From the IMG/VR virus record IMGVR_UViG_3300002053_000034, positions 1 to 64,000 of that record: a stretch of DNA of 64,000 nucleotides, one strand, 5' to 3'. Source of the stretch: a virus. Below, piece after piece: positions 1-64,000 of this stretch. Both the position numbers and the translations under genes were made by a program. Below the pieces are notes generated by a model that did not search any database, was not told the origin of the DNA, and saw nothing but the letters and a program-made list of their open reading frames with translations. The first letter of the stretch is position 1; each line of letters opens with the position of its first letter.

Positions 1-140
1 GTGTTTAAAGGATAAGAAAATGACGTATTACCATCGTCAGTTTTCTGCAGTAGATTGTCTTGGTCCTCATCTATAGTATAAAAGTAACCATCGACTGTAG
101 TAAAATTTCTTTTTCTTAATTTGACATTCTCACTTCCCAT
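1..140 (-). CDS. N-terminus of an unknown protein, cut by the window edge
   Basis: An ATG at 138-140 is preceded by AAGGAG, and an open frame of 46 codons runs off the left edge. The visible residues start MGSENVKLRKRNF and are rich in charged and polar residues (YTIDEDQDN). The gene follows the 152-667 gene by 11 bases in the same orientation, so it continues the tail-tip or baseplate series. No family can be recognised from this fragment. It is too short for the usual length cut-off, but the start signal and packing support it. Confidence 0.6.
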   Translation of the reverse strand, partial: MGSENVKLRKRNFTTVDGYFYTIDEDQDNLLQKTDDGNTSFSYPLN

Positions 141-151
141 GTTTTTACTCC

Positions 152-667
152 TTAATTATACGTACTTTGTACTCTAAATGGTGGACTCCATGTTAAAACA
201 TATTCATAAGGATCCCCTTCTATGTTAATTTCCGAGGTAATATCAAAATCAACATCGCCGTTATTCAATATTACTTTCAAATTGGATAAATCAATTCCCG
301 CCGAGGGTAATCTATCCTTCAAATATATAGCTATATTAACAGATAATGGAGTTTCTGTATCCCCATTGGTAGGGGTGGTAGCATCCACATAAGGAGCATA
401 CCTATCCACCATCAACGGTGACCAATCTATCTGAGCACATAATGTAGCAAGAGATTCTTCTATTATCTGATCGATATTTTGAGCAGAAAAATAATGAACC
501 CTTGCCGGAGAGATATTATCCCCATTAACATCTGGGTGCGTAGTGCCTATTTCAAGCGTCCACATATACCGGCCTTTTTCGCCTTTTATAACGAAATAGC
601 GTAATGTGATGTTGAATTTGACAACTTTATTCGGATTCAAACTATTATGTACGTAAAATTCAGCCAT
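152..667 (-). CDS. Hypothetical tail-region protein, 171 aa
   Basis: Not recognised as a family. The sequence looks beta-rich, with alternating hydrophobic strands (KFNITLRYFVIKGEKGRYMWTLEIG near the N-terminus, VNIAIYLKDRLP around residue 110). It has no signal peptide, membrane segment or cysteine cluster. ATG is preceded by AAGGAG at good distance. It lies at the end of the visible tail operon, 9 bases after the 677-1537 gene. Its position after the tape measure and hub candidate suggests a structural protein of the tail tip or baseplate; that is inference from position only. Confidence 0.6.
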   Translation of the reverse strand: MAEFYVHNSLNPNKVVKFNITLRYFVIKGEKGRYMWTLEIGTTHPDVNGDNISPARVHYFSAQNIDQIIEESLATLCAQIDWSPLMVDRYAPYVDATTPTNGDTETPLSVNIAIYLKDRLPSAGIDLSNLKVILNNGDVDFDITSEINIEGDPYEYVLTWSPPFRVQSTYN

Positions 668-676
668 ATTAACTCC

Positions 677-1537
677 TTATGAACTGAAGTCTATCTGGTT
701 AGTAACACTCATAATACCCCACCTCATAATACTATCCACATTATCATGATACATCACGGGCTTTTGGTCAGGATCTTGCATTCTTAATTTCTGAACTTTA
801 GCATTATTAGCAGTATAGCTATTGGTTAATGTGCCACTAGCTATAACAAGACTGGTGGAAGTAGTTCCGCCCTGAGCTATAAAATATTCAATATTGGAGC
901 CGTCTGTTATAGCTATAGGATCTCCAGAAGTAACGGTCATAGTCTCTATGGATACAGCGGTACTCGAAGGACCACAATTCGCCGTAACTAGCGATTCTCT
1001 AACAGAGGTATTAGCTACACCATAACTACCTAGACCTAAATCAAATCCTAGATCATAATAAAGAGTATCAGATCCAGAATAAGTAACTTCCACGGAAGAT
1101 CTATTAGCTCCTGTATAAAATTCAGATACATTCCCAGAAATTATCTTGAATTTACCCTCGTTGTATTCAACTTGAGCATTTTTATAAGCTAGAGAATCAT
1201 CGTTAGAATTCCATAGATAGGAATCTGGTATGACCCGGATTAAATCCTCAATATGAGTAGCTAAGGAATTAGGCCCATAAGTATCTTCTGTAAGTTCCAC
1301 ATAGTACCACCCACTACTATTATCAATGTTAATTCCTAGTGTTTTACTAGAGCCATCTATAGTTATACTATCTCCAACATCTACAAGTCCCGAACTTTTA
1401 TACCAACCAGTTCTCATTTCACGTACATAAATATCCTGAATAGCAGTATTGGTGGTATTATCGCTATATGCATTAGTAGTAAACGACAATACCCATTGCT
1501 CGTCGTCTAAATCATAAACAGTAATGTTTCTAGCCAT
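677..1537 (-). CDS. Hypothetical tail-region protein, 286 aa
   Basis: Unrecognised. The protein is Ser/Thr/Asn/Gly-rich and probably all-beta, as are many phage tail-tip and fibre proteins. It opens MARNITVYDLDDEQWVLSF, close in style to the 'MAR..' starts of other virion proteins here (tail tube, fibre at 39284). The middle has repeated TV/SI strands (VSIETMTVTSGDPIAITDGS). ATG follows GGAGGAG. The upstream gene ends 14 bases earlier. Role inferred from position: distal tail component. Confidence 0.6.
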   Translation of the reverse strand: MARNITVYDLDDEQWVLSFTTNAYSDNTTNTAIQDIYVREMRTGWYKSSGLVDVGDSITIDGSSKTLGINIDNSSGWYYVELTEDTYGPNSLATHIEDLIRVIPDSYLWNSNDDSLAYKNAQVEYNEGKFKIISGNVSEFYTGANRSSVEVTYSGSDTLYYDLGFDLGLGSYGVANTSVRESLVTANCGPSSTAVSIETMTVTSGDPIAITDGSNIEYFIAQGGTTSTSLVIASGTLTNSYTANNAKVQKLRMQDPDQKPVMYHDNVDSIMRWGIMSVTNQIDFSS

Positions 1538-1551
1538 TTATTGACTCCTCC

Positions 1552-1959
1552 TTAATAATGAAAATATGGTGTATTATTAGTTAAATAATACGAACAATCA
1601 GGATCAACACATAACCAGCCGTGTCGTGACCCCCTTGAATATCTAATCATCATACCATCCGTAGATGTGTGATTTGTCCTATCTCCCCCTAAAACAGTTT
1701 CCAATTGCCAATAAGTCGCGCTGCTTCGGTCAGTGTCCCTCACGTAATGAATCGAAGACTCATTAGAATAAGGGCATTTCTTGTGATAAAAATGAAAATC
1801 GGTGTATTTAACCCAAGGGAATTCTGCCTGTATAGCATCTAAATCTATTGTGTCTTCAATACATACGGTTCGTTCCCACTGCGGCAAGTTGCCGGACCAA
1901 GTAGTTCCATATCTTTCATCCCACCCTACATCACATTTATCTCTTGGGTCACGTGGCAT
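1552..1959 (-). CDS. Hypothetical protein, 135 aa, aromatic and Cys-containing
   Basis: Unrecognised. It is rich in Trp, Tyr, His and Asp and contains five or so cysteines, including a C-x4-C pair near the C-terminus (WLCVDPDCSYY), so a small metal-bound or disulphide-stabilised fold is possible. No membrane segment. ATG follows AGGAGATAG; the upstream gene ends 2 bases earlier, suggesting translational coupling. Probably a minor tail-tip protein by position. Confidence 0.55.
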   Translation of the reverse strand: MPRDPRDKCDVGWDERYGTTWSGNLPQWERTVCIEDTIDLDAIQAEFPWVKYTDFHFYHKKCPYSNESSIHYVRDTDRSSATYWQLETVLGGDRTNHTSTDGMMIRYSRGSRHGWLCVDPDCSYYLTNNTPYFHY

Positions 1960-1961
1960 GT

Positions 1962-2384
1962 CTATCTCCTAAAGTTGTATAATCCACCATCAGATTTTAT
2001 CAAATATGAAGGATAAGTAAGATTGTGTTGGTGCTTAGCGTCTTCGTGATCTTTAGTATCTATAACTATATAATCGTCATTATTTAATTTTGGAACAGAA
2101 TTAATATGCCTATTCTCCAATAACACATTATCTAAATATATTATATGAGGTTTATGTTTAGCTCCATTCCAAGACAATTTAGCTACATAATAAAAAGGCA
2201 CAAAAATCATATATTGATTGCTAAAATCCATTTGTATATGATCCTGTTGTTTTATATCCTCTACTTCTTTTAGAACTGGTCCGCTAAAATAACATCCCTC
2301 TAATTTAGCCAACCCTTCTTGTTCATATATAACTTCTTTCCAATGTATTTCCAATCTATATTTTTCTGAGATTCTAAATTCCAT
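1962..2384 (-). CDS. Hypothetical protein, 140 aa
   Basis: Unrecognised. The N-terminal half is mixed charged sequence (EFRISEKYRLEIHWKEVIYE); the middle has an aromatic beta-like stretch (YMIFVPFYYVAKLSW) and the C-terminal third is His/Asp/Asn-rich (TKDHEDAKHQHN), a possible metal-binding surface. Packed between tail-region genes with gaps of 2 and 9 bases. Function unknown; structural by context. Confidence 0.55.
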   Translation of the reverse strand: MEFRISEKYRLEIHWKEVIYEQEGLAKLEGCYFSGPVLKEVEDIKQQDHIQMDFSNQYMIFVPFYYVAKLSWNGAKHKPHIIYLDNVLLENRHINSVPKLNNDDYIVIDTKDHEDAKHQHNLTYPSYLIKSDGGLYNFRR

Positions 2385-2393
2385 AATTACTCC

Positions 2394-3119
2394 TTACCCG
2401 TAATATAGTGGTTGGTGTGGAATCGTAGCATTCGACTGACCAATCTCCCCACCGGCTTGTAATAAACCACCCCCTATTCTATCAACAAGTCCTATCTGTA
2501 CTATATCTGCATTACCCACTCCCGGAAATCCAGCAGACACACTCCCCTGCGTACCTACAACTATATGATAATTGTCAGCAGGAGCAGCCCCAGGATCATC
2601 TACGAATCTAATACCCAAATCAGTGCTACCATTTCCTACGTCACCAGATCTACTGCCCTCCGCTATGCCTTGTATAACAGAGGATGGGTCTGGTATTGGA
2701 ATCATACTACTACTAGATGGGTAGTCCCCTACTTCCGAATCTTCCCAAAATTGAAAAGACCATGATTCCGTGGCAAATCCCACAGGGTCGCCTTTAGAGT
2801 AGGAATAGCTCGTTATATACATAGTATATCCAAGACTTATTACTGGGCCACTACACGCCTGAGCATCAATAGTTATATCTTTTACCGCGGTACTATCAGC
2901 ACAACTATTAGCCGGAGCCAGTGTGACTGTAGGCAATACGCCTGCATACGTGGTTATACTCGCAGTTATAGTTTTTCCTACCTGTGTATTGTATGGGTCC
3001 CAACTACCTAGCTGCCATAATCTAGTAGGTTGTCGGTTTACATTCCAACTTACCGACTGAAAGCCATCCGTAACACCACCAACTACGACAGTAGTAGCAC
3101 TTCCGATCACGACTGCCAT
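2394..3119 (-). CDS. Putative tail structural protein, beta-rich, 241 aa
   Basis: No definite family, but the N-terminus (GGVTDGFQSVSWNVNRQ, then ELGS-like QLGSWDPYNTQVGKTITASI) resembles the beta-barrel layout of phage tail-tube-fold proteins: an opening strand, a short 'name' strand, then a long strand pair. Around residue 105 comes YSYSKGDPVGFATESWSFQFWED, a second strand set. The C-terminal 100 residues are Gly/Ser/Pro-rich and probably extended. It may be one of several tube-fold proteins in this cluster (compare 3343, 3933). Start ATG; the upstream gene ends 13 bases away. Confidence 0.6.
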   Translation of the reverse strand: MAVVIGSATTVVVGGVTDGFQSVSWNVNRQPTRLWQLGSWDPYNTQVGKTITASITTYAGVLPTVTLAPANSCADSTAVKDITIDAQACSGPVISLGYTMYITSYSYSKGDPVGFATESWSFQFWEDSEVGDYPSSSSMIPIPDPSSVIQGIAEGSRSGDVGNGSTDLGIRFVDDPGAAPADNYHIVVGTQGSVSAGFPGVGNADIVQIGLVDRIGGGLLQAGGEIGQSNATIPHQPLYYG

Positions 3120-3132
3120 TTTTTATCCTCCT

Positions 3133-3330
3133 TTACGCCAATTGAGGCGCTTTTCCTTTACAACCTAAAAACATCGCGTAATCACAGGCATATCTTTTAT
3201 CACACCCACCACAATTACGTCGTTTATAGACTTCTAGTCTAGCTTTTATTTGATGAGCTTTCAAATATTTATACCCGCCCATTGGGTCTTGTACATATTT
3301 TCTTCTAGAAGATTTTCCACAGCAAGCCAT
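3133..3330 (-). CDS. Small Cys-rich protein, 65 aa, possible metal binding
   Basis: The protein has six cysteines: C3 and C4, then C40, C43, C49 and C57 (NCGGCDKRYACDYAMFLGC). The last four fit a Zn- or Fe-S-binding knuckle. The rest is strongly basic (KSSRRKY, KRRN). ATG is preceded by AAGGAGGG. Several small tail-tip proteins of long-tailed phages bind metal, but no specific homologue is recognised. It sits between two beta-rich tail genes, 12-13 bases from each. Confidence 0.6.
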   Translation of the reverse strand: MACCGKSSRRKYVQDPMGGYKYLKAHQIKARLEVYKRRNCGGCDKRYACDYAMFLGCKGKAPQLA

Positions 3331-3342
3331 ATTTAGCCCTCC

Positions 3343-3579
3343 TTAAGTAGTGACCCCTTCCATCGATAAACTCCATTCGTGCCAGGTTCCCCCGATGATC
3401 GGGCGCTGTGAAGCGGCCATTATAATCAAATCAAAATCTTCCCCTCCCCAACGAGGATCTGTGTAGTTATCATAATCTATTTCGCCACTATCGTCTCTCA
3501 AAACACCTAACGATGCGGTAACTTTACCCGTAGCGTCATAATTTAGTGAAAGTGATGAGCATTCGGAAAACTCTACCAT
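3343..3579 (-). CDS. Small beta-rich tail protein, 78 aa
   Basis: Two in-frame ATGs lie at 3585 and 3579. The AGGAGG motif is only 2 bases from the first but 8 from the second, so the second is preferred. The sequence (CSSLSLNYDATGKVTASLGV, then GTWHEWSLSMEG near the end) has the look of a minimal tail-tube-type barrel. It resembles in layout the proteins at 2394 and 3933. Probably a tail-tip ring or baseplate component. Confidence 0.6.
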   Translation of the reverse strand: MVEFSECSSLSLNYDATGKVTASLGVLRDDSGEIDYDNYTDPRWGGEDFDLIIMAASQRPIIGGTWHEWSLSMEGVTT

Positions 3580-3592
3580 GAACATATCCTCC

Positions 3593-3916
3593 TTAATACC
3601 TATTTAAAAATTCGTCTTCTCTGCTTTCATCAAACTGGGTTCTACCAACAGTTTGACCACTGAAAATTTGCTGACCTCCGGTGGTTACAAAAGGTAATCT
3701 TTGAAAATTAGCAGATATATATTCCCCATCAACAGCCGCACCTGTAAAATCTTCGTCTGAATCCGGAAGTCCCTCCGTACTCGGATAGATATTAATCTCA
3801 TTAACATCAACTCCAAAAGACTGTATAAAGAAACTAGAAGGACCTATAGGAGTTAATCCCCCAGTTCGAAGTTTATATGAATAAACTGTGTGTTTCGGTC
3901 CAGTCAAATTTGCCAT
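3593..3916 (-). CDS. Hypothetical tail-region protein, 107 aa
   Basis: Unrecognised. The first half contains beta-like sequence (HTVYSYKLRTGGLTPIGPSS, FFIQSFGVDVNEINIYPS); the C-terminus is acidic and probably disordered (FDESREDEFLNRY). No cysteines or membrane segments. ATG follows AAAGGAG by 11 bases. Its place in a run of small tail genes suggests a structural accessory role. Confidence 0.55.
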   Translation of the reverse strand: MANLTGPKHTVYSYKLRTGGLTPIGPSSFFIQSFGVDVNEINIYPSTEGLPDSDEDFTGAAVDGEYISANFQRLPFVTTGGQQIFSGQTVGRTQFDESREDEFLNRY

Positions 3917-3932
3917 TTATACCACGTCTCCT

Positions 3933-4544
3933 TTATATATTAGGGTTAGAAAATAAAAATGAGTAAGATACCGTGGGAACATTAGGTGGTGAATACTCCC
4001 AACTAAAACTTTGTAAATAGAGCTCAGATCCAGCGGGTAAAATTCCATTGAATATAGTAACACTTTTAACACTATTACCATCATCTGGACTTATCGTTAT
4101 TGGTACCCCAGTATATCTAAAATCATATCCATCTCTATGATCTAAATACAAATATGGAGTAGTAGGACCACTAGCCGCTGAAGCACTAAAAGTTTTATAT
4201 GTTTCGCCAGCCTGTGTCATAGTTATCGTATTATCTACATCGCCTTCTCTATATGATCTTCCCCCACCCCGAGGAACAAAATGAACTACTATCTCTCCAT
4301 TCTCAAGACATTCTATTCTTCTATCCCAATTATAACTGACTCCTGCTCGACCTGGGCAGTCTAAACTCACTGTCAATGGTGCATAAGCTGTGATAGCTAA
4401 ATCTCCAGTAGTAGGCCCTATAAGAACTATTCCGACATCACTTACACTCACCTCTCTGTTGGTCCGTAAGTTAGCAGATATTATGCCTAAGTTACCAAGT
4501 ATAGGGAATTCTGCTGCTATATGGCACTCACAATTTGACGGCAT
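3933..4544 (-). CDS. Hypothetical beta-rich tail protein, 203 aa
   Basis: The sequence is beta-rich, with strands such as GVSYNWDRRIECLENGEIVV around residues 70-90 and LYLQSFSWEYSPPNVPTVSY near the end. The C-terminal layout (exposed aromatic strand, then SYSFLFSNP) echoes the small tube-like proteins next to it. Three Cys are present (C5, C7, about C62). ATG follows GGGAGGATAAT. Upstream gene ends 1 base away, so translation is probably coupled. Confidence 0.55.
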   Translation of the reverse strand: MPSNCECHIAAEFPILGNLGIISANLRTNREVSVSDVGIVLIGPTTGDLAITAYAPLTVSLDCPGRAGVSYNWDRRIECLENGEIVVHFVPRGGGRSYREGDVDNTITMTQAGETYKTFSASAASGPTTPYLYLDHRDGYDFRYTGVPITISPDDGNSVKSVTIFNGILPAGSELYLQSFSWEYSPPNVPTVSYSFLFSNPNI

Positions 4545-4545
4545 A

Positions 4546-4956
4546 TTATCCTCCCTCTTGTTCTCTATTATCTGCTATCTCTGTATAATAAGTCGCAAAT
4601 GCGGGGCCGCCTTGCGCCACACTCGCATGATCATGCACCGTAATCCCTTCTAAAACCGCGTAAAAAGTCATGTCATAAATTCCGGTCGAATTATATTGAA
4701 TTATTTGTTGACCACTTTTCTTATGTTTGTAATAAACACATCGGTTTCCCGGTGGATTTCCTTCAAAATCTCCGAGTTCAGGCCGTAATAAAGTAAACCC
4801 ATTTAAATGTTTAAATCCTCCCTCAGCTTCTGCTTCTGGAGGATCAATAGCTGGTAGATAGGGAGCTGGGGCGCATATCTTTATCGTGTCTCCTACTCCT
4901 ATAGTAAACTCCACTATATTTTCACTATCTATATCAATATTTCCAACTAGAGCCAT
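4546..4956 (-). CDS. Hypothetical tail-region protein, 136 aa
   Basis: Unrecognised. It has an N-terminal beta-like stretch (MALVGNIDIDSENIVEFTIGVGDTI), a Pro/Glu-rich middle (PAIDPPEAEAEGGF), and a His-containing C-terminal part (GITVHDHASVAQGGPAF). ATG is preceded by GGAGGACTAATAAGT. It is followed 1 base later by the next gene, consistent with a co-translated tail-tip module. Confidence 0.55.
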   Translation of the reverse strand: MALVGNIDIDSENIVEFTIGVGDTIKICAPAPYLPAIDPPEAEAEGGFKHLNGFTLLRPELGDFEGNPPGNRCVYYKHKKSGQQIIQYNSTGIYDMTFYAVLEGITVHDHASVAQGGPAFATYYTEIADNREQEGG

Positions 4957-4961
4957 ACTTA

Positions 4962-5567
4962 TTAGTCCTCCGTAGTGTTAACTTTAGTTATTTCCAGCGC
5001 GCTCGAGGCCTTCGGTTCTTCTTGCTGACCTAAAGGGTGAATGCCTTTAAATGCATCCGGAGTAACTTCCAGAGGAACAGTTACTATATCTGTAGCGGCT
5101 TTCGGCTCATAATCTATGATTCTATCTCTAAATTTCTCTCTTGCTGTACTCGCCGGTTTAACTATACCTGTAACAACTCCCCATCGCTCGGGCGGATTAA
5201 CACCGTCCTTCCATGTTTTTAATCTTCTATCTATATTCTGCCCTTCCAATATCGACAACTTATCCCTGCCGGATATATTAAGCATTACTTTAGATACATC
5301 GGTTCGTATCGGGTTTATTGTAGATCTCTCTATCAAACCAGTAAAAATGGGCTTTTCTTCCCCCTCTAAGCCAGCTCTAATAGTAACGACAGCATCAGTT
5401 ACAGTTCTTAGATCTGAATAGAGTATTTTCACACTAGCATTAAAGTTAGCAGACATTTGAGTCCTAGCTCTATTAACAGTAAATGATACCACATTAGGAG
5501 TTGTTATATCACCTATTCCTGCTATACTTATAATAGCCCTTATTTTTTGTTTCTTTATTGTTGCCAT
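4962..5567 (-). CDS. Putative tail hub-like protein, 201 aa
   Basis: The run PIFTGLIERSTINPIR followed by VMLNISGRDKLSIL (residues about 73-108) resembles the strand-turn-strand core of phage tail hub or gp27/XkdQ-type proteins, in which a 'GxI' strand is followed by a 'xxGRD' strand. The first 70 residues (AIISIAGIGDI, VVSFTVNRAR) fit the preceding beta domain. It starts 2 bases after the stop of the 737-aa gene and has no clear ribosome site, so translation is likely coupled. It may form the tail tip together with the larger protein. Assignment is by pattern only. Confidence 0.5.
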   Translation of the reverse strand: MATIKKQKIRAIISIAGIGDITTPNVVSFTVNRARTQMSANFNASVKILYSDLRTVTDAVVTIRAGLEGEEKPIFTGLIERSTINPIRTDVSKVMLNISGRDKLSILEGQNIDRRLKTWKDGVNPPERWGVVTGIVKPASTAREKFRDRIIDYEPKAATDIVTVPLEVTPDAFKGIHPLGQQEEPKASSALEITKVNTTED

Positions 5568-5569
5568 TA

Positions 5570-7783
5570 TTACAGCGCCTGTGGGTTATTAAACACTTGT
5601 ACTGAAACCCTGTCTCCTTTGTGTAAGATTTCTCTGCTATTATTAACGCAATCCATTAGTCCTAATTGGTTTAATTGCACCTGGCATTTATGATTATTAT
5701 CATAGACACCCACAACTAAACCTTCTAAAGTTAACCTTTCGGTTTTAGCCTGATATACGGACGTTTCCCAACCAGACATACCCAACCAAATAGGTCCTGC
5801 TTCAATTGATATGGTATATTGACTACTATCTTGATAATTATATGATATTGAATTTATCACTAAGTCATTATCCACTCTCGCTCCCAATACAGGCTCCGAG
5901 TCTGGAGAGCACACTATGGTTTTAGTTATTTGAGGTCCCCCATCTCCTATTAAAGTTCTTAAGAAAGTAGCGGCTGTCTGTACCTGAAATTCGTCTAAAA
6001 AAGGTAAATTTATTCTTACGTCCCCCGTCTCTAAAGAAGCAAAGGCTCTAGCATAGTCGTTGTTATTAAGATCTTCTACAGTCGACGCGTCTAAATCTGG
6101 TATGGCTTGGCTTTGATCTAATAATCTAGTACTGCCGCCTGCATTAACTGCTATTGGAGGAGGATAATCCACAGTTATTATTGGAAAAAATCCGAGCTCT
6201 ACTTCCTGTAAATTTGTAGCTGTTACTTGATTATCCTCATCATAAAATTTTATACATGGATTATTCCAATCATAAACAACTATTAAGTTTTTAACAATAT
6301 ATCCAGACTGTCCCATACCAATAGGATAAATAGTAAAAGTTTCCCCATCATCGTCTGAATAATTAGTATCCGCACTTACTTCGGTAACACCGTCTCTTAA
6401 AAAACCACGAACATCAGTTAAATCATCGGGACTATAATTCAAGCGCCCATGCCCCTTGGGATGCATAATCAACCGTTCGGTATCACCTACTTTAGCCATT
6501 ATACTGGTAGTAGCTATTCGTATTTTAACTTGCAGGTCTGGGTTTTCCATATCCCCGCCAAAATTATCTATATAATTCTCATGAATATTACAAGAAAATA
6601 TAATCCTGTATCCACCAGGAGGATTTTCGTCAGGAACTACAATATAATCCTCTCCTCTAGACAATCTAAACGGTTCAGCTAAAGTCGAATCCACATCTAC
6701 TCGGAAGTCCCAGTCAGTAGATACCCTATCATTCCCATCATTATAAAAATCTGGCACCATGCCTTTAATCTTGAATCCATAAATAAACACATCTTTCACA
6801 CCTAGAAATTTTAGCTCTTCACTTCTAGGTAAATGTGCCCCCACTCCCTCAGCTGCTGCTTCCCCAGTCCTGCAATACTCGGACACATATTGCAAATTCG
6901 TCATCCATCGTCTAGTTTGTAGCTTTCCCATATCCGATAATTCAACAAATCGAGGACTCGTATCTGTAAAACTTACTTGGGTACTACCCGGTTTAAACCA
7001 TGGTATCCATATTTTATAAATATATAGTGGATCATTCTCATAGTTTTTAGGATTATAAAGCGCAGCTTCTTCTACTAAATACTGCTCTTGATCAAAATGG
7101 GGGTCTCCATACTCAATATATCCCTCTTTATAATAAGCGCATTGCTCAGGACCTAATATATCTCCCCATGCTGTGATAATCGGATACGCATAAGCATCTG
7201 CATCTGGGTCTTCATAAACCACGTCTCCAGCTATATTAGCATAATTTTTACCATTAGCAAATGTTAATAGATTATAAGGATCTTCACTTCCTACTCCTCC
7301 GGTTCCCTTAGGAAGTCTTTGAGGAGGAGAATCATATCCAGTAATCATTATAATATCTACAGGCTTAACGGTTGTGCTAGTAGGAATCTCATATAATATA
7401 TCTAAATCTGCGCTTTCATGGCCTATGTCATAGTATTGAACTCTGCCCAACTCATTCATATGGCATTCAAACAATTTAGGAGTAGTGTCTGCTATATGAG
7501 TAGCCAATGATAATTGCACCATTTGATAAGCATCTCGATTATTAATGTCATACCCAGGTAAAGTGTTGAGTAGTTCATTCTGAGGAGGTAATGAGCTCGC
7601 CACCTCCAACCCAAATATATCTTCCAATATCCACGTCGCTACTGGATTAACTCCACCTGCAACATCGATAGCTTTATATGGAATGCTAGGAAAATCCTCA
7701 TCAAAACTATCCCACCTGCTTATCCAATGTTCAGCAAGTCCATCCCACTCATAAAATATATTGTCTCTAACAGGTCTTACCAT
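5570..7783 (-). CDS. Large tail-tip/hub protein, 737 aa
   Basis: This is the first gene after the tape measure, the usual place for the distal tail protein or hub. It is acidic and Tyr/Trp/Pro-rich with many short strands. Near residues 590-650 a segment LETGDVRINLPFLDEFQVQT leads into NSISYNYQDSSQYTISIEAG, typical of tail-hub barrels. The C-terminal 60 residues (VVGVYDNNHKCQVQLNQLG, KGDRVSVQVF) look like an OB-type beta domain. No lysozyme or peptidase motif was recognised. ATG follows AGAGGATAAT and the gene starts 2 bases after the tape measure stop. Confidence 0.6.
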   Translation of the reverse strand: MVRPVRDNIFYEWDGLAEHWISRWDSFDEDFPSIPYKAIDVAGGVNPVATWILEDIFGLEVASSLPPQNELLNTLPGYDINNRDAYQMVQLSLATHIADTTPKLFECHMNELGRVQYYDIGHESADLDILYEIPTSTTVKPVDIIMITGYDSPPQRLPKGTGGVGSEDPYNLLTFANGKNYANIAGDVVYEDPDADAYAYPIITAWGDILGPEQCAYYKEGYIEYGDPHFDQEQYLVEEAALYNPKNYENDPLYIYKIWIPWFKPGSTQVSFTDTSPRFVELSDMGKLQTRRWMTNLQYVSEYCRTGEAAAEGVGAHLPRSEELKFLGVKDVFIYGFKIKGMVPDFYNDGNDRVSTDWDFRVDVDSTLAEPFRLSRGEDYIVVPDENPPGGYRIIFSCNIHENYIDNFGGDMENPDLQVKIRIATTSIMAKVGDTERLIMHPKGHGRLNYSPDDLTDVRGFLRDGVTEVSADTNYSDDDGETFTIYPIGMGQSGYIVKNLIVVYDWNNPCIKFYDEDNQVTATNLQEVELGFFPIITVDYPPPIAVNAGGSTRLLDQSQAIPDLDASTVEDLNNNDYARAFASLETGDVRINLPFLDEFQVQTAATFLRTLIGDGGPQITKTIVCSPDSEPVLGARVDNDLVINSISYNYQDSSQYTISIEAGPIWLGMSGWETSVYQAKTERLTLEGLVVGVYDNNHKCQVQLNQLGLMDCVNNSREILHKGDRVSVQVFNNPQAL

Positions 7784-7785
7784 TA

Positions 7786-10700
7786 TTATCCTCTAAGATC
7801 CAATCTACTAATATTAGACAAAATTATTACGCGTTGATCTTCCAATTCTCTATTCAAATTACTAATACTTAATTCCAAGCTGGTGATTCTAGATCTTATA
7901 GGTGTAATATCCATGGATTTCAAATCACTGATAGATTCATTGATTGTGGCATTTACATAAGATCTATCCTCAACGAAATCGGTGGATCTTTGTGTCTCTA
8001 AATAAGCCATTTCCAATTGTTCTTTAGCTATCCTCAATTCTCTTTCTAATCCTTCCATCTCGGAAGCTTTAGTCTCTACCATTTTTATCTCTTCAGAATT
8101 GGTTACAGTTTGCTCTTCCAGCCTGTCTAATTTTTCAGTAGTAGACTCAATAAACTGGTCTATCTTACTTATACCAGCTGCACCAACACTAAATCCCTCT
8201 AACACTCCTTCTAAATTACTTGTATCAATTTTAAGTTCCGGTAATTGATCCTCTGTAGGTATATTGAAGTTAATAGTAGCGTCTTCTAATTTTCTAACTA
8301 CAGCTTCCCCAAATTTTTCGGCAGCTGATTCTATTCCTTGAAGTACTCTAGATGGGCTAACTGCGCCTCCTGCTTGGTAGTGCCTTTTAACCAAACCACC
8401 TATATTATATTGAGCCGGTATAATCGCTTCTCCCCTGTGTACCATAGCCATCTGATCAACAGGAACATATGGAGTACCTTGTTGATATTTATAGATTCTT
8501 CCGCCGGAACCTCTTCCTTCCATAATAGCTCTATCTATTTCTTTTATCCTTTTAAGTTCCTCAGATTCTGCGGAAGGCTTTCTTCTAAATAACCCCTTAA
8601 TGAACTCAATCATTTTTTCTAGTGTAGGATCTCCGAAGTTAATCTGCTCAGCTATAGTTTTTCCGCCATCTTGGTAATAGGGAATCAGTCCACCCAATGG
8701 GTATTTACGGAAAATTCGCCCTCCTCCTCTTAAGCCTTCCCCAAAAAATATTCCTACGTCCGCTGCACTTTTGAATTGACGACGGTACGCATTTTCTGCC
8801 TCACCAAATTTATGTCTGAAAGATTCAAACATAGGATGATTAGCTAATTTGGCCCTTGTAGGAGTTTTGCCTAAAGTTTCTAGTGCAGCATCTGACTCTT
8901 TTTGTAATCTTGCGCGTTGTTGTAATAATTTCGCTACAGTTCGTCTTTCTAATGGGAGTCGGGAAACTGGCTTTTCTAAAGCTGTTGCGTAAGCTTCCAT
9001 CGGATTAAGCATACCGCCTGATCTAGGAAATATTCTCTCAGATATCTTTCCTTTCCTTACTAGTCCAAGAGCAAATTCAATATCCTTAAGTGTGTCTACA
9101 TGCTGTTTTAATAAAGGATCTTCTACCCCAATTTTTTTAGCAAATGCCGCCAAAACGCGCAACTCATAATCCGCATTATGTTTAACTTCATGCCTAATAT
9201 TTTTAGCCAATTCAGCCATCGAATCATCCATAGTACTCAATCTTAATATATTTTTTATCTGTTTTGGATCCGGTACCCTAGCGCCTGGTATAAATTGGCC
9301 AACAGAATATCTTACTGCATCCGACCCTATCGTTTGCTTTGAAAAAGGCTTTCTAGAAAAAATTATATCTCCGATTCGGCGAGATGTCACGGGATGTAAC
9401 TTAGTACCTGCTGCTAGCTGTGATAATTGTAATTTAGCCTTTCTGAGATCAGCTACACTCATAAATCTTTGTGCAGTTTTTCCTTTTCCGATGGTAGATA
9501 TCAACTCATCAAAATAAAAATTATACTCCTTCATGGTAGGAAATCTTCGTGACAATTTATCTACATGTTGGCGCAACTCTCCAATCCCTATATCAGGTCT
9601 AATTGCTGTACCTTCTTCTAAAATTCTCCTAATCGTTAAAGGAGATTCTGTCAAATCAGCTATGGCTGGGGCCGCCTTAGAAATCTTACCACTCGGCCGC
9701 AAATAATTGGCCAAAGACTTAGTAGCCTCTTTACTGACTAGTTTATCGAATCGTTTAGTTGCACTAGGCCCCCGTCTTAATACAGACTCCACAGAATCTT
9801 TGTATAAAGTCGATGTAAACCTCTTAAGTGCCAGTCTCTCAGCGCTAGCAGGCCCTAATCCGATTAAATAATCAGCTATTTTAGCGGTTTGATTTAAAAG
9901 ATACTCTGATTTCTGTCCTTCGGTCATGCCAATAGTAGTGCCATGGAATGGTATAAGTGCTTCTCCTATATCTTCATGAATTTGATCCAAAGAAAAATAC
10001 TTGCTGCCAACTTTGAATTCTCCCCGAGGCTTTCTTATCTCACCTGGGTCTTTATATTTTAATATATTGTATATTATTGGATCCCTTTTAGCTAACATTT
10101 CTTCATAAGCTTCAATAGTAGGGCCTCCATTAACATATCTATAAGGTATCTTACCACCCATACCCTTACCAAATAGTAAGTCAAGCTCCTCTTTAGATTT
10201 ACCGAAGATTATCTCTCCTTGGGCCCTTAGAGCTCTCATTCTCTGCTCTCTGGTAGGCTCATATCCAAGCTCTCTTTCAACTTCCCTCACTATATCAGCG
10301 GGATCTCTTCTTCCACTGGGTAATGTACCAGTAGTATTCATATAATCAAGAGTTTGTTTACCTAATTTATTCGCTGATGATGCTCTAATTATATATTCGC
10401 CTGGACTAGCTAATATCGGCACTTTATCTTCTCTAGGGCCACCAGGACCAGTTATGGTTCCTCCAGTCTGAGCTTCTCCCCTCACACCAGCTACGAAACT
10501 CTCTGCAGTAGCTATAGCTCTCTTCCTACGCTCCTCTCTTAAGAACCCAGGTACCAATCTTTCAGTCAGCCCTCGGGTATTAGTTTCGATACTGCGCAAA
10601 ATGGCATTAGATTCTTCTATAGCACCCACAACTGGAGCTTGTTCCCCTAGAGCAAGTTCTCTTATTACTCGTTGAGGATCAAATCGTTCGGCTATTCCTT

Positions 10701-13700
10701 CTGGCAACTCTACTCTTAATTCTTTCAACTTTTCAAACAATGCATCAAAATCGATTCCTCGACGTTCTAGAATTCCTGGCTCTACTTCCCTTACTATCTG
10801 GGAGGCTTCTTCCAGCGCAGCTCTTAATTGACCTCTGAATTCACTATAAGATGACAACAAGGATTCTCTAACCCTAGGATCTTCAATATTGACCGCCCTA
10901 AGGCGTTCCATCTGTATTTGTCTATCTAGAGATACTACAGCCTGAAATTGTTGTCTTAATTTTTCATCTTCTCTCGTTTGCTTTAATCTCAGCTCACCAA
11001 TATGTTCCTCAAACCTTATCTGTTGAAGTTCAGCTATAGTAGGTTGTCGTCCTTGAGTAAATTGGATTTCAGCTATTCTCTGCTGAGCTCGTGTCATCCT
11101 GAATAATTGCTCTGGTGGTACTCCAGCTTGAACAGCTGCGAACGTAGGAAATTGAGGAGCCAGTGGGTGAGTACCCCCTCTTAATCTACTAAGAATATCA
11201 TCAGCTAAATTAGCAAATTCTCTGTGTAAATCATCCACACGCAAATTAAATTTTAATTGCTCAAATTCACCAATGACTCTTTCTATATTTAGTCCTACTT
11301 CAAATACTTGAGCTAAATCTGACATCAGGACATTCACTTCTTGGGCAGCTCTAGCCAAATGCTCATGATTTTCAGCTTCTATCCGTAATTGCTCCGATGC
11401 TATAGCAGTTCTGTCAATTAGATCAGCTATGGCTTTCCTAAAGTCACTAGGAGGACCAAGTTCTTCAAACCCACTTATCGCTTCTCTAGCTTCAATTACA
11501 CTCTTATTTATCTTAGGTATAGTTTTTGCATATATGTCAGGATCAATTAATCCCTTTCGCCATTGCTCTGTGATTTGTTTTCCTATTTCTCTGAAGCGCG
11601 CTAATTTCTCTCTTTGTTCCTTTAGAGCTTTGCCAACATCCACTACACTCAAAACTTTAGTATATTCCTCTATAAATTTTCTAGATTCTCTTATCTGTCT
11701 ATTAATTGCGGCCAAAGCTTCAGTATGCCCCACTCTTTGGGCTTTCTGCATGTCTTCAGGCAAGCTTAGAAATTGCTCCTGGGATCTCCTGGCGACTTCT
11801 CTAAAAAGAGGAATCTTTCTTTGTTCTTTTCGCATAAGGGTAAATATTTTAGTAGGATCTTCTTTCGTCAATCCTAACAATCCCTCTTTTTCTAATTCTC
11901 TTGTAGTGTCCTCTATAGTACGCTTGGCTCCCATCGTCCCGACAGTAAATCCTACTTGAGAAGCTACTAGCCTCTGAGCATTCTCCTGTAAAGCTCCTAT
12001 TAAGCGTTCTCGTATATCTTGCAAAATGTTAAATGAATCATATAACTGACGATAAGTGGTTCCACCTTCTTTTAACAACCGTTCAGTAGGACTCAACTCA
12101 TGTGGTAATTTACCTATTTGAAATTCTTCAAAGGTTGGTAATCCACGAAGTTCTCCAGTTAAACCTAATCTAAATTGTTGCTCGATTCTCCGATTATTAA
12201 TAGATACAGATACATCTCTTATCAAATTATCTATAGATTTAGATATAATGGAGCTTAATTCTCCTATGACATATAATTTATCTTTCTTACTTTCAATTAT
12301 GGTACTCACATCATCCAAAGAAATACCTATGGATTCAGCCATCTCCGAGAGTCTGTCTAAAAACTCTTGTTCTGCTCGAGCAACATCCAATAATCTAGTG
12401 CGCTGTTCAGTTAAAGTAGCTCCACCTCTAGCCAAAGCAGCCTCTCTGCGCTCTCTCAATTGTTTAATAGCCGCCTCCACTTCTTTTGGAAATGCTTGAG
12501 CTAATTTAGCAAATGATTCATTTAATCTTTCGGCTCTTCTTCTAGCCTCACCTAGCTCAGCTGGTAACCTAGTTTTTTCTCCCAAATAACCAGCCGCAGT
12601 AACTACTGTGGCAGCAGCAAACAAGTCTTTTAATCTAGCAGCAACATCGCCTCCTCCCATCAATCTTTCCTGTTTAATTTCATCCAACTTACCTCGCAAG
12701 CTTTGAGTCATGGATTCTATAGGCTTTTCCATCTCCTGCGCAGTGTCTTTTGCAGCGCCTTCAGTAGCGTCCTTCCCTTCAGCAGCAGCTTCAGAAGATT
12801 TCCTAGTATTCTCTTCTATAGCTAACAAAGTAGTTAATTGATCTCGATTAATATTTGATAACTTTTCGCTTTCATTAAGTTTTTTCAGGTCGCCTTCTTT
12901 AACAGCCTTTAATGCCTCATTACCCCTTCGTAGATCTTCCTCAGAAAGTTTTAAATCTTTGGCACGTCTAATTTTATCTTTTTCTTCAGCATTAAGTAGG
13001 TCTTTTTGATTTTTTTCTAATTTTTCTACCGCTTTGGCTGCTGCTCTTACCCTAAGCTTTGAAGCTGGGCTGCCGCCAGTAGCGGCATATTCATTCAACG
13101 CATTAGTTGCTCTTTTGACAGCCTCCGGCAATTCCTCTCCCGTCAAGGCAGACCATGCTTGCCAAGCAATAACACTTGCGGCTGCTGATTTACCCAAATT
13201 GTTTAATGCTTTTTCACTAAATCCAGCCGATCTAGCAAACGTAGTTGTCGCGGAAGCTATTAACCCTACTGCTTCTCTCGTAGCCCGTTGTTGTGCCGTT
13301 CGTCCCGCTTCCTCTCTAGCCCTCACTGCTTCACTTATTTGCCTTGCGATGTCTCTCATCTGAGTTCTGAACTCTTCTTGACCTATTTCCCCAGCTCTAA
13401 ATCGAACAACCACTCCTTTCTGCTGTTCTCTTAATTGCTTTACCTGTACATCATAACCACGCTGCTCTCTTTTCGCAGCCTGTCTGAATATCTCATTAAA
13501 GCCACCATAAGCGGCAAATAGTTGGCTCAAAGTTTTAGAGCTAGCAACACTTATCTTATTCTGCTCATTAAGTAATTTCGTTACATTTCTGAACTGGCTA
13601 GATCCAGTCAACCGCTGATATCTAATATCTGGGGGCGCCAGACCAGGCTCATAACCAAATCGTGGTCTAGGTGCTGTTCTATATGCTCTTATTATTTCCC

Positions 13701-16700
13701 CCCGCTTAAGTTCTTCAGGGGTAGGACCAGCCGCTTTTTCTAACTCCTGGATCACTTCTCTTATACCATATTCACCGAATGCTCTGCTAATAAGTTGTTC
13801 AAAATTAAATTGTCCAGGTAAATAACTAATAGGTTCTCTAAGTGTAAGAGCTTCTCTAATAAATCTCTGAGGTGAAGGAAGTGTGGGAATTTCCCCTTCA
13901 ACTATTCGGCGTGCTCTTCGAACACCAACTGCACCTACTAACTCCCTAGATTGCTCAGTTATAATTGTATCAATAGATCTTACAGTTTCGTTGTTGCCAC
14001 GCTTTTCTGCCAAATTTCTCAATTTAATTAAATTATCAAAACCTCTTTTTATATTCTCAGATATCTCTGTAGTTCCCAACACACCTCTAAATCTATCTCT
14101 AGTTCGAGGAGATTTCAACAAATCAATGCCCGTAGCCAATGACTGACCCAATTTCTCAGCATTTCGTAATGTAACAGCTTGACCTTTAGGGTCTCCTAAA
14201 GCTGCTAACATATCATGTAAACTTTCCACTGTATTAGAAGTATTTTCTTTAATACTTTCTTGCAACTTTATCTGTTCTCGTTCACCAGGCGATATTCCCT
14301 TTATTACAGATTCAGTTATGCTTTGAAGATCCTCTCTAGGCACAACTATACCCGTAGCTCGAGCTTGCTCCGCTATTATACCTACTTGAGTTCTTGCACG
14401 AAGTACCTGCTCTAATTGATCAGCAAGCGTTTGTCTTCGAAGCTCTTCCGCAACTATCTCTCCTCTAAGTCTAGTAAATGTCCTTTGCTCAGGAGGACGC
14501 GCTCGTTCTACCACTAATTGCCTTTGTTGTGCAGTCAACTCGAAAAAGTCCCTAATTCCCAGATTCAAATCGGTAAATGCTTCCGGTATATCTCTTAATA
14601 AACCTGCAGTCTCCCGCAACGCCTCATTCCTAGCCTGCTCAACAGATATATTTTCTTTCAATACTCGGTTCGATTCAGATAAAGATTTATTCAAATCCAC
14701 ATAAATAGACGCAAACTGTGCTACTACTTGATTATTCTTTATAATAGTAGCAAATCTAGTTATCTCTTCCTCCAATCCTTTAGTAAATCCCTTATCGGCC
14801 TCTAGTCTACGTCGTGCTTCTTCCACAAACTGTTTTAATTCTTCTTCCGGCTTTACTAAATATTCTCGAATAATATCTCTAAAACCTATTCCTAAAAGAT
14901 TAGCCTGAAATGGTACTCTACCTATTCCTCCGGGACCACCTCTTCCTGGCAAATTATAACCTATAGGAGTTTGAATTAAGGTTTCAGTAGGTATTTGTTC
15001 GAAGAATCTAGCCCCTAAACCAAATTCCCTTCTAAACTCTTTATCACCTATGGCTACTATACCAGCCGCAGCCCCTACCAACTGCTCTCTTAGTATGTCA
15101 AGATTTTCCGTAAGTTGATCAGCTATTTTAGTAGCTGGAAAAATAGATTCTACGAATCGACGTACAGATTCAAAAGGAATTTCTTTAACAGTTCGAAGTT
15201 CTCTATCTATAGCCTCTACAAAAATTCCTAAACCATCTCTATATTTTAGGATACCCTGCCTACCAGCGATATCAAATTGTGTATCTATTTCGTCAGAGAA
15301 TAAAACAATATCTCCTACGAAGGCTTTTTTGGTTCTCTGAAGAATACCAGCTTCTCTAAATAATTCTTTCGTTAGCTCAGCCGCATAATCAAAACTTACA
15401 TCTGGCTCTATTCTCTTTAGTATCTCTATACCTAAAATGTCTTTCCAATTTATCCTACCTTGATCTCTAAGCCTCTTCAATCGACCTTCGAACTCTACCA
15501 TCAACTCAAATGCAGGTTGTAAATCTTCCCGATCTAATAGACCTCTTATCTGAGCTGCTCCCAATCCTCTAGTCTCAAGGCCGCCCAGTATTCGCCTAAA
15601 ATCACTATAGAATCCTCTGAATCTTTCCCTCGCATCCTTTAATCTCTGATTATATTCTTTGAACAATTCATCAAAGGCAGTGCTTAAAGGAAAATTCTCC
15701 CTAGCAGCTAATATCTTATTTACATCGGATACTGCTTCTCTTAGTTCCTGAGCCGGCGAAACTTTTATTTGTTTAGCAATGACGGGCCCGATACCAGGAA
15801 TTTCTTTAACAAATTTGCGCAATTCAGACCTAAACTTAGCCGATGCACTTCCAGCATTTGTCAATTCTTCTGCAAATTTCTCTAGCGCTTTAACTTCTGT
15901 CTCCGCTATCGCTCGGATTTTGGCTTCCCGCATAACCGTGAAATATTTTTTCAAATTTGCAGTTGGCTTAACGACAGCATTGCCAAATTTATCGAAACTA
16001 TCTATTAACGAAAGATTAACCGCTGCCAACTGATTGCCCAAATCCCTGGACTGATCATAAGCTCTTCCTGCAGCTAATACAGGACTCACATACTCTTCTC
16101 TACGTATAGCCCTCTCCATAGCTTCAGGATCCCTAGCTTTGTTGGCCGCATCTATACTGCCTTGCAATCTATCATAACTAGTAGCTAGAGAATTTATATC
16201 GGCTAATTCACTACTCCTTAATCTCCTTAACCCGGACAAAGATTTTTCATAATCATCCGCTGATAATGCGAGTCTCTTAAGAGCATCTCCTGTTTTACCA
16301 GATATAGGTATCAATGCGGCTATCGATCCAGCCAGTGGACCTATAGATTTAACAAAACTAGCATTTTCTTGGCTCCATCTAGCAAGAGCTTCAGCTGGTA
16401 TACCAAAGAGTTCAGCTAATTTGGCCAATCCTTTTTCAGCTTGTTTAGATCCAGTTGCCAATGTGGTTATTATCCCACCTAATACTGGAGATCTAACAGC
16501 CGTTCTAAGTCCTAGTGTAGCTAAACCACCACCCAATTTTCCAAATGCCTTTGACAATGTTTCAGTAGTAGCTGTACCAGTATAAGCTATCTCGGACATA
16601 ACCGAGTTCCAACCACGCCCAAATTGAGCTATCGCATACCCGGCTTTACCCAATACAGATTCAAAATCCTGAATACCCTTGCCTACTTCAGTTATTGTAG

Positions 16701-19700
16701 ATAAACCAGTTGTGTCTATATTATCAAGAGCTCTAGGTAACTTACCAAATATTTCAAATATACCTATCTTGAATTGTTTTGCAAACTGTGCACCAAAATC
16801 ACCAAATACATTAGTAAACCCTCTTATCCTATCTATTATGCCTGTTACTAATGTCTGTCCCTTAGCTATTATAGCAAATAATCCAGCGAAGGCTACTGCA
16901 GCAATCTTTATACTATTAGGTATATTAGCTAAAGTTTCTAATATGGTTCTCAAACCGGTTAACAACCCTTTAGCTACCGGTAGTGCGAATCTTCCAAACT
17001 GGACCTGTAACTCAGCGAGAGCTCCCCTGACCTGCTGCAACTTCTTAGCGTATGTATCCATCACTATCTGATTACGCCGTTCAGCAGCGCCTTTCGAGTT
17101 CAAACTATCATTAAGAGTTGTAAGAACATCATTCCAATGATCCATTAAAACAATCAAACTATTAAAATGCCTTCGACCACCAATAGCTGTAGCTATACTT
17201 AATCTCTGGGCATTAGTTAGATCAGTCCACACTACTGCCAAATCTTGAAATATATCAAAAGCACTTCTAAGTTCGCCAGTTTCGGCTATAACAGGTATTC
17301 CAATCTTAGCGAGCTCCTTAGGGCCTTTCTCAGCTTGTATACGTCTAAATATAAATCGCAAAGATGTACCAATTTCCTTACCAGTTTGACGTGTAGTCTC
17401 ACCAATTCCTGTTACAATGGCATTGAACTCGTCAAACGTGACTCCGGAAGTCTTAGCCACTGCGGCAGCTTTCTTTAAAGCATTAGCTAAATCGCCCGAT
17501 GTAATAGCATGCCTAGCTTCAACCTCAGTCCACGCATCTAAGAATCTTACTGTGGATTCTCCTTCCTTTGCATATACTCTAGTAGCAGCAGTAATAGCCT
17601 CGGTAGCATCAGTAGCGGTCAAAGTAGTGGTATTTGCGGCCAGCATAGAAGTTCTAGTTCTATCAATAACTTCAGCTTGCGCCAAACCTTGCTGCGCAAA
17701 TACTCTCATAGCATCAATTACTTGTCGAATAGGTATACCAAACTGTTTCGCAAAATCTAATGCTTGATCAGTCAATAGTTGGAAATCGGTTTGTAATGGG
17801 CTCATAACCTGGCGTAATATTGCTATACCAGATTCCACATCCGCAATAGTATTGACCATGCCCTGCAAAGCATTTATAAATCCATAAACGGATCTACTAG
17901 CCAATCCCCATCGTATAACCCTACCAAAAGCTTGCCCTAATCCTCGTCTAGATTGAAAAGATTTTATTAAATCTTCCGTCCTTTGTGTAAATATCCCTAT
18001 TTGGTCTCCACTTTTCGAGCTAGTTTCTCCTATCTTTTTAAACTCCTCTGCTAAACTAGACAAAGTTTGTTTTGTTGCAGGATCTACTATCTTATATCTA
18101 TAAGTGAAAGCCCGGCCTCTTCCAGGACCACCAGCAGCCTCTGGAGTCTCAAAATATTTTTGTACTTGGGCTATATTTCTTCGGTGAAGAAGTTCTTGTG
18201 TTTGAGGATCTAAGAACGAAGGTACTCCTGCTAATCCCAGTGGCGAAGCTTCCACTCCTCCAGGAGCAAACATTGTTTCGATTTGTCTTAATAATTTAAT
18301 AGTATCTTCTACATTTTTACGAATAGGTTCAGTATAATCTGTTCCTCCGCCGAAAGCTCCGATCTGCAACCTATTATAAGCCTGCAAAGCCGCCCTTAAT
18401 TCAGTTATTCCCTTGGTTAATGCAGCGAAATCCCAAGCTTCCAAAGCTTGATCTCCAATTCGCCTAAATTGGTCAGCATCTTCTAATATAGCTTTAAGAT
18501 TAGGATCCTCTTTTGCCAATAATCTGAAGGCGGCTTGAACTTTCTGCAACGGACTAGCTATTTGATCTAATTGAGTAGGATCTAAATCCCCCACTAATAT
18601 ATCTATAATAGGCTTCAATTCACCACGTAAGGGCGTGGTCTGGGTAACCAGCTCTTCCAATTGAGCTGGCGTTCTATAAATACCTGTCAACCTTGCTAGT
18701 TCTGGATCTACAAATGCAGTTTTTTTACCACTTGGTCCTATCTGTGTGTATATATCACTTAATCTACCAAGTGTTCCCCTAATGTTAGCTAAGAATCTCT
18801 CAACTGTTTGCTCGTACTCTATAAGCGCTCGCCTACCTGCGGGCGTACCAGCCTCCTTTTCTATTTCCTCTTTAAGAGCGTCTAATCTCTTTAAGAAGTA
18901 TTCACTTACAGAGCTTTTATAATGCATCCAAATTCTTCGCATCCCTCCTCTTTTTTCCGGAGGAAGTTGAGTTATGGCATCACTGATCTGTCCAGTAATA
19001 TCAGCAACTGGACCTTTTTCAGCTGCCTCGCTTAAAAGTGAGGCTATTTCGGGTCCAAATTTTTGTATCTCCTCATCACTAGCTAATCTATGTACACGCA
19101 GCGCTGCTTCATACAAGGCTCTCAAATTTTTATGGAGAGCTTCAGGAGTATCGGGGTCTATTCTTTCTATATCCGGCATTCGTAGTCTAGCAAACCCAGT
19201 TTCAGCAGCACCTGTTCTTCTAGCTTCATTCAATTTCTGGTACAATTGATAGATTTCTCTATAAGACTCTTCGCTAGCTCCTATACGCTGTATAGCGGCT
19301 CGAATATTATTAACTAAATCTTCAAGAGCACCTGCAAGAAGCGTATCCCCTCTTTCTCTAGCAGCTAATATACCTTCAAGGGCCTCGTCCAAAGTTTGAA
19401 TTAACTTATATATATCTGGAACTTCTGGCTTTATACCTCTTTCTATTCTAGCGAGAATTTCCTGAATGCGTTTTCTAAGTTCCTCATCATCAAACCCATC
19501 GCCCGGGCCTCCTCCAGCGCCGCCAGGGGGCGGTGGTGGTGGGGGCGGAGCGGCAGCTCCAGCACCAGCCGCAAACATCAATCTAAGTGGCCTTTCTGCG
19601 ACTCCAGGTCCTCCTAAAGATTGATATATACCTAGATATTCCCTACTTATTTTATCGAATAAACGATCCTGCTCTTCCGTTAGTCTATCTATTATCTCTT

Positions 19701-22700
19701 TAGATGATCTCTGCACTTCTCCAATAGGGCGTGTAGGCAATTTTCTTAGAAATTCTTCCGGGCCAAGTTTTTCTAATTCTTTGGAAACATAATCATATAT
19801 CTTAGGCACATCCGCAAATAATTCTTTGGGTATAACCTGACCAGATTGTATCAAAGCTAATAATTTAGTTACTCTGGTTCTGCCTTCCTGTATAATAGCT
19901 AAGTCTCTTTTGAATCTTGTAGGATCAAATTCACCAATAGGGATTGTAACTTCTCTCTTAGGATCAAAAGTGCTAACTACGACTAACTCTCCTACGGCAT
20001 CCTCTACTCCACTCAAATATATGTTAACCTGACTAATATACTCCTCTAATCGCCTAATAACATTCTTTTCTAGTTGTGAGGTAGGTTCCTGAGCTTTAAG
20101 TTCATCGAGTTTTTGTTGTATGGTTATATTACGTTCTTGTACTTCATCTGCAATTTCTTCCAGCCTTTTAAACTGAGCTGTGCTATAAACAGTCTTGACG
20201 TCAGCAACTATCTTTCGACCCGCCTCTTCATACAGAACGTCTATATGTCCAGTAATTCTATTTGCCAAGTCTTCTATGGGCTTTTCTATCTCAGCTGTTG
20301 GGTATTTAGCTAAGAATTCTCTTTGTTTACGTCTATGTAGTGCTGTTCCACGTAGACTAGTAGCTTCAAGCAGAAACTCGGCTCCTTTAGGAGCACCCAA
20401 CATTTCCTGCAATATACTTTCTAATTGTGTGCCACCACCATAACCTCCTCCAGCATGCACGGCACTAGCTCTAAATATTTCGTGCAGAGGCACTTCCCCC
20501 GGAGCAGCCGGGCCAGCAGCACGTCCTTCCAAATATTTTAATGCGTCCCGCTTTCTTGCTATAATAGACTCATCTATAGCGGTAGTCAACTCGTCCGCTG
20601 CCGCAGCTGTAGTTTTCTTTAATTCTTCGCCTGCGGTTGTGGCGGGAACTCTAAAAGTCCTTACAGCATCACGCAATTCATTAGTACGAGTAGTAGGAAA
20701 TGTCTGTTTGTGCCAATTCTCGATAGCTTTTGTGTAGTCATCAAATCTCTGTACCGCATCCATTTGCGCGGTCGCAATTCGAGTTGCTCCCTCTTCAAAT
20801 TTAACATCTGGAAAAGCTGCTTCCAAATATTTTCTTTGCTCGGGAATAGTTTTTATTATTTCAGTAACTCTACGCAACTGCTCTACAACACTAGCCTGAA
20901 AAGCTATTGCCTCTTGAGCTGCTGTAGCTAGTTCGCTAGCTCTATTTTCCAATTCTTCCGGAACAATTTCTTCACCTTTAGTCAAAGCTTCTTTGGTAAG
21001 AACGTCCTTTATAACCTCAAAAGGTCTTATACCATACTTTTCTATTGTCTCCCGCCCTATCAGAGCTTCTTCTTCTGGGACTAGAGGCTTCAATCCAGCC
21101 AATTTAGAAATTTCAGCAACTCTACCCCGCACTATTTTTTGGGTCTCTGTTAATTTATTAAAAAATTCTTCAAGATTCTCCATCTGCGGGATAGGTCCTA
21201 ATCGACCACCACCTAAGCCAGTAATCGCTCCAGCCTCTTGGAAGACTTTCACAGCAAGTTTATTAGCTTCTATAACATCTGTAAACGGCAAAGCAAATTT
21301 ACCAACTACTTGTTGTGATTCCTTACCCAATTTTTCTAATTCAGATAATTCTCTATAGCGCTGTTCAATGGCACTAGTAACAAGTAGTCCATGAACACCT
21401 CTTCGAGGGCCCCTAGCGGTTTCCGACAAAGCTTGTGATAGTGCGTGAGCTGCTTTTTGCGTATTCTCAAAATCTCTAGATAGTTTTTCTGCTCCGGCTT
21501 CGGGCAACGTCAGTGCGGTCGGTTCAATTTTTATACCTGTCCTAGAAGCAGCAGTGGCTAACGTCTCCATACTGGTGCGCATCTTATATAGTGGTTGTAG
21601 ATTAGTCGTTACATGCTTCTGTATTGCGATTCCAGTTTCAGAAGCATATTCCTTAGCTATCTGCTGGGCTGCGAATCGTTCTACACCGCCAGCAGCTTGT
21701 ACATCTCTTAGTAAGCGCACTTTTCTCGGACCAGTTGGTAATTCCGCTATCTGTCTTTCTAACTGTTTCGACAACCCAGCGACCGCTTGTCTCTGTATTT
21801 GTCTGCCAAGCTCTTCAAATGTAGCTATTACATCAACATGTTTTATTATGCGTTGTATAATTTCTTCTCTACTAATCCCTGTAAGTTGACTAATATCTAC
21901 TTCGGGCTCAAATCTCTGCAGTTCTCGCATTAATTCATCAGTAGAAAATTTACCCAATCTCAATCTAACTTCATTAGCTATCTGATCGTTAAAATCAAGT
22001 AACTCATCCCACTGGTCTTTAGCAGCGAGCATCGCTTCTCTAATAAATTCTGTTCCACCTCGTTTGCCTATATTAGCTAATATTTGTTGCCCAACTGCTT
22101 CAACACCCGCATGTTTTACATCCATCCCCTTTTGGATCACAAACCGCATTATTTCATTTACGCGGGTAGCAAACTCTTGGACCGGCCTGCCTCCTAAAGC
22201 AACACTTTCTTGTGGAAACCTCTGCAAAAATTCTGGAGCAGGTCTAGCTCTTCTGCCTGTTCCAGCTAATCCTCTCCCAAAACCCGTTTCAAGTTCGGAT
22301 ATTCTAGCTATCCGGCTTATACCTTCCACAGTTTGGCCTGTATGCAATTTATATAACTGCCCGGTTATAGCATCAGCATAACGTTTTTCCCATAACTGGC
22401 GTCTCACTAAATCTTCGCTTAACTTACTTATATTTCTCTCAAGAGCAGTAGTCGTCTCAGTCACTTCCGGAAGTGCGGTAGGAGCAGCTCCTATTCTCCC
22501 TCTGTAAGCAGCCGCGGTAGGCTCATCGACCCCTAATCGAGTAAATACTTCTGGTAATATTTCTCTCACTACAAAATCTTTAGACCAATCCCCAACCGCC
22601 TTTTGCCACTCCTCAGTTCCTGCTTTTAACTGACCAGCACCAGTAGTATAAGTAAATAACGATTCAAACACTTTGCTCAAATCTAAATTTTTAACTTGTT

Positions 22701-25700
22701 CTCTTAAGTACGGCTGTGTTAGAAATTCAAATCCTTTTTCGGCTGGATGTTTTTTACCAAAAATAACTGCCATTTCGGCTAGAGTAGCAACATCGGTTTC
22801 TTTCACCGCGGTAAACACAGACCTAAACAATGACCTAACTCCAGTAACATCGTCGGCCAAAGCTTCAAAATGTTTCTTTATTTCTGCTCTTGACTCTTCT
22901 AGTTGTCCTGTATGAACAAATAACGCATCACCATCAAAATCTAGTTTCTGCTCTAAATTAGTGAATGATGGAGAGGCCGCATTTACTATTTTTAACAGCC
23001 TTTCTATAGCTTCCGTCAGATGGCGAGCTTTTTCGGCAGCCATCTCTGTTCCTTCTGCCCAAGCTCTTTCTCTTCGTTCTAACAGACTTAATGTTTCTTC
23101 CGGTAAATACTGCCTTTTAGCTCTAGGAGTTACCCCTATAAACTCACGCAGCGTGTTAACTACTCGAACAAGGTCGCCTATATCTCGGCGCTCTTCTGGG
23201 CGACCAGCTCTAGCAAATCCCGGAGCACCAGGAACAGCTACACCATATTTACCTAGAGACTGTTCTAATAATCTAGCTCTATGAGGCTGAACACTCAAAG
23301 TCCCAGTAAATGGGTATCGTATAGATTCTACAAATGTTTCACTCTGTTTTTGAATAAGGTCTGCTAAAGTAGTTTCAATCTCATCTTTAATTCCGGTTCT
23401 AACCTTTATTTTTGCAGCCATTTCAGGCGGTAGACCTATTTCGCCTTCTTTTAATACAGGTAACCCTAATGTTCTAGCTTTAGTAACGTATTCAGAATGG
23501 GCTTCTGAAAGCTTTTCCAAATCCTCTACTAACATAGGTAATCCCGGGATCTCCAGATCCACTATATATTTACTTCGTAATTCCTCCAAAAGGTCTTTCA
23601 GGTCTCTAGTTTTATCAGCTATAGCCGATATAGCTTTGCCAGTAATTGCTGGGGTTACTCTTTGGAAGAAAACCTCTTCGATTCCTTTTTTCTTACCAAA
23701 TACACTTTCTCCCAGCTCCCTGAAATAAGCTACTCTGGCTTTACCTAAAGTTTCTTTGCGCTTCTCTAGAGCTTCTTTTAAGGATTGTTGGATACTAATA
23801 CCCACCCTATTCGCAAACTCATCTAAATTACCTGCTTCCAGCTCAATATCAAATACAGTCTCTACCTTACCACGCTCTTCGGATCTTCTTTTAAATGTTT
23901 CTAGCATAGCTTCAAAATCACCACCAAAACGCTGTAATATGTTTTGATAATATGGAGCCTGGAATCTCTGTGGTATCTGCCCACCTGTTTCTCTATATGA
24001 CTTAAGGGCTGCGTTTATTTCATTGATATCCTTACGTAAAGAGGCAGGGTCAGGTCCAATTAAAATATCAGCTATTCTACCTACTATTTTACTAAATTGT
24101 CCTTGATATTTGCGCTCAAATTCTTCGACTGCTCCTCTTTCAGTAGTAGCCATGCCCTCTTGGTAAATAGGTGCTACCTCTCTTGTTTCAGACAGAGCCT
24201 GTTTAAATCTATTAATAGTCTGCTGCATAAATTCAACGTTTTGTGGGGTGGGCCCAACTTTCTCTATCTGTTGAAATCTTTTTATAGTATCAGTCAAACT
24301 TTTAGTTAGTTCAGCTCTTATGGTCGTAGCAAATTTTCGTTGAAATTCCTCACTTAAACCTATACCGCCCTGCGCAGCGGCTGATGCTATTTCTTCTACC
24401 TCTTTAGCGGCATTCACTAAATTATCTAGATATCTAGCAATATTTGTAGGAGCTTGGGCACCAAGAAGTTCTTCCTGATAGGTTCCCCTCAAGGCAGGTC
24501 CAGGAATATATAATTCTTCATAAAATTCCTTAGCGCCCTTCGCAGTGGAAGGTATTCTAAGTTTGAAAGGGGTAGGGAATTTACCTATATCAAAGATTGT
24601 TCCCTTCAATTCTTCTACTGTACCAGTAGCTTTTTCAAACGATGCAACATCTCTTAGACTTACAGTACGTAATCCTTCGGTTAATGCCTTATTCACATCC
24701 TTCATGGCCGGGTCTAACATTTGAAAGGCTCTAAGCAATTCCCACCCTTCTTGAGCAGTTAGAGCTGTAGACCTAGCCAGTTCTTCCATCATTTTAGAAC
24801 CTTCGCCAAATACGCCGGCCATTGCAGCAAAAGATTGAAAATCTAATCGAGCCCCTTTCAACCCTTTTTGAATTTGTTCAGGAGACCATTCTGGGTACAA
24901 ATGGGGTTCTTCAATAATTTGTAAAAATTTAGGTGCAACAAATGATTGCATTTGTTCCCCAAATTCATTAACTACATCGGTATAGACAGAAAACTGAGCT
25001 TCAAAATCCCTCAACTTTTTAATAGTATCAGGATCTATGTCAGGTTTCTCTAATTTTAACCGACTAATAACACCATCTAAATCTTTGAATGGTTGGTATC
25101 CCAACTCTCGTAAATATTCATTTAATTTTTTTCTAGCTTCTCTTGTTTCAGTTAGAGCACCCCTAGATATTTCATCACTAAGAGTTGTAGCTCCAGCAGT
25201 GGTTCCTATTAGATTATTAACAATACCTTCTAATATTTCGGGCATCAACCCTCTTTTGGCTATACCACGAGAGCTGATTCTAGCTTCAATAGGCCTAACT
25301 TCAAATAATTGTTCCTCTCCAAAAAGAGCAGCATAACGCTCTCTAATAAAACGTATGGCTTCTGATGTCTCCTTAGGTAATTCCTCACCAAAAACCTTTT
25401 TAAACGCTTTGGTAGCGTTCTCAAACACTACTTGTTGCTTTTTAGCTTCTTCTTCGGTCACTAATCCAAGTGACGCATCCCTAAATAAGTCTATAACAAA
25501 TTTATTTCCTGAATCTATTAATTGTCTTGTTAAACTTTCTAGGACTTCGCCACCGAATATATCGATTTCGTCCGCTTCTTGCGCAGCCCGAGTTTCAATG
25601 TTATTAAATATTTCAATCAATAATTGGCCCACGTTTTTAGGCAGTCTAGCGACACCCAATCCTGGCCCTGGTGCTACACCAGCTTTAAACCCTTGCTGAA

Positions 25701-28700
25701 TAAACCTACCAACATCCTCTAACGAGGTGATTTCTTTAGGAAGTTCCCCATATCTTGGAGTAACCGATACCCCTTTGGTGCCGAACCTAGTAGATAATTT
25801 TCTTCCGAAATAATTTAAGAAAGTTTCAGTCAATTTAGCTGTTTGTACTTCAATAGTTTGTCCTCGGTGCTCTCTAATCAAATTTTCAACTTCTTTAGAT
25901 ATCTCAGCTATATCTGCTCTACCTCTGTATCTTTGTGGGACACCCAATATCTCTTGAAATTGATCAGTTACCTCTGACAGAACTCTCTTAAATTCTTCTT
26001 CGCTTCGAGCTCTTAATCTAGCAGCTCTAGGCGTAATTTGCTGCACTCCGGGCTCTATAGCGGTTATTCTTTTAGCTTCTTCTAAAGTTTCAGCCGGCTT
26101 AACCAATCTACCAGTTATTTGGGTGAAAGCTTTAGCCAAGCGACCTGATATGACTATCTGGTCCTCAAATGTCTGAGCAGTATTTCTTAGTTCAGTTAAA
26201 ACATTAAGTCCAGTTCGAGCCTGTCCATATCTACCAGCTTCCATAATTCTCTGTTCTCTAGCACTCAAAAGAGCCGGAGCTTCAAATTGACCTCCACCAG
26301 GAAGGCCGCCAGCTAAAGCATTCGACACATATGAAAGCTGTCTCTGTATAGAACTGAACTCCCTAAAAGGAGCAGCTGCTCTAATATCCGCCAAACTAGC
26401 CCCAATAGCAGTTTTATCAAGGGCCTTTAAATTAGTTACCATATCTTCATTGAATTGTTTCAATTTGGAGCTAGCTGCATCACTTAAATCCAAAGATGTG
26501 GCTAATGGCCTCCCCAAATATGGTTTGCCTGCGAACAACCCTTCTTGTAACTTTCCGGCACGCTCGGTTAAATCTTTCAACAAAAGATTGACAGCTACTA
26601 TGTGCTGCTTTTGCTCTTCGGGTCTAAAACGCCCTTCCATTGCTTTAGTAAGAATCTTTAAGGATTGTTCATCATATAGTCGGCGTTTCGGTCTACCTGG
26701 CTCAATTAAAGGTTGAAGTCCTAGTAGATCATTTATTGTGCGGGAAACTTCCCGCATATTGCGATCAAACCTTACGATATTTGCAGCTTGTTTTTCTAAA
26801 TAAGGGACCTTCCCAGCTTGCAACATTTTATCCAATATATCATAAAAGTTCTCAAAAGATAGCTCATCTAATGCTCTCGCTGCATCTAGAGCACTCACTT
26901 TAAGTTCATCAGCTTTCTTTAATAATTCATCTAAAGTTTGGGTAGAACCTGCGAATATCCTAGCCTGCTCTTCAGTAAATTCACCGCGTTCAAGTCCTCT
27001 TAAAGCTATAGCCCGCTTATACCCAGTAGCTACTTCAGCTCTACCACCAAGCTCTATTACTTTTTTGACCAAAGTAGCGGCTAATTTTTCAGCTTCCGCT
27101 TCAGCTACAGTACCAGCAGTGGGGCGCAAAGGTGCTTGAGCTACCTGGCGCATTAACCGCTCAACCTCTATAGTGGCTCCTCCTAAATCTCTTAGTTCCT
27201 GAGCTAATTTTTCTAAACCGGTAGTTACTGTTACAAAATTAGCTAGCGCTCGCTCAGCCCCATATTTGGTAGGAATAGATACTCCTCCCTCCGGCCCTAT
27301 TCTAGCCGCTGGGACAGCTAATCTTTTTATAAAATCCTGCATTAATTGCCGCTGAGCTTTAGCTTCTAATGCCACGCCCTTAAACAGATCTGTCAGCTCA
27401 GGACGCCTAGCTATCTCGCCTACAGTAGTTGTCTGTTGTTTTATCGCCTTAAATAAGTCTTCTACTTGACGACCCATGCTTCTAGCCATCTCGGCCGTTA
27501 AACTGCCTACTTCCTTATAGACCGCTTCAGCCATAACTTCAGGACTACGAGCCACACCTAATTCACGTCTCACAAAAGCCCTTTTAAATGTATCAATTAA
27601 TTCATTAGCTGTAGCTTCTGGGGATGCAAATTCTCTAAACTCAGCTGCCAGCGCTTGTCTTAATCCTCGTACATCCACTATCTTCAATTCCCACTCAGCT
27701 TGACCCGGCGCAAGCTGAAATGCTTTGCCCGCCTCATCTTTCAGAATTTCGGCGCCAGAACTTAATCCTTTCTCTAAAGATTTAATTATATTATTCTGCA
27801 ACTTGTCTAAAGATTTGGCTAAATCGCCTAACAAAGCGGCTGTTTTTTCACTTCTAGCTGCCCCTACAGGACCTGCTATAGCAAAAGGCTCAGCGACTGG
27901 CTGAGGTCTAACTACTTGAGGCCTAAATATGTTAGCTTGTATAGTTGATTTTATCTTAGCTAAGTCATCTATCTCAAGAGTGGCTTTATGAAAAGACTGG
28001 CCGGCTTTACGCATATATTCTTCCGTCTCTGCCATCGTTTCTGATAACAAGTCGGATCCAGCAGCCATTTTGTCCATCTTTTGAGCAGCAAACTTCATGC
28101 GTTTGGCAGCATCACTAGTAGCTCGCTCAACGGTAGCCGATATATTCGATAATGTGTGTGACAAATCAGACTGGGCAGCCATCAATTCTTTTATACTACC
28201 ATCTAACGCTCTCAAAAGGGTGATAGTTAGCTCCACATCGTAAGAAGCGTCATGCAAACTACCTGTAAGATTCTTAGTTTCTACACCCGCCAATTTGAAG
28301 TCTTTTTCAAATGATTCCAATGCATAAGGTTGCCGCCTCGTAGGTGTGCTTAATCTCTGGGGAAATTTCTCTCTAGCCAAGCGTAGAGTGTCTATAAATT
28401 TGTCTGTTTCAGCTTCTATTTTAATTCCCGCTCTTTGAAAATGCTGTTCCAAAACGCCGATATCAAACTGAGCTATGTTATGCCCTATAACGGCTTCAGC
28501 ATCTTTTAATACATCAGCTACTTTTTTCATAGCTTCAGTAGCCTCGATACCCTCTTTTTTCAATTTTTCGAAAGGTATCGGATCAGCTTTTCCGATATTA
28601 CCTATAAGTCGTTTATATTGAGCTTCTGTTTCAACTCCTCTAGGAGGCCTAACGAATACTTGGCCACGCTCTCCCTTGCCGGCTAATATCTGCTGCAATG

Positions 28701-29457
28701 TACCTTTCTGGTAAGCTATCTGGCTCACAAATTCAGCGGCCACTTCTTTGCCGATTCGCTTAGCTTCGGAAGTTTCAATATCTAAGGCTACCACCATCTT
28801 GTCTTTTAATTCTCTCTTTATCTTTTCAAACTCTGTTCCCATATCTTTAAGAGCTTTACCAAAGAGCTTTATATCTCTGTCCAACTCCGGATTCCTAATC
28901 CTTCTACCACCAGCAGTTGGGGAAGCTCCTACAGATTTAGACAGATCCTGCACAGACCTATTAAGATCATTAATAGATCGCGTTTGTTTATCAATCAGTT
29001 GCTGAAGCGCTCTCTCTATATTCTTTAAAACCGTTTCTCTACCGGTTTTATAAACCTCGGACCGCTCTATGCGCTTGTAAACATTTACCAGACCTCTAAT
29101 AGCATCTACTAACTCTCGATCACGAGGATCCCTTGCCTCTCTAGCCACCTCTCTACCAGCTGACACAACCTTCTTGATAGCGTCTGGTACATCCTTTAAG
29201 TTCCTTAATTGTTGTAGAGTAGTTTCTAACTTAGCCACAGATTTTTGCAAAGCATCCAGTCTTCTAGTATTCAAATCGATGGCCGCCACATTAACTCCAC
29301 CAGCCTGGGTTGAAGCAGACTTCTCCAACACTCGTTCCAAATTTTGGATTCGGCGAGTTAAAGTGACAATCTGAGTAGCTAAGTCTTTTATAGGTTTCTC
29401 AGCTTGTGTATTCTGTATTTGTTCTAGTTGGATTTTATAAGTATTGACTGGCGGCAA
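7786..29457 (-). CDS. Giant tape-measure protein fused to a virion RNA polymerase and two nucleases, 7,223 aa
   Basis: Seen in order: coiled coil (1-215); DEDDh exonuclease (about 215-430); RNA polymerase beta-type barrel (FEDQIVIS at 1097-1104, K1220, K1228); beta'-type barrel (R2047-Y-P, D2173-F-D-G-D2177-x3-V-H2182) with a possible trigger-helix-like H2449; RecB/Cas4-like nuclease (3010-3190); a polyproline linker (P3304-P3311); classical tape-measure core (about 3780-4200); long helical rod; tape-measure tail motifs SPGEY (S6351) and VHRGEAIIPA (H7007); an HExxH motif (H6756); C-terminal coiled coil. The start is UUG with GGAGGG 7 bases upstream; an in-frame TGA lies two codons before it, so no earlier start is possible. 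Inference: a tail-packaged transcriptase delivered at infection. The frame is intact throughout, arguing against an assembly artefact. Confidence 0.93.
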   Translation of the reverse strand: MPPVNTYKIQLEQIQNTQAEKPIKDLATQIVTLTRRIQNLERVLEKSASTQAGGVNVAAIDLNTRRLDALQKSVAKLETTLQQLRNLKDVPDAIKKVVSAGREVAREARDPRDRELVDAIRGLVNVYKRIERSEVYKTGRETVLKNIERALQQLIDKQTRSINDLNRSVQDLSKSVGASPTAGGRRIRNPELDRDIKLFGKALKDMGTEFEKIKRELKDKMVVALDIETSEAKRIGKEVAAEFVSQIAYQKGTLQQILAGKGERGQVFVRPPRGVETEAQYKRLIGNIGKADPIPFEKLKKEGIEATEAMKKVADVLKDAEAVIGHNIAQFDIGVLEQHFQRAGIKIEAETDKFIDTLRLAREKFPQRLSTPTRRQPYALESFEKDFKLAGVETKNLTGSLHDASYDVELTITLLRALDGSIKELMAAQSDLSHTLSNISATVERATSDAAKRMKFAAQKMDKMAAGSDLLSETMAETEEYMRKAGQSFHKATLEIDDLAKIKSTIQANIFRPQVVRPQPVAEPFAIAGPVGAARSEKTAALLGDLAKSLDKLQNNIIKSLEKGLSSGAEILKDEAGKAFQLAPGQAEWELKIVDVRGLRQALAAEFREFASPEATANELIDTFKRAFVRRELGVARSPEVMAEAVYKEVGSLTAEMARSMGRQVEDLFKAIKQQTTTVGEIARRPELTDLFKGVALEAKAQRQLMQDFIKRLAVPAARIGPEGGVSIPTKYGAERALANFVTVTTGLEKLAQELRDLGGATIEVERLMRQVAQAPLRPTAGTVAEAEAEKLAATLVKKVIELGGRAEVATGYKRAIALRGLERGEFTEEQARIFAGSTQTLDELLKKADELKVSALDAARALDELSFENFYDILDKMLQAGKVPYLEKQAANIVRFDRNMREVSRTINDLLGLQPLIEPGRPKRRLYDEQSLKILTKAMEGRFRPEEQKQHIVAVNLLLKDLTERAGKLQEGLFAGKPYLGRPLATSLDLSDAASSKLKQFNEDMVTNLKALDKTAIGASLADIRAAAPFREFSSIQRQLSYVSNALAGGLPGGGQFEAPALLSAREQRIMEAGRYGQARTGLNVLTELRNTAQTFEDQIVISGRLAKAFTQITGRLVKPAETLEEAKRITAIEPGVQQITPRAARLRARSEEEFKRVLSEVTDQFQEILGVPQRYRGRADIAEISKEVENLIREHRGQTIEVQTAKLTETFLNYFGRKLSTRFGTKGVSVTPRYGELPKEITSLEDVGRFIQQGFKAGVAPGPGLGVARLPKNVGQLLIEIFNNIETRAAQEADEIDIFGGEVLESLTRQLIDSGNKFVIDLFRDASLGLVTEEEAKKQQVVFENATKAFKKVFGEELPKETSEAIRFIRERYAALFGEEQLFEVRPIEARISSRGIAKRGLMPEILEGIVNNLIGTTAGATTLSDEISRGALTETREARKKLNEYLRELGYQPFKDLDGVISRLKLEKPDIDPDTIKKLRDFEAQFSVYTDVVNEFGEQMQSFVAPKFLQIIEEPHLYPEWSPEQIQKGLKGARLDFQSFAAMAGVFGEGSKMMEELARSTALTAQEGWELLRAFQMLDPAMKDVNKALTEGLRTVSLRDVASFEKATGTVEELKGTIFDIGKFPTPFKLRIPSTAKGAKEFYEELYIPGPALRGTYQEELLGAQAPTNIARYLDNLVNAAKEVEEIASAAAQGGIGLSEEFQRKFATTIRAELTKSLTDTIKRFQQIEKVGPTPQNVEFMQQTINRFKQALSETREVAPIYQEGMATTERGAVEEFERKYQGQFSKIVGRIADILIGPDPASLRKDINEINAALKSYRETGGQIPQRFQAPYYQNILQRFGGDFEAMLETFKRRSEERGKVETVFDIELEAGNLDEFANRVGISIQQSLKEALEKRKETLGKARVAYFRELGESVFGKKKGIEEVFFQRVTPAITGKAISAIADKTRDLKDLLEELRSKYIVDLEIPGLPMLVEDLEKLSEAHSEYVTKARTLGLPVLKEGEIGLPPEMAAKIKVRTGIKDEIETTLADLIQKQSETFVESIRYPFTGTLSVQPHRARLLEQSLGKYGVAVPGAPGFARAGRPEERRDIGDLVRVVNTLREFIGVTPRAKRQYLPEETLSLLERRERAWAEGTEMAAEKARHLTEAIERLLKIVNAASPSFTNLEQKLDFDGDALFVHTGQLEESRAEIKKHFEALADDVTGVRSLFRSVFTAVKETDVATLAEMAVIFGKKHPAEKGFEFLTQPYLREQVKNLDLSKVFESLFTYTTGAGQLKAGTEEWQKAVGDWSKDFVVREILPEVFTRLGVDEPTAAAYRGRIGAAPTALPEVTETTTALERNISKLSEDLVRRQLWEKRYADAITGQLYKLHTGQTVEGISRIARISELETGFGRGLAGTGRRARPAPEFLQRFPQESVALGGRPVQEFATRVNEIMRFVIQKGMDVKHAGVEAVGQQILANIGKRGGTEFIREAMLAAKDQWDELLDFNDQIANEVRLRLGKFSTDELMRELQRFEPEVDISQLTGISREEIIQRIIKHVDVIATFEELGRQIQRQAVAGLSKQLERQIAELPTGPRKVRLLRDVQAAGGVERFAAQQIAKEYASETGIAIQKHVTTNLQPLYKMRTSMETLATAASRTGIKIEPTALTLPEAGAEKLSRDFENTQKAAHALSQALSETARGPRRGVHGLLVTSAIEQRYRELSELEKLGKESQQVVGKFALPFTDVIEANKLAVKVFQEAGAITGLGGGRLGPIPQMENLEEFFNKLTETQKIVRGRVAEISKLAGLKPLVPEEEALIGRETIEKYGIRPFEVIKDVLTKEALTKGEEIVPEELENRASELATAAQEAIAFQASVVEQLRRVTEIIKTIPEQRKYLEAAFPDVKFEEGATRIATAQMDAVQRFDDYTKAIENWHKQTFPTTRTNELRDAVRTFRVPATTAGEELKKTTAAAADELTTAIDESIIARKRDALKYLEGRAAGPAAPGEVPLHEIFRASAVHAGGGYGGGTQLESILQEMLGAPKGAEFLLEATSLRGTALHRRKQREFLAKYPTAEIEKPIEDLANRITGHIDVLYEEAGRKIVADVKTVYSTAQFKRLEEIADEVQERNITIQQKLDELKAQEPTSQLEKNVIRRLEEYISQVNIYLSGVEDAVGELVVVSTFDPKREVTIPIGEFDPTRFKRDLAIIQEGRTRVTKLLALIQSGQVIPKELFADVPKIYDYVSKELEKLGPEEFLRKLPTRPIGEVQRSSKEIIDRLTEEQDRLFDKISREYLGIYQSLGGPGVAERPLRLMFAAGAGAAAPPPPPPPPGGAGGGPGDGFDDEELRKRIQEILARIERGIKPEVPDIYKLIQTLDEALEGILAARERGDTLLAGALEDLVNNIRAAIQRIGASEESYREIYQLYQKLNEARRTGAAETGFARLRMPDIERIDPDTPEALHKNLRALYEAALRVHRLASDEEIQKFGPEIASLLSEAAEKGPVADITGQISDAITQLPPEKRGGMRRIWMHYKSSVSEYFLKRLDALKEEIEKEAGTPAGRRALIEYEQTVERFLANIRGTLGRLSDIYTQIGPSGKKTAFVDPELARLTGIYRTPAQLEELVTQTTPLRGELKPIIDILVGDLDPTQLDQIASPLQKVQAAFRLLAKEDPNLKAILEDADQFRRIGDQALEAWDFAALTKGITELRAALQAYNRLQIGAFGGGTDYTEPIRKNVEDTIKLLRQIETMFAPGGVEASPLGLAGVPSFLDPQTQELLHRRNIAQVQKYFETPEAAGGPGRGRAFTYRYKIVDPATKQTLSSLAEEFKKIGETSSKSGDQIGIFTQRTEDLIKSFQSRRGLGQAFGRVIRWGLASRSVYGFINALQGMVNTIADVESGIAILRQVMSPLQTDFQLLTDQALDFAKQFGIPIRQVIDAMRVFAQQGLAQAEVIDRTRTSMLAANTTTLTATDATEAITAATRVYAKEGESTVRFLDAWTEVEARHAITSGDLANALKKAAAVAKTSGVTFDEFNAIVTGIGETTRQTGKEIGTSLRFIFRRIQAEKGPKELAKIGIPVIAETGELRSAFDIFQDLAVVWTDLTNAQRLSIATAIGGRRHFNSLIVLMDHWNDVLTTLNDSLNSKGAAERRNQIVMDTYAKKLQQVRGALAELQVQFGRFALPVAKGLLTGLRTILETLANIPNSIKIAAVAFAGLFAIIAKGQTLVTGIIDRIRGFTNVFGDFGAQFAKQFKIGIFEIFGKLPRALDNIDTTGLSTITEVGKGIQDFESVLGKAGYAIAQFGRGWNSVMSEIAYTGTATTETLSKAFGKLGGGLATLGLRTAVRSPVLGGIITTLATGSKQAEKGLAKLAELFGIPAEALARWSQENASFVKSIGPLAGSIAALIPISGKTGDALKRLALSADDYEKSLSGLRRLRSSELADINSLATSYDRLQGSIDAANKARDPEAMERAIRREEYVSPVLAAGRAYDQSRDLGNQLAAVNLSLIDSFDKFGNAVVKPTANLKKYFTVMREAKIRAIAETEVKALEKFAEELTNAGSASAKFRSELRKFVKEIPGIGPVIAKQIKVSPAQELREAVSDVNKILAARENFPLSTAFDELFKEYNQRLKDARERFRGFYSDFRRILGGLETRGLGAAQIRGLLDREDLQPAFELMVEFEGRLKRLRDQGRINWKDILGIEILKRIEPDVSFDYAAELTKELFREAGILQRTKKAFVGDIVLFSDEIDTQFDIAGRQGILKYRDGLGIFVEAIDRELRTVKEIPFESVRRFVESIFPATKIADQLTENLDILREQLVGAAAGIVAIGDKEFRREFGLGARFFEQIPTETLIQTPIGYNLPGRGGPGGIGRVPFQANLLGIGFRDIIREYLVKPEEELKQFVEEARRRLEADKGFTKGLEEEITRFATIIKNNQVVAQFASIYVDLNKSLSESNRVLKENISVEQARNEALRETAGLLRDIPEAFTDLNLGIRDFFELTAQQRQLVVERARPPEQRTFTRLRGEIVAEELRRQTLADQLEQVLRARTQVGIIAEQARATGIVVPREDLQSITESVIKGISPGEREQIKLQESIKENTSNTVESLHDMLAALGDPKGQAVTLRNAEKLGQSLATGIDLLKSPRTRDRFRGVLGTTEISENIKRGFDNLIKLRNLAEKRGNNETVRSIDTIITEQSRELVGAVGVRRARRIVEGEIPTLPSPQRFIREALTLREPISYLPGQFNFEQLISRAFGEYGIREVIQELEKAAGPTPEELKRGEIIRAYRTAPRPRFGYEPGLAPPDIRYQRLTGSSQFRNVTKLLNEQNKISVASSKTLSQLFAAYGGFNEIFRQAAKREQRGYDVQVKQLREQQKGVVVRFRAGEIGQEEFRTQMRDIARQISEAVRAREEAGRTAQQRATREAVGLIASATTTFARSAGFSEKALNNLGKSAAASVIAWQAWSALTGEELPEAVKRATNALNEYAATGGSPASKLRVRAAAKAVEKLEKNQKDLLNAEEKDKIRRAKDLKLSEEDLRRGNEALKAVKEGDLKKLNESEKLSNINRDQLTTLLAIEENTRKSSEAAAEGKDATEGAAKDTAQEMEKPIESMTQSLRGKLDEIKQERLMGGGDVAARLKDLFAAATVVTAAGYLGEKTRLPAELGEARRRAERLNESFAKLAQAFPKEVEAAIKQLRERREAALARGGATLTEQRTRLLDVARAEQEFLDRLSEMAESIGISLDDVSTIIESKKDKLYVIGELSSIISKSIDNLIRDVSVSINNRRIEQQFRLGLTGELRGLPTFEEFQIGKLPHELSPTERLLKEGGTTYRQLYDSFNILQDIRERLIGALQENAQRLVASQVGFTVGTMGAKRTIEDTTRELEKEGLLGLTKEDPTKIFTLMRKEQRKIPLFREVARRSQEQFLSLPEDMQKAQRVGHTEALAAINRQIRESRKFIEEYTKVLSVVDVGKALKEQREKLARFREIGKQITEQWRKGLIDPDIYAKTIPKINKSVIEAREAISGFEELGPPSDFRKAIADLIDRTAIASEQLRIEAENHEHLARAAQEVNVLMSDLAQVFEVGLNIERVIGEFEQLKFNLRVDDLHREFANLADDILSRLRGGTHPLAPQFPTFAAVQAGVPPEQLFRMTRAQQRIAEIQFTQGRQPTIAELQQIRFEEHIGELRLKQTREDEKLRQQFQAVVSLDRQIQMERLRAVNIEDPRVRESLLSSYSEFRGQLRAALEEASQIVREVEPGILERRGIDFDALFEKLKELRVELPEGIAERFDPQRVIRELALGEQAPVVGAIEESNAILRSIETNTRGLTERLVPGFLREERRKRAIATAESFVAGVRGEAQTGGTITGPGGPREDKVPILASPGEYIIRASSANKLGKQTLDYMNTTGTLPSGRRDPADIVREVERELGYEPTREQRMRALRAQGEIIFGKSKEELDLLFGKGMGGKIPYRYVNGGPTIEAYEEMLAKRDPIIYNILKYKDPGEIRKPRGEFKVGSKYFSLDQIHEDIGEALIPFHGTTIGMTEGQKSEYLLNQTAKIADYLIGLGPASAERLALKRFTSTLYKDSVESVLRRGPSATKRFDKLVSKEATKSLANYLRPSGKISKAAPAIADLTESPLTIRRILEEGTAIRPDIGIGELRQHVDKLSRRFPTMKEYNFYFDELISTIGKGKTAQRFMSVADLRKAKLQLSQLAAGTKLHPVTSRRIGDIIFSRKPFSKQTIGSDAVRYSVGQFIPGARVPDPKQIKNILRLSTMDDSMAELAKNIRHEVKHNADYELRVLAAFAKKIGVEDPLLKQHVDTLKDIEFALGLVRKGKISERIFPRSGGMLNPMEAYATALEKPVSRLPLERRTVAKLLQQRARLQKESDAALETLGKTPTRAKLANHPMFESFRHKFGEAENAYRRQFKSAADVGIFFGEGLRGGGRIFRKYPLGGLIPYYQDGGKTIAEQINFGDPTLEKMIEFIKGLFRRKPSAESEELKRIKEIDRAIMEGRGSGGRIYKYQQGTPYVPVDQMAMVHRGEAIIPAQYNIGGLVKRHYQAGGAVSPSRVLQGIESAAEKFGEAVVRKLEDATINFNIPTEDQLPELKIDTSNLEGVLEGFSVGAAGISKIDQFIESTTEKLDRLEEQTVTNSEEIKMVETKASEMEGLERELRIAKEQLEMAYLETQRSTDFVEDRSYVNATINESISDLKSMDITPIRSRITSLELSISNLNRELEDQRVIILSNISRLDLRG
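8908..9270 (-). other. Possible zinc-metalloprotease motif (HExxH) in tape-measure C-terminal region
   Basis: H6756-E-V-K-H6760 sits in a helix-like context (NIRHEVKHNADYEL), followed 61-68 residues later by NPMEAYATALEK, which offers E6821 or E6828 as third ligand. Spacing suits gluzincin-type metallopeptidases. The motif is short and could arise by chance in such a long helical protein, so the call is tentative. If real it could act in self-processing or on the cell envelope. Confidence 0.4.
16858..18120 (-). other. Core tape-measure domain of the giant protein
   Basis: Residues about 3780-4200 match the classical phage tail tape-measure N-terminal core (TIGR01760 type): a helical lead (VYGFINALQGMVNTIADVES), an amphipathic repeat region (AITAATRVYAKEGEST, AITSGDLANALKKAAAVAKT, IGETTRQTGKEIGTSLRF, LSIATAIGGRRHFNSLIVLM), then a hydrophobic segment (IKIAAVAFAGLFAIIAKG) of the kind thought to help membrane passage of DNA. 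Confidence 0.92.
19498..19572 (-). other. Pro/Gly/Ala linker between polymerase and tape-measure halves
   Basis: Residues about 3296-3320 are low-complexity: Gly/Ala, eight consecutive prolines (3304-3311), then GGAGGGPGDG. It is the only such stretch noticed in the protein and falls directly after the last enzymatic domain. It is likely a flexible or extended hinge, and possibly where the chain is cut or threaded. Confidence 0.7.
19888..20430 (-). other. RecB/Cas4-like PD-(D/E)XK nuclease domain in the giant protein
   Basis: This covers residues about 3010-3190. Motif I is RGTALH (H3041), motif II GHIDVL (D3073), motif III VADVKT (D3086, K3088), and motif IV Q3143-V-N-I-Y3147 (QxxxY). This is the full set expected for the RecB/Cas4 branch of PD-(D/E)XK nucleases, which cut or resect DNA with one or two metal ions. 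No iron-sulphur cysteines are seen, so it is closer to RecB or AddA/B C-terminal nucleases than to classical Cas4. Confidence 0.82.
22078..23370 (-). other. RNA polymerase beta'-type double-psi barrel with DFDGD
   Basis: This covers residues about 2030-2460. SIRYPFTGTLSVQPHRARLL (R2047, P2049) aligns with beta' NRAPTLHRLSIQAFEPVLV. The magnesium-binding motif D2173-F-D2175-G-D2177 is followed by ALFVH, matching DFDGDQMAVH of beta'. About 270 residues downstream FVIQKGMDVKHAG (H2449) may be the counterpart of the trigger helix TxRTFHxGG; this last match is weaker. Between the R-x-P and DFDGD strands there is an insertion of roughly 100 residues compared with bacterial beta'. Confidence 0.88.
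25723..26280 (-). other. RNA polymerase beta-type double-psi barrel region
   Basis: This covers residues about 1060-1245. TFEDQIVISGRLAKAF (E1098, D1099) matches the bacterial beta motif NFEDxIxxSERL that contains E813/D814 in E. coli. About 120 residues later GRKLSTRFGTKGVSV carries K1220 and K1228, separated by seven residues exactly as the active-site lysines K1065 and K1073 in the beta motif GDKMAGRHGNKGV. Order and content are those of the beta catalytic barrel, with the rest of beta absent or unrecognisable. This reduced layout is known from phage-encoded and virion polymerases. Confidence 0.88.
28168..28815 (-). other. DEDDh 3'-5' exonuclease domain inside the giant protein
   Basis: This covers residues about 215-430. 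Exo I is ALDIETS (D226, E228), Exo II is IGHNIAQFDIGVL (N327, D332), and Exo III is LHDASYDVELTI (H402, D407). These are all five acidic/His catalytic positions of the DnaQ-like DEDDh family with normal spacing. The family removes nucleotides from 3' ends of DNA or RNA using two metal ions. It could proofread or trim the transcript of the fused polymerase, or degrade nucleic acid on entry. Substrate cannot be told from sequence. Confidence 0.85.
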
Positions 29458-29464
29458 GTGTCAG

Positions 29465-29470
29465 CCCTCC
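29465..29470 (-). promoter_or_regulatory. Ribosome binding site that sets the UUG start of the giant gene
   Basis: GGAGGG lies 7 bases before the UUG codon at 29455-29457. The in-frame codons immediately upstream include a TGA, so UUG is the first usable start. A weak start codon with a strong binding site on a very long gene may set a low expression level, as needed for a tape measure present in few copies per virion. Confidence 0.65.
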
Positions 29471-29494
29471 TATAGCGTATTAATAGCTAAAATT

Positions 29495-29512
29495 ATTATA
29501 GAAGACCTGGCC
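29495..29512 (-). promoter_or_regulatory. Candidate promoter (-10) upstream of the giant gene
   Basis: On the coding strand the sequence is CTTCTATAAT, sharing the TTCTATAAT core with sites upstream of clpP and the cold-shock gene. It lies in the 62-base gap before the giant gene, about 38 bases from the start codon. No convincing -35 hexamer is visible 16-18 bases upstream, so it may be a phage-specific or activator-dependent promoter, or chance in AT-rich DNA. Confidence 0.35.
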
Positions 29513-29519
29513 TTGCCTT

Positions 29520-30569
29520 TTAGCGAGTGGGCAACTTATCTGGTAATTGCCCTTTACGATGTTTTGAAGAAGCTTTCTTTCTGATGAGAGTCCTGTCCTT
29601 AATCATTTTAGCTTCTCTTGGTGTGTCGTATTCAATGTCCTCATACATTTCATCAGCCTTGGTAACTATTACTTCTTGACTGTTATAAGCTGATAGTTTA
29701 CCTTTATTTCCTTTTTGACCCTTTCGGGCCATGGCATCTTTATTACGTTCTTTATAGTAATCATTAAGATACGCATCAAGTGCCTCGTCATCCTCGATAA
29801 TATCCTCCGAAGGTTGATCCTCCGGCATCATTTCATAAATATTCTGATAATAATGAGACCAATACGCTAAATTCAGCATGTCCGCAGTATATTGGGTAGT
29901 CGGAACCCCGAATAGAGGCTCCGACGTTTTCACACTAGTTACATATCGTATTCTCCATAAATTACTACGAGCGATGGCTCGTATAATTGGAGTAGGTATT
30001 CCACTATAAAATAATATAAACTCAGATAACACTCTCTGTCTAAAATTTAAATCCGTATCATTAATAAATGATGTGTATTGTGACCATATTAATTCATCAG
30101 CATCGTAATAATAAGAACTCTTCCAGCATAAATAAAGTATTTTAGATTCTTCCGCCCTAGTTTCTGCGGTCATAGAATATTTGGCGCGCTCTTTCATCTC
30201 AATCTTATTTATTTGAGTTTCGAGCTCATGAATCACATTCTTTATTCTCTCTTGATTAGCCTTAACTTTAAAAGTTTTGGCCAATAATACTCTCTGCGCT
30301 TCCAACTTGGATTTCAGAGATGAGAGTTGATTGCGTTCCTTTTCAGTGATAATATTTCTTTCTTTAATTAGTTTTGTCATATCACTGGTAGTTAATAACC
30401 CCTCTTCTAGCGACTTCTTGTACTCTTGATCATAGATATTGCGAGCTTGTACAAAACTTATCGCGTCGGGATATTTAAATATTATGGATACGCCATTCAA
30501 ATCGATTATTTTTATGCCAGAGCTAATAGATTCAACATATTTTTCTATTTCTTCGTAAGTTAATTCCAT
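29520..30569 (-). CDS. Putative tail assembly chaperone, 349 aa
   Basis: It is directly upstream of the tape measure, the standard place for tail assembly chaperones. Residues 45-105 (YDQEYKKSLEEGLLTTSDM, then KLIKERNIITEKERNQL) align by eye with YSKTYTKSLVEGITTSAEM and DILMRRGVIGPEFEQRQ of the preceding gene, so the two are paralogues. A central coiled coil is followed by a Trp/Tyr-rich helical part. The C-terminus is highly basic (KDRTLIRKKASSKHRKG). Chaperones of this type coat the tape measure during assembly; the unusual length may match the unusual client. Start ATG after CGGAG. Confidence 0.6.
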   Translation of the reverse strand: MELTYEEIEKYVESISSGIKIIDLNGVSIIFKYPDAISFVQARNIYDQEYKKSLEEGLLTTSDMTKLIKERNIITEKERNQLSSLKSKLEAQRVLLAKTFKVKANQERIKNVIHELETQINKIEMKERAKYSMTAETRAEESKILYLCWKSSYYYDADELIWSQYTSFINDTDLNFRQRVLSEFILFYSGIPTPIIRAIARSNLWRIRYVTSVKTSEPLFGVPTTQYTADMLNLAYWSHYYQNIYEMMPEDQPSEDIIEDDEALDAYLNDYYKERNKDAMARKGQKGNKGKLSAYNSQEVIVTKADEMYEDIEYDTPREAKMIKDRTLIRKKASSKHRKGQLPDKLPTR

Positions 30570-30572
30570 TTA

Positions 30573-31334
30573 TTACTCCGAAGATTTAGTCTTGCGAGGA
30601 CGGCCCCTTTTTTTAGTAGTGGTTGTTATACCAGTGGGCTTATTAGATTCCGGTTTTTCTTCCTTTTTCGACTGAGCTTTCTCCAACTCAGCAATAGCCT
30701 CACTAGCCTTAGTCTGCATCTCTTCTTCTATTTCTCTTATAGCCACTGCTTCGGGGGTTTGGTCCAAAAAGTTAGAATCTAATCCCTGCAAATAAAGCAT
30801 GACTTCAAACCTAGCTCTAATAGCCATAGCTTGATTTTTTTCAGTTAAAAAATCAGAATAATCATCCCATATTCTTCCACCGTCTTTAAGCTGAACCATT
30901 CTAGATGTAAGATATTCAAGCCTTGCGTCGTCAGCAATCTGTTCACATGTATTCGCCATAGGACCATTTAATCTTTGATTCCAATTAAAAAGTTCCTCTC
31001 TTGCAGCAGATACTTCCACTGCTCGTTGTTGCTTTTCATCTAAATCAGCTGCAGCCTGTAAATCGACTACTTTTCGGGCCAATTCATCCGTTAATTCTTT
31101 CTGCCTTTGTTCAAATTCTGGCCCAATTACGCCACGACGCATCAAAATATCCATCATTTCTGCAGACGTAGTAATGCCCTCTACCAATGATTTTGTATAA
31201 GTCTTGCTGTATTGCCAATCAGCCCCTCTTACATCGTCAGCTGTAGGCGCAGCAATATAATATAAATTACTAGTAACTGGGTCCCGAAATTCCCTTCTGC
31301 CTTCTAATGCTTGGGTTTCTTTTTGTTCTATCAT
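30573..31334 (-). CDS. Putative tail assembly chaperone, 253 aa
   Basis: Paralogous to the next gene over residues about 38-110 (Y-x-KSL-x-EG-x-T motif, then R-x-x-I/V-x-x-x-x-x-x-x-x-L). The N-terminal 35 residues (GRREFRDPVTSNLYYIAAP) are of the type that links tail chaperones to virion parts. The C-terminal tail is Lys/Glu-rich with an AT-hook-like KKRGRPRKTK. It ends in TAA TAA followed at once by the ATG of the next gene in the same frame. ATG is preceded by GGAGGAG. Confidence 0.6.
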   Translation of the reverse strand: MIEQKETQALEGRREFRDPVTSNLYYIAAPTADDVRGADWQYSKTYTKSLVEGITTSAEMMDILMRRGVIGPEFEQRQKELTDELARKVVDLQAAADLDEKQQRAVEVSAAREELFNWNQRLNGPMANTCEQIADDARLEYLTSRMVQLKDGGRIWDDYSDFLTEKNQAMAIRARFEVMLYLQGLDSNFLDQTPEAVAIREIEEEMQTKASEAIAELEKAQSKKEEKPESNKPTGITTTTKKRGRPRKTKSSE

Positions 31335-31353
31335 TTTACTCCTCCTCCTGTAA

Positions 31354-31626
31354 TTATTTCTCCTTTACTCCTGCATTAATTTTACTTTCTATCACAGTTT
31401 CAGCTGGTGGAATATATCTAACATCATACCTAGTGTTGATTTCTTTGTCCAAATCTCTAATACAATTATTACCGACCCTCAAAATTTTAGATCTCAATTT
31501 CTTATACTGATCATTATTAGGTACAGCAACTTCGGCGTAATCAAGTATTCTTTCAAATAAAGTAGTGATGTTGTCCGAGATTACTTTCATTAGTTTTTCC
31601 TTATTCTTGTCAACCTTAGTTATCAT
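31354..31626 (-). CDS. Hypothetical protein, 90 aa
   Basis: A small, mostly helical, Lys-rich protein (EKLMKVISDNITTLFERILD) with no motif. It lies between the tail-tube gene and the chaperone genes; in many siphophages a small tail protein occupies this place. The start ATG follows GGAG at 9 bases. Function unknown. Confidence 0.6.
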   Translation of the reverse strand: MITKVDKNKEKLMKVISDNITTLFERILDYAEVAVPNNDQYKKLRSKILRVGNNCIRDLDKEINTRYDVRYIPPAETVIESKINAGVKEK

Positions 31627-31653
31627 CTCCTTTTACTCCTTTCCATAATTAGT

Positions 31654-31682
31654 AGGTGGGGGACCTTACGATCCCCACACCT
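31654..31682 (-). terminator. Strong stem-loop just after the tail-tube gene
   Basis: On the coding strand AGGTG(T)GGGGA pairs with TCCCCCACCT: a 10-bp GC-rich stem with one bulged T and an 8-base loop. It begins about 10 bases after the tail-tube stop. No U-tract follows, so it is more likely an mRNA 3' stabiliser or partial attenuator than a full terminator. Confidence 0.6.
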
Positions 31683-31691
31683 AGTTTAATA

Positions 31692-33332
31692 TTACGAATT
31701 TCTCCTAATCTTGTTGCCACCAGTGATGTGGTCAATATCAAGATCGCCTTTAACCACATAAAGATCATTAGTTGAACGGAACCCAAAGGTTTGGGTAGCG
31801 TTTGTTCCAAGATCCAGTGTGTAAGCTTCGTCCGTAATCTTAAGATGCTCAACAACGATTGTCTTAAGAGCACGCTCTGTCTCTCCAGCAGCAATGGTAC
31901 CCTTAACAGAACTTGTTGAACTAGCAGACCAGTACTTATCCTGTCCGATAAGATCTGATCCAGTAGCAACGGTTCTATTGGCACCAGTTCCACCGGCTTC
32001 CTCGTCTGTTTGAGCAAAAACTTTAACAACCAATTTAAGATCTTCTGAACTAAATAAGTCAGCAAGATCTATTTCATTCATGGTGTCATTAGCAAATTCA
32101 GAATATCTGTCGGCAAATCTTGCCCAGTGTTCTAAATCGCCAGCAGTGGTATCGATTGTTATGGTAATAGGCACTGGTACTGTCAATGGTCTATCATATG
32201 GGCCGAGATGGCCAAGTTCTGCAAGAGCCTCACGGGTGAGATCTGAAGTAATAGTACACGCAGTAAGTCTCCACGCAGTCTCGTAAGACGCATCCGTGTC
32301 AGCTACTAGATAAATCTCTACCTGACCCTGTCTGATAGCACCAATCGTATCGGGACGATTAGCAATATCAAGGATCTCAAAGTACTTATTGCCCATATCG
32401 GACGTATAACCATCAGCAGCGTATAGCACATAAACTTTGTCACCAGCAGCTGGTGTAAATGCCGTGCCATCAATAGTACTTGGTAAGTAAACAGTATAGG
32501 GACCAGCTGAAGGACTATTTATATTATAGCCACTTATACTAAACTGATCAGCTGCCGCCGAGCTTCCAGAGACAACAGGTAAATTTGTCATTTCCCCGTC
32601 ACCACCTAGTGCACTAGCATCTAAGAGTGTCATACTTCTCTGACCACCTACATCTAGTCTTAGAAATCCCATAGTACCATCTGAAAAATCTGCCAAAGTT
32701 ACACCAGAAGCGATGGTAAAACTACCACCGCCGCCAAGACCACTAATATCGATTTCTTCCCAGTTCACAAATCTACCGTCATTCAATAACCACATTTTCT
32801 GGTCCGTCTCAGCCCCATAGTTCTCAGTAGCATTTGCGCCGGTAGTATAACCAAATTCAAGGCTATTTACATAGACTTCGTCCATATACATAGTCTGGTC
32901 AATATTATCAGCCAATGTACCAAGATCACATTCTGATTGAACAGGAGCCCAAAGCGAAACACCAGTCAAGTTACCACACGTAACAGCAAAATCCGCCAAG
33001 CACGCACCATGGTGATAGTATAGTTCGGTACTGCTACTATCGACAGTAGCCAAGTTAGCATTATTATCAGTAGCATTAGCATTCATATCTAATTTGGCAG
33101 GTGCTACTTGAGCCAAAATAGCCATAGTTTTTACATCACCCCAATCGTTGGTGTTCAACGTAACTGCAACAGCAGGTACATCATCAACAACGTCTACGAT
33201 ATCTAGATGACCAAGTTCAAAGATATCTTCGGAGGTAAATGTAGTAGTGCTTCCGAGAGTCTGTACTCTGTACAGGATCTCGCCGTTACACCATACGCTT
33301 TGTGAACCATATATGATCCTGTTTCTTGCCAT
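31692..33332 (-). CDS. Major tail-tube protein with duplicated tube domain, 546 aa
   Basis: It lies between tail-completion genes and the tail chaperones, where the major tail protein is expected. The motif ELGHL occurs twice, at residues 39-43 and 372-376, each followed by a similar beta pattern (VPAVAVTLNTNDWGDVKTMA and VPVPITITIDTTAGDLEHWA), showing an internal duplication of the tube-forming beta domain. T5 pb6 is a known tube protein with duplicated domains that forms trimeric rather than hexameric rings. Residues 190-330 between the copies are Gly/Ser-rich and may form a surface-exposed insertion. ATG follows AAGGAGGAATAG. No sheath gene adjoins it. Confidence 0.75.
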   Translation of the reverse strand: MARNRIIYGSQSVWCNGEILYRVQTLGSTTTFTSEDIFELGHLDIVDVVDDVPAVAVTLNTNDWGDVKTMAILAQVAPAKLDMNANATDNNANLATVDSSSTELYYHHGACLADFAVTCGNLTGVSLWAPVQSECDLGTLADNIDQTMYMDEVYVNSLEFGYTTGANATENYGAETDQKMWLLNDGRFVNWEEIDISGLGGGGSFTIASGVTLADFSDGTMGFLRLDVGGQRSMTLLDASALGGDGEMTNLPVVSGSSAAADQFSISGYNINSPSAGPYTVYLPSTIDGTAFTPAAGDKVYVLYAADGYTSDMGNKYFEILDIANRPDTIGAIRQGQVEIYLVADTDASYETAWRLTACTITSDLTREALAELGHLGPYDRPLTVPVPITITIDTTAGDLEHWARFADRYSEFANDTMNEIDLADLFSSEDLKLVVKVFAQTDEEAGGTGANRTVATGSDLIGQDKYWSASSTSSVKGTIAAGETERALKTIVVEHLKITDEAYTLDLGTNATQTFGFRSTNDLYVVKGDLDIDHITGGNKIRRNS

Positions 33333-33362
33333 AATGAACTATTCCTCCTTAAAATAGTTGTT

Positions 33363-33494
33363 TCAAAACTTGAGGTTGGTTTTGTAAATCAATTCCCAAT
33401 GTTTATCATACAGATTGAGGCTATCTGCAATCCAAACTCCTTTCCGTTTCCCAAGCAAAAATTTTGCTTGTTGAGGCTTTAATTTTCTTTCCAA
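33363..33494 (-). CDS. Possible 43-aa ORF in the gap before the tail-tube gene
   Basis: An open frame from a TTG inside the end of the preceding gene reads through most of the 146-base gap and ends 30 bases before the tail-tube start. It encodes a basic, aromatic peptide (KRKGVWIADSLNLYDKHWEL in its middle). No ribosome binding site precedes the TTG. It may be a small gene, a remnant of a longer one, or chance. Confidence 0.15.
   Translation of the reverse strand: MERKLKPQQAKFLLGKRKGVWIADSLNLYDKHWELIYKTNLKF
33452..33470 (-). repeat. Perfect AT-rich inverted repeat after the tail-completion gene
   Basis: CAAGCAAAA and TTTTGCTTG are exact 9-base complements around one base, 9 bases after the stop of the 33479-34291 gene. 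A hairpin with an AT-rich stem could form in RNA, but no U-run follows. It may be a weak attenuator or a protein-binding site ahead of the highly expressed tail-tube gene. Confidence 0.5.
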
Positions 33495-34291
33495 TAAAAC
33501 ATATTGAAGTCAATCCGTGCCCTATACCGATTCAAATCACTCAGCATCGTCATATCAATTCTAGGTACAGCTGATAATAAAGACGGATTTACATTTCTAG
33601 CTACAACATCGTCAATGTGTAAACTGCTTTCGTATTGAGCCACCTCATAAATATAATTATTACTAAAAGTGCCATCCCAATCTATCATGCTTCCCTGTGG
33701 CCAAATTTGGTTTGGAACACATTTTTTATCAATACCATCATATAATAATTCTATTAGATCGTCCCGTTCTGCCTGGTTATTGGCAAATATATGTAATCTT
33801 CCTCTCCTTATAGGCTTTTTGCCACCGCCAAGTTGAAATCCTTCTTTCTCGGTAGCCTCTAAATTGACTACCACAACTGGCACATCCGCCGCCGCCACAT
33901 CTTGCCATTCATTTACTAAAGAAACATAAAAATATTGATAGGTCACACTAGATGGTACTATTCCTACATCCGAGGTGACTATTCTCCCATCTACGTAATC
34001 TATCATGTAGTTAGAACCACTAATAACCGCATTGCTAGCATCATAAACAGTAACTGCATTCTGCTGCTCGGTAGTATCTCCATAATTATCTAAATATACC
34101 CAACCACGACCCAAACTAGTAGGAGAAGGTAATCGAGTAGACGAAGAAGCATACACATACGAACCAGCCTCTGAGATATCCGATAAATATTCCAAGGGTA
34201 TATTGTAATCAGTCTCAATATACTGATTCAGTACGTTAAATCTAAGATAATGATGTAAACTTAGATCTTCCTGCCTTAGTTTTTGCATCAT
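33479..34291 (-). CDS. Putative tail completion/terminator protein, 270 aa
   Basis: Not matched to a named family. It is the last gene before the tail tube, where tail-terminator or tail-completion proteins are usual. The sequence is mixed alpha/beta: LSLHHYLRFNVLNQYIETDY at the N-terminus, a central beta region (YQYFYVSLVNEW, VPVVVVNLEATEKEGFQLGG) and a C-terminal strand (DLNRYRARIDFNMFYWKEN). It starts with ATGATG overlapping the previous stop (ATGA). Confidence 0.55.
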   Translation of the reverse strand: MMQKLRQEDLSLHHYLRFNVLNQYIETDYNIPLEYLSDISEAGSYVYASSSTRLPSPTSLGRGWVYLDNYGDTTEQQNAVTVYDASNAVISGSNYMIDYVDGRIVTSDVGIVPSSVTYQYFYVSLVNEWQDVAAADVPVVVVNLEATEKEGFQLGGGKKPIRRGRLHIFANNQAERDDLIELLYDGIDKKCVPNQIWPQGSMIDWDGTFSNNYIYEVAQYESSLHIDDVVARNVNPSLLSAVPRIDMTMLSDLNRYRARIDFNMFYWKEN

Positions 34292-34872
34292 TTGCTAAGA
34301 GCCTCTCCCAAACGTTGAATTATTCTGTCTACCAGCTTTCCAAAATTCACCCTCTCAAAAAAATCTGGTATTCCTGGAAAATCAGAAAATCGCCAAATAG
34401 GTCGATGAGGATCCCATCCATGACTAAGAGCTTCAGCCCGATATTGATCTTCCGGCATTATAAATGCCTTTCCAAATCTGCCCTCTGGGCCTCCAGTCAT
34501 TTCACTTGTTACTAAAACGTAACGTCCGTTTATACCTTGTAAAATAGTTCCTATAATTTTTATACAATCAGTGGTTTCTTCATCGAGTTCTTCCCCAAAT
34601 CCTAATTTATTTGCATCGCCAATGCCTATTTCTATACTACCCTCATTAATTAGTATTTTAATACTATCTAATATAGTTTCCTCCAAAAACTGTTTAAATT
34701 CTTCTCTACAAATCGAGGGCCTTGCTGGGTCTTCTTCATCCTCAAGTGGCACTATTTCCTCATCGAATCTATCCAAAAGGTTGCCTATAAGAACATTTAT
34801 CTCTGATTTTACTATATCTTCTAATAATGTTAATAACTTAGGATTTTGCATCCTTTTATAAAGTTTCGCCAC
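34288..34872 (-). CDS. Putative neck/tail-connector protein, 194 aa
   Basis: Unrecognised by name, but its size and position between a zinc-knuckle neck protein and the tail-completion candidate suggest a neck or head-tail joining role. It is helical with an acidic middle (EEIVPLEDEEDP) and a C-terminal helix ending in RIIQRLGEALSK. The start is GTG, with GAGG 7 bases upstream, overlapping the previous gene by 17 bases; an internal ATG at codon 8 is a weaker option. Confidence 0.5.
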   Translation of the reverse strand: MAKLYKRMQNPKLLTLLEDIVKSEINVLIGNLLDRFDEEIVPLEDEEDPARPSICREEFKQFLEETILDSIKILINEGSIEIGIGDANKLGFGEELDEETTDCIKIIGTILQGINGRYVLVTSEMTGGPEGRFGKAFIMPEDQYRAEALSHGWDPHRPIWRFSDFPGIPDFFERVNFGKLVDRIIQRLGEALSK

Positions 34873-35392
34873 TATCTAACCTCGGCTTATCCACAGTAAA
34901 AAAATATGCCAACAGAATATCTTTTTCGCCTATCCCCCTAATAATAGGAGGGTTAGATAATTTACAACGAATACCATCAATTACGACATATTCTGACTGT
35001 TTTATCAGGTCTAAATGGCAAGGATCTGTCTTAATTTCGACTCTAGTAGCACCCTCAAATCCAGCTTCCGTGAAAGTTAGGGCATTCATCTCGTCTCCAG
35101 TAGGATTCCATATAACAATTCCATTAATACACCTCTTCCTGACGGTGATCAGTACGCCTCTGCCCGAACAAACTGGGCACCGACCCACGGTAAAGTAATT
35201 AGGATCTCCCGGACTGGATTTAGGTATCCCGCTACTAGTCTTATTAACCTTATCATAGTAGCAATTGGGGCATTCTCGTTCAAGTCCTGGTAAATACACG
35301 ATTATTCGTCGCCCTATGCCTTGAGCAACACTTTTCCAGCTCTTCTTGAAGCGAGTTTTTGCCTTCCTAAATTTTCGCCTATCTCTTGGCAT
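34856..35392 (-). CDS. Zinc-knuckle neck/head-closure candidate, 178 aa
   Basis: Two CxxC pairs (C41-P-N-C44 and C72-P-V-C75-SGRG) form a probable zinc site in an inserted loop. The first 35 residues are strongly basic (RRKFRKAKTRFKKSWK). The C-terminal 90 residues are beta-rich (EYVVIDGIRCKLSNPPIIRG). Several phage head-closure proteins carry such a zinc loop in a barrel; with the neighbours, a head-closure or connector role is likely. Overlaps the next gene by 17 bases. Confidence 0.5.
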   Translation of the reverse strand: MPRDRRKFRKAKTRFKKSWKSVAQGIGRRIIVYLPGLERECPNCYYDKVNKTSSGIPKSSPGDPNYFTVGRCPVCSGRGVLITVRKRCINGIVIWNPTGDEMNALTFTEAGFEGATRVEIKTDPCHLDLIKQSEYVVIDGIRCKLSNPPIIRGIGEKDILLAYFFTVDKPRLDSGETL

Positions 35393-35405
35393 AAACTACC
35401 CCTTA

Positions 35406-35726
35406 CTAGTCATCTTCACAAATCTCGCCAGATTGACTTGGCCAACCTGGGCTGCGTATTGGAATATCTTCCGCAATTCTTTGCAACACGTCTCCACGTA
35501 ATCTTTGGGGAATTTGTTCAGGCCTAAGTCGTAGTAAAACATCCCCTCTATCCCTAGTTTGGACTTCAATATAAGTCCTGGTAGCTACCCAACAATATGC
35601 GTTACTATCTACTAAATAGGACGCTAAAAGCACAGGGATAAACTCAGGACAAGGGCACTCTCCCCAACCTGCTGTAGTTATCAATCCACCACAAGCTGAC
35701 CCCCATCCCCACGTTGATATACCCAT
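35406..35726 (-). CDS. Hypothetical protein, 106 aa
   Basis: Unrecognised. The N-terminus is Gly/Trp/Cys-rich (MGISTWGWGSACGGL, GWGECPCPEF); the middle has a helix then a Leu/Arg repeat (GDVLLRLRPEQIPQRLRGDVL). Start ATG overlaps the previous stop as TAATG, so translation is coupled to the fibre-module gene upstream. It sits at the join between fibre block and neck genes; a head-tail connector role is possible but not shown. Confidence 0.5.
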   Translation of the reverse strand: MGISTWGWGSACGGLITTAGWGECPCPEFIPVLLASYLVDSNAYCWVATRTYIEVQTRDRGDVLLRLRPEQIPQRLRGDVLQRIAEDIPIRSPGWPSQSGEICEDD

Positions 35727-36202
35727 TAGGTAGCTTTAGACCTCCTAGATTCAGTGCCATATTGTTGATATATAGCACTATCGGTTTTATCAGTAACATC
35801 CCAAGTCAATAAGGGCGTTGCCGAATCGTCATCATATAACACCCAGTTGTCTGTATCCCCGTCTACCAATTCAAGTCTATTAGTTAGTATTTTTTTCACC
35901 AACAAAGTTCTAATATCCACATTGTCGGAAAGAATACTTACTGTATCAATTATATCACCATATTCGCCACTAGAAAAGCTTTTGTATCTTTTTTCGGCAG
36001 GTAAAGTCAAAGAATCGCATAAAATCGCGTAATCTTGTGTAATATCATACCCGGTAAAATCATATTTATAAAATCCGTCACCAATATCAGACATTACCCC
36101 ACTAGCTACCACATTTCCAGTCACTATATCCCTAATTCTGATAATAGGCGATAATCCAGCAGCAGGCCCAGTATAAGTCTCAAAATAAGCAGTTATCCAC
36201 AT
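35726..36202 (-). CDS. Stand-alone fibre N-terminal module, 158 aa
   Basis: It closely resembles the first 155 residues of the 726-aa fibre at 40753: shared GLSPIIRIRDI/GLSPVIKIRDV, GDGFYKYDFTGYD/GDGFYSYDFSAYN, QDYAILCDS/RDYAIICDS and NRLELVDGDTDNWVLYDDD. The domain is beta-rich and probably attaches the fibre to the virion; here it occurs without the fibre shaft. It starts and ends with TAATG overlaps with its neighbours. It may be an adaptor or a decoy copy, or a duplicated fragment retained as a structural protein. Confidence 0.65.
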   Translation of the reverse strand: MWITAYFETYTGPAAGLSPIIRIRDIVTGNVVASGVMSDIGDGFYKYDFTGYDITQDYAILCDSLTLPAEKRYKSFSSGEYGDIIDTVSILSDNVDIRTLLVKKILTNRLELVDGDTDNWVLYDDDSATPLLTWDVTDKTDSAIYQQYGTESRRSKAT

Positions 36203-36915
36203 TAGGGGCTTTCTCCTGGCAATAAATAGGTTCTTGCTCGATATACCTCTAATTCACCATATCCGTAACTATCATTATCATTCTCCGGCACAAAAACTTC
36301 CACACATAATCTATAGTTAACTGGTATTGCATTTTCTGTAGCACTTTCTGTATTTAACTCATCTCCCATCGGGCAGTCCCCGTAGAAATGATGATTATTG
36401 ACGTATCTTACTATTACAGTATCTTCCACAGCTTGAACCGGATATCCATCTCTATCTAGATAGTATTGTCCAGATGGGCAAATAATACTAAAATTCACAT
36501 ACGAGCCTTTTTTAGCATTATGAAAATATAAACATCCTTCTTTAACATGGTCTAAAAAGTTAAGATAGATGCATTTACTCTTATATCCCTCTGGCCATGT
36601 ACCACTAGCTGTCAAATCATCATCATTAGAGAAATCCCATAGAATATCTTTACCGTCACCTATACCACTAGCAGTATCACCAGTCATAGTGAACATAGTG
36701 GAATACCCTATAGGCCTACTATCAGATCTAACTATAGGGCGGCCGTCTCCCATAGTTGGTCCTTTGTCTACATGATATTCTACTATAGTTATAGAATTAG
36801 CATCTATAGTATGCTCGGTATTATTCGGACAAGTAGTGGGTTCTTCCTCAGCCCAACTATAAACATATTGAGATTCCGTTATACAATAAATCCTATATTT
36901 AAACACATCGGTCAT
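36202..36915 (-). CDS. Hypothetical fibre-block protein, 237 aa
   Basis: Unrecognised. Beta-rich, acidic and Tyr/Asp/Asn-rich, with the short repeats MGDGRPIVRSDSRPIGYST and TASGIGDGKDILWDFSNDD. Four or five cysteines are scattered (C9, C28 and others). Its place inside the fibre block and lack of enzymatic motifs suggest a structural or receptor-related virion protein. ATG after AGGAGGAATAC. Confidence 0.55.
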   Translation of the reverse strand: MTDVFKYRIYCITESQYVYSWAEEEPTTCPNNTEHTIDANSITIVEYHVDKGPTMGDGRPIVRSDSRPIGYSTMFTMTGDTASGIGDGKDILWDFSNDDDLTASGTWPEGYKSKCIYLNFLDHVKEGCLYFHNAKKGSYVNFSIICPSGQYYLDRDGYPVQAVEDTVIVRYVNNHHFYGDCPMGDELNTESATENAIPVNYRLCVEVFVPENDNDSYGYGELEVYRARTYLLPGESP

Positions 36916-36930
36916 TATAAGTATTCCTCC

Positions 36931-37566
36931 TTATTGCAATGAAGCATAAGACATTCTAATAGTTTTAGATCCAGTGCCCTCTACTCTAAGTTGGAACTCG
37001 AATATAGCTGCATCATCGGGAAGATTTGAGAGATCATTCGTAGTATACATATATTTATCAAGTGCCCCCGGCCCAGATCCGCTAATAGTAATCTGTGCTA
37101 TTTCGTTATTATTGGTAAAATCATAAACTCTTACATATCCAGTTAGAGTATCTGCGCCCAACCACGCTATTATACTAAATGATTCTATGGTAAATACGTC
37201 CTGGCCCATAAATATCATGGCCCCTACTGTAGCCCACGTGCTTTGGGTATGCTGGACGTATTCGTTGGAATAAGTGCCAGCAAATCTAAAAGAATAAAAC
37301 ATAGAATCCTCTATGTCAGCATGTACTGACCCTCTAGTAGTTAGATGATAATCTTCTGTCGGATCTATACCACTAACTGTAGTATCAAAACCTATATTAC
37401 TGAGCTTATTAGCAAATTGAACTCCTGATTCAGTAGGGGTTACAATAACAACATAATTAGATGTACCAATATAAGTGGATGGCGTATCCCATAAATCCAC
37501 GAAAGAGTGGTGTACATCAATGGAGTGATCTGGTTCCATTAGGAATTTATATATGTGATCATTCAT
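36931..37566 (-). CDS. Fibre-like protein with SGIDPTE module, 211 aa
   Basis: Residues 58-73 (TTVSGIDPTEDYHLTTRGSV) carry the SGIDPTE-x-YHLTT module shared with the fibres at 39284 and 38645. The C-terminal 120 residues form a lectin-like beta pattern (FTIESFSIIAWLGADTLTGY, FEFQLRVEGTGSKTIRMS) and may be a head-binding or receptor-binding jelly roll. ATG at 37566. Role inferred: part of a multi-protein fibre. Confidence 0.6.
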   Translation of the reverse strand: MNDHIYKFLMEPDHSIDVHHSFVDLWDTPSTYIGTSNYVVIVTPTESGVQFANKLSNIGFDTTVSGIDPTEDYHLTTRGSVHADIEDSMFYSFRFAGTYSNEYVQHTQSTWATVGAMIFMGQDVFTIESFSIIAWLGADTLTGYVRVYDFTNNNEIAQITISGSGPGALDKYMYTTNDLSNLPDDAAIFEFQLRVEGTGSKTIRMSYASLQ

Positions 37567-37589
37567 TAAGTTTTAATACCTCCAAAATT

Positions 37590-38645
37590 TTACGTAAGAT
37601 ATTGCAAATATAAATTAAAATTATACATGGCAAACTGATTCATCCGAATTACTAAACCCCTGTTATTAGACCCCTTTATGAAATAATTATAGTCAGTTCT
37701 TCTATATTTACCCACCTTCGCCTTATCGGCTCTCTTTATCTCATCAACATTTGAAAAATAAACATCGTCTACCGCGTATAAACTACCGTCTTCCAAAACT
37801 TCATATATTATGAGGCCCATATGCCATGTAGTAGCATCAGGTGTCCATTCAAGCCTAATTCCTTCTAATGTAAAATCACTATTAGCATTATCCCAATAGC
37901 TCGTTTTATATATATCACAAATACAAATTTCACCACTTTCTATAACAAAAATCTGCGGATCATCAACAAAAGAAAGCGTGGTCTGATAATATCCAGTACC
38001 ACTAACCGTAATATTTTCTCCTGCGTACATAGACTCTCCTGAGTCTTCACTAATTGACAATCCTGAAACAGTAATTGTACAAGGAGTAGATGAAACAGAG
38101 GAAATATCTAACACAATATGAGAATTATAAGCTGGTTCTGGTGTAGTTAATGGTGTATTACTCAAAGCAGCATCTTCGTCAATTTTAATGTGCCATCCCA
38201 ACAAACCTACTGGGCCATTAAATGTAGGAAACATCGACCAGTTCATAGCTCCAAGATGAGTATGGGTAGTAATGGCTGTATCTACATACTCCTTGATAGC
38301 TAAATCATTATAATTTTCAGGACATACACCGGCCACAGTTGACGGGAATCCGCTTGCCCACACTGATCTTCCAGCTCCATCGGTTAATAAAAATTGGCCT
38401 GCTTCCATATCGGCAGTGGGCAACTGAGCTGGTTCAGGCGGGTGAATTCCCATATGTCCTGAGATAACAGCATCTAATAAAGACGTCTCTTCTCCCGTCA
38501 AGCTGCCAGAAAACGTCACAAATAAATTATCTGGTCCTTTAAATGTAATATGATCCAAAGGAGTAGTTATGCCATATTCAGCTTCGATTTCTAGCCTCAA
38601 GCTGCCTATGCTAACAGGGTATTTGGTATAATCATAGGTGGTCAT
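37590..38645 (-). CDS. Fibre-like protein, 351 aa
   Basis: Contains a fibre-type trimerisation pattern near residues 110-135 (LAIKEYVDTAITTHTHLGAM), related to the KYYVDTHI/KWYVDNAI modules of neighbouring fibres. The C-terminal 230 residues are beta-rich, with a long strand series (SSTPCTITVSGLSISEDSGE; ENITVSGTGYYQTTLSF) resembling a receptor-binding domain. Starts as TAATG overlapping the stop of the preceding fibre gene, so the two are co-translated. Confidence 0.65.
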   Translation of the reverse strand: MTTYDYTKYPVSIGSLRLEIEAEYGITTPLDHITFKGPDNLFVTFSGSLTGEETSLLDAVISGHMGIHPPEPAQLPTADMEAGQFLLTDGAGRSVWASGFPSTVAGVCPENYNDLAIKEYVDTAITTHTHLGAMNWSMFPTFNGPVGLLGWHIKIDEDAALSNTPLTTPEPAYNSHIVLDISSVSSTPCTITVSGLSISEDSGESMYAGENITVSGTGYYQTTLSFVDDPQIFVIESGEICICDIYKTSYWDNANSDFTLEGIRLEWTPDATTWHMGLIIYEVLEDGSLYAVDDVYFSNVDEIKRADKAKVGKYRRTDYNYFIKGSNNRGLVIRMNQFAMYNFNLYLQYLT

Positions 38646-39265
38646 TAAGCAACCCTCCAGAATTCTAATCTTATATTTCGAATAAGCGAAGCCGCTTTGT
38701 AATCAGATGTAGCAAAATCTAAATCTACATAATGAATTCCACTAGCCAATGTCCCTGTATAATAAAAACCAGTATTAAGAATATAATAATTAACATCTAC
38801 AAATGGAGATCTAATAAAATTATAAACTAATACCGTATCATCCAATTGTATTCTAGCTAGAAAATCATAATTTAGCTTATCTTGGCGCCATTCGAACGTC
38901 CATCCAATCCGATATTCACCTTCTTCAATTCCATAACCCTCGGCGCCAGATATAGTCAGTCTAGCAGCCTGGATGAAAGTCTCGCTATTAGTTTGTTGTT
39001 CCTCTGCAACTACGGCGGAATGAAACTGTAGTCCAAACAATATATACTGTGGGTCAGGTATATGAGTGTCCACATAATATTTAGTAGTCAAATGATATGG
39101 ATAAATAGGTTCCACACCACTTATAGTTGTCGTTAATCGCAGATCCCCACTAGTAGTTGGGTTTGGAGATTCGGGATCCCAAAATATTTCAGAGTCAAAA
39201 TTATCTCCGAAGATGATTTTGTCATCATCCGTTATGAATATATCATTAGTTCTGATCCTAACCAT
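38645..39265 (-). CDS. Short fibre protein, 206 aa
   Basis: The first 70 residues repeat the N-terminal module of the 481-aa fibre: NDIFITDDDKIIFGDNFDSE, then PTTSGDLRLTTTISGVEPIY, PYHLTTKYYVDTHI. The remainder is a different beta domain (LARIQLDDTVLVYNFIRSP; LASGIHYVDLDFATSDY), so it looks like the same attachment module joined to another tip. This is typical of module shuffling among fibres. ATG; co-translated with the next gene. Confidence 0.7.
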   Translation of the reverse strand: MVRIRTNDIFITDDDKIIFGDNFDSEIFWDPESPNPTTSGDLRLTTTISGVEPIYPYHLTTKYYVDTHIPDPQYILFGLQFHSAVVAEEQQTNSETFIQAARLTISGAEGYGIEEGEYRIGWTFEWRQDKLNYDFLARIQLDDTVLVYNFIRSPFVDVNYYILNTGFYYTGTLASGIHYVDLDFATSDYKAASLIRNIRLEFWRVA

Positions 39266-39283
39266 TTAAAGCTGCCTCCAGCA

Positions 39284-40729
39284 TTAATCTTCTACTACTA
39301 ACCAGTTCAAATAGTAATTAGCTGAATCCATCTTACCCGAAAAATCGGCTGTAAAACTACTAGAAGTTTTTCCACTAATTATAAATGCATAAATAGAAGG
39401 TGGTGAATCTGCAGTATTTTGTAAAGTAGCATTTACAGTATAATTAGTGTGGCCCAAATCCGCAAAATTAACAGTAACCTGCTGAGCTTTATAAGCGACA
39501 GCTTGCCTACCGTGATAGGTTACTCCAGCAGTACCGCTAATTGTAATCTCATCTTCAGCACTTCTTGTAACCGTAATATTACTTCCACTCACGAAATTCA
39601 AAATATCAGTTGAAGTAATATTATCATACGGGGTACCGTCTACCGCAAATTGCCAATACTGATAGTTATCTTTGCCATCTATTTGTACCTGTAAAGATCC
39701 ACTAATGGTGTCAACTTCCGATTCTGTGTAATACCTTCCATCATGGTGGTGTTGCGACCCCGCGTCATTCACGCCGCCAAAGCTGGTTAGATCAGTATAC
39801 ATAGTAGAAGTTAGATGGTAATATTCATTAGTTGTTCCACCTTGTAAACCACCTAAATTATTATGCACCATGGTACTACTCATTTTAATCCAAGTACCAG
39901 CTGGATAAGCATCGTCATAGAAATAGACCAAGTCCTCATCTTCTACCCAAGCTGCAAACCCTTCATTAGGCTCAATACCAGACCAAGAAGTACCGGTCCA
40001 TTCATATATGTATTCTGCTACCCAATCTCCAGATGTCGTAGGCGCAATATACCTATTACTACCCGAGGCTACAGCGTCCCCAAATGCCACATTCTGGCTT
40101 AAAACACTATTCTGCCAATCTAAATTGGTTAGTGATTGACTTATAGCAGTATCTACATAAAATTTAGTGGTTAGATGTTCGGGTTCGGTAGGATCAATAC
40201 CAGACACAGTTCCAGTAAATGGTCTGAGTCCCGTAGCCAACGTATAGTGCGTATGATCATCATCGTTCAAGCCCGTTAAATCGCCGTGGTCAGTAATAAT
40301 TTGGTTGACTATATCCCCACTGATAGTGGTTATCTCATCTTCCGTAAAGTATAAACTATTGTGGTGATGTAAATTACTCGCATCAAGAACACCACTACGA
40401 CTGGTTAATGTATAATGCTCCACATCGGTCAAATGGTAATATTCATCAGTGGCCCCACCCTGAATGTTCTTTAACTCATTATGCTCGTCGTATAAGCCGC
40501 TAATAGTAGTTATAGCATTATCCACATACCATTTTGTAGTCAAATGATAATCATAGATAGGATTAACACCACTAATAGTCGAACTTAGTCTTAAATCACC
40601 GCTAGTAGTTGGGTGCGGGGCTGAAGTATCCCACCACAATTCCGTTTGCGCCAAATTATTATAATCAACACCGAACCTGACCTTCTGATCGCCATGCAGT
40701 ATTAAATTCTCAGCTCTGAATCTAGCCAT
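39284..40729 (-). CDS. Modular tail fibre, 481 aa
   Basis: N-terminal module PTTSGDLRLSSTISGVNPIY then DYHLTTKWYVDNAI; a second SGIDPTEPEHLTTKFYVDTA at about residues 180-200; three short segments of the type YYHLTDVEHYTLTSRSGV/HHHNSLYFTEDEITTISG that form fibre shaft repeats; a unit QYWQFAVDGTPYDNITST shared with the 726-aa fibre; and a C-terminal domain (VNFADLGHTNYTVNATLQ ... GKMDSANYYLNWLVVED) also found in that fibre. All these are known marks of trimeric phage fibres. Start ATG. Confidence 0.78.
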   Translation of the reverse strand: MARFRAENLILHGDQKVRFGVDYNNLAQTELWWDTSAPHPTTSGDLRLSSTISGVNPIYDYHLTTKWYVDNAITTISGLYDEHNELKNIQGGATDEYYHLTDVEHYTLTSRSGVLDASNLHHHNSLYFTEDEITTISGDIVNQIITDHGDLTGLNDDDHTHYTLATGLRPFTGTVSGIDPTEPEHLTTKFYVDTAISQSLTNLDWQNSVLSQNVAFGDAVASGSNRYIAPTTSGDWVAEYIYEWTGTSWSGIEPNEGFAAWVEDEDLVYFYDDAYPAGTWIKMSSTMVHNNLGGLQGGTTNEYYHLTSTMYTDLTSFGGVNDAGSQHHHDGRYYTESEVDTISGSLQVQIDGKDNYQYWQFAVDGTPYDNITSTDILNFVSGSNITVTRSAEDEITISGTAGVTYHGRQAVAYKAQQVTVNFADLGHTNYTVNATLQNTADSPPSIYAFIISGKTSSSFTADFSGKMDSANYYLNWLVVED

Positions 40730-40752
40730 GATTTATACTCCCTCCTTTATAT

Positions 40753-42933
40753 CTATTCTATCTCAATCCATGTCAAATCAGGATCAAATCGTATAGTATC
40801 TGATGCTATAGCAATGCCAACGGCTTGTACTATTGCTCCTGTATTCGCAGGTTGTGTACTAGATAAAGCACCATCTATTGTGGAAATATATATAATTGAT
40901 CCCGGAGTCCAAGCCCATGTCGTTTTCCTAGCTATACCCTTCCACAATATTTTTTTATTACCAGTCCCTTCTTCTAAAGCTAGTGCGGTACACGGCATTC
41001 GAACAGTCCCACTGGCTGCCGTGGCCTCCTGCCAATGACCATTAGATTTCATATGCAATGGTGTGCCTATCCCGTTATCATTCCAATCCACCGCCATAGT
41101 AGATATCTCTCCACTCCACCCATAAGTATGTCCGGGCAACACACCGCCACTTGGAGCAGTATCTAATACAATGCTGTGATTCCCTAAAACTAAATCGCCT
41201 CCTAATTCTGGAGAAGTATCGTCTATTACGGCAGTTAAATAATCTCCCCCCGGCAAACCCCCAGATAATGTAGCATACCAATTCAAAAAATAATTATCTG
41301 AATCCATTTTTCCGGAGTAATTAACAGTAAATCCGTTTACAGTTTTATCTGTTATGGTAAATGCATATTCCGATGCAAGTGCATCTACGGTATTTTCTAA
41401 ACTGATAACCAAAGCATAATCAGAGCTATCAAAAGGAGAAACAAAATTAATTACGGTACTCGTATCTCCAATACTTAAATCCTCTACGCCTGATTTATTT
41501 TGGCCAATTAATTGGTCTACCTCTGATTTTGTGTAATAATCGCTACTACCGCTAATGGTTATTTCATTCTCAGCACTTCTGGTTACCGATACTCCATCAG
41601 AGCCATTAAAAAATAAGATTTCGCCGTTTCCTATTATATCCCATGGGGCACCATTTACACCAAATTGCCACGCACTAGTTCCAACAACACTACCACTAAT
41701 AGTGATGACATTCTCACTGCTCCTAGTCACAGTAGTAGAGCCAGCCCCGTTAAAATATAATATCTCGCCATCGCTTATAATATCCCACGGGACATTATTT
41801 ACACCAAATTGCCATTCAGTAGCACCAGCGCCACCACTACCACTAATTGTTATCTCATTCTCAGCTGACCTAACTATATTTACATTACCAGTGCCATTAA
41901 AAAATAAAATTTCGCCGTTTCCTATTGTATCCCAAGGGGTACCATCTACCCCGAATGCCCAACTACCTGTGCCTCCACTGACCGTAATCTCGTCCGAACC
42001 ACCATCGTATGTAACCGTGGTAGTTCCAGCACCTACTATAGATGACCAAGCCGGGGCTGAATTCGGTCCAGTAGACGTCAACAATGTACCACCGGATCCG
42101 TTAGATAATTCTTTAACAGTTCCTACCCCATCAGAATAAAATACTTTCCAGGGGTTAGCATCCAGGTCCGTTATATAGCTGACAGTTGTGCCAGAGACAG
42201 TTATATATTCTAATCTATCAGTGAAAGCATTATAAGAAACTACCAAATGGTGTCCTATATTACTTTCATCTACACATTTTGTTCCTAATATACAGGGGAG
42301 ATGCGAATTATCTACCGCATATTTTACACCAGAGGCTGTTGAAGTATAGATTCCATCACTTACATTTTCCGCACATGTGACACACCCATCATCATCCGGA
42401 TCATAAACTGATTTCCTCATATAGATATCTGGCGATAGGACACCGCTTGGTAATCCATCAGCACCAGATCTTTTGGAAGGAGATTGAGAACATTGAACTA
42501 TTAAATCACCATCTTTGTCTGTTACACTGAAGGTTAACAGAGGAGTCACCGCGTCATCATCATATAATATCCAATTATCGGTATCTCCATCAAAAAGTTC
42601 AAGCCGGTTAGTCTGAATCTTCCTAAGAAGAGTAGTTCGTATATCGACTATACCGACCGTAGATTCAATTGAGTCTAAAACCTCATTATATTCGCCACTA
42701 GAAGCGTAGCTATACCTCTCCACACCGGACAGGGTCACGCTGTCACAAATTATTGCATAATCTCTTTGCGGGTTATAAGCACTGAAATCGTAGCTATAAA
42801 AACCGTCGCCTTTATCAATCATTGGAGCGCCGCTTATAACTACTACGCCGGTATCAACATCACGTATTTTTATTACTGGTGATAGCCCGGCAACTGGCTC
42901 CCCGTCGTGCGTGAAAGACGCCAGTATCCACAT
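40753..42933 (-). CDS. Large modular fibre, 726 aa
   Basis: In order: the attachment module (1-155) also present alone at 35726; a Cys-containing segment (DDDGCVTCAENVSDGI); three tandem units of about 48 residues (W-x-FGV-x-x-x-PWD-x-I-x-x-GEIL-x-FNG ... ENEITISG, roughly 320-470); a domain shared with the 481-aa fibre (SDYALVISLENTVDALASEY ... GKMDSDNYFLNWYATL); and a C-terminal domain (MPCTALALEEGTGNKKIL, YISTIDGALSSTQPA) related to the proteins at 62660 and 63570. It looks like the longest fibre in the block and the hub of module exchange. Confidence 0.78.
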   Translation of the reverse strand: MWILASFTHDGEPVAGLSPVIKIRDVDTGVVVISGAPMIDKGDGFYSYDFSAYNPQRDYAIICDSVTLSGVERYSYASSGEYNEVLDSIESTVGIVDIRTTLLRKIQTNRLELFDGDTDNWILYDDDAVTPLLTFSVTDKDGDLIVQCSQSPSKRSGADGLPSGVLSPDIYMRKSVYDPDDDGCVTCAENVSDGIYTSTASGVKYAVDNSHLPCILGTKCVDESNIGHHLVVSYNAFTDRLEYITVSGTTVSYITDLDANPWKVFYSDGVGTVKELSNGSGGTLLTSTGPNSAPAWSSIVGAGTTTVTYDGGSDEITVSGGTGSWAFGVDGTPWDTIGNGEILFFNGTGNVNIVRSAENEITISGSGGAGATEWQFGVNNVPWDIISDGEILYFNGAGSTTVTRSSENVITISGSVVGTSAWQFGVNGAPWDIIGNGEILFFNGSDGVSVTRSAENEITISGSSDYYTKSEVDQLIGQNKSGVEDLSIGDTSTVINFVSPFDSSDYALVISLENTVDALASEYAFTITDKTVNGFTVNYSGKMDSDNYFLNWYATLSGGLPGGDYLTAVIDDTSPELGGDLVLGNHSIVLDTAPSGGVLPGHTYGWSGEISTMAVDWNDNGIGTPLHMKSNGHWQEATAASGTVRMPCTALALEEGTGNKKILWKGIARKTTWAWTPGSIIYISTIDGALSSTQPANTGAIVQAVGIAIASDTIRFDPDLTWIEIE
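41545..41975 (-). repeat. Three tandem fibre units of about 145 bp
   Basis: Units are recognised by the near-repeated blocks at 41621-41670, 41764-41813 and 41911-41960, spaced 143 and 147 bases. They encode W-x-FGV-x-x-x-PWD-x-I repeats. DNA identity is high enough to allow recombination that changes the repeat number and fibre length. Confidence 0.7.
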
Positions 42934-42960
42934 ATTTGTAATCTTGCTCCGTGTACTATT

Positions 42961-43875
42961 TTAGTCTATTAATACACCTTCTAAACCTAACAGATTACTC
43001 TTCAAACACTCTTGCACTAGGGCATCAAGCTGCTTGCGAAGTCTAGATAATAAACGGTCTCTTTCTCTTAACCCAGGTGATGGATCATAAAGTGTTTGAT
43101 CATCTCTTATGGTAGCCCCATCATCCACTAAATCTTCAGCGGTCATACTTTCCAATAAATCTATGGATGCTTGCAACATTAAGTGATCATCGGTTACACA
43201 ATCACTAGGAACCAAAGGTGGAATCATCGCGTCGCCATATGCTTCATATATTTCTCTATCAGAAAATTTAAATGTGTGATACCATACCTCCACATTCCCT
43301 GTACACCCACTAGTTAAAGCTTCCAACGTGCCACTAAAAGTTAGATATCTATATCCCTGAATTATAGGATCTTCTAAAGTAGTGTATACCACATCATTTA
43401 CGGAGATATGCACTGGCCATCCTTTTTCTTCTAAATCTAAGGTTTTACCATCCTCAAGAACGGATGAACACAGTCCATCTGAGCATATATCACTGCCATC
43501 TATCCATAGTCGTTCTAGACCTTTAAAGTCGCCTATCAGTCTTCGTATCTTTCTAATTATTATTTCTTCGGCCGCTTCGAAATCGTATTCGGGCGGGTAG
43601 GTAACCACATGATACAAAGTAGGGGCTTCGCCTCGAGCCGCATTAGATAGCGAACTTTCGCTACCATCTCCACTATTATAATATGAGGATCTATACCATG
43701 TATCCGGAGTACCATCTAAATGTAGATATGTATACTCCGAAACCCCTGCTTGTAAGGGAAGAGAATCTAAAAATGTATAAGTACCATTTTCTGTGCTAGA
43801 TGTGTAGATATAAATAGTATCATATAACAAAAGAACATTAGTTATATCTGCAACCTGAATAGTTAACTGTATCAT
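42961..43875 (-). CDS. FN3-like plus connector-type protein, 304 aa
   Basis: The first 80 residues (IYIYTSSTENGTYTFLDSLP, AGVSEYTYLHLDGTPDTWY) have the strand pattern of a fibronectin type III domain. A helical part follows (EAAEEIIIRKIRRLIGDFKG) and then a beta hairpin (WPVHISVNDVVYTTLEDPII). The second half resembles small head-tail adaptor proteins that bind the portal. The C-terminus is a charged helix (LRERDRLLSRLRKQLDALVQ). It may anchor fibres or form the connector; not resolved by sequence alone. Confidence 0.5.
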   Translation of the reverse strand: MIQLTIQVADITNVLLLYDTIYIYTSSTENGTYTFLDSLPLQAGVSEYTYLHLDGTPDTWYRSSYYNSGDGSESSLSNAARGEAPTLYHVVTYPPEYDFEAAEEIIIRKIRRLIGDFKGLERLWIDGSDICSDGLCSSVLEDGKTLDLEEKGWPVHISVNDVVYTTLEDPIIQGYRYLTFSGTLEALTSGCTGNVEVWYHTFKFSDREIYEAYGDAMIPPLVPSDCVTDDHLMLQASIDLLESMTAEDLVDDGATIRDDQTLYDPSPGLRERDRLLSRLRKQLDALVQECLKSNLLGLEGVLID

Positions 43876-43905
43876 AGCTGCCTCTTACACCTAAATTTAT
43901 AAAAG

Positions 43906-44157
43906 TTATGAAACTGTAGTTTCTTCCCATGCCCTATAAGTGACGGTATAACTTATCGTATGATTAGCATAATTAGATCCAGAAATAGTTTGTGTCCATT
44001 TAGTACCGCGCCATATCTCTTCTACCTGCAATAACTCATCAGCGTTGTTATAAGACATAATAATATCTGGGTTAAATTCTTGCCGTCCACTATTAACAGT
44101 ACTATAAAATTTAGGTGACCTTAAATTTCTGTCATAATTTTGTGGTACCAAAGCCAT
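43906..44157 (-). CDS. Hypothetical protein, 83 aa
   Basis: Unrecognised small protein. Begins MALVPQNYDRNLRSPKFYST; later beta-like sequence HTISYTVTYRAWEETTVS. No motif. ATG is 5 bases after the previous stop. Its place between the capsid-side genes and a connector candidate suggests a small head or neck accessory. Confidence 0.5.
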   Translation of the reverse strand: MALVPQNYDRNLRSPKFYSTVNSGRQEFNPDIIMSYNNADELLQVEEIWRGTKWTQTISGSNYANHTISYTVTYRAWEETTVS

Positions 44158-44162
44158 TTGGA

Positions 44163-44618
44163 TTACCTCCTAGTGAGCTCCAATTCCTGAATGCGCTTTC
44201 GCAGCATAAGACAAAGTGTATCTTTATGAGCTAGTTGTCTAGCTTCTGTTAAGGCGTATTTCAATAAATCCAAATCAGTAATTTTTTTAAGGTCCTCTCT
44301 AGCTTTTCTAACTGGCATCGTTACAACATCTTTTACAGTAATTTCCTTTTTTACCCAAGGTGTGGTTAGATCAGCGGGGACTTTTTCCTTTTCTGTTGAT
44401 TTTTCTGGCTCTTTTTCACTGAATATTATTTCCCATACATTATGGTCTTTCAGCTTAACATTTCTAAGCCACTCTACAAAAGGCTGGCCTTTTTCAATAC
44501 CATGTTTTACACCGTACTGCTCATAAATGTCATCAAGATCTACCTGATGGCCTGGGCCAATAGATCTTTTCATGGCATGCCGCCATGTAGCCGTTTTATT
44601 TTTTACATATCCATACAT
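44163..44618 (-). CDS. Hypothetical protein, 151 aa
   Basis: Unrecognised. The N-terminal third has a basic helix (TWRHAMKRSIGPGHQVDLDD); the middle is a Glu/Lys-rich linker (EKEPEKSTEKEKVPADL); the C-terminal 45 residues form an amphipathic helix (DLDLLKYALTEARQLAHKD). ATG follows GGAGGACAAGGT. It may be a virion scaffold-associated or head protein; no evidence beyond position. Confidence 0.5.
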   Translation of the reverse strand: MYGYVKNKTATWRHAMKRSIGPGHQVDLDDIYEQYGVKHGIEKGQPFVEWLRNVKLKDHNVWEIIFSEKEPEKSTEKEKVPADLTTPWVKKEITVKDVVTMPVRKAREDLKKITDLDLLKYALTEARQLAHKDTLCLMLRKRIQELELTRR

Positions 44619-44639
44619 ACCTTGTCCTCCTCTATTTCA

Positions 44640-44975
44640 TTATCCCTTGTCCAAATCTATATGATTCGAATCAATCCTGTCTATAATGAAATGTAATATA
44701 TTCGATAATCTATGTAATACTATGCCCATAAAAAACAACGCCAGTATCTGTGGCAGTAGGTTGTTTATATATAAAACTAGCATTGCTATGCAAAATAAGC
44801 TCACCCATACTGACGTGCAATAGGGACATTCTAGCAAGTCATTAAAAAACCTCAATATTCTATTATTCCTCTTTAATAAATAATTCCGTAACGGATCGAA
44901 TATAGTAGACTTACTAAGCAAACCCGTCACAGCTTCAATCAATATGATTGTAGCTAATATTTCTAACAAAATCAT
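44640..44975 (-). CDS. DUF1360-like small membrane protein, 111 aa
   Basis: Three hydrophobic helices, the second starting at ECPYCTSVWVSLF, the signature of DUF1360-type membrane proteins. A TTG at 44987 lacks a ribosome site, whereas the ATG at 44975 has GGAG 6 bases upstream, so the ATG is chosen. Proteins of this family are found in Bacillus (sporulation) and in phages; function unknown. Lying between the capsid gene and connector genes is unusual for a membrane protein; a role in lysis or exclusion is possible but not shown. Confidence 0.6.
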   Translation of the reverse strand: MILLEILATIILIEAVTGLLSKSTIFDPLRNYLLKRNNRILRFFNDLLECPYCTSVWVSLFCIAMLVLYINNLLPQILALFFMGIVLHRLSNILHFIIDRIDSNHIDLDKG

Positions 44976-44996
44976 GTCCTTCTCCAAGTTGTGAGA

Positions 44997-45021
44997 CGTG
45001 CCCGCCTTTTAGACGAGCACG
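44997..45021 (-). terminator. Stem-loop after the major capsid gene
   Basis: On the coding strand CGTGCTCGTC and GGCGGGCACG form a 10-bp stem (two G-U pairs) around TAAAA, starting 17 bases after the capsid stop. No U-run follows, so it is probably a processing or stabilising hairpin or a partial attenuator that keeps capsid mRNA abundant relative to downstream genes. Confidence 0.6.
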
Positions 45022-45038
45022 CCATATATTAACCTAAA

Positions 45039-46109
45039 TTATAGAGACCTGTCTATAACTCCTATACCTAACATGCGAGGATCTAGACATGCGAACCCAA
45101 TTTCTTCCCAACCGAAGAAGCCAGCTTTTTGGCGTCTAAGTAGGGTGGGATCATCATATGCCTCATAATCCTTGCGAATAGGCATCACAAGAGAATCATT
45201 AACACTGAGATCAAAACCAATGACCTGAGTTTCTCCCAATGTGCTTACAGTACCATCAGCTGCTGTAACATTAGGATTATCCAGCGTGTAGTTATTATAC
45301 TGTTCACTGCCGTCGGCAATAAACTTACCATAAGCTGAAGAATTACCATTAATGTTATACAAACCAGTGGCACCAAGATGCTGAATTTCGTGAAGTGTAA
45401 CGTTCCAAATGCTACCCATACCAGCAGCCTGGAAGATTTCTCTTCTAGTCACTGGATCGATATCAGTGTCGGTCCACTCACGGGTGTCAGCCGCATCTTC
45501 GGGTGCAACATAAAGATCGGTTAATGTTCTTCCGATTCTCTTGAAACCAACTATCATTTTATTGATAAGTTCTTTTGAAAGATAACCAGCACCAGTAGAT
45601 GCAGGATTAATCTCATAGATAGGAGCTGGACGGGAACCAAGCAATCCCTTTCCAAAGAAGTTGGAAGTAGCTGCAGGGAGAATAACCCTCCAACCACACT
45701 CTTCTTCATAATCAGAAATAGCTTTCGCGGCTTTTTCAGCAGCGCGAGCTGCAATGTCCACTCTTGAATCACGAGCATACGTCAACTTCCAATCACCTGA
45801 AGCATCGATTGTAAAAGTTGGTACATATACCTCTTCGCCGATACCTTCAATGAAGTTCTGAGCAACGTAACCTAGGCCAGGCAGTACCCATACAGGAATT
45901 TCAAAATCTTCCGCAACCGGATAGCTTGCCTGTGCTCCGGGGCCCAATCTTTCGACAGCAAAAAGCTCTCTCATGATTGATTCGCGCTCAATAGCTTGGA
46001 GGATCGGAGTAGTTAGTGCCTGAGCAAATTCTCTATTTGATGCCAAGCCTTCCCTGGTATTAATATCCGCAGTAGCTCGAAAAAGTTTTTGCATTTCTTT
46101 TCTATCCAT
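45039..46109 (-). CDS. Major capsid protein, HK97 fold, 356 aa
   Basis: Position after protease, decoration and scaffold genes, size, and sequence support this. The long N-terminal helix (IERESIMRELFAVERLGPGA), the stretch RVDIAARAAEKAAKAISDYE, and the C-terminal RRQKAGFFGWEEIGFACLDP, in which the capsid P-domain strand is recognisable, are typical of HK97-type major capsid proteins of large myo- and siphophages. The protein lacks the long N-terminal pro-arm; a separate scaffold gene is present instead. Flanked by hairpins on both sides. ATG after GGAGGATAG. Confidence 0.78.
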   Translation of the reverse strand: MDRKEMQKLFRATADINTREGLASNREFAQALTTPILQAIERESIMRELFAVERLGPGAQASYPVAEDFEIPVWVLPGLGYVAQNFIEGIGEEVYVPTFTIDASGDWKLTYARDSRVDIAARAAEKAAKAISDYEEECGWRVILPAATSNFFGKGLLGSRPAPIYEINPASTGAGYLSKELINKMIVGFKRIGRTLTDLYVAPEDAADTREWTDTDIDPVTRREIFQAAGMGSIWNVTLHEIQHLGATGLYNINGNSSAYGKFIADGSEQYNNYTLDNPNVTAADGTVSTLGETQVIGFDLSVNDSLVMPIRKDYEAYDDPTLLRRQKAGFFGWEEIGFACLDPRMLGIGVIDRSL

Positions 46110-46134
46110 AATCTAACTATCCTCCACAAAGTAA

Positions 46135-46169
46135 TTTTGGATGCACTAGGCGTGCTTTAATCCACAAAA
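46135..46169 (-). terminator. Imperfect stem-loop after the head protein gene
   Basis: Outer arms TTTT and GGAT pair with ATCC and AAAA, with an inner GCAC-GTGC stem. It begins about 10 bases after the stop of the 46179 gene. Without a clear U-tract, it resembles the hairpins after the capsid and tail-tube genes and may protect mRNA ends. Confidence 0.35.
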
Positions 46170-46178
46170 CTTTAAATA

Positions 46179-46766
46179 TTAATACAGTAATTTTACCCTA
46201 ATAGGATAAAGTACCGTGTTGTTGTTATTAGCCGTGACCTGTGCGGCACTTGCTCCCTTAATAACAACGGCTACCACACCACTAGAACTATCATTGGGTG
46301 TAGTTTGGGTATTCTGGGTGGCACCCGAATCACAGAGTTCGGAAAGAGAACTCTGGCGCACAAACATATTGGTGCCAGCGGCTAATGCACCACTTCCATA
46401 ATAATGTATGGTATCCCAAATACCTAAGTGAGCAATACCAACAGGAGCGGGCTTATGGCCCTCTATCACTCCATTAGCATTATAGCTAGGCTGTGCAATA
46501 ACATCTGAAGATCCGAGATCTCCAGGCAACGTCTGCCCAGCTGGGTGAATTGAATGATAACCTTCTTTTACTTTCTGCATCAAAAATCCAAAAATTGGCT
46601 TATCCTCATTAGCCACATAGATTTTTACTGTAGCGTCGTTCTGGCTATCATCCAAATAGCAAGCCGATCCCGCATATGCTATAACTCCTCCAGCACCTGC
46701 GTGCGCTGACCCTGAGGCCAACTGACAGAACTGGTTTTCTACAACAGGATGTCTGGGAATAAACAT
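46179..46766 (-). CDS. Putative capsid decoration/head protein, 195 aa
   Basis: It lies immediately upstream of the major capsid gene. Beta-rich and Gly/Ala-rich (SGSAHAGAGGVIAYAGSACY; IGIAHLGIWDTI-like part; GTNMFVRQSSLSELCDSGAT). Size and composition fit minor head or decoration proteins that sit near the capsid gene in many phages. It has no sign of the major capsid fold. ATG after GGAGGAG. Called by position and composition. Confidence 0.5.
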   Translation of the reverse strand: MFIPRHPVVENQFCQLASGSAHAGAGGVIAYAGSACYLDDSQNDATVKIYVANEDKPIFGFLMQKVKEGYHSIHPAGQTLPGDLGSSDVIAQPSYNANGVIEGHKPAPVGIAHLGIWDTIHYYGSGALAAGTNMFVRQSSLSELCDSGATQNTQTTPNDSSSGVVAVVIKGASAAQVTANNNNTVLYPIRVKLLY

Positions 46767-46802
46767 AACGACAACTCCTCCTTATACAAATTTTAATAAA
46801 GA

Positions 46803-47621
46803 TTACTCACCTTTTTTAAATCTCTTAGCTAATTCTTCGCCTAATTCTTTATACTTAGCGCGCATGCTCTTACTAGGGGTAATCTCCATATTTAACATAG
46901 CAGCGACAGCTTTCATAGGCTCAATAGATTGTGTAGAATCCGCAGCATCCTCCTCATCTTCAGACGCAGCTTCTTCCTCTGATTCTTCTTCAGAATTGGC
47001 TTCGGCATCTTCTTGAGATGCTTCTTCTTCCGATTCGCTCGAATCTACTTGTCCCTCTTCGGCTCCGGCTTCTTCCGTGCTAGACTCTTCTAGCTTGGCG
47101 ATGATAGATTTACGAAGTTCTACTCTTTCTTCTTTATAAATCTCGAATGCCTCATCGTCCATCTCTCGAATCTTGGCAATCTGGTCTTCGACAGCTTTTC
47201 CGCTAGTCGCTTCTACACCCGCTTCCTTTAAATCCTCAAATCTAGCCTGAGCAAGCTGATCCTTTTTTATATTCTCAAGCTCAGTCCTAACTTCTTCTGC
47301 TTGTTTTACTAGCTCTTCTTTCTCAGCTTCAAAGTCAGATTTTTCTTTCTCAAGATTCTGCTTATCGGTTTCAAGCTCTTTTACCTTATCGGAAAGATCG
47401 GCAACAGCAGATTCCAATTCTTCCACCTTCAATTCCCAGTCACTGATTTCATTGTCTTTTGCCTCTAAAGACGCTGTCAGCTCACTGATTTTATCGGCAG
47501 ATTTAGTAAGCGCTTTTTCAATTTCCTTCCTCATAGCGACTTCCTCTTTCTGCTGTAGCATCTCTTCAACAATAAGTTTAACATCTTGAGTAATACCATC
47601 TTGAGTCACTTTCTCAGTCAT
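46803..47621 (-). CDS. Scaffolding protein, 272 aa
   Basis: A long coiled coil (residues about 20-130, many K/E heptads such as EKEKSDFEAEKEELVKQAEE) is followed by an extremely acidic low-complexity stretch (about 185-240: EEASQEDAEANSEEESEEEA) and a basic C-terminal part (MRAKYKELGEELAKRFKKGE). This is the classic layout of internal scaffolds, in which the basic C-terminus binds the capsid. It lies two genes downstream of the protease that should remove it and one gene upstream of the capsid gene pair. ATG follows AAGGAGG. Confidence 0.75.
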   Translation of the reverse strand: MTEKVTQDGITQDVKLIVEEMLQQKEEVAMRKEIEKALTKSADKISELTASLEAKDNEISDWELKVEELESAVADLSDKVKELETDKQNLEKEKSDFEAEKEELVKQAEEVRTELENIKKDQLAQARFEDLKEAGVEATSGKAVEDQIAKIREMDDEAFEIYKEERVELRKSIIAKLEESSTEEAGAEEGQVDSSESEEEASQEDAEANSEEESEEEAASEDEEDAADSTQSIEPMKAVAAMLNMEITPSKSMRAKYKELGEELAKRFKKGE

Positions 47622-47635
47622 GAAGCTAAACCTCC

Positions 47636-47725
47636 TTAAAATAGTCTAATAATTAGCACCAACCTCTTAATGCCATCAAATTCTCCATGTCCGTGTCCTA
47701 ATCCATATCTATATACATTAAGCAT
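47636..47725 (-). CDS. Possible 29-aa ORF between decoration and scaffold genes
   Basis: An ATG overlapping the previous stop (ATGCTTAA) opens a frame that ends in TAA just where the scaffold gene's GGAGG begins. The peptide is Gly/His-rich then hydrophobic (YGLGHGHGEFDGIKRLVLI). It fills the gap exactly, but there is no ribosome site and its length gives little statistical support. Confidence 0.2.
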   Translation of the reverse strand: MLNVYRYGLGHGHGEFDGIKRLVLIIRLF

Positions 47726-48149
47726 TACTCAATGTAACAGACGAATCTTTCCAAAAAACTTGGTTAGTATGCGTGCTAAGGAAATTATAGCCTACACCTA
47801 ACATTATGATTACATCAAAATCACTGTCATCACCAGCGGCTCCGGTCGACACTAGTTTAACAACGTTATTAGTAGTGTCCTTATCAAAATATACACTAAG
47901 AACGGCGCCATCGGCTGACAATGCGGTCGCTTGAAGGATACCTTCAGCAACGTCCATTCCATTAAATGATACACCGCTGGATACCACTATCTCTGTGGTA
48001 CCGGATGCCAAAGTAACTGTGGTTCCCCATATAAAAGGAACTCTACGACCATTACCCAAGTTGCGATACAATACAGCTTCAGCATCAGCGGCATTGACTC
48101 TAACAAGTTTGGGTATGCTTCTTCCTCTTGGATTTGCTGCTTGTGGCAT
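47718..48149 (-). CDS. Putative head decoration protein, 143 aa
   Basis: A small beta-rich protein between the protease and scaffold genes, a common place for decoration proteins. Strands such as VTLASGTTEIVVSSGVSFNG and VLSVYFDKDTTNNVVKLVST suggest a beta-tulip or similar fold. No Cys, no membrane segment. N-terminus is basic (NPRGRSIPKLVRV), possibly an arm binding the capsid. Name is by context only. Confidence 0.5.
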   Translation of the reverse strand: MPQAANPRGRSIPKLVRVNAADAEAVLYRNLGNGRRVPFIWGTTVTLASGTTEIVVSSGVSFNGMDVAEGILQATALSADGAVLSVYFDKDTTNNVVKLVSTGAAGDDSDFDVIIMLGVGYNFLSTHTNQVFWKDSSVTLSNA

Positions 48150-48173
48150 GAGCGATCTCCTCCTTATTTAGTT

Positions 48174-49289
48174 TTAACTACCCAACAAGTTTTGCAACTT
48201 TGCTAATAGATTGCCTCGATTATCTCTAGCTTCCAAGTCTGCTAACTTGTGTTTAGTATAATCCCTTGTTTTTTCTATAATTTGTCTCCTAATACACTCT
48301 GGATGCTCCGCCCCTCTCGAAGGAGATGTACATCCAGTCTCGTAAAGAGCGCACCAATTTTCATGTATAATTTCTCCGCCTGGTACGTCAGATTTAGAAT
48401 TAACTACCCTTTTTTTATAATTAACGCATACACCAGGGCTTGTTTGCGTGCGAGTATCATTAACATTAATCCCCCCCGGATCAGCAGCGGGTGAGTTAAA
48501 TTCTATGGTTGTTCCCTTATCTTTCATAATTTTGGTCTCCCCTTCTTGAGGTTCTAATTCTATTACTATTTCCTCTCCATCATATGCGACTTTCAAATTC
48601 TTTTTAGCCGTTTCCAAAATTACAGATCTGGGATTAGCAGGATTTTTAACTAAACCACATCCTGAGAATAATAAATTACGAAGAACCCTAGCAATCTCCC
48701 CTTTGGCAATTTCCTTTCCCTTTCTCAATATTCTAGCTGCTTTTCCCAGCACACTGTCCGAAGCCAGCCCTAAAGCCTCTGCTTCTTTTCTAGACATAAT
48801 TAAATCACCTATTTTGACATCAAAATCTTGAAAATAAGTTTCCATGGATAATTTCCACTTATTGCCCTTAACCTCTTTGGCAAGCTCTGGAAATCTACTT
48901 TTGTACAAAATGCCCGCAATCATAACATCTATATCCATCTTATCCAATTCTTCCAGGCTTAAATCTTGTAATTCAGATATATCTAGTTTATTCCCGGCGC
49001 GATCTATAAAGGCGCTTGAATATATATGCCCAACAATATCTGTTTCACTATGTTCAATATCCAACGCTTTGTTATTGATTGTATTATGTGACTTAACCAG
49101 TTCGGAAGGTAAAAAATATGCTTTATTTAAATTTTGCCCAGACGAAACGAAAATGCCCGAAAAAAATAGCATATCAGGAGTTTTATTCTCTGGAAAATGT
49201 ATTATCGAAGCTACTTCCTTTTTGAGCTCCTCAGTGCTCTCACATAAATCTATGCGAGCCTCAAGTGTTACCGGATCATATTTTTTCAC
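48174..49289 (-). CDS. Prohead maturation protease, 371 aa
   Basis: The His of KALDIEHSETDIVGHIYSS (H80) and the Ser of WKLSMETYF (S148) match the His-Ser arrangement of phage prohead proteases (assemblin-like fold). After the protease domain a helical part contains CGLVKNPANPRSV, a motif often following the fold, and the C-terminal 120 residues are charged with four Cys (about residues 300-340) and may be removed. It processes scaffold and capsid. Start GTG with AGGAGG 8 bases upstream. An AT-rich gap with a TATAAT-like box lies just before it. Confidence 0.75.
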   Translation of the reverse strand: MKKYDPVTLEARIDLCESTEELKKEVASIIHFPENKTPDMLFFSGIFVSSGQNLNKAYFLPSELVKSHNTINNKALDIEHSETDIVGHIYSSAFIDRAGNKLDISELQDLSLEELDKMDIDVMIAGILYKSRFPELAKEVKGNKWKLSMETYFQDFDVKIGDLIMSRKEAEALGLASDSVLGKAARILRKGKEIAKGEIARVLRNLLFSGCGLVKNPANPRSVILETAKKNLKVAYDGEEIVIELEPQEGETKIMKDKGTTIEFNSPAADPGGINVNDTRTQTSPGVCVNYKKRVVNSKSDVPGGEIIHENWCALYETGCTSPSRGAEHPECIRRQIIEKTRDYTKHKLADLEARDNRGNLLAKLQNLLGS

Positions 49290-49359
49290 GGCAAACTCCT
49301 CCTCTAAAAATGATAGTGCCTCTATTATAATATGGTTAGATAAATACTCGCCACCATTA

Positions 49360-51303
49360 TTAATTATCCGATTTCAGCCCTATCACAATCCCCTCCAAAA
49401 AATCCTTGAATTGATCCTCATTTAAAATTTCTGTGGCAGCATGTATCAAGGTTTTTATATTGATATCAGCAGCTTGAGTAGTAGCTGATGGCTGATTACT
49501 CGGTGCCTGGTTCGGTGTCTTAGTTTTGGTTTGAGTTTGTGTGTTCGGTTGCTTTGGTTTAGGCTGCTGCCCTTTAGGTCTGCCGGCCGATGGCGTTCCC
49601 TGAGGCGCCCTTTGGACTGTCTGTATTTTAGATTGCTGAAAAGGACTGCCCAAAATTCCCAAGGTACCGTCTAGCACGCTCGGTAGTTCATTCTGCATGT
49701 TATTAAATTCATTAGGAAAATCAAACCCCAACTGCTCCATGGCGGTTTTATATGACAACATACGCCTATCCACCAACTGCGATATGGTACTCATATAAAG
49801 TATGAAGTCTCTCAATATAGTATTATCCCACCTGACTTTAGGAAATTGGGCAAACCCCATCGCCTCAGCTATCTGACTGTATTCATTATATATCCAAATT
49901 TCAACTTGCTGTCTGGCGTAATTTATCTCCTCGATTACAGACTTAACTATCATCCCAGCTTCTGCGACATTAACATTGGTTATACCATCTATCAAAGATC
50001 TAGACATTGCTATGGCACCGGTGATATCTTCATTAACTTGCTTATATTTATCCTGCCCTAGTACGGCCTCAATTTCAGGCGCGACTATTTTTTCAATCTC
50101 CAATGTGTGATTCCACACAACATCAAAAGATTTTGATGTGGTGTTAAACAACTGGGATACGGTTTCTAACTGCGTCTGGTCCGTACATGGATATTGGTCA
50201 TTTCCTATAGTAATTTTAAGTATATAATTAGTTATACCGTCTAAAGTACTTAGGTCTGCTTGCCTCAAAGATTTTTTATATTCCAACGAATCAAAAGCTT
50301 TAACTCCCCTAGGCTTCGCGTAGCGCTCGTATGGCTGTTTTCGATAATCTACACTCCCTACAAATAGCGGATCTAATTCGATTGTGCCCGATTCGGCATC
50401 CCTTTTAAAATCGGAGGGCAACAACTTCAAAATCAACTTTTCATCGTCCGTCAAATCCTTAGTTTCCTTCTTCAACAAATCTTTGAGTTCGGCCGAAGGC
50501 TCTAAAATTACTTTGGATTTATCAAAAAGCAAGCTGCCCTGGATGGTGATATTAAGCGGATTCAATACTGTATAGGCTACGGGGATATAGCCTTTAGACC
50601 AAACTTTTTTCTTTTGAGCTATTTCTTCTTTTAATTCTCTTTCATCTTTTTTTCTACCATCTAAATCAGCGGACATTTTTTCTAGACGCTCCATTCTTTT
50701 AGCTCGTATTCTAGATGCCCTTTCTGACATTTCTTTGAGAATGCCTCTAGCTTGGTTAGTCCTCGGTTGTCCTGGTATAGGCGATAAATAACTAACGCCA
50801 GGCTCATATTTACCAATAATTTTATAAGTTCTAACCATTCCGACTCTAAAAAAATCAAAAAATATCCAATCTAATATTTGTTTAAACCCAACATCAAAAT
50901 TCCACGTGTCGTAAAACAATTTTATATTGTCATCATCAATCGCATTCTCAAACCCCTTAGAAGCAAAATTGGTAAGAATATCGATATGAGATCCATAAAC
51001 ATCAGCTTCATAATAATAATTAATAGCCCGCTGAAAAAGCTCTTTCGGATCTGACTCACTGATTCTCTTTTGTGCCAGGTCTAAATCAGGTCGGACTAAA
51101 AAATCTCGCCTTAAAGTAGAAGCTCTAGCCATTCTAGGTCTAACACCCGCGTTCTCAGGCAACGAAGCTAATACACTTTCCGTGGGTCTCAAGAAAAATA
51201 CAGATTTACCAGACGATTCATCGACCTCAATTTTTTGTATGCCAGCATTAGGATATTTCTCTTTAAATTCCGCGGTAACTTTTTGTAATTTTTTAGAATC
51301 CAT
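49360..51303 (-). CDS. Portal protein, 647 aa
   Basis: It follows the large terminase and precedes the prohead protease, as portal genes do. An N-terminal part with a helix-rich stem (YYEADVYGSHIDILTNFASK) is followed by a charged coiled coil (about 190-240) and a conserved-looking body with IWIYNEYSQIAEAMGFAQFP. The C-terminal 90 residues are Gln/Pro/Thr-rich and probably disordered, ending in a short helix (NEDQFKDFLEGIVIGL). Portals form 12-subunit rings at the capsid vertex and pass DNA. ATG after AAAAAGGAG. Confidence 0.72.
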   Translation of the reverse strand: MDSKKLQKVTAEFKEKYPNAGIQKIEVDESSGKSVFFLRPTESVLASLPENAGVRPRMARASTLRRDFLVRPDLDLAQKRISESDPKELFQRAINYYYEADVYGSHIDILTNFASKGFENAIDDDNIKLFYDTWNFDVGFKQILDWIFFDFFRVGMVRTYKIIGKYEPGVSYLSPIPGQPRTNQARGILKEMSERASRIRAKRMERLEKMSADLDGRKKDERELKEEIAQKKKVWSKGYIPVAYTVLNPLNITIQGSLLFDKSKVILEPSAELKDLLKKETKDLTDDEKLILKLLPSDFKRDAESGTIELDPLFVGSVDYRKQPYERYAKPRGVKAFDSLEYKKSLRQADLSTLDGITNYILKITIGNDQYPCTDQTQLETVSQLFNTTSKSFDVVWNHTLEIEKIVAPEIEAVLGQDKYKQVNEDITGAIAMSRSLIDGITNVNVAEAGMIVKSVIEEINYARQQVEIWIYNEYSQIAEAMGFAQFPKVRWDNTILRDFILYMSTISQLVDRRMLSYKTAMEQLGFDFPNEFNNMQNELPSVLDGTLGILGSPFQQSKIQTVQRAPQGTPSAGRPKGQQPKPKQPNTQTQTKTKTPNQAPSNQPSATTQAADINIKTLIHAATEILNEDQFKDFLEGIVIGLKSDN

Positions 51304-51317
51304 AAAAATTCTCCTTT

Positions 51318-51536
51318 TTATACCTTATCGCCATTCCCGACGCCTTTATGAGTTCTATAAACCTTATACGCTTCTCTAGCGCCGGCTACGGCAGTAATTA
51401 TACTTGCCGCCGTAGTAGAAATGGAAATTCCAGTAAATACCGCCAAGAAAGTAGCTATAAGTATCCACACTTTCACTGATAAACCTATATCTAACAATCG
51501 TTGAAGCCACTCAGTCCAAAACGGTCTCCACTCCAT
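51318..51536 (-). CDS. Small membrane protein, holin-like, 72 aa
   Basis: One or two hydrophobic segments (VKVWILIATFLAVFTGISIS, TTAASIITAVAGA) with a charged C-terminus (YRTHKGVGNGDKV). Size and layout resemble class II/III holins, but no lysin lies nearby, and small membrane proteins between terminase and portal have other roles too. ATG at 51536. Function undetermined. Confidence 0.5.
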   Translation of the reverse strand: MEWRPFWTEWLQRLLDIGLSVKVWILIATFLAVFTGISISTTAASIITAVAGAREAYKVYRTHKGVGNGDKV

Positions 51537-51556
51537 GTCGTTGATTTCCTTTCATT

Positions 51557-51586
51557 AAAAAGTACGTTTCTAACTTATTAAGTTAG
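51557..51586 (-). terminator. Hairpin after the large terminase gene
   Basis: On the coding strand CTAACTT-AAT-AAGTTAG (7 bp stem, 3-base loop, at 51570-51586) directly follows the terminase stop; a CTTTTT run comes 7 bases later. It is AT-rich and so weak, but could cause partial termination between terminase and the membrane protein/portal genes. Confidence 0.4.
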
Positions 51587-53305
51587 TTAATCCCCGCTAC
51601 CCAGGATCGCATTTTTTAGATAATCTTTTCCACTAACGGCTGCGGGAATAGTGAATTTAGCTCCGGGTTTGTGAGGGCGTATCAAGCCCTGTGGATGCAC
51701 AAACTTATCCAGTTCTAGGCTCTGTCTATATAATTCTCTTACGCCCCAACCAGCTAAGATTAAGGCAGAATATAAATCTTTATTTTGCCCTTTTCTAGGT
51801 GTGTCAAAATGTCTCACGCCCCGGGCAGTTTGTGTTACAACTATATTCAACAATTGGGATTTAAGTAGTTTAACCGCATCATATTCAGCATCGATTAGCT
51901 CCGCAGTCTCCCCTCCCAAAACCGGTTTAACTGGAAATCGCAACTCTTTATGCTCGAAAAGTGCCAAAGTATCAAAATTGGCATCCGATATCCAACTGGT
52001 GGAGGGGTTCACAAGTTGTAATATCCTCTTTCCAGGTTTGCCCTTCATAGATTCATCCTCTATATCTATGATGCGCTCGTGATCATTGTGCCCTTCTTGC
52101 AACAGATCGGTGATAGCTTTACCACCGCCTTGAGAATCCATGAATATCCTTTTCACATTAAAAACATCGGTCAATCTTTGGATCTCCATTACCATCTCTT
52201 GTGTCTTCTTCTTTTTTAACTCTTTAACATAAACTATTTTATGTGGCGCTCCGATTTCTATAATAATTATACCGCAAGCCGCCGAACCCCCTTGATTTGG
52301 ATCTATGCCCAATACATATTCCTTGCCAGGATCACCATTCAATTTCAAAGTGAAATCGCTTCCTAACGTACAGGCTTCCAGCATGGACCCCTTAAAGAAC
52401 CCATCACTATCTGAAACCATGGCAGCTTCATATTCCATCATGAACTCTATGCTCGACATAGTTCGGCGTGCTTCATTTACATTCTCTTCATCCAAGAACC
52501 CATCCGGCAAGAGCTGATAAGGCACTTGATGAACAGCATATCTGGTATTAGTTCCCTCTTCCTCCATAGCTTTCCAGTAAGATCTCATCCTTTTCCACAT
52601 ATGATTGAACTTAAAATATCCGGAAGAGGTCATTATCATTTTATTAGCAGTCTCGCCACCAAAATCTTCGGCGGTCGCCAAACCTAACTTGATTAATTTC
52701 TCTCGTTTCTCCCGCTCTCTAACCCTCTGCATAGGTTCTGAAAAAGTAACAGCCATGGGTCTAAGAACCAAATCAATAATGTCTGAGGGCATCTGGGCCA
52801 GCTCGTCTATCTGAACTAAATAAAACCTCGACCCCCTAATTTTCGCTCCGTCCACACCTATAGGTAAAGCCTCTATGTAACTACCATGGGATTGATCGGT
52901 AGCTTTAAATTTTAGATAGCACATATCCGCACCGCGCACGGGACGCTTTTCGGTAGCTTCTCTCAATATAGGTGATCTCTGATAAAGCTTTTCTACCTCG
53001 GCAAATATCATTTTAGACTGCCTAAACGAAGGTGCTATAAGACCTACCCTATATCCTGGGTATAGCAGAGCATGCAGAACTGCATTAACTCCAAGTAAAT
53101 ACGTTTTTCCACCACCACGACCCATTACCGTAATAGTGAAACTCTTAAACCACATGTCTCTCAGTATAGATCTTTGTATGGGGGCCAAATCCACCATCAA
53201 TAAATCATAGGCCGCCGCCACAGGATCTTTTCTATAATAATCAACCAATAATGATCCTTGATCCATTATCAGCTCTATGTTTTCATAAATATCTACGCCT
53301 GGCAT
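51587..53305 (-). CDS. terL: Terminase large subunit, 572 aa
   Basis: This is the ATP-driven DNA-packaging motor and headful nuclease. Walker A is GRGGGKT (62-68), Walker B is FYLVQIDE (D167, E168), and the adjacent coupling motif is MTSSGY (225-230). The RNase H-like nuclease has D335 (LGIDPNQGG) and D390 (RIFMDSQGGG). Length fits the family. It lies 3 bases after a likely small subunit and a gene before the portal. The order is packaging then head genes. Start ATG. Confidence 0.93.
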   Translation of the reverse strand: MPGVDIYENIELIMDQGSLLVDYYRKDPVAAAYDLLMVDLAPIQRSILRDMWFKSFTITVMGRGGGKTYLLGVNAVLHALLYPGYRVGLIAPSFRQSKMIFAEVEKLYQRSPILREATEKRPVRGADMCYLKFKATDQSHGSYIEALPIGVDGAKIRGSRFYLVQIDELAQMPSDIIDLVLRPMAVTFSEPMQRVREREKREKLIKLGLATAEDFGGETANKMIMTSSGYFKFNHMWKRMRSYWKAMEEEGTNTRYAVHQVPYQLLPDGFLDEENVNEARRTMSSIEFMMEYEAAMVSDSDGFFKGSMLEACTLGSDFTLKLNGDPGKEYVLGIDPNQGGSAACGIIIIEIGAPHKIVYVKELKKKKTQEMVMEIQRLTDVFNVKRIFMDSQGGGKAITDLLQEGHNDHERIIDIEDESMKGKPGKRILQLVNPSTSWISDANFDTLALFEHKELRFPVKPVLGGETAELIDAEYDAVKLLKSQLLNIVVTQTARGVRHFDTPRKGQNKDLYSALILAGWGVRELYRQSLELDKFVHPQGLIRPHKPGAKFTIPAAVSGKDYLKNAILGSGD

Positions 53306-53308
53306 TGT

Positions 53309-53833
53309 TTACTCCTCTTCCACTATTCCAGCATCTTCGTCGTTCCGATTACCTATTAATAGATCTGACTTTAATGATTCTTCCTCTTCAGCTCGCAGAG
53401 ACTGGGCCCTATCTAAAATCTCTTGTTTCTTATCAGCATCAAAGTTAACTGCCAGATCTACAATGGAAAAGCCGCCAAATTTTTTGGGGTCTATTCTGTC
53501 CTTTCTTCGAGCAGCTAAATTATCTTTCAATTTTTCTGTTTGCTTTCTTATTTTATCTATGGAAATGGAGGCATCCATAGTAGCTACGGCATCGTCTTTG
53601 CTAGCCCTTAATATTCTAATTTCTAAAACTCTGTTGATAGCAATAGACATGATATCATCCATATCATTTGCTGTGAGTTGGGACTCATCAAAATCTCGTA
53701 AATAAGTGCCTACTAGCCCCTCGTACATCCGATTTTCTTCATCATCGAATATATCAGCTGCTGGTATATATTTTTGGAGTAATTCTTTAAACTTAGGCGG
53801 GTTTTTAGGTCTCCCCGGCTTTCCTTTTGCCAT
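53309..53833 (-). CDS. Putative terminase small subunit, 174 aa
   Basis: It directly precedes the large terminase gene with a 3-base gap. The N-terminus carries an AT-hook-like KGKPGRPKNP; the rest is helical, acidic at the C-terminus. Small subunits recognise the packaging site, are helical and often lie here. Sequence divergence prevents firm naming; the basic AT-hook is consistent with DNA binding. Confidence 0.5.
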   Translation of the reverse strand: MAKGKPGRPKNPPKFKELLQKYIPAADIFDDEENRMYEGLVGTYLRDFDESQLTANDMDDIMSIAINRVLEIRILRASKDDAVATMDASISIDKIRKQTEKLKDNLAARRKDRIDPKKFGGFSIVDLAVNFDADKKQEILDRAQSLRAEEEESLKSDLLIGNRNDEDAGIVEEE

Positions 53834-53842
53834 TATCCCCCT

Positions 53843-54274
53843 CTACACTAACGAATGCAACTCTTCTATACACTCTACATCCTTTAACTCTTCTTTTAAT
53901 AATATTAAAAATTCTGGAGTGGCGTTATGACCAAATATATGCTCAATATCTCCTCCAAAACATAATTCTAACTGATTTAGGTAGGTCAGTCTTTTTTCGG
54001 TCATAACAAAATCCGTGTCATCTAACCTAGTCTTATTCTCGTCAATCCAATCAGTAGCCTCTTCCGACACATAACCGTATTCGTACACCATACTATCGGA
54101 AAGAGCATCTTTCTCATTAAAATACTCTCTCAGAGACTTTGATATCTTATCTTTAGTTTTTTGTGAATGCTCGGCACCTAACCTTTTCTGCCGTATCTTT
54201 TCTTTAGTTTCGTCACTAAGTCTGTGCCCAACTGGGCGACCCCTCTTTTTACTAACCTTAATGTCGCTCTCCAT
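53843..54274 (-). CDS. DNA-binding protein with NUMOD3-like motif, 143 aa
   Basis: The N-terminus has an AT-hook (KKRGRPVGHR) followed by LSDETKEKIRQKRLGAEHSQ and KTKDKISKSLREYF, tandem short helices like the NUMOD3 DNA-binding motif found next to homing endonucleases. No nuclease domain is attached. The C-terminal 80 residues are helical and acidic. With the following AT-hook gene it may help the terminase recognise DNA, or it may be a remnant of a homing element. Confidence 0.55.
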   Translation of the reverse strand: MESDIKVSKKRGRPVGHRLSDETKEKIRQKRLGAEHSQKTKDKISKSLREYFNEKDALSDSMVYEYGYVSEEATDWIDENKTRLDDTDFVMTEKRLTYLNQLELCFGGDIEHIFGHNATPEFLILLKEELKDVECIEELHSLV

Positions 54275-54277
54275 GAT

Positions 54278-54763
54278 CTACCCTTCCAAGTCGATATCGT
54301 CAACCATACATTTAATGAGTCTATCAGATCCAAACAATTCAACAGATGCTACTAATCTATCACCATCAATTTCGACTACCGTGCATATCATCCCCTTAAA
54401 AGGCGTTCCTTTTAATCTATAACTGTGACCCTCTTTCACTTCATTAATAGGGACCAAATCTTCATATTTGCGGCTTGATAAAACTTCTATTTCTTCTATC
54501 TCCTTTTGGGAGCATACTCCAACATACTCTCGAATCCAGGGGCAATTACATAATTTAGCGTGTAGTCCATTATTATAATCGCATTTGACAAAAATATAAT
54601 TATTGTACAAGGGTACGCTCTTTTGTTTTCGCCCCGATTTAGTATCATATTCACGTATAACGGTAGGATATAATACCTTATCTACTTCAGGGAACGATTC
54701 CAAAAATTCTTTGACCCTTTTATATTGCTGTTGAATGATTGTCCAGACGTGCCATGCCTTCAT
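54278..54763 (-). CDS. NusG-like transcription elongation factor, 161 aa
   Basis: An NGN-type domain (AWHVWTIIQQQYKRVKEFLE to PLYNNYIFVK, residues 3-60, with the PLxxxYIFV core) is followed by a KOW domain (GTPFKGMICTVVEIDGDRLV, then VELFGSDRLI, residues 112-150). NusG-family proteins bind the RNA polymerase clamp and suppress pausing or termination. It sits downstream of a terminator at 55613 and upstream of the late head genes; a role in antitermination of late transcription, or with the phage polymerase, is plausible. Starts as ATGA with the preceding zinc-ribbon gene. Confidence 0.8.
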   Translation of the reverse strand: MKAWHVWTIIQQQYKRVKEFLESFPEVDKVLYPTVIREYDTKSGRKQKSVPLYNNYIFVKCDYNNGLHAKLCNCPWIREYVGVCSQKEIEEIEVLSSRKYEDLVPINEVKEGHSYRLKGTPFKGMICTVVEIDGDRLVASVELFGSDRLIKCMVDDIDLEG

Positions 54764-55029
54764 TCCTCAATCCTTTCCACCTTTGTAGCTTTTTTACACT
54801 CGGGGCAAGCATACATGATGGTATTTACAGAAGCCGTAAGTACCCTCCCACATTCCACGCATTTGAACCAACCATTTCTTTTGGACCGAGACGGTTTAGA
54901 AAATGAAAAAGGAAGGTTCATATAGTCATCGGCGAATTTACTTTCCCTATGGATACGCTCATTATGCTTTCTAACACCCTCTTCTGGTTCCCATCGGCGA
55001 GGAGTAGACCCCGGACTAAGATCTCCCAT
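54760..55029 (-). CDS. Zinc-ribbon protein, 89 aa
   Basis: C57-VE-C60 and C75-PE-C78 form a four-cysteine zinc ribbon. The N-terminal half is basic and probably disordered. Zinc ribbons of this size occur in transcription factors and small phage regulatory proteins. Its overlap (ATGA) with the NusG-like gene suggests joint regulation of transcription; direct evidence is lacking. Confidence 0.65.
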   Translation of the reverse strand: MGDLSPGSTPRRWEPEEGVRKHNERIHRESKFADDYMNLPFSFSKPSRSKRNGWFKCVECGRVLTASVNTIMYACPECKKATKVERIEE

Positions 55030-55030
55030 G

Positions 55031-55600
55031 TTATAGCCCTCTCTTGTAATCTATTTGAACAAATCTTTTACTACTAATATAATCAGCTATATATACTACT
55101 AATTCTTCGGGGGTATACTTGGACAGTGGTTTACGAACAGATTGGTCGGTCCACGGGCCATAATGGTAAAAAATGGCAGAACATATCATATTAGCGGAAT
55201 CCCTACTAAGCCTACCTTTGAATTTTTGTCTATAAACATCGGCAGCTATGCTAGCCATCACTTGAGGATGATCTGAGGTAGTATGCCCAGTCTTATCTTT
55301 TCCCTGCTTAGCAAGATCATGTAACAAGGCCGCAGCACATACCTCGTCTCGATGCGAGTCACAGCCCAACCCTATGCTAAGATCATAAGCTAAAGCAAAC
55401 ACTTTCTTCATATGTATTAATGTGCCATCAGGACCTAGTTCTTCCAAAGGATGAAATTTTCCCGAACTACTTGAAGGACAATCTTCAAATATATAATCTG
55501 GCGCAATTTTAATACATTCTTCAGTAAATTCCCTTATTACAGGATTGATGATCAACGATAATTCTTCTTTAAAAAACTCTAACCTATCCTCTGTATCCAT
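55031..55600 (-). CDS. HD-domain phosphohydrolase, 189 aa
   Basis: The catalytic pattern is visible: H63 (LIHMKKVFALA), H94-D95 (ALLHDLAKQG), H111 (SDHP), H146 (FYHYG) and D173 (IADYISSKR). This is the arrangement of YqeK/HD-type nucleotide hydrolases; a 5'-nucleotidase or (p)ppGpp/Ap4A-type activity is possible. It starts just after a Rho-independent terminator. ATG follows AAGGAGAG. It may adjust nucleotide pools or clear host alarmones. Confidence 0.8.
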   Translation of the reverse strand: MDTEDRLEFFKEELSLIINPVIREFTEECIKIAPDYIFEDCPSSSSGKFHPLEELGPDGTLIHMKKVFALAYDLSIGLGCDSHRDEVCAAALLHDLAKQGKDKTGHTTSDHPQVMASIAADVYRQKFKGRLSRDSANMICSAIFYHYGPWTDQSVRKPLSKYTPEELVVYIADYISSKRFVQIDYKRGL

Positions 55601-55612
55601 AATACTCTCCTT

Positions 55613-55653
55613 AAATAAAAAACCCCAACATTATCTAGCTCGAATGTATGGGG
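55613..55653 (-). terminator. Rho-independent terminator between the kinase operon and the HD/NusG genes
   Basis: On the coding strand CCCCATACATT and AATGTTGGGG form a 10-bp stem with one bulged T and a 10-base loop, followed at once by TTTTTTATTT. The stem overlaps the end of the 55631 gene. No promoter fits between it and the HD gene start at 55600, so transcription of the next operon needs read-through or a start inside the upstream genes. Confidence 0.75.
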
Positions 55654-55861
55654 CGTCCGTACTTAAATTTGTTCTATCTTCTTTTGTACTTGGCGTCTGT
55701 GCATTATACCCTGACTGTGGCTCAATTCTCCACTCGCGGGGGTAATTAGCATAGGCTAAATCCATGTAATCAAATCTTCGCCTATCATCCCTAATTAATG
55801 TTGCTCCCTCACGATATCTAATCCAATATGGTTTTGTGAATGCCGAATGGGAAAGTGGCAT
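55631..55861 (-). CDS. Hypothetical protein, 76 aa
   Basis: Unrecognised; basic and aromatic (TKPYWIRYREGATLIRDDRR, FDYMDLAYANYPREW). No known motif. TAATG overlap with the upstream gene, and its 3' end forms the terminator stem. Probably a small phage protein expressed with the nucleotide kinase operon. Confidence 0.5.
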   Translation of the reverse strand: MPLSHSAFTKPYWIRYREGATLIRDDRRRFDYMDLAYANYPREWRIEPQSGYNAQTPSTKEDRTNLSTDAPYIRAR

Positions 55862-56172
55862 TACTCAGCCTCCTTAGGGTTTGTTCTTTCCAAGAACACC
55901 GCTATTTCTCCGTCATCATTTTCATTAGCAGTCATCCAATTCATTATTCCCATTACGAATTCCGGGACACCGTCGCCCTTCCATTCATAACTAATTCTTA
56001 GATATTCATTCTCCCCCATTTTTACGCCAACACTAGCATATTTATACTCGCCCTGCTTCATTATTTCAGAGCCCTTAATATCTTCGGGCATAATTTTAAG
56101 TGTCAGTGCTTTTTGAGCCATTTCTTTCTGAATTTTCTCCTCGTTGGTTTCTACCACTTCATTATTCACCAT
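55861..56172 (-). CDS. Hypothetical protein, 103 aa
   Basis: Unrecognised. Acidic N-terminus (NNEVVETNEEKIQKEMAQ) and a beta-rich core (YKYASVGVKMGENEYLRISY). It overlaps the kinase gene by 11 bases and the next gene by 1, so expression is tied to them. No enzyme motif. Possibly a small modulator. Confidence 0.5.
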   Translation of the reverse strand: MVNNEVVETNEEKIQKEMAQKALTLKIMPEDIKGSEIMKQGEYKYASVGVKMGENEYLRISYEWKGDGVPEFVMGIMNWMTANENDDGEIAVFLERTNPKEAE

Positions 56173-56797
56173 GGTAAACTTCCCCCTTAGTCATTAATTG
56201 TTCTAATAAAATAATAGCTTCGACAGTGTCTTCCGCTGCTCTATATAAATCTTCTAATGTGCCATCATTATTTATGATAATATCAAAAGCAGTGTAATCA
56301 TTGAGTGCGGTTTCAGACTCGTGATTCATACCACGAATTTCATGTATGACGGGTCGTGCTATCTTTATTAATATTCCCCTGTTTTTCCTTACATAGTCGC
56401 ACTCATTTACATGCCTTACGTCTGTAATGACTACGTCCTTATACTCCCGTTTCTTTACTTCCTTGTCCAAAGCATACACCCAATAGTCGTGTTTAATTCT
56501 ACGGTAAAAACTGCCTAGTTCCTGCATAATTTCTCGTGGAGACCAATAATTTTCTGGATCACTAGACGCCCCGTTATACCTCTTGGCAAATCTAAAATCC
56601 GGAGCTTCCCTCATATTCTTGCCCCGCTCCCATAACTGGTCATCCGTAAGTCCAAAATGTTCCTTGCACATATTTTTCAATTGCGTGGCAAACGCCATGT
56701 GCTCAAAGCATCTTCCTTTGTGACTAAAAGATGTAATTAAATATTCCCCAAATTGATCCTTACCGCTTCTGGCCTTTCCATGTAGTCCTATTATCAT
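56162..56797 (-). CDS. Deoxynucleoside monophosphate kinase, 211 aa
   Basis: The P-loop GKARSGKD (7-14) at the N-terminus, together with GLTDDQLWERGKNMRE-like substrate loop, DPENYWSPREIMQELGSFYR and VVITDVRHVNECDYVR, matches T4 gp1-type dNMP kinases, which phosphorylate dGMP, dTMP and modified dCMP to dNDPs. It would supply precursors for phage DNA, possibly with modified bases. Overlaps the previous gene as ATGA. Length is normal for the family. Confidence 0.85.
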   Translation of the reverse strand: MIIGLHGKARSGKDQFGEYLITSFSHKGRCFEHMAFATQLKNMCKEHFGLTDDQLWERGKNMREAPDFRFAKRYNGASSDPENYWSPREIMQELGSFYRRIKHDYWVYALDKEVKKREYKDVVITDVRHVNECDYVRKNRGILIKIARPVIHEIRGMNHESETALNDYTAFDIIINNDGTLEDLYRAAEDTVEAIILLEQLMTKGEVYHGE

Positions 56798-57042
56798 ATT
56801 TTAATCCTCCGCAAATCTTTAGTAGCTTTTTCAAATTCGGTTTCAAATTTTTTTATAGATTTAGAAGCTTTGTCCACAGATTTAACGAATTCATTCGCTT
56901 TTTTGTCTAAATCTTCCATTTTTCTATCTATGGGTATTAATTTAATGATATATTCCTCACATCCTGGAATATTGGGGTTATATCTATATAAATGAGTGAT
57001 TTCCCCCTCATCATCAAATTCAATCCAATATTTAAAAATCAT
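56794..57042 (-). CDS. Hypothetical protein, 82 aa
   Basis: A beta-like start (YWIEFDDEGEITHLYRYNPN) and a C-terminal amphipathic helix (VKSVDKASKSIKKFETEFEK). No known family. Starts as TAATG with the DIP1984-like gene and ends as ATGA with the kinase gene. Perhaps a partner of one of them. Confidence 0.5.
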   Translation of the reverse strand: MIFKYWIEFDDEGEITHLYRYNPNIPGCEEYIIKLIPIDRKMEDLDKKANEFVKSVDKASKSIKKFETEFEKATKDLRRIKI

Positions 57043-57500
57043 TACTTAACCTCAGTTTGCCAAGTGGCAAACTCAATTTGAGATTCTAATACTTTTATAT
57101 CCAATCTCAATTTTTCAGTTTCTTTAAAAACTTCATCGACGTCAATACATAAAATTCCTTCGCCTTTTCTATCTCGGCCGGTCGCAGCACCTAATATATA
57201 TTCAAAACTCCGCAATTTTCCTTCCGTCGTATCCTTAATAGCCACCGCGTCCGCCAAACTCAAAGATGTCTTATTTATAGTAATAACGGTGCTTGCCATA
57301 GTACGATCTATTTGGGTAGAAAACTGCTGAAGCTTATTGTATAAATCCCTAAGCTCAACTAGTCTTTTTTCTATAATAGATTGATTTGCAGCGTAATCTT
57401 CGTCGTCTTGAACCACAGTTAGATACGATATATGATCTCTAAGATTATATATTGAATTCTCTAAGTACTCCTTTTCCTTTATAAGTTCAGCTAAAAGCAT
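57042..57500 (-). CDS. DIP1984/DUF6847-like protein, 152 aa
   Basis: Two long helices with a central turn: LIKEKEYLENSIYNLRDHIS, then RTMASTVITINKTSLSLADA and VAIKDTTEGKLRSFEYIL, then a C-terminal helix. The INKTSLSLADAVAIKD segment matches the conserved part of the DIP1984 (septicolysin-like) family, whose function is unknown. It has no catalytic motif. It is found in bacteria and mobile elements; here it sits after the cold-shock gene. Confidence 0.6.
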   Translation of the reverse strand: MLLAELIKEKEYLENSIYNLRDHISYLTVVQDDEDYAANQSIIEKRLVELRDLYNKLQQFSTQIDRTMASTVITINKTSLSLADAVAIKDTTEGKLRSFEYILGAATGRDRKGEGILCIDVDEVFKETEKLRLDIKVLESQIEFATWQTEVK

Positions 57501-57513
57501 ATCCCTTTCTCCC

Positions 57514-57732
57514 TTATTCTGGGGTTACTTCTTGTGCCTGAACACCCTTATCCGTTTCTACTAACTTAAAAGTAACTTTTTGTCCAGCTCGAAGTGTCTT
57601 ATATCCCTCCATATTGATGTAAGAATAATGGACAAAATACTCCCTAGACTCATCGTCTTCCTTATTGATAAAACCATATCCACGCTCTGCGTTAAACCAT
57701 TTTACTACTCCAATAACTCTATCTTCTGACAT
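57514..57732 (-). CDS. Cold-shock domain protein, 72 aa
   Basis: Complete CspA-type fold: VIGVVKWFNAERGYGFINKE with RNP1 RGYGFI (17-22), and RNP2 EYFVHYSYI (31-39). It binds single-stranded RNA or DNA and would melt RNA structure or chaperone mRNA. The gene starts 12 bases after a GGAGG; its long upstream region contains a palindrome and a promoter candidate, pointing to separate expression. Confidence 0.93.
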   Translation of the reverse strand: MSEDRVIGVVKWFNAERGYGFINKEDDESREYFVHYSYINMEGYKTLRAGQKVTFKLVETDKGVQAQEVTPE

Positions 57733-57759
57733 AATACAAAATCCTCCTTAATAATTTTC

Positions 57760-57776
57760 GCATGCCCTGGGCATGC
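57760..57776 (-). repeat. Perfect palindrome in the leader of the cold-shock gene
   Basis: GCATGCCC and GGGCATGC are exact inverted repeats around one base, 28 bases upstream of the start codon. In RNA a 6-bp GC-rich hairpin with a 5-base loop would form; in DNA it is a good operator for a dimer. The position close to the start suggests autoregulation or RNA-thermometer-like control as known for csp genes. Confidence 0.6.
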
Positions 57777-57816
57777 ACCTAAACTAACTCATACCTATAC
57801 CTATATTGTTACTAAT

Positions 57817-57846
57817 ATTATAGAATACTATCCCATATTTGCTAGA
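57817..57846 (-). promoter_or_regulatory. Candidate promoter of the cold-shock/kinase operon
   Basis: The coding strand has TCTAGC-N18-TATAAT with TATTCTATAATAT at the -10, matching 13 bases of the clpP promoter. The -35 is weak. It lies in a 126-base gap upstream of the cold-shock gene, one of the two longest gaps in the right half, consistent with an operon start. Confidence 0.45.
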
Positions 57847-57858
57847 TTTTTCCATTAA

Positions 57859-58851
57859 TTACAGAATAGCAGCCATCAAACATCCGTGAGCAACGCAAGT
57901 CATAGGATCTTTAGCTCTTCGTATATCCTTTATTTCGAATGGTAATTTTTTCGTTCTAACACTTTCTTCTTTAAATTTTTCCACAAAACTTCCCGCCAAA
58001 GTCAATCCTCCAGATAATACCACCGGAATGGGTTCTCTGAATGATGGCAGTTTAACTCTCTCAAGTTCATAAACTATATTACTCAACGCATAGTTAATCA
58101 AAATAGTGTAATAAACCGCTATAGCTTCTTGAATCTGGCCTCGCGGTTGGAGTAAATCTAGATTAGTTTCTTCTTTCTCGATTTGCACCAACGAGGGATT
58201 AAGATCTAGTGCTGTAGCAACGGAACGATCTATCCAATCACCACCCTTAGTCATCGCGAACTGAATTATAGGGTCTCCTTCATAACAAACTACGGTATTC
58301 ACCATGCCAGCTCCAAAGGACAGGCACATTCCCGTAAGATTATCATCCAAAAGTTCAGAAAAAGCTATGGCAAATCCCTCATTTAGAGAGGTTGGATTAA
58401 ATCCCATCTCTTTCAGATATGCCTTCATCATCTCTTCATGATAAAAAATGTCGAATTTATTATCTATTGGCTCTGAAGGTATAGAAAACACTATTTTATC
58501 TTGCTGTCCCGAGTCGCCAATCAAACTCTTGATTATTAATTTAATCATAGGTAGAGATGATTTTTCTTTGGGAGAAAGAACCCCTTTACTCATAGGTCGT
58601 TTGGCTTCCAGATTTCTTTCATTGGCCATATGCAAAGCGTCTTCCCCCACCACTACAAAGTCATCCCCATCAATTATAAAATTAGCCTTCCTACCTTCTA
58701 AGGACATTCGGATGCTTTTCCTATTCACCTCTGACTTTGGGGTAAGCCTGAAAAACGCGTCTCTTTGCCTTTTATAAATAGGAGAACCTTCGTCGTTCAT
58801 GACAGCCGACACTAACATGTTAGTACCGATATCTAGTCCTACTCCTTTCAT
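57859..58851 (-). CDS. Actin-like ATPase (ParM/MreB-type fold), 330 aa
   Basis: Phosphate-1 motif GVGLDIGTNML (D7, G9), the phosphate-2-like motif GMCLSFGAGMVNTVV (174-188), TKGGDWIDRSVA (201-212) and the adenosine motif VVLSGGLTLAGSF (278-289) define the actin/Hsp70 superfamily. Length and compact layout fit bacterial and phage actin-like proteins that form filaments for DNA or virion positioning, rather than chaperones. Overlaps nothing; 12 bases after the upstream gene. Confidence 0.82.
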   Translation of the reverse strand: MKGVGLDIGTNMLVSAVMNDEGSPIYKRQRDAFFRLTPKSEVNRKSIRMSLEGRKANFIIDGDDFVVVGEDALHMANERNLEAKRPMSKGVLSPKEKSSLPMIKLIIKSLIGDSGQQDKIVFSIPSEPIDNKFDIFYHEEMMKAYLKEMGFNPTSLNEGFAIAFSELLDDNLTGMCLSFGAGMVNTVVCYEGDPIIQFAMTKGGDWIDRSVATALDLNPSLVQIEKEETNLDLLQPRGQIQEAIAVYYTILINYALSNIVYELERVKLPSFREPIPVVLSGGLTLAGSFVEKFKEESVRTKKLPFEIKDIRRAKDPMTCVAHGCLMAAIL

Positions 58852-58863
58852 AAATAACCCTCC

Positions 58864-59694
58864 TTACATATTTAATAACTTCCGTAACTTAGCCAAATCG
58901 GTCTTCATATCCCGATTTTCCTCTTTCAACTTCTCCTCCTTTATATCAATGTGAGAATCAAGTTTAGGCTCCGCCTCTTTGTCTATAGGATCTATAAATA
59001 TCTTATCTTCCAATTCGGGTCTATCCATATTACTCCCCACCAAAGGTTGTATGGACCCATCAGCTATCCTATTATATAATTCCTCAAGTTTGTCTTGTAA
59101 ATTGTATAATAATTGTTCCGATTTTTCATCAGAAGATTTCTTAGACTCCAGATTGGACTCTAGTTTGGCTATAGTAAGTTCTTTACTGTGCATCTCTTCG
59201 GAAGTCTTTAATCGTAAATCAGAAATTTCTTTGTCCTTCCCAGACAATGCATTTTTTAGCTGTAATATTTCCGTATTTTTACCTCTTATTTTATGTTTAA
59301 TATCCTCTGAAATCAGTGGATCTTTTGATATTTGAGATTTTAGTCTTTTAATTTCGGCGTTAGTTGCGATTAACTTATCTTCGATAGCTGCTTTTTGTTT
59401 TTTGGCCGCATTTAGCTGATCATTTATATTCCTCAATCCACTATTATATCGCTTTCTTTCAGCCTGTTTCGTCGCCTCGACAGCCTCTTCTATCTTTCTA
59501 CGAACAATGTCCAGTGGTAAATATTGTGAAATATCTAAAGGCGTCCCCACTCCATTTTTAGTTACTTCAGCATGAATCGCGGGTTTTAATCTATCTACTA
59601 AACGATCGTCAGCTACTCTTCGTTGTCTATCTCTCGGTCCACCTCCCCCCATCTGCTTACCTGATCTTTCTTTGTTATAGCGTATCTTGCCCAT
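58864..59694 (-). CDS. Coiled-coil protein, 276 aa
   Basis: Residues 65-200 form a long coiled coil (AAKKQKAAIEDKLIATNAEI and following heptads); the N-terminus is strongly basic (GKIRYNKERSGKQMGGGGPR), perhaps nucleic-acid binding. It lies between clpP (overlapping it by 20 bases) and the actin-like gene, so it may be a filament adaptor or a cargo recruiter. No homologue recognised. Confidence 0.6.
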   Translation of the reverse strand: MGKIRYNKERSGKQMGGGGPRDRQRRVADDRLVDRLKPAIHAEVTKNGVGTPLDISQYLPLDIVRRKIEEAVEATKQAERKRYNSGLRNINDQLNAAKKQKAAIEDKLIATNAEIKRLKSQISKDPLISEDIKHKIRGKNTEILQLKNALSGKDKEISDLRLKTSEEMHSKELTIAKLESNLESKKSSDEKSEQLLYNLQDKLEELYNRIADGSIQPLVGSNMDRPELEDKIFIDPIDKEAEPKLDSHIDIKEEKLKEENRDMKTDLAKLRKLLNM

Positions 59695-60280
59695 TTACCT
59701 TCTCCCGAGTAGTCAAAACCTCGTCTATTAGGCCATATTCTTTAGCTTCTTCGGCACTCATATAATAATCTCTATTAATATCTCGTCTAATTTTTTTCTC
59801 TGAATGTCCGGTTATTATAGCTAACTCTTTTATCATCACTTCGTTCAATATATCCGCTTCTTCTACAGCTATTTTCATATCTTCGATATGTCCCTCGGCT
59901 CCGCCAGAGACCTGATGTATCATTATACGAGCATTCTGCAATGCGTATCTCTTTCCCTTGGTGCCCGCCGCTAAAATAAATGCGGCTGCACTAGCCGCAT
60001 GACCCATACAAACTGTACTCACATCTGGTTTCACATACTTCATGGTATCAAAAATGGCAGCTTCTGCCGAAATATACCCACCAGGACTATTTATATACAT
60101 TATTATATCACTAGTAGGATCATCAGCTTCTAAAAATAATAACTGAGCTACTACTAAATTGGCCATTTCACTTGTAAAAGATCTACCTATAAATATAATT
60201 CTATCTTTTAAAAGCCTTGAATATAAATCATAAACTTTTTCCTTACTTCCCGAACCTTCAATCACATAAGGCACACTCAT
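59675..60280 (-). CDS. clpP: ClpP-like serine peptidase, 201 aa
   Basis: The catalytic triad is S97 (GHAASAAAF), H122 (ARIMIHQ) and D171 (NRDYYM), at the same numbers as in mature E. coli ClpP. The N-terminal YVIEGSGSKEKVYDLYSRLL and NSPGGYISAEAAIFDTMKYV are family signatures. ClpP forms a 14-subunit barrel that degrades proteins fed by Clp ATPases; none is seen here, so it would use host ClpX/A or replace host ClpP. It could process virion polyproteins or host proteins. ATG follows AGGAGGATTT; promoter candidate upstream. Confidence 0.9.
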   Translation of the reverse strand: MSVPYVIEGSGSKEKVYDLYSRLLKDRIIFIGRSFTSEMANLVVAQLLFLEADDPTSDIIMYINSPGGYISAEAAIFDTMKYVKPDVSTVCMGHAASAAAFILAAGTKGKRYALQNARIMIHQVSGGAEGHIEDMKIAVEEADILNEVMIKELAIITGHSEKKIRRDINRDYYMSAEEAKEYGLIDEVLTTREKVNGQDTL

Positions 60281-60318
60281 AATTCTAAATCCTCCTAATT
60301 CTTTAGTTTTCTATCTAT

Positions 60319-60348
60319 ATTATAGAATATTTTTACAATTTTGCTCAA
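60319..60348 (-). promoter_or_regulatory. Candidate promoter of clpP
   Basis: On the coding strand TTGAGC-N18-TATAAT (TATTCTATAATAT at -10) lies in a 92-base gap about 39 bases upstream of the clpP start. It shares the 13-base TATTCTATAATAT with the site upstream of the cold-shock gene. The -35 matches 4 of 6 consensus bases, so host sigma-70 recognition is plausible. Confidence 0.5.
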
Positions 60349-60372
60349 TAATAAACAACTTATTAGTTCTAC

Positions 60373-61368
60373 TTAGGCATTTGAACACCCCGCTGCCCCG
60401 TATTTATCGGCTGATAAATCTCCAAACTCTTGGGCATTACCAAGACTATTTATAGTTATATAATCAATTATGGTTAATCTAACGGACTCAAATCCCCCAG
60501 CGAAAACTCCTCTTTCATTAGTCATATTTGAAGCTGTAGTTAGCCATGATCTGGCTTGTGTCAAATTACCAAAATCGGCAGCATCTCCAACACTATTTAT
60601 AGTTATATAGTCAATTACATTTGTTTCTACTGTAGGGGTTTCGGATACTCGACCTCCTCCAAATATGCCTCGTCCATTTATACCGTTTGATAACCCATGA
60701 AGCGCATGTCGTGACACAGTTAAGTCACCAAAATTAGCAGCATTTCCCAAAGAAGATATCGTCACATAGTCCATTACATCGAGCGCCTCATACCCACCAG
60801 CCCAAACACCTCTATTACCTGTATAATTGGACACCGCACCAGTATAATATCTTGCCTCACTAAGATCTCCGAAGTCTTGAGCATCACCCAAAGTACTTAT
60901 AGTTATATAGTCAATAACATCCGTAACTGCGCCACCGCCAAATACTCCTCGATTATTAGTCCCATTAGACGTTCCAGTCATTCCGACACGAGAAACCGTA
61001 AGGTCTCCAAAATAAGTGGCATTTCCTGTTGTAGATAGTGTCACGTAATCTATTTGATCGCCGTCATTAGTTCCACCAGCCCACACCCCTCTATCATTAG
61101 CTCCATTAGATGTGGAAGAAGTAACGTGCCTAGCAACAGTTAAATCACCAAAATCTTCTGCATCGCCCAATATAGAGATTGTAATATACTCTATAACATT
61201 GGTTGCCGCGCCATCAGTGCCTCCACCAAAGGCTCCTCTATCACCACCAGCAGCCACTGCTGGAGCATTAATACCCATAATAGTATCTATGTTGGCTGAT
61301 TCAACACCTAGAACTTTTGCTATATTACTCCAATCTATTTGCATGACCTTCGATATGTCAGACATCAT
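60373..61368 (-). CDS. Six-repeat fibre/beta-propeller protein, 331 aa
   Basis: Residues 42-331 contain six tandem units of 46-52 residues: RGVFGGG, then IDYITI-x-S-x-GNA-x-x-FGDL-x-x-x-R, then S-N-x-x-N. The pattern (RG-x-[FW]-x-GG then a four-strand sequence) resembles kelch-like propeller blades and is known from phage fibre-type proteins. Likely a receptor-binding or adhesion module. The first 40 residues (SKVMQIDWSNIAKVLGVESA) may be an anchoring helix. ATGATG start after GGAGTAATAG. Confidence 0.75.
   Translation of the reverse strand: MMSDISKVMQIDWSNIAKVLGVESANIDTIMGINAPAVAAGGDRGAFGGGTDGAATNVIEYITISILGDAEDFGDLTVARHVTSSTSNGANDRGVWAGGTNDGDQIDYVTLSTTGNATYFGDLTVSRVGMTGTSNGTNNRGVFGGGAVTDVIDYITISTLGDAQDFGDLSEARYYTGAVSNYTGNRGVWAGGYEALDVMDYVTISSLGNAANFGDLTVSRHALHGLSNGINGRGIFGGGRVSETPTVETNVIDYITINSVGDAADFGNLTQARSWLTTASNMTNERGVFAGGFESVRLTIIDYITINSLGNAQEFGDLSADKYGAAGCSNA
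60376..61245 (-). repeat. Six tandem repeats of about 145 bp
   Basis: The repeats encode the propeller units and share blocks such as ATTATATAGTCAAT and CC(A/T)AAAT on the plus strand. Similarity between units is partial, as in old duplications, and no unit is broken. Confidence 0.65.
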
Positions 61369-61371
61369 CTA

Positions 61372-61611
61372 TTACTCCGATATTTTAGTAGTGTACTCAT
61401 CTATTTCGGCTTGGGACATTGATCTATTAGTAATTGTAGAGGATGGCGTAGGATCAGTATCCAAAATAGTGCCGAAACTAGCAGTTGCATTAAAAGTTCC
61501 TTCTTCCCCGACCCAAACTATTTCGCCAGTGCCGGATAGGGTTATCCCGGTAGATCCAACAGGTGGTAACTGGCCTGGAGAAAGTTCAAACGCTCTATAT
61601 TCATCTACCAT
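61372..61611 (-). CDS. Hypothetical protein, 79 aa
   Basis: Beta-rich middle (STGITLSGTGEIVWVGEEGT) and a polar C-terminus (TNRSMSQAEIDEYTTKISE). The core FELSPGQLPPVGSTGITLSG looks like a small virion accessory protein. It is followed 3 bases later by the propeller gene; the two may act together. No family recognised. Confidence 0.55.
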   Translation of the reverse strand: MVDEYRAFELSPGQLPPVGSTGITLSGTGEIVWVGEEGTFNATASFGTILDTDPTPSSTITNRSMSQAEIDEYTTKISE

Positions 61612-61640
61612 AATAATGCCCCCTTATTTAGTTTTTTCCA

Positions 61641-62633
61641 CTATTCTTCATCTTCAGTTAACTGATTATTAGAATCAAGGTATAAAAAATCTTTGGAGAT
61701 TAGACTTTTTAGACCGGTTCTACGCATCGCATGCTTATATTCGCCCTTAAAAGTCTCATACATTTGATCTAGGAACTCATACAATAAATTGACATTGGGC
61801 ACTTCCCCTTCAGACATAAGTTTTGAGTGATTATTTAAGTACCCTCGCACAAAAAATACAGCGGTTTGAGGATTAACACCATATTGCTCCAAATATTCAT
61901 GAGTACCAACATTAAGACGACTAGTCATTTCCAGGTCCCTAATTGCATGCAAAAAGGCTGTCTTAATGTGTTCCTCTATTTCGGCTCTCTCATAATCCTC
62001 CTCATCCCAATCATCAGGAATATTATGTGATTCCTTTATTTCATTATATGCTTCTTGATATATACCTATTTCTTTAAGGGCACCTTCAATATAGAGATTT
62101 GAATCAGATATATTACAAGCCTTCTCTTGTATCTCTATATTCAGCATATCTAGATTGAATTCCAACTCTCTTAAATCTGCTTCGGAACTCATTTTATCAT
62201 ATAATTTTATTTCATTCTGTAGATTAGTCTTCCTGTAAAGAATCCTATCCAACTCTACTTTGTCTCTTCTCAACTTAAATATATTTTCCTTTAAAGCGCT
62301 TCGTTTACGCTCTATCTGGGCCAAGCATTGCTTAAGTCTTCTATAGGGAGACTGCGAAATCATATTCAGAGACATCATTTTACTAGTAGTCTGTGAATTT
62401 TGCTTTCCAAAAACATGAGTGGCCCTATTTATTTCTGGCATATTTTTTGCCAGTTTAGCTAATTTATTGTCATCGAAGACTTTAAAGTCCACCAATGATT
62501 TAGAGTCTGCCCCTCTTGTGGTAATCTGCATAAATACATTAGACTTATCCACTAGCTCGTCAGCCCTTAAAATGATTTCCTTTACTTCATTAACCGGAAT
62601 AATTTCCTTAGTTAATGATTTCTTTTTAACCAT
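61641..62633 (-). CDS. Coiled-coil protein of unknown function, 330 aa
   Basis: A central coiled coil (residues about 105-200, QIERKRSALKENIFKLRRDK and following) is flanked by helical charged parts; the C-terminal part contains HAIRDLEMTSRLNVGTHEYL and MYETFKGEYKHAMRRTGLKS. No enzymatic motif. It lies between fibre-type genes; virion assembly or attachment role possible. Confidence 0.55.
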   Translation of the reverse strand: MVKKKSLTKEIIPVNEVKEIILRADELVDKSNVFMQITTRGADSKSLVDFKVFDDNKLAKLAKNMPEINRATHVFGKQNSQTTSKMMSLNMISQSPYRRLKQCLAQIERKRSALKENIFKLRRDKVELDRILYRKTNLQNEIKLYDKMSSEADLRELEFNLDMLNIEIQEKACNISDSNLYIEGALKEIGIYQEAYNEIKESHNIPDDWDEEDYERAEIEEHIKTAFLHAIRDLEMTSRLNVGTHEYLEQYGVNPQTAVFFVRGYLNNHSKLMSEGEVPNVNLLYEFLDQMYETFKGEYKHAMRRTGLKSLISKDFLYLDSNNQLTEDEE

Positions 62634-62659
62634 TAGTCCTTCTCCTATTTAATTATAAA

Positions 62660-63511
62660 TTAAGCCACTTGGACAAGTGCCAAATTTGGGTTAAAAAATA
62701 TGACATCTGTACTTGTAGCATACCCTATTACTTGTACTTGTTCGCCAGACCCATTAGGAGCGGATTGTGTTAATTCCCCAACAGCCGTGGATACGTATAC
62801 TAAGTCACCAGCAGTCCAGTTCCAACCGTCATTTCTAATATACCCTAGTAGTAATATTTTCTTGGTGCCTGTACCAGTTTCTAACGCTAAAGCGGTGCAC
62901 GGCATTGTACCACTAGCACTAGCATCCGCGGTATCATAATTGCCATCAGAAGCCATATATAATGCAGCACCTACACCAAAAGCATTAGTATCGACCGTAG
63001 CATAAACTGTCATCCCGCTTCCGGCATCATCAGAATCAGGGGTCGGATCCAATTGGATATAAAATTGGTTAAGATCTAAGTCGCCACCAAGCTGTGGAGT
63101 TGTGTCTTCTACAATATTCGCCAGATACAGTCCACCACCAAAACCGTCATTTCTCAAATAACTTGCTAATAAAATATCATTAGTTTCTGGAGCAATAATA
63201 AATGTAATTGCGCTACCACTAATAGTATAGTCATTACCTACTCCTGGTTCCTGTAAGAGCCCATTCAGAAATACTTGTTCCGTATCACTCTGGGGAGTAT
63301 ATGCTAATGAAAAAGAAGTGTTGTTCCCATCTAAAGTTCCAGACGGTGTCTCATTAATAACCGATATACCTAAGGAGGTCCACTCGAACTTCTTTTGAGA
63401 ATCATTCCAAGAAAGCACATACCCATCGGTTGCTGAATTGGTTGCTACTAAATGAGCGCCTGAAATACTAACGTCTTCTATCTGTACTCCACGAATCGCA
63501 GTATTCAGCAT
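62660..63511 (-). CDS. Fibre/tip protein with shared C-terminal domain, 283 aa
   Basis: Residues 50-120 (TPSGTLDGNNTSFSLAYTPQ, QVFLNGLLQEPGVGNDYTIS, ITFIIAPETNDILLASY) are a well-known fibre-type module. The C-terminal half (about 160-283: MPCTALALETGTGTKKILLL, YVSTAVGELTQSAPNGSGE, QVQVIGYA) is shared with the partial gene at 63570 and with the C-terminus of the 726-aa fibre. ATG with AAGGAGGAG. Likely a fibre or fibre-tip component. Confidence 0.68.
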   Translation of the reverse strand: MLNTAIRGVQIEDVSISGAHLVATNSATDGYVLSWNDSQKKFEWTSLGISVINETPSGTLDGNNTSFSLAYTPQSDTEQVFLNGLLQEPGVGNDYTISGSAITFIIAPETNDILLASYLRNDGFGGGLYLANIVEDTTPQLGGDLDLNQFYIQLDPTPDSDDAGSGMTVYATVDTNAFGVGAALYMASDGNYDTADASASGTMPCTALALETGTGTKKILLLGYIRNDGWNWTAGDLVYVSTAVGELTQSAPNGSGEQVQVIGYATSTDVIFFNPNLALVQVA

Positions 63512-63569
63512 TATCTCAACTCCTCCTTATTTCTTACTTGGACTAACTCAACCGTTAATTATTTTATTT

Positions 63570-64000
63570 TTATGATATCACAATAGTGCTAGTATCCGGA
63601 TCAAAAAACATTGTGTTTGCACTTAAAGCATGCCCTATTATTTGGACCATTTCTCCACTGCTACTTGGGGGTATTTGTGTCAATTCCCCTGTGGTTGTAG
63701 ACACATAAATATCTCCTACAGACCAATTCCATGAAGTATTACATATTTGTCCTCTTAAAAGAACTTTTTTACTTCCCGCTCCTGATTCCAGGGCTAACAT
63801 ACGACAAGGCATCGTACCGGAAGCGGTAGCATCAGCTCTCTCATAATGAAAATCAGCTGCACAATATAAAGCGTTGCCAAAAGCAGCGTTCGCATCATCC
63901 ACTGTTACTGTCATTATGTCACCTGAGTAAGTGCCGCTCGCTGACAAAACAGGACCATAATTTATGTTTTTACCATTAATATCGAGATCGCCAGAAAGAG
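63570..64000 (-). CDS. Fibre-tip protein, partial, C-terminal domain
   Basis: The open frame runs through the right edge; the apparent TTG start at 63947 is internal, since the frame continues upstream (LSGDLDINGKNINYGP), matching the GGDLDLN segment of the next gene. The visible 143 residues are the shared domain (MPCRMLALESGAGSKKVLLR, YVSTTTGELTQIPPSSSGE, VQIIGHA). The two copies are tandem paralogues. The N-terminus lies outside the window. Confidence 0.68.
   Translation of the reverse strand, partial: LSGDLDINGKNINYGPVLSASGTYSGDIMTVTVDDANAAFGNALYCAADFHYERADATASGTMPCRMLALESGAGSKKVLLRGQICNTSWNWSVGDIYVSTTTGELTQIPPSSSGEMVQIIGHALSANTMFFDPDTSTIVIS

Follow-up and report, generated by a model that had tools for sequence, protein, structure and literature searches.

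A conserved intrinsic terminator signal at 55.6 kb in the genome of an uncultured phage marks the boundary between nucleotide-metabolism genes and packaging and head genes, and the third gene after it encodes a divergent NusG-like protein. We consider antitermination by a specialized NusG to be the best reading of this arrangement, predicted from sequence and held with moderate confidence. In its complete form, a leaky terminator with NusG-driven read-through that feeds back into a late operon of more than 50 kb, the proposal is tentative, and we place it somewhat below an even chance. The window is the whole 64,000-nucleotide stretch analyzed here, part of a 64,565-base IMG/VR record, and its minus strand carries all 60 called genes. 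Around the terminator the minus-strand order is dNMP kinase, g103, g76, terminator, HD, Zn-ribbon, NusG-like, g143, putative small terminase subunit (TerS), and large terminase subunit (TerL). The features used in the argument are as follows.

60318 to 60348, minus strand: promoter P1, TTGAGCAAA-N12-TTCTATAATA, before a ClpP-like gene (PWM 22.9)
57816 to 57846, minus strand: promoter P2, TCTAGCAAA-N12-TTCTATAATA, start of the unit containing the terminator and NusG (PWM 34.0)
57760 to 57776, minus strand: leader palindrome GCATGCCCAGGGCATGC, before the ribosome-binding site of the CSD gene
57514 to 57732, minus strand: cold-shock-domain (CSD) protein, 72 aa, first gene of the P2 unit (Pfam CSD 7.3e-25)
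57042 to 57500, minus strand: g152, no assigned function, syntenic in relatives
56794 to 57042, minus strand: g82, no assigned function, syntenic in relatives
56162 to 56797, minus strand: deoxynucleoside monophosphate kinase (Pfam DNMK 4.1e-18; phrog_139 1.6e-45)
55861 to 56172, minus strand: g103, no assigned function, syntenic in relatives
55631 to 55861, minus strand: g76, 76 aa, no assigned function, syntenic in relatives
55613 to 55653, minus strand: intrinsic terminator (hairpin 55653-55623, T-tract 55622-55617)
55031 to 55600, minus strand: HD-domain phosphohydrolase-like protein (Pfam HD 1.5e-11; phrog_5889 5.6e-34)
54760 to 55029, minus strand: Zn-ribbon protein, 89 aa, overlapping the NusG start by 4 nt (four invariant Cys; structure model)
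54278 to 54763, minus strand: NusG-family protein, 161 aa, NGN and KOW (Pfam NusG 6.3e-8; phrog_6386 2.5e-9)
53843 to 54274, minus strand: g143, weak NUMOD3/HTH-like match (Pfam)
53309 to 53833, minus strand: putative TerS, by position and synteny
51587 to 53305, minus strand: TerL (phrog_2 4.3e-27)
29494 to 29503, minus strand: isolated -10-like TTCTATAATA before the tape-measure gene, with a poor -35 half

Read on the minus strand, the terminator consists of CCCCATACATT-CGAGCTAGAT-AATGTTGGGG followed by TTTTTTA, that is, a GC-based stem with a T-tract directly 3' of it, at the end of a gene. The preliminary description had reported a hairpin with TTTTTT at 55613-55653, and it is present exactly as described. 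The hairpin overlaps the stop codon of g76; the conserved C-terminus of this gene (..PYIRAR) and its stop codon form the 5' arm, and the 3' arm is mostly non-coding. The 61 nt at the site fold with -15.0 kcal/mol (z = -2.3 vs shuffles). A generic terminator scan missed the hairpin because of its loop limit of 8 nt, and a scan with longer loops recovers it as the sole strict intergenic candidate on the minus (coding) strand of the window.

For comparison, 80 loci with genes for related large terminase subunits were retrieved (relatives are designated by L numbers), and the hairpin recurs in relatives with covariation. Native arm pairs average -13.3 kcal/mol, compared with -10.2 (sd 0.65) for permuted pairs, and none of 2000 permutations was as good. 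In L012 the arms ACCAGTAAT/ATTACTGGT are compensatory, both sides having changed together while staying complementary. Arm permutation was used, and a column-wise base-pair count on alignment A2 was set aside because the L012 arm is one column out of register there. The permutation and the L012 compensation together show that the RNA structure is conserved and did not arise as a match by chance. At the level of sequence, the 55.6-kb hairpin is confirmed as a genuine, evolutionarily conserved terminator signal, at which transcription would be expected to end. The 30-nt gap between g76 and the HD gene is taken up by the terminator and a ribosome-binding site and holds no strong copy of the promoter class described below, in line with the earlier view that no promoter precedes HD. 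The terminator does lie where a "kinase operon" had been said to end, but the unit begins with the CSD gene at the promoter at 57846-57816, not with the kinase.

The promoter class, TCTAGCAAA-N12-TTCTATAATA, is clade-specific and was found by comparing leaders. It has a strict spacer, a non-consensus -35 (CTAGCAAA) and a plain TATAAT as -10, and a generic sigma-70 scan did not single it out; the hits of such a scan are at chance level and were discarded. The PWM scores of P2 and P1 compare with maxima of 2.4-14.6 in shuffled sequence. The position of P1 is shared with six relatives (L005, L006, L010, L014, L099, L121), and exact P2 copies occur in relatives that carry NusG. Among loci covering ParM to TerL, the class lies upstream of TerL in 13 of 15 with NusG and in none of 14 without it. 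From 57.8 kb to the low end of the window there is no strong copy of the class. Since no such copy follows it, the terminator, 2.2 kb downstream of the start of the unit at 57.85 kb, falls within a single transcription unit. The early regions of relatives (L083-L086, L091) hold about three to five copies each; their late regions hold none over 45 kb after TerL (L081), over 26-28 kb (L059, L018) or, by exact-pattern search, over the 77-kb late region of the L121 contig. The two downstream copies seen in L007 and L016 stand ahead of small genes resembling, by inspection, mobile Zn-finger endonuclease genes.

Because the -10 boxes are TATAAT, host RNA polymerase is the likelier user of these predicted promoters, which narrows an earlier proposal that either host or phage polymerase reads through. 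A phage sigma factor was considered as the source of the odd -35 and rejected, as a search for sigma region 4 in 14 records gave no homologue; sigma region 4 was the sole target of that search, and no gene for an RNA polymerase came to notice in the phage records. A TATAAT inside g76 (55708-55703) was likewise rejected as a promoter, being the codon run of a conserved GYN motif. Several relatives lacking NusG have TTGACAAAT-type promoters before ClpP instead, and no obvious late promoter was seen in the NusG-less relatives, which weakens the case for the length of the late operon as the reason for having NusG. At the position of the leader palindrome before CSD, several relatives have a hairpin of differing sequence.

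The NusG-like protein had been placed three genes on from the terminator, ahead of packaging and head genes, and both statements hold: profiles and fold assign it to the NusG family, and those genes follow downstream on the same strand. Pfam NusG matches its NGN domain with 33.5 bits (cut-off 22.2), in agreement with Foldseek, and phrog_6386, "transcription antiterminator", matches over nearly the full length. PDB sequence matches are Thermotoga maritima NusG and Escherichia coli RfaH. An AlphaFold2 model (pLDDT 87) contains NGN and KOW domains, and its Foldseek matches are NusG, RfaH and Spt5. The KOW domain is modeled at the C-terminus as a four-strand beta-barrel and is spanned by NusG profiles; Pfam KOW itself scores 15.6 bits, below its cut-off of 22.3. 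The NCBIfam models rank UpxY (1e-10), RfaH (3.4e-9), NusG (2.7e-6) and LoaP (1.1e-4), all below cut-off: UpxY reaches 41.8 of 100 bits, yet is the best model, RfaH 36.8 of 124 and LoaP 22.4 of 125. Because the Pfam, PHROG, PDB, model, Foldseek and NCBIfam results agree, we conclude that the protein is a divergent NusG-family member, leaning to the specialized antiterminators (UpxY, RfaH).

On the coding strand of the window there is neither a UNCG leader hairpin, as used by LoaP, nor, diverged ops-like elements aside, an exact ops element of RfaH (GGCGGTAG), so a recruitment site for the protein was not recognized. No close relatives occur in cultured phages; the matches are remote, the best being in two 630-kb uncultured phages. 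An attempt to identify the host through the NusG alignment was abandoned, as it gave only remote cellular NusG-like matches. The literature searched contained no experimentally studied phage member of phrog_6386; the link here is a sequence match, and "antiterminator" there is a family annotation only. The adjacent Zn-ribbon protein, whose four Cys are invariant in 28 relatives, was rejected as an Spt4 partner of NusG: it has no Foldseek hit at E<=0.001, and its gene is also found in NusG-less phages. At one position this protein reads NT(I/V)M in nearly all phages with NusG and NTVG in nearly all without it. For the putative TerS, Pfam and PHROG profile searches gave no family match, and the CspD and CspE models of NCBIfam match the CSD protein below cut-off.

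The relatives share the order ClpP, g276, ParM, CSD, g152, g82, dNMP kinase, g103, g76, HD, Zn-ribbon, (NusG), g143, TerS, TerL. At least nine related metagenomic phages share the terminator at this position (L005, L006, L007, L010, L011/L012, L016, L023, L044/L121, L099). About a dozen relatives have NusG without it (L013, L014, L018, L019, L029, L036, L048, L056, L059, L071, L076, L081, L082, L117), which argues that the terminator is not an obligatory NusG target; at that place these loci have little beyond a ribosome-binding site, or the genes overlap. Loci without NusG also lack the terminator, and L077-L080 have an unrelated one there. In the main clade, 31 loci have NusG at one fixed site beside the terminase genes. 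NusG-less sister phages keep the same gene order, so NusG is dispensable for this layout, and no NusG was found elsewhere in 17 NusG-less records, which may be fragments. The CSD gene is kept in relatives that have neither NusG nor the terminator.

On the TerL tree, the presence of NusG corresponds to one change and the terminator to two changes, inside the phages with NusG. Three deeper relatives (L122-L124) lack the terminator but have NusG in its usual place. Because they join the side of the NusG-less clade, there are hints that NusG is old and may have been lost once, on a tree whose root is unreliable; rooting with Bacillus phage Stills and Microcystis phage MaeS was dropped, the outgroup branch being too long. 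The relatives are metagenomic fragments with one shared history, and the joint occurrence of NusG and the promoter class therefore amounts to little more than one evolutionary event. Both NusG and the terminator track the phylogeny, and the promoter class shares the distribution of NusG, so their co-occurrence is no proof of a functional link. As separate observations, TerL carries large insertions in L044 (3608-7903), L025, L048, L056, L059, L076, L082 and L121; those of L044 match intein splicing and LAGLIDADG domains and are apparently two inteins. In L007, L012, L016, L065 and L072-L074 the CSD gene is, by inspection, seemingly interrupted by group I intron-like sequence.

These data suggest the following course of events. 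The late genes would form one long unit entered from P2 (57.85 kb) and P1 (60.35 kb), probably by host polymerase. Transcription from P1 and P2 would yield CSD to g76 and then mostly stop at 55.6 kb, where the hairpin may act as a leaky attenuator between the nucleotide-metabolism genes and the HD, Zn-ribbon, NusG, terminase, head and tail genes. Leakage past it would supply the first HD, Zn-ribbon and NusG products. NusG would then join the elongation complex, lessen pausing and termination, and raise transcription of both its own gene and the late block of more than 50 kb, including the 21.7-kb tape-measure gene; through this positive feedback, late expression would rise with time.

The higher scores of the specialized-antiterminator models relative to housekeeping NusG and the location of the late genes all on one strand favor this proposal; the position of NusG behind the terminator, the relatives that have NusG without the terminator and the NusG-less sisters with the same gene order speak against it. 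Of the late antitermination switch first suggested for this region, the terminator, the NusG and the promoter map stand. A simple switch made early does not, since the NusG gene lies behind its terminator, which it often does without; a switch here would need leakage and positive feedback. The action of NusG on the 55.6-kb hairpin is the weakest step, because many relatives have NusG without the hairpin. For the same reason, the basic job of NusG is probably processivity along the late operon, and the terminator was probably added later. A general processivity role, which fits all the data best, is likelier than a dedicated role at this hairpin. It is somewhat unlikely, in our estimate, that a leaky terminator in front of the gene for its own factor delays late expression until enough NusG accumulates, after which the whole operon of more than 50 kb would be transcribed processively from an early promoter.

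The limited spread of the terminator among phages with NusG, and the occurrence of NusG without it, would also fit partial termination without regulation, in which the hairpin does no more than fix the proportion of early (nucleotide-metabolism) to late transcripts and NusG does not act on it; a single 10-pair hairpin with six T is plausibly leaky. We regard this as unlikely, given that compensatory changes have preserved the hairpin right where early genes give way to late ones, and that the genomes concerned also encode a relative of NusG antiterminators. The absence of the promoter class is not an absence of all promoters, and it is conceivable, though quite unlikely, that the late genes have promoters of their own and that read-through matters little. 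Two elements invite this idea. One is a conserved non-coding leader element, (A/T)CTAACC-n-TATAATAGAGG-like, at 49350-49300 (minus strand) before g371 (about 49.33 kb), which is present in the clades with and without NusG; the other is the exact -10 that stands alone at 29503. Neither a -10 nor a -35 is fixed in the g371 element, which may instead be an RNA element and would not serve the NusG, terminase or portal genes, and the 29503 site was not found in L081, the relative that covers the region.

That NGN and KOW are both kept, the latter as a beta-barrel in the model, and that neither UNCG nor ops was found on the coding strand, would agree with a protein that stands in for host NusG in general or acts as its decoy, by blocking Rho or by coupling to phage translation, and is not an antiterminator specific to an operon. 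The fixed position of the gene in the late unit and the specialized antiterminators as closest models make this distinctly improbable. Very improbable, in our view, is that the CSD protein is the antiterminator, made before the terminator like lambda N and melting the hairpin. It is the first gene product after P2, and Csp proteins are described as transcription antiterminators in PMC4551563 and in NCBIfam names, but CSD is also kept in relatives with neither NusG nor terminator.

Further elements were observed in the late region. A conserved hairpin leader, GGATNAA-GCAC..GTGC-ATCC, precedes the major head gene (46178-46110, minus strand); its stems are changed in relatives, it has no Rfam match, and the Rfam search gave nothing relevant. 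A GC-rich hairpin lies directly 3' of the same gene (45038-44988, minus strand), with a T-rich tail in some relatives (L012, L023, L029). The tape-measure gene is a single 7,223-aa gene (7786-29457, minus strand) with PhageMin_Tail (5.5e-26) and RNase_T exonuclease (2.8e-8) domains and a homologue of comparable length in L081. Tape measures set tail length at the usual 1.5 Å per residue, and the tail would be about 1 micrometer long if the whole 7,223 aa served as tape measure.

In phage lambda, N and Q gate successive gene classes by antitermination and are made before the terminators they overcome. The gate between gene classes proposed here is alike; N and Q differ in not belonging to the NusG family and in that order of synthesis, and no nut- or qut-like element was identified here. 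Specialized NusG antitermination has closer counterparts in bacteria. In long operons, LoaP lets transcription pass intrinsic terminators (PMC12691694, PMC7819879), and its units contain such terminators (PMC12691694). LoaP is thus a precedent for a NusG paralog acting in this way, whereas RfaH is not, since its reported efficiency at intrinsic terminators is rather low (PMC7819879). The loaP, upxY and taA genes sit inside or beside the long operon they are thought to serve (PMC7819879). UpxY, RfaH and LoaP share with the phage protein the NGN and KOW architecture and a gene within the operon presumably served. They differ in that the phage gene lies in a packaging operon, misses all curated cut-offs, and has neither UNCG hairpin nor coding-strand ops, its target being putative. 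In phage Xp10, host RNA polymerase bypasses intrinsic terminators with the help of the phage factor P7, which thereby opens the late genes (PMC6624301). The likeness lies in the role, with intrinsic terminators ahead of late genes; P7 is small and works by plugging the RNA-exit channel, whereas here a NusG-fold protein is encoded behind the terminator.

With the promoter class and the terminator as defined templates, the idea is open to testing in vitro even though the phage is uncultured. In the literature surveyed, phage antiterminators are small unrelated proteins or RNA elements acting on host polymerase and host factors. The phage lineage described here has retained a NusG paralog of its own, encoded just ahead of the packaging genes. 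If our reading is true, the specialized-NusG strategy of capsule, antibiotic and conjugation operons would also serve the very long late operons of viruses.
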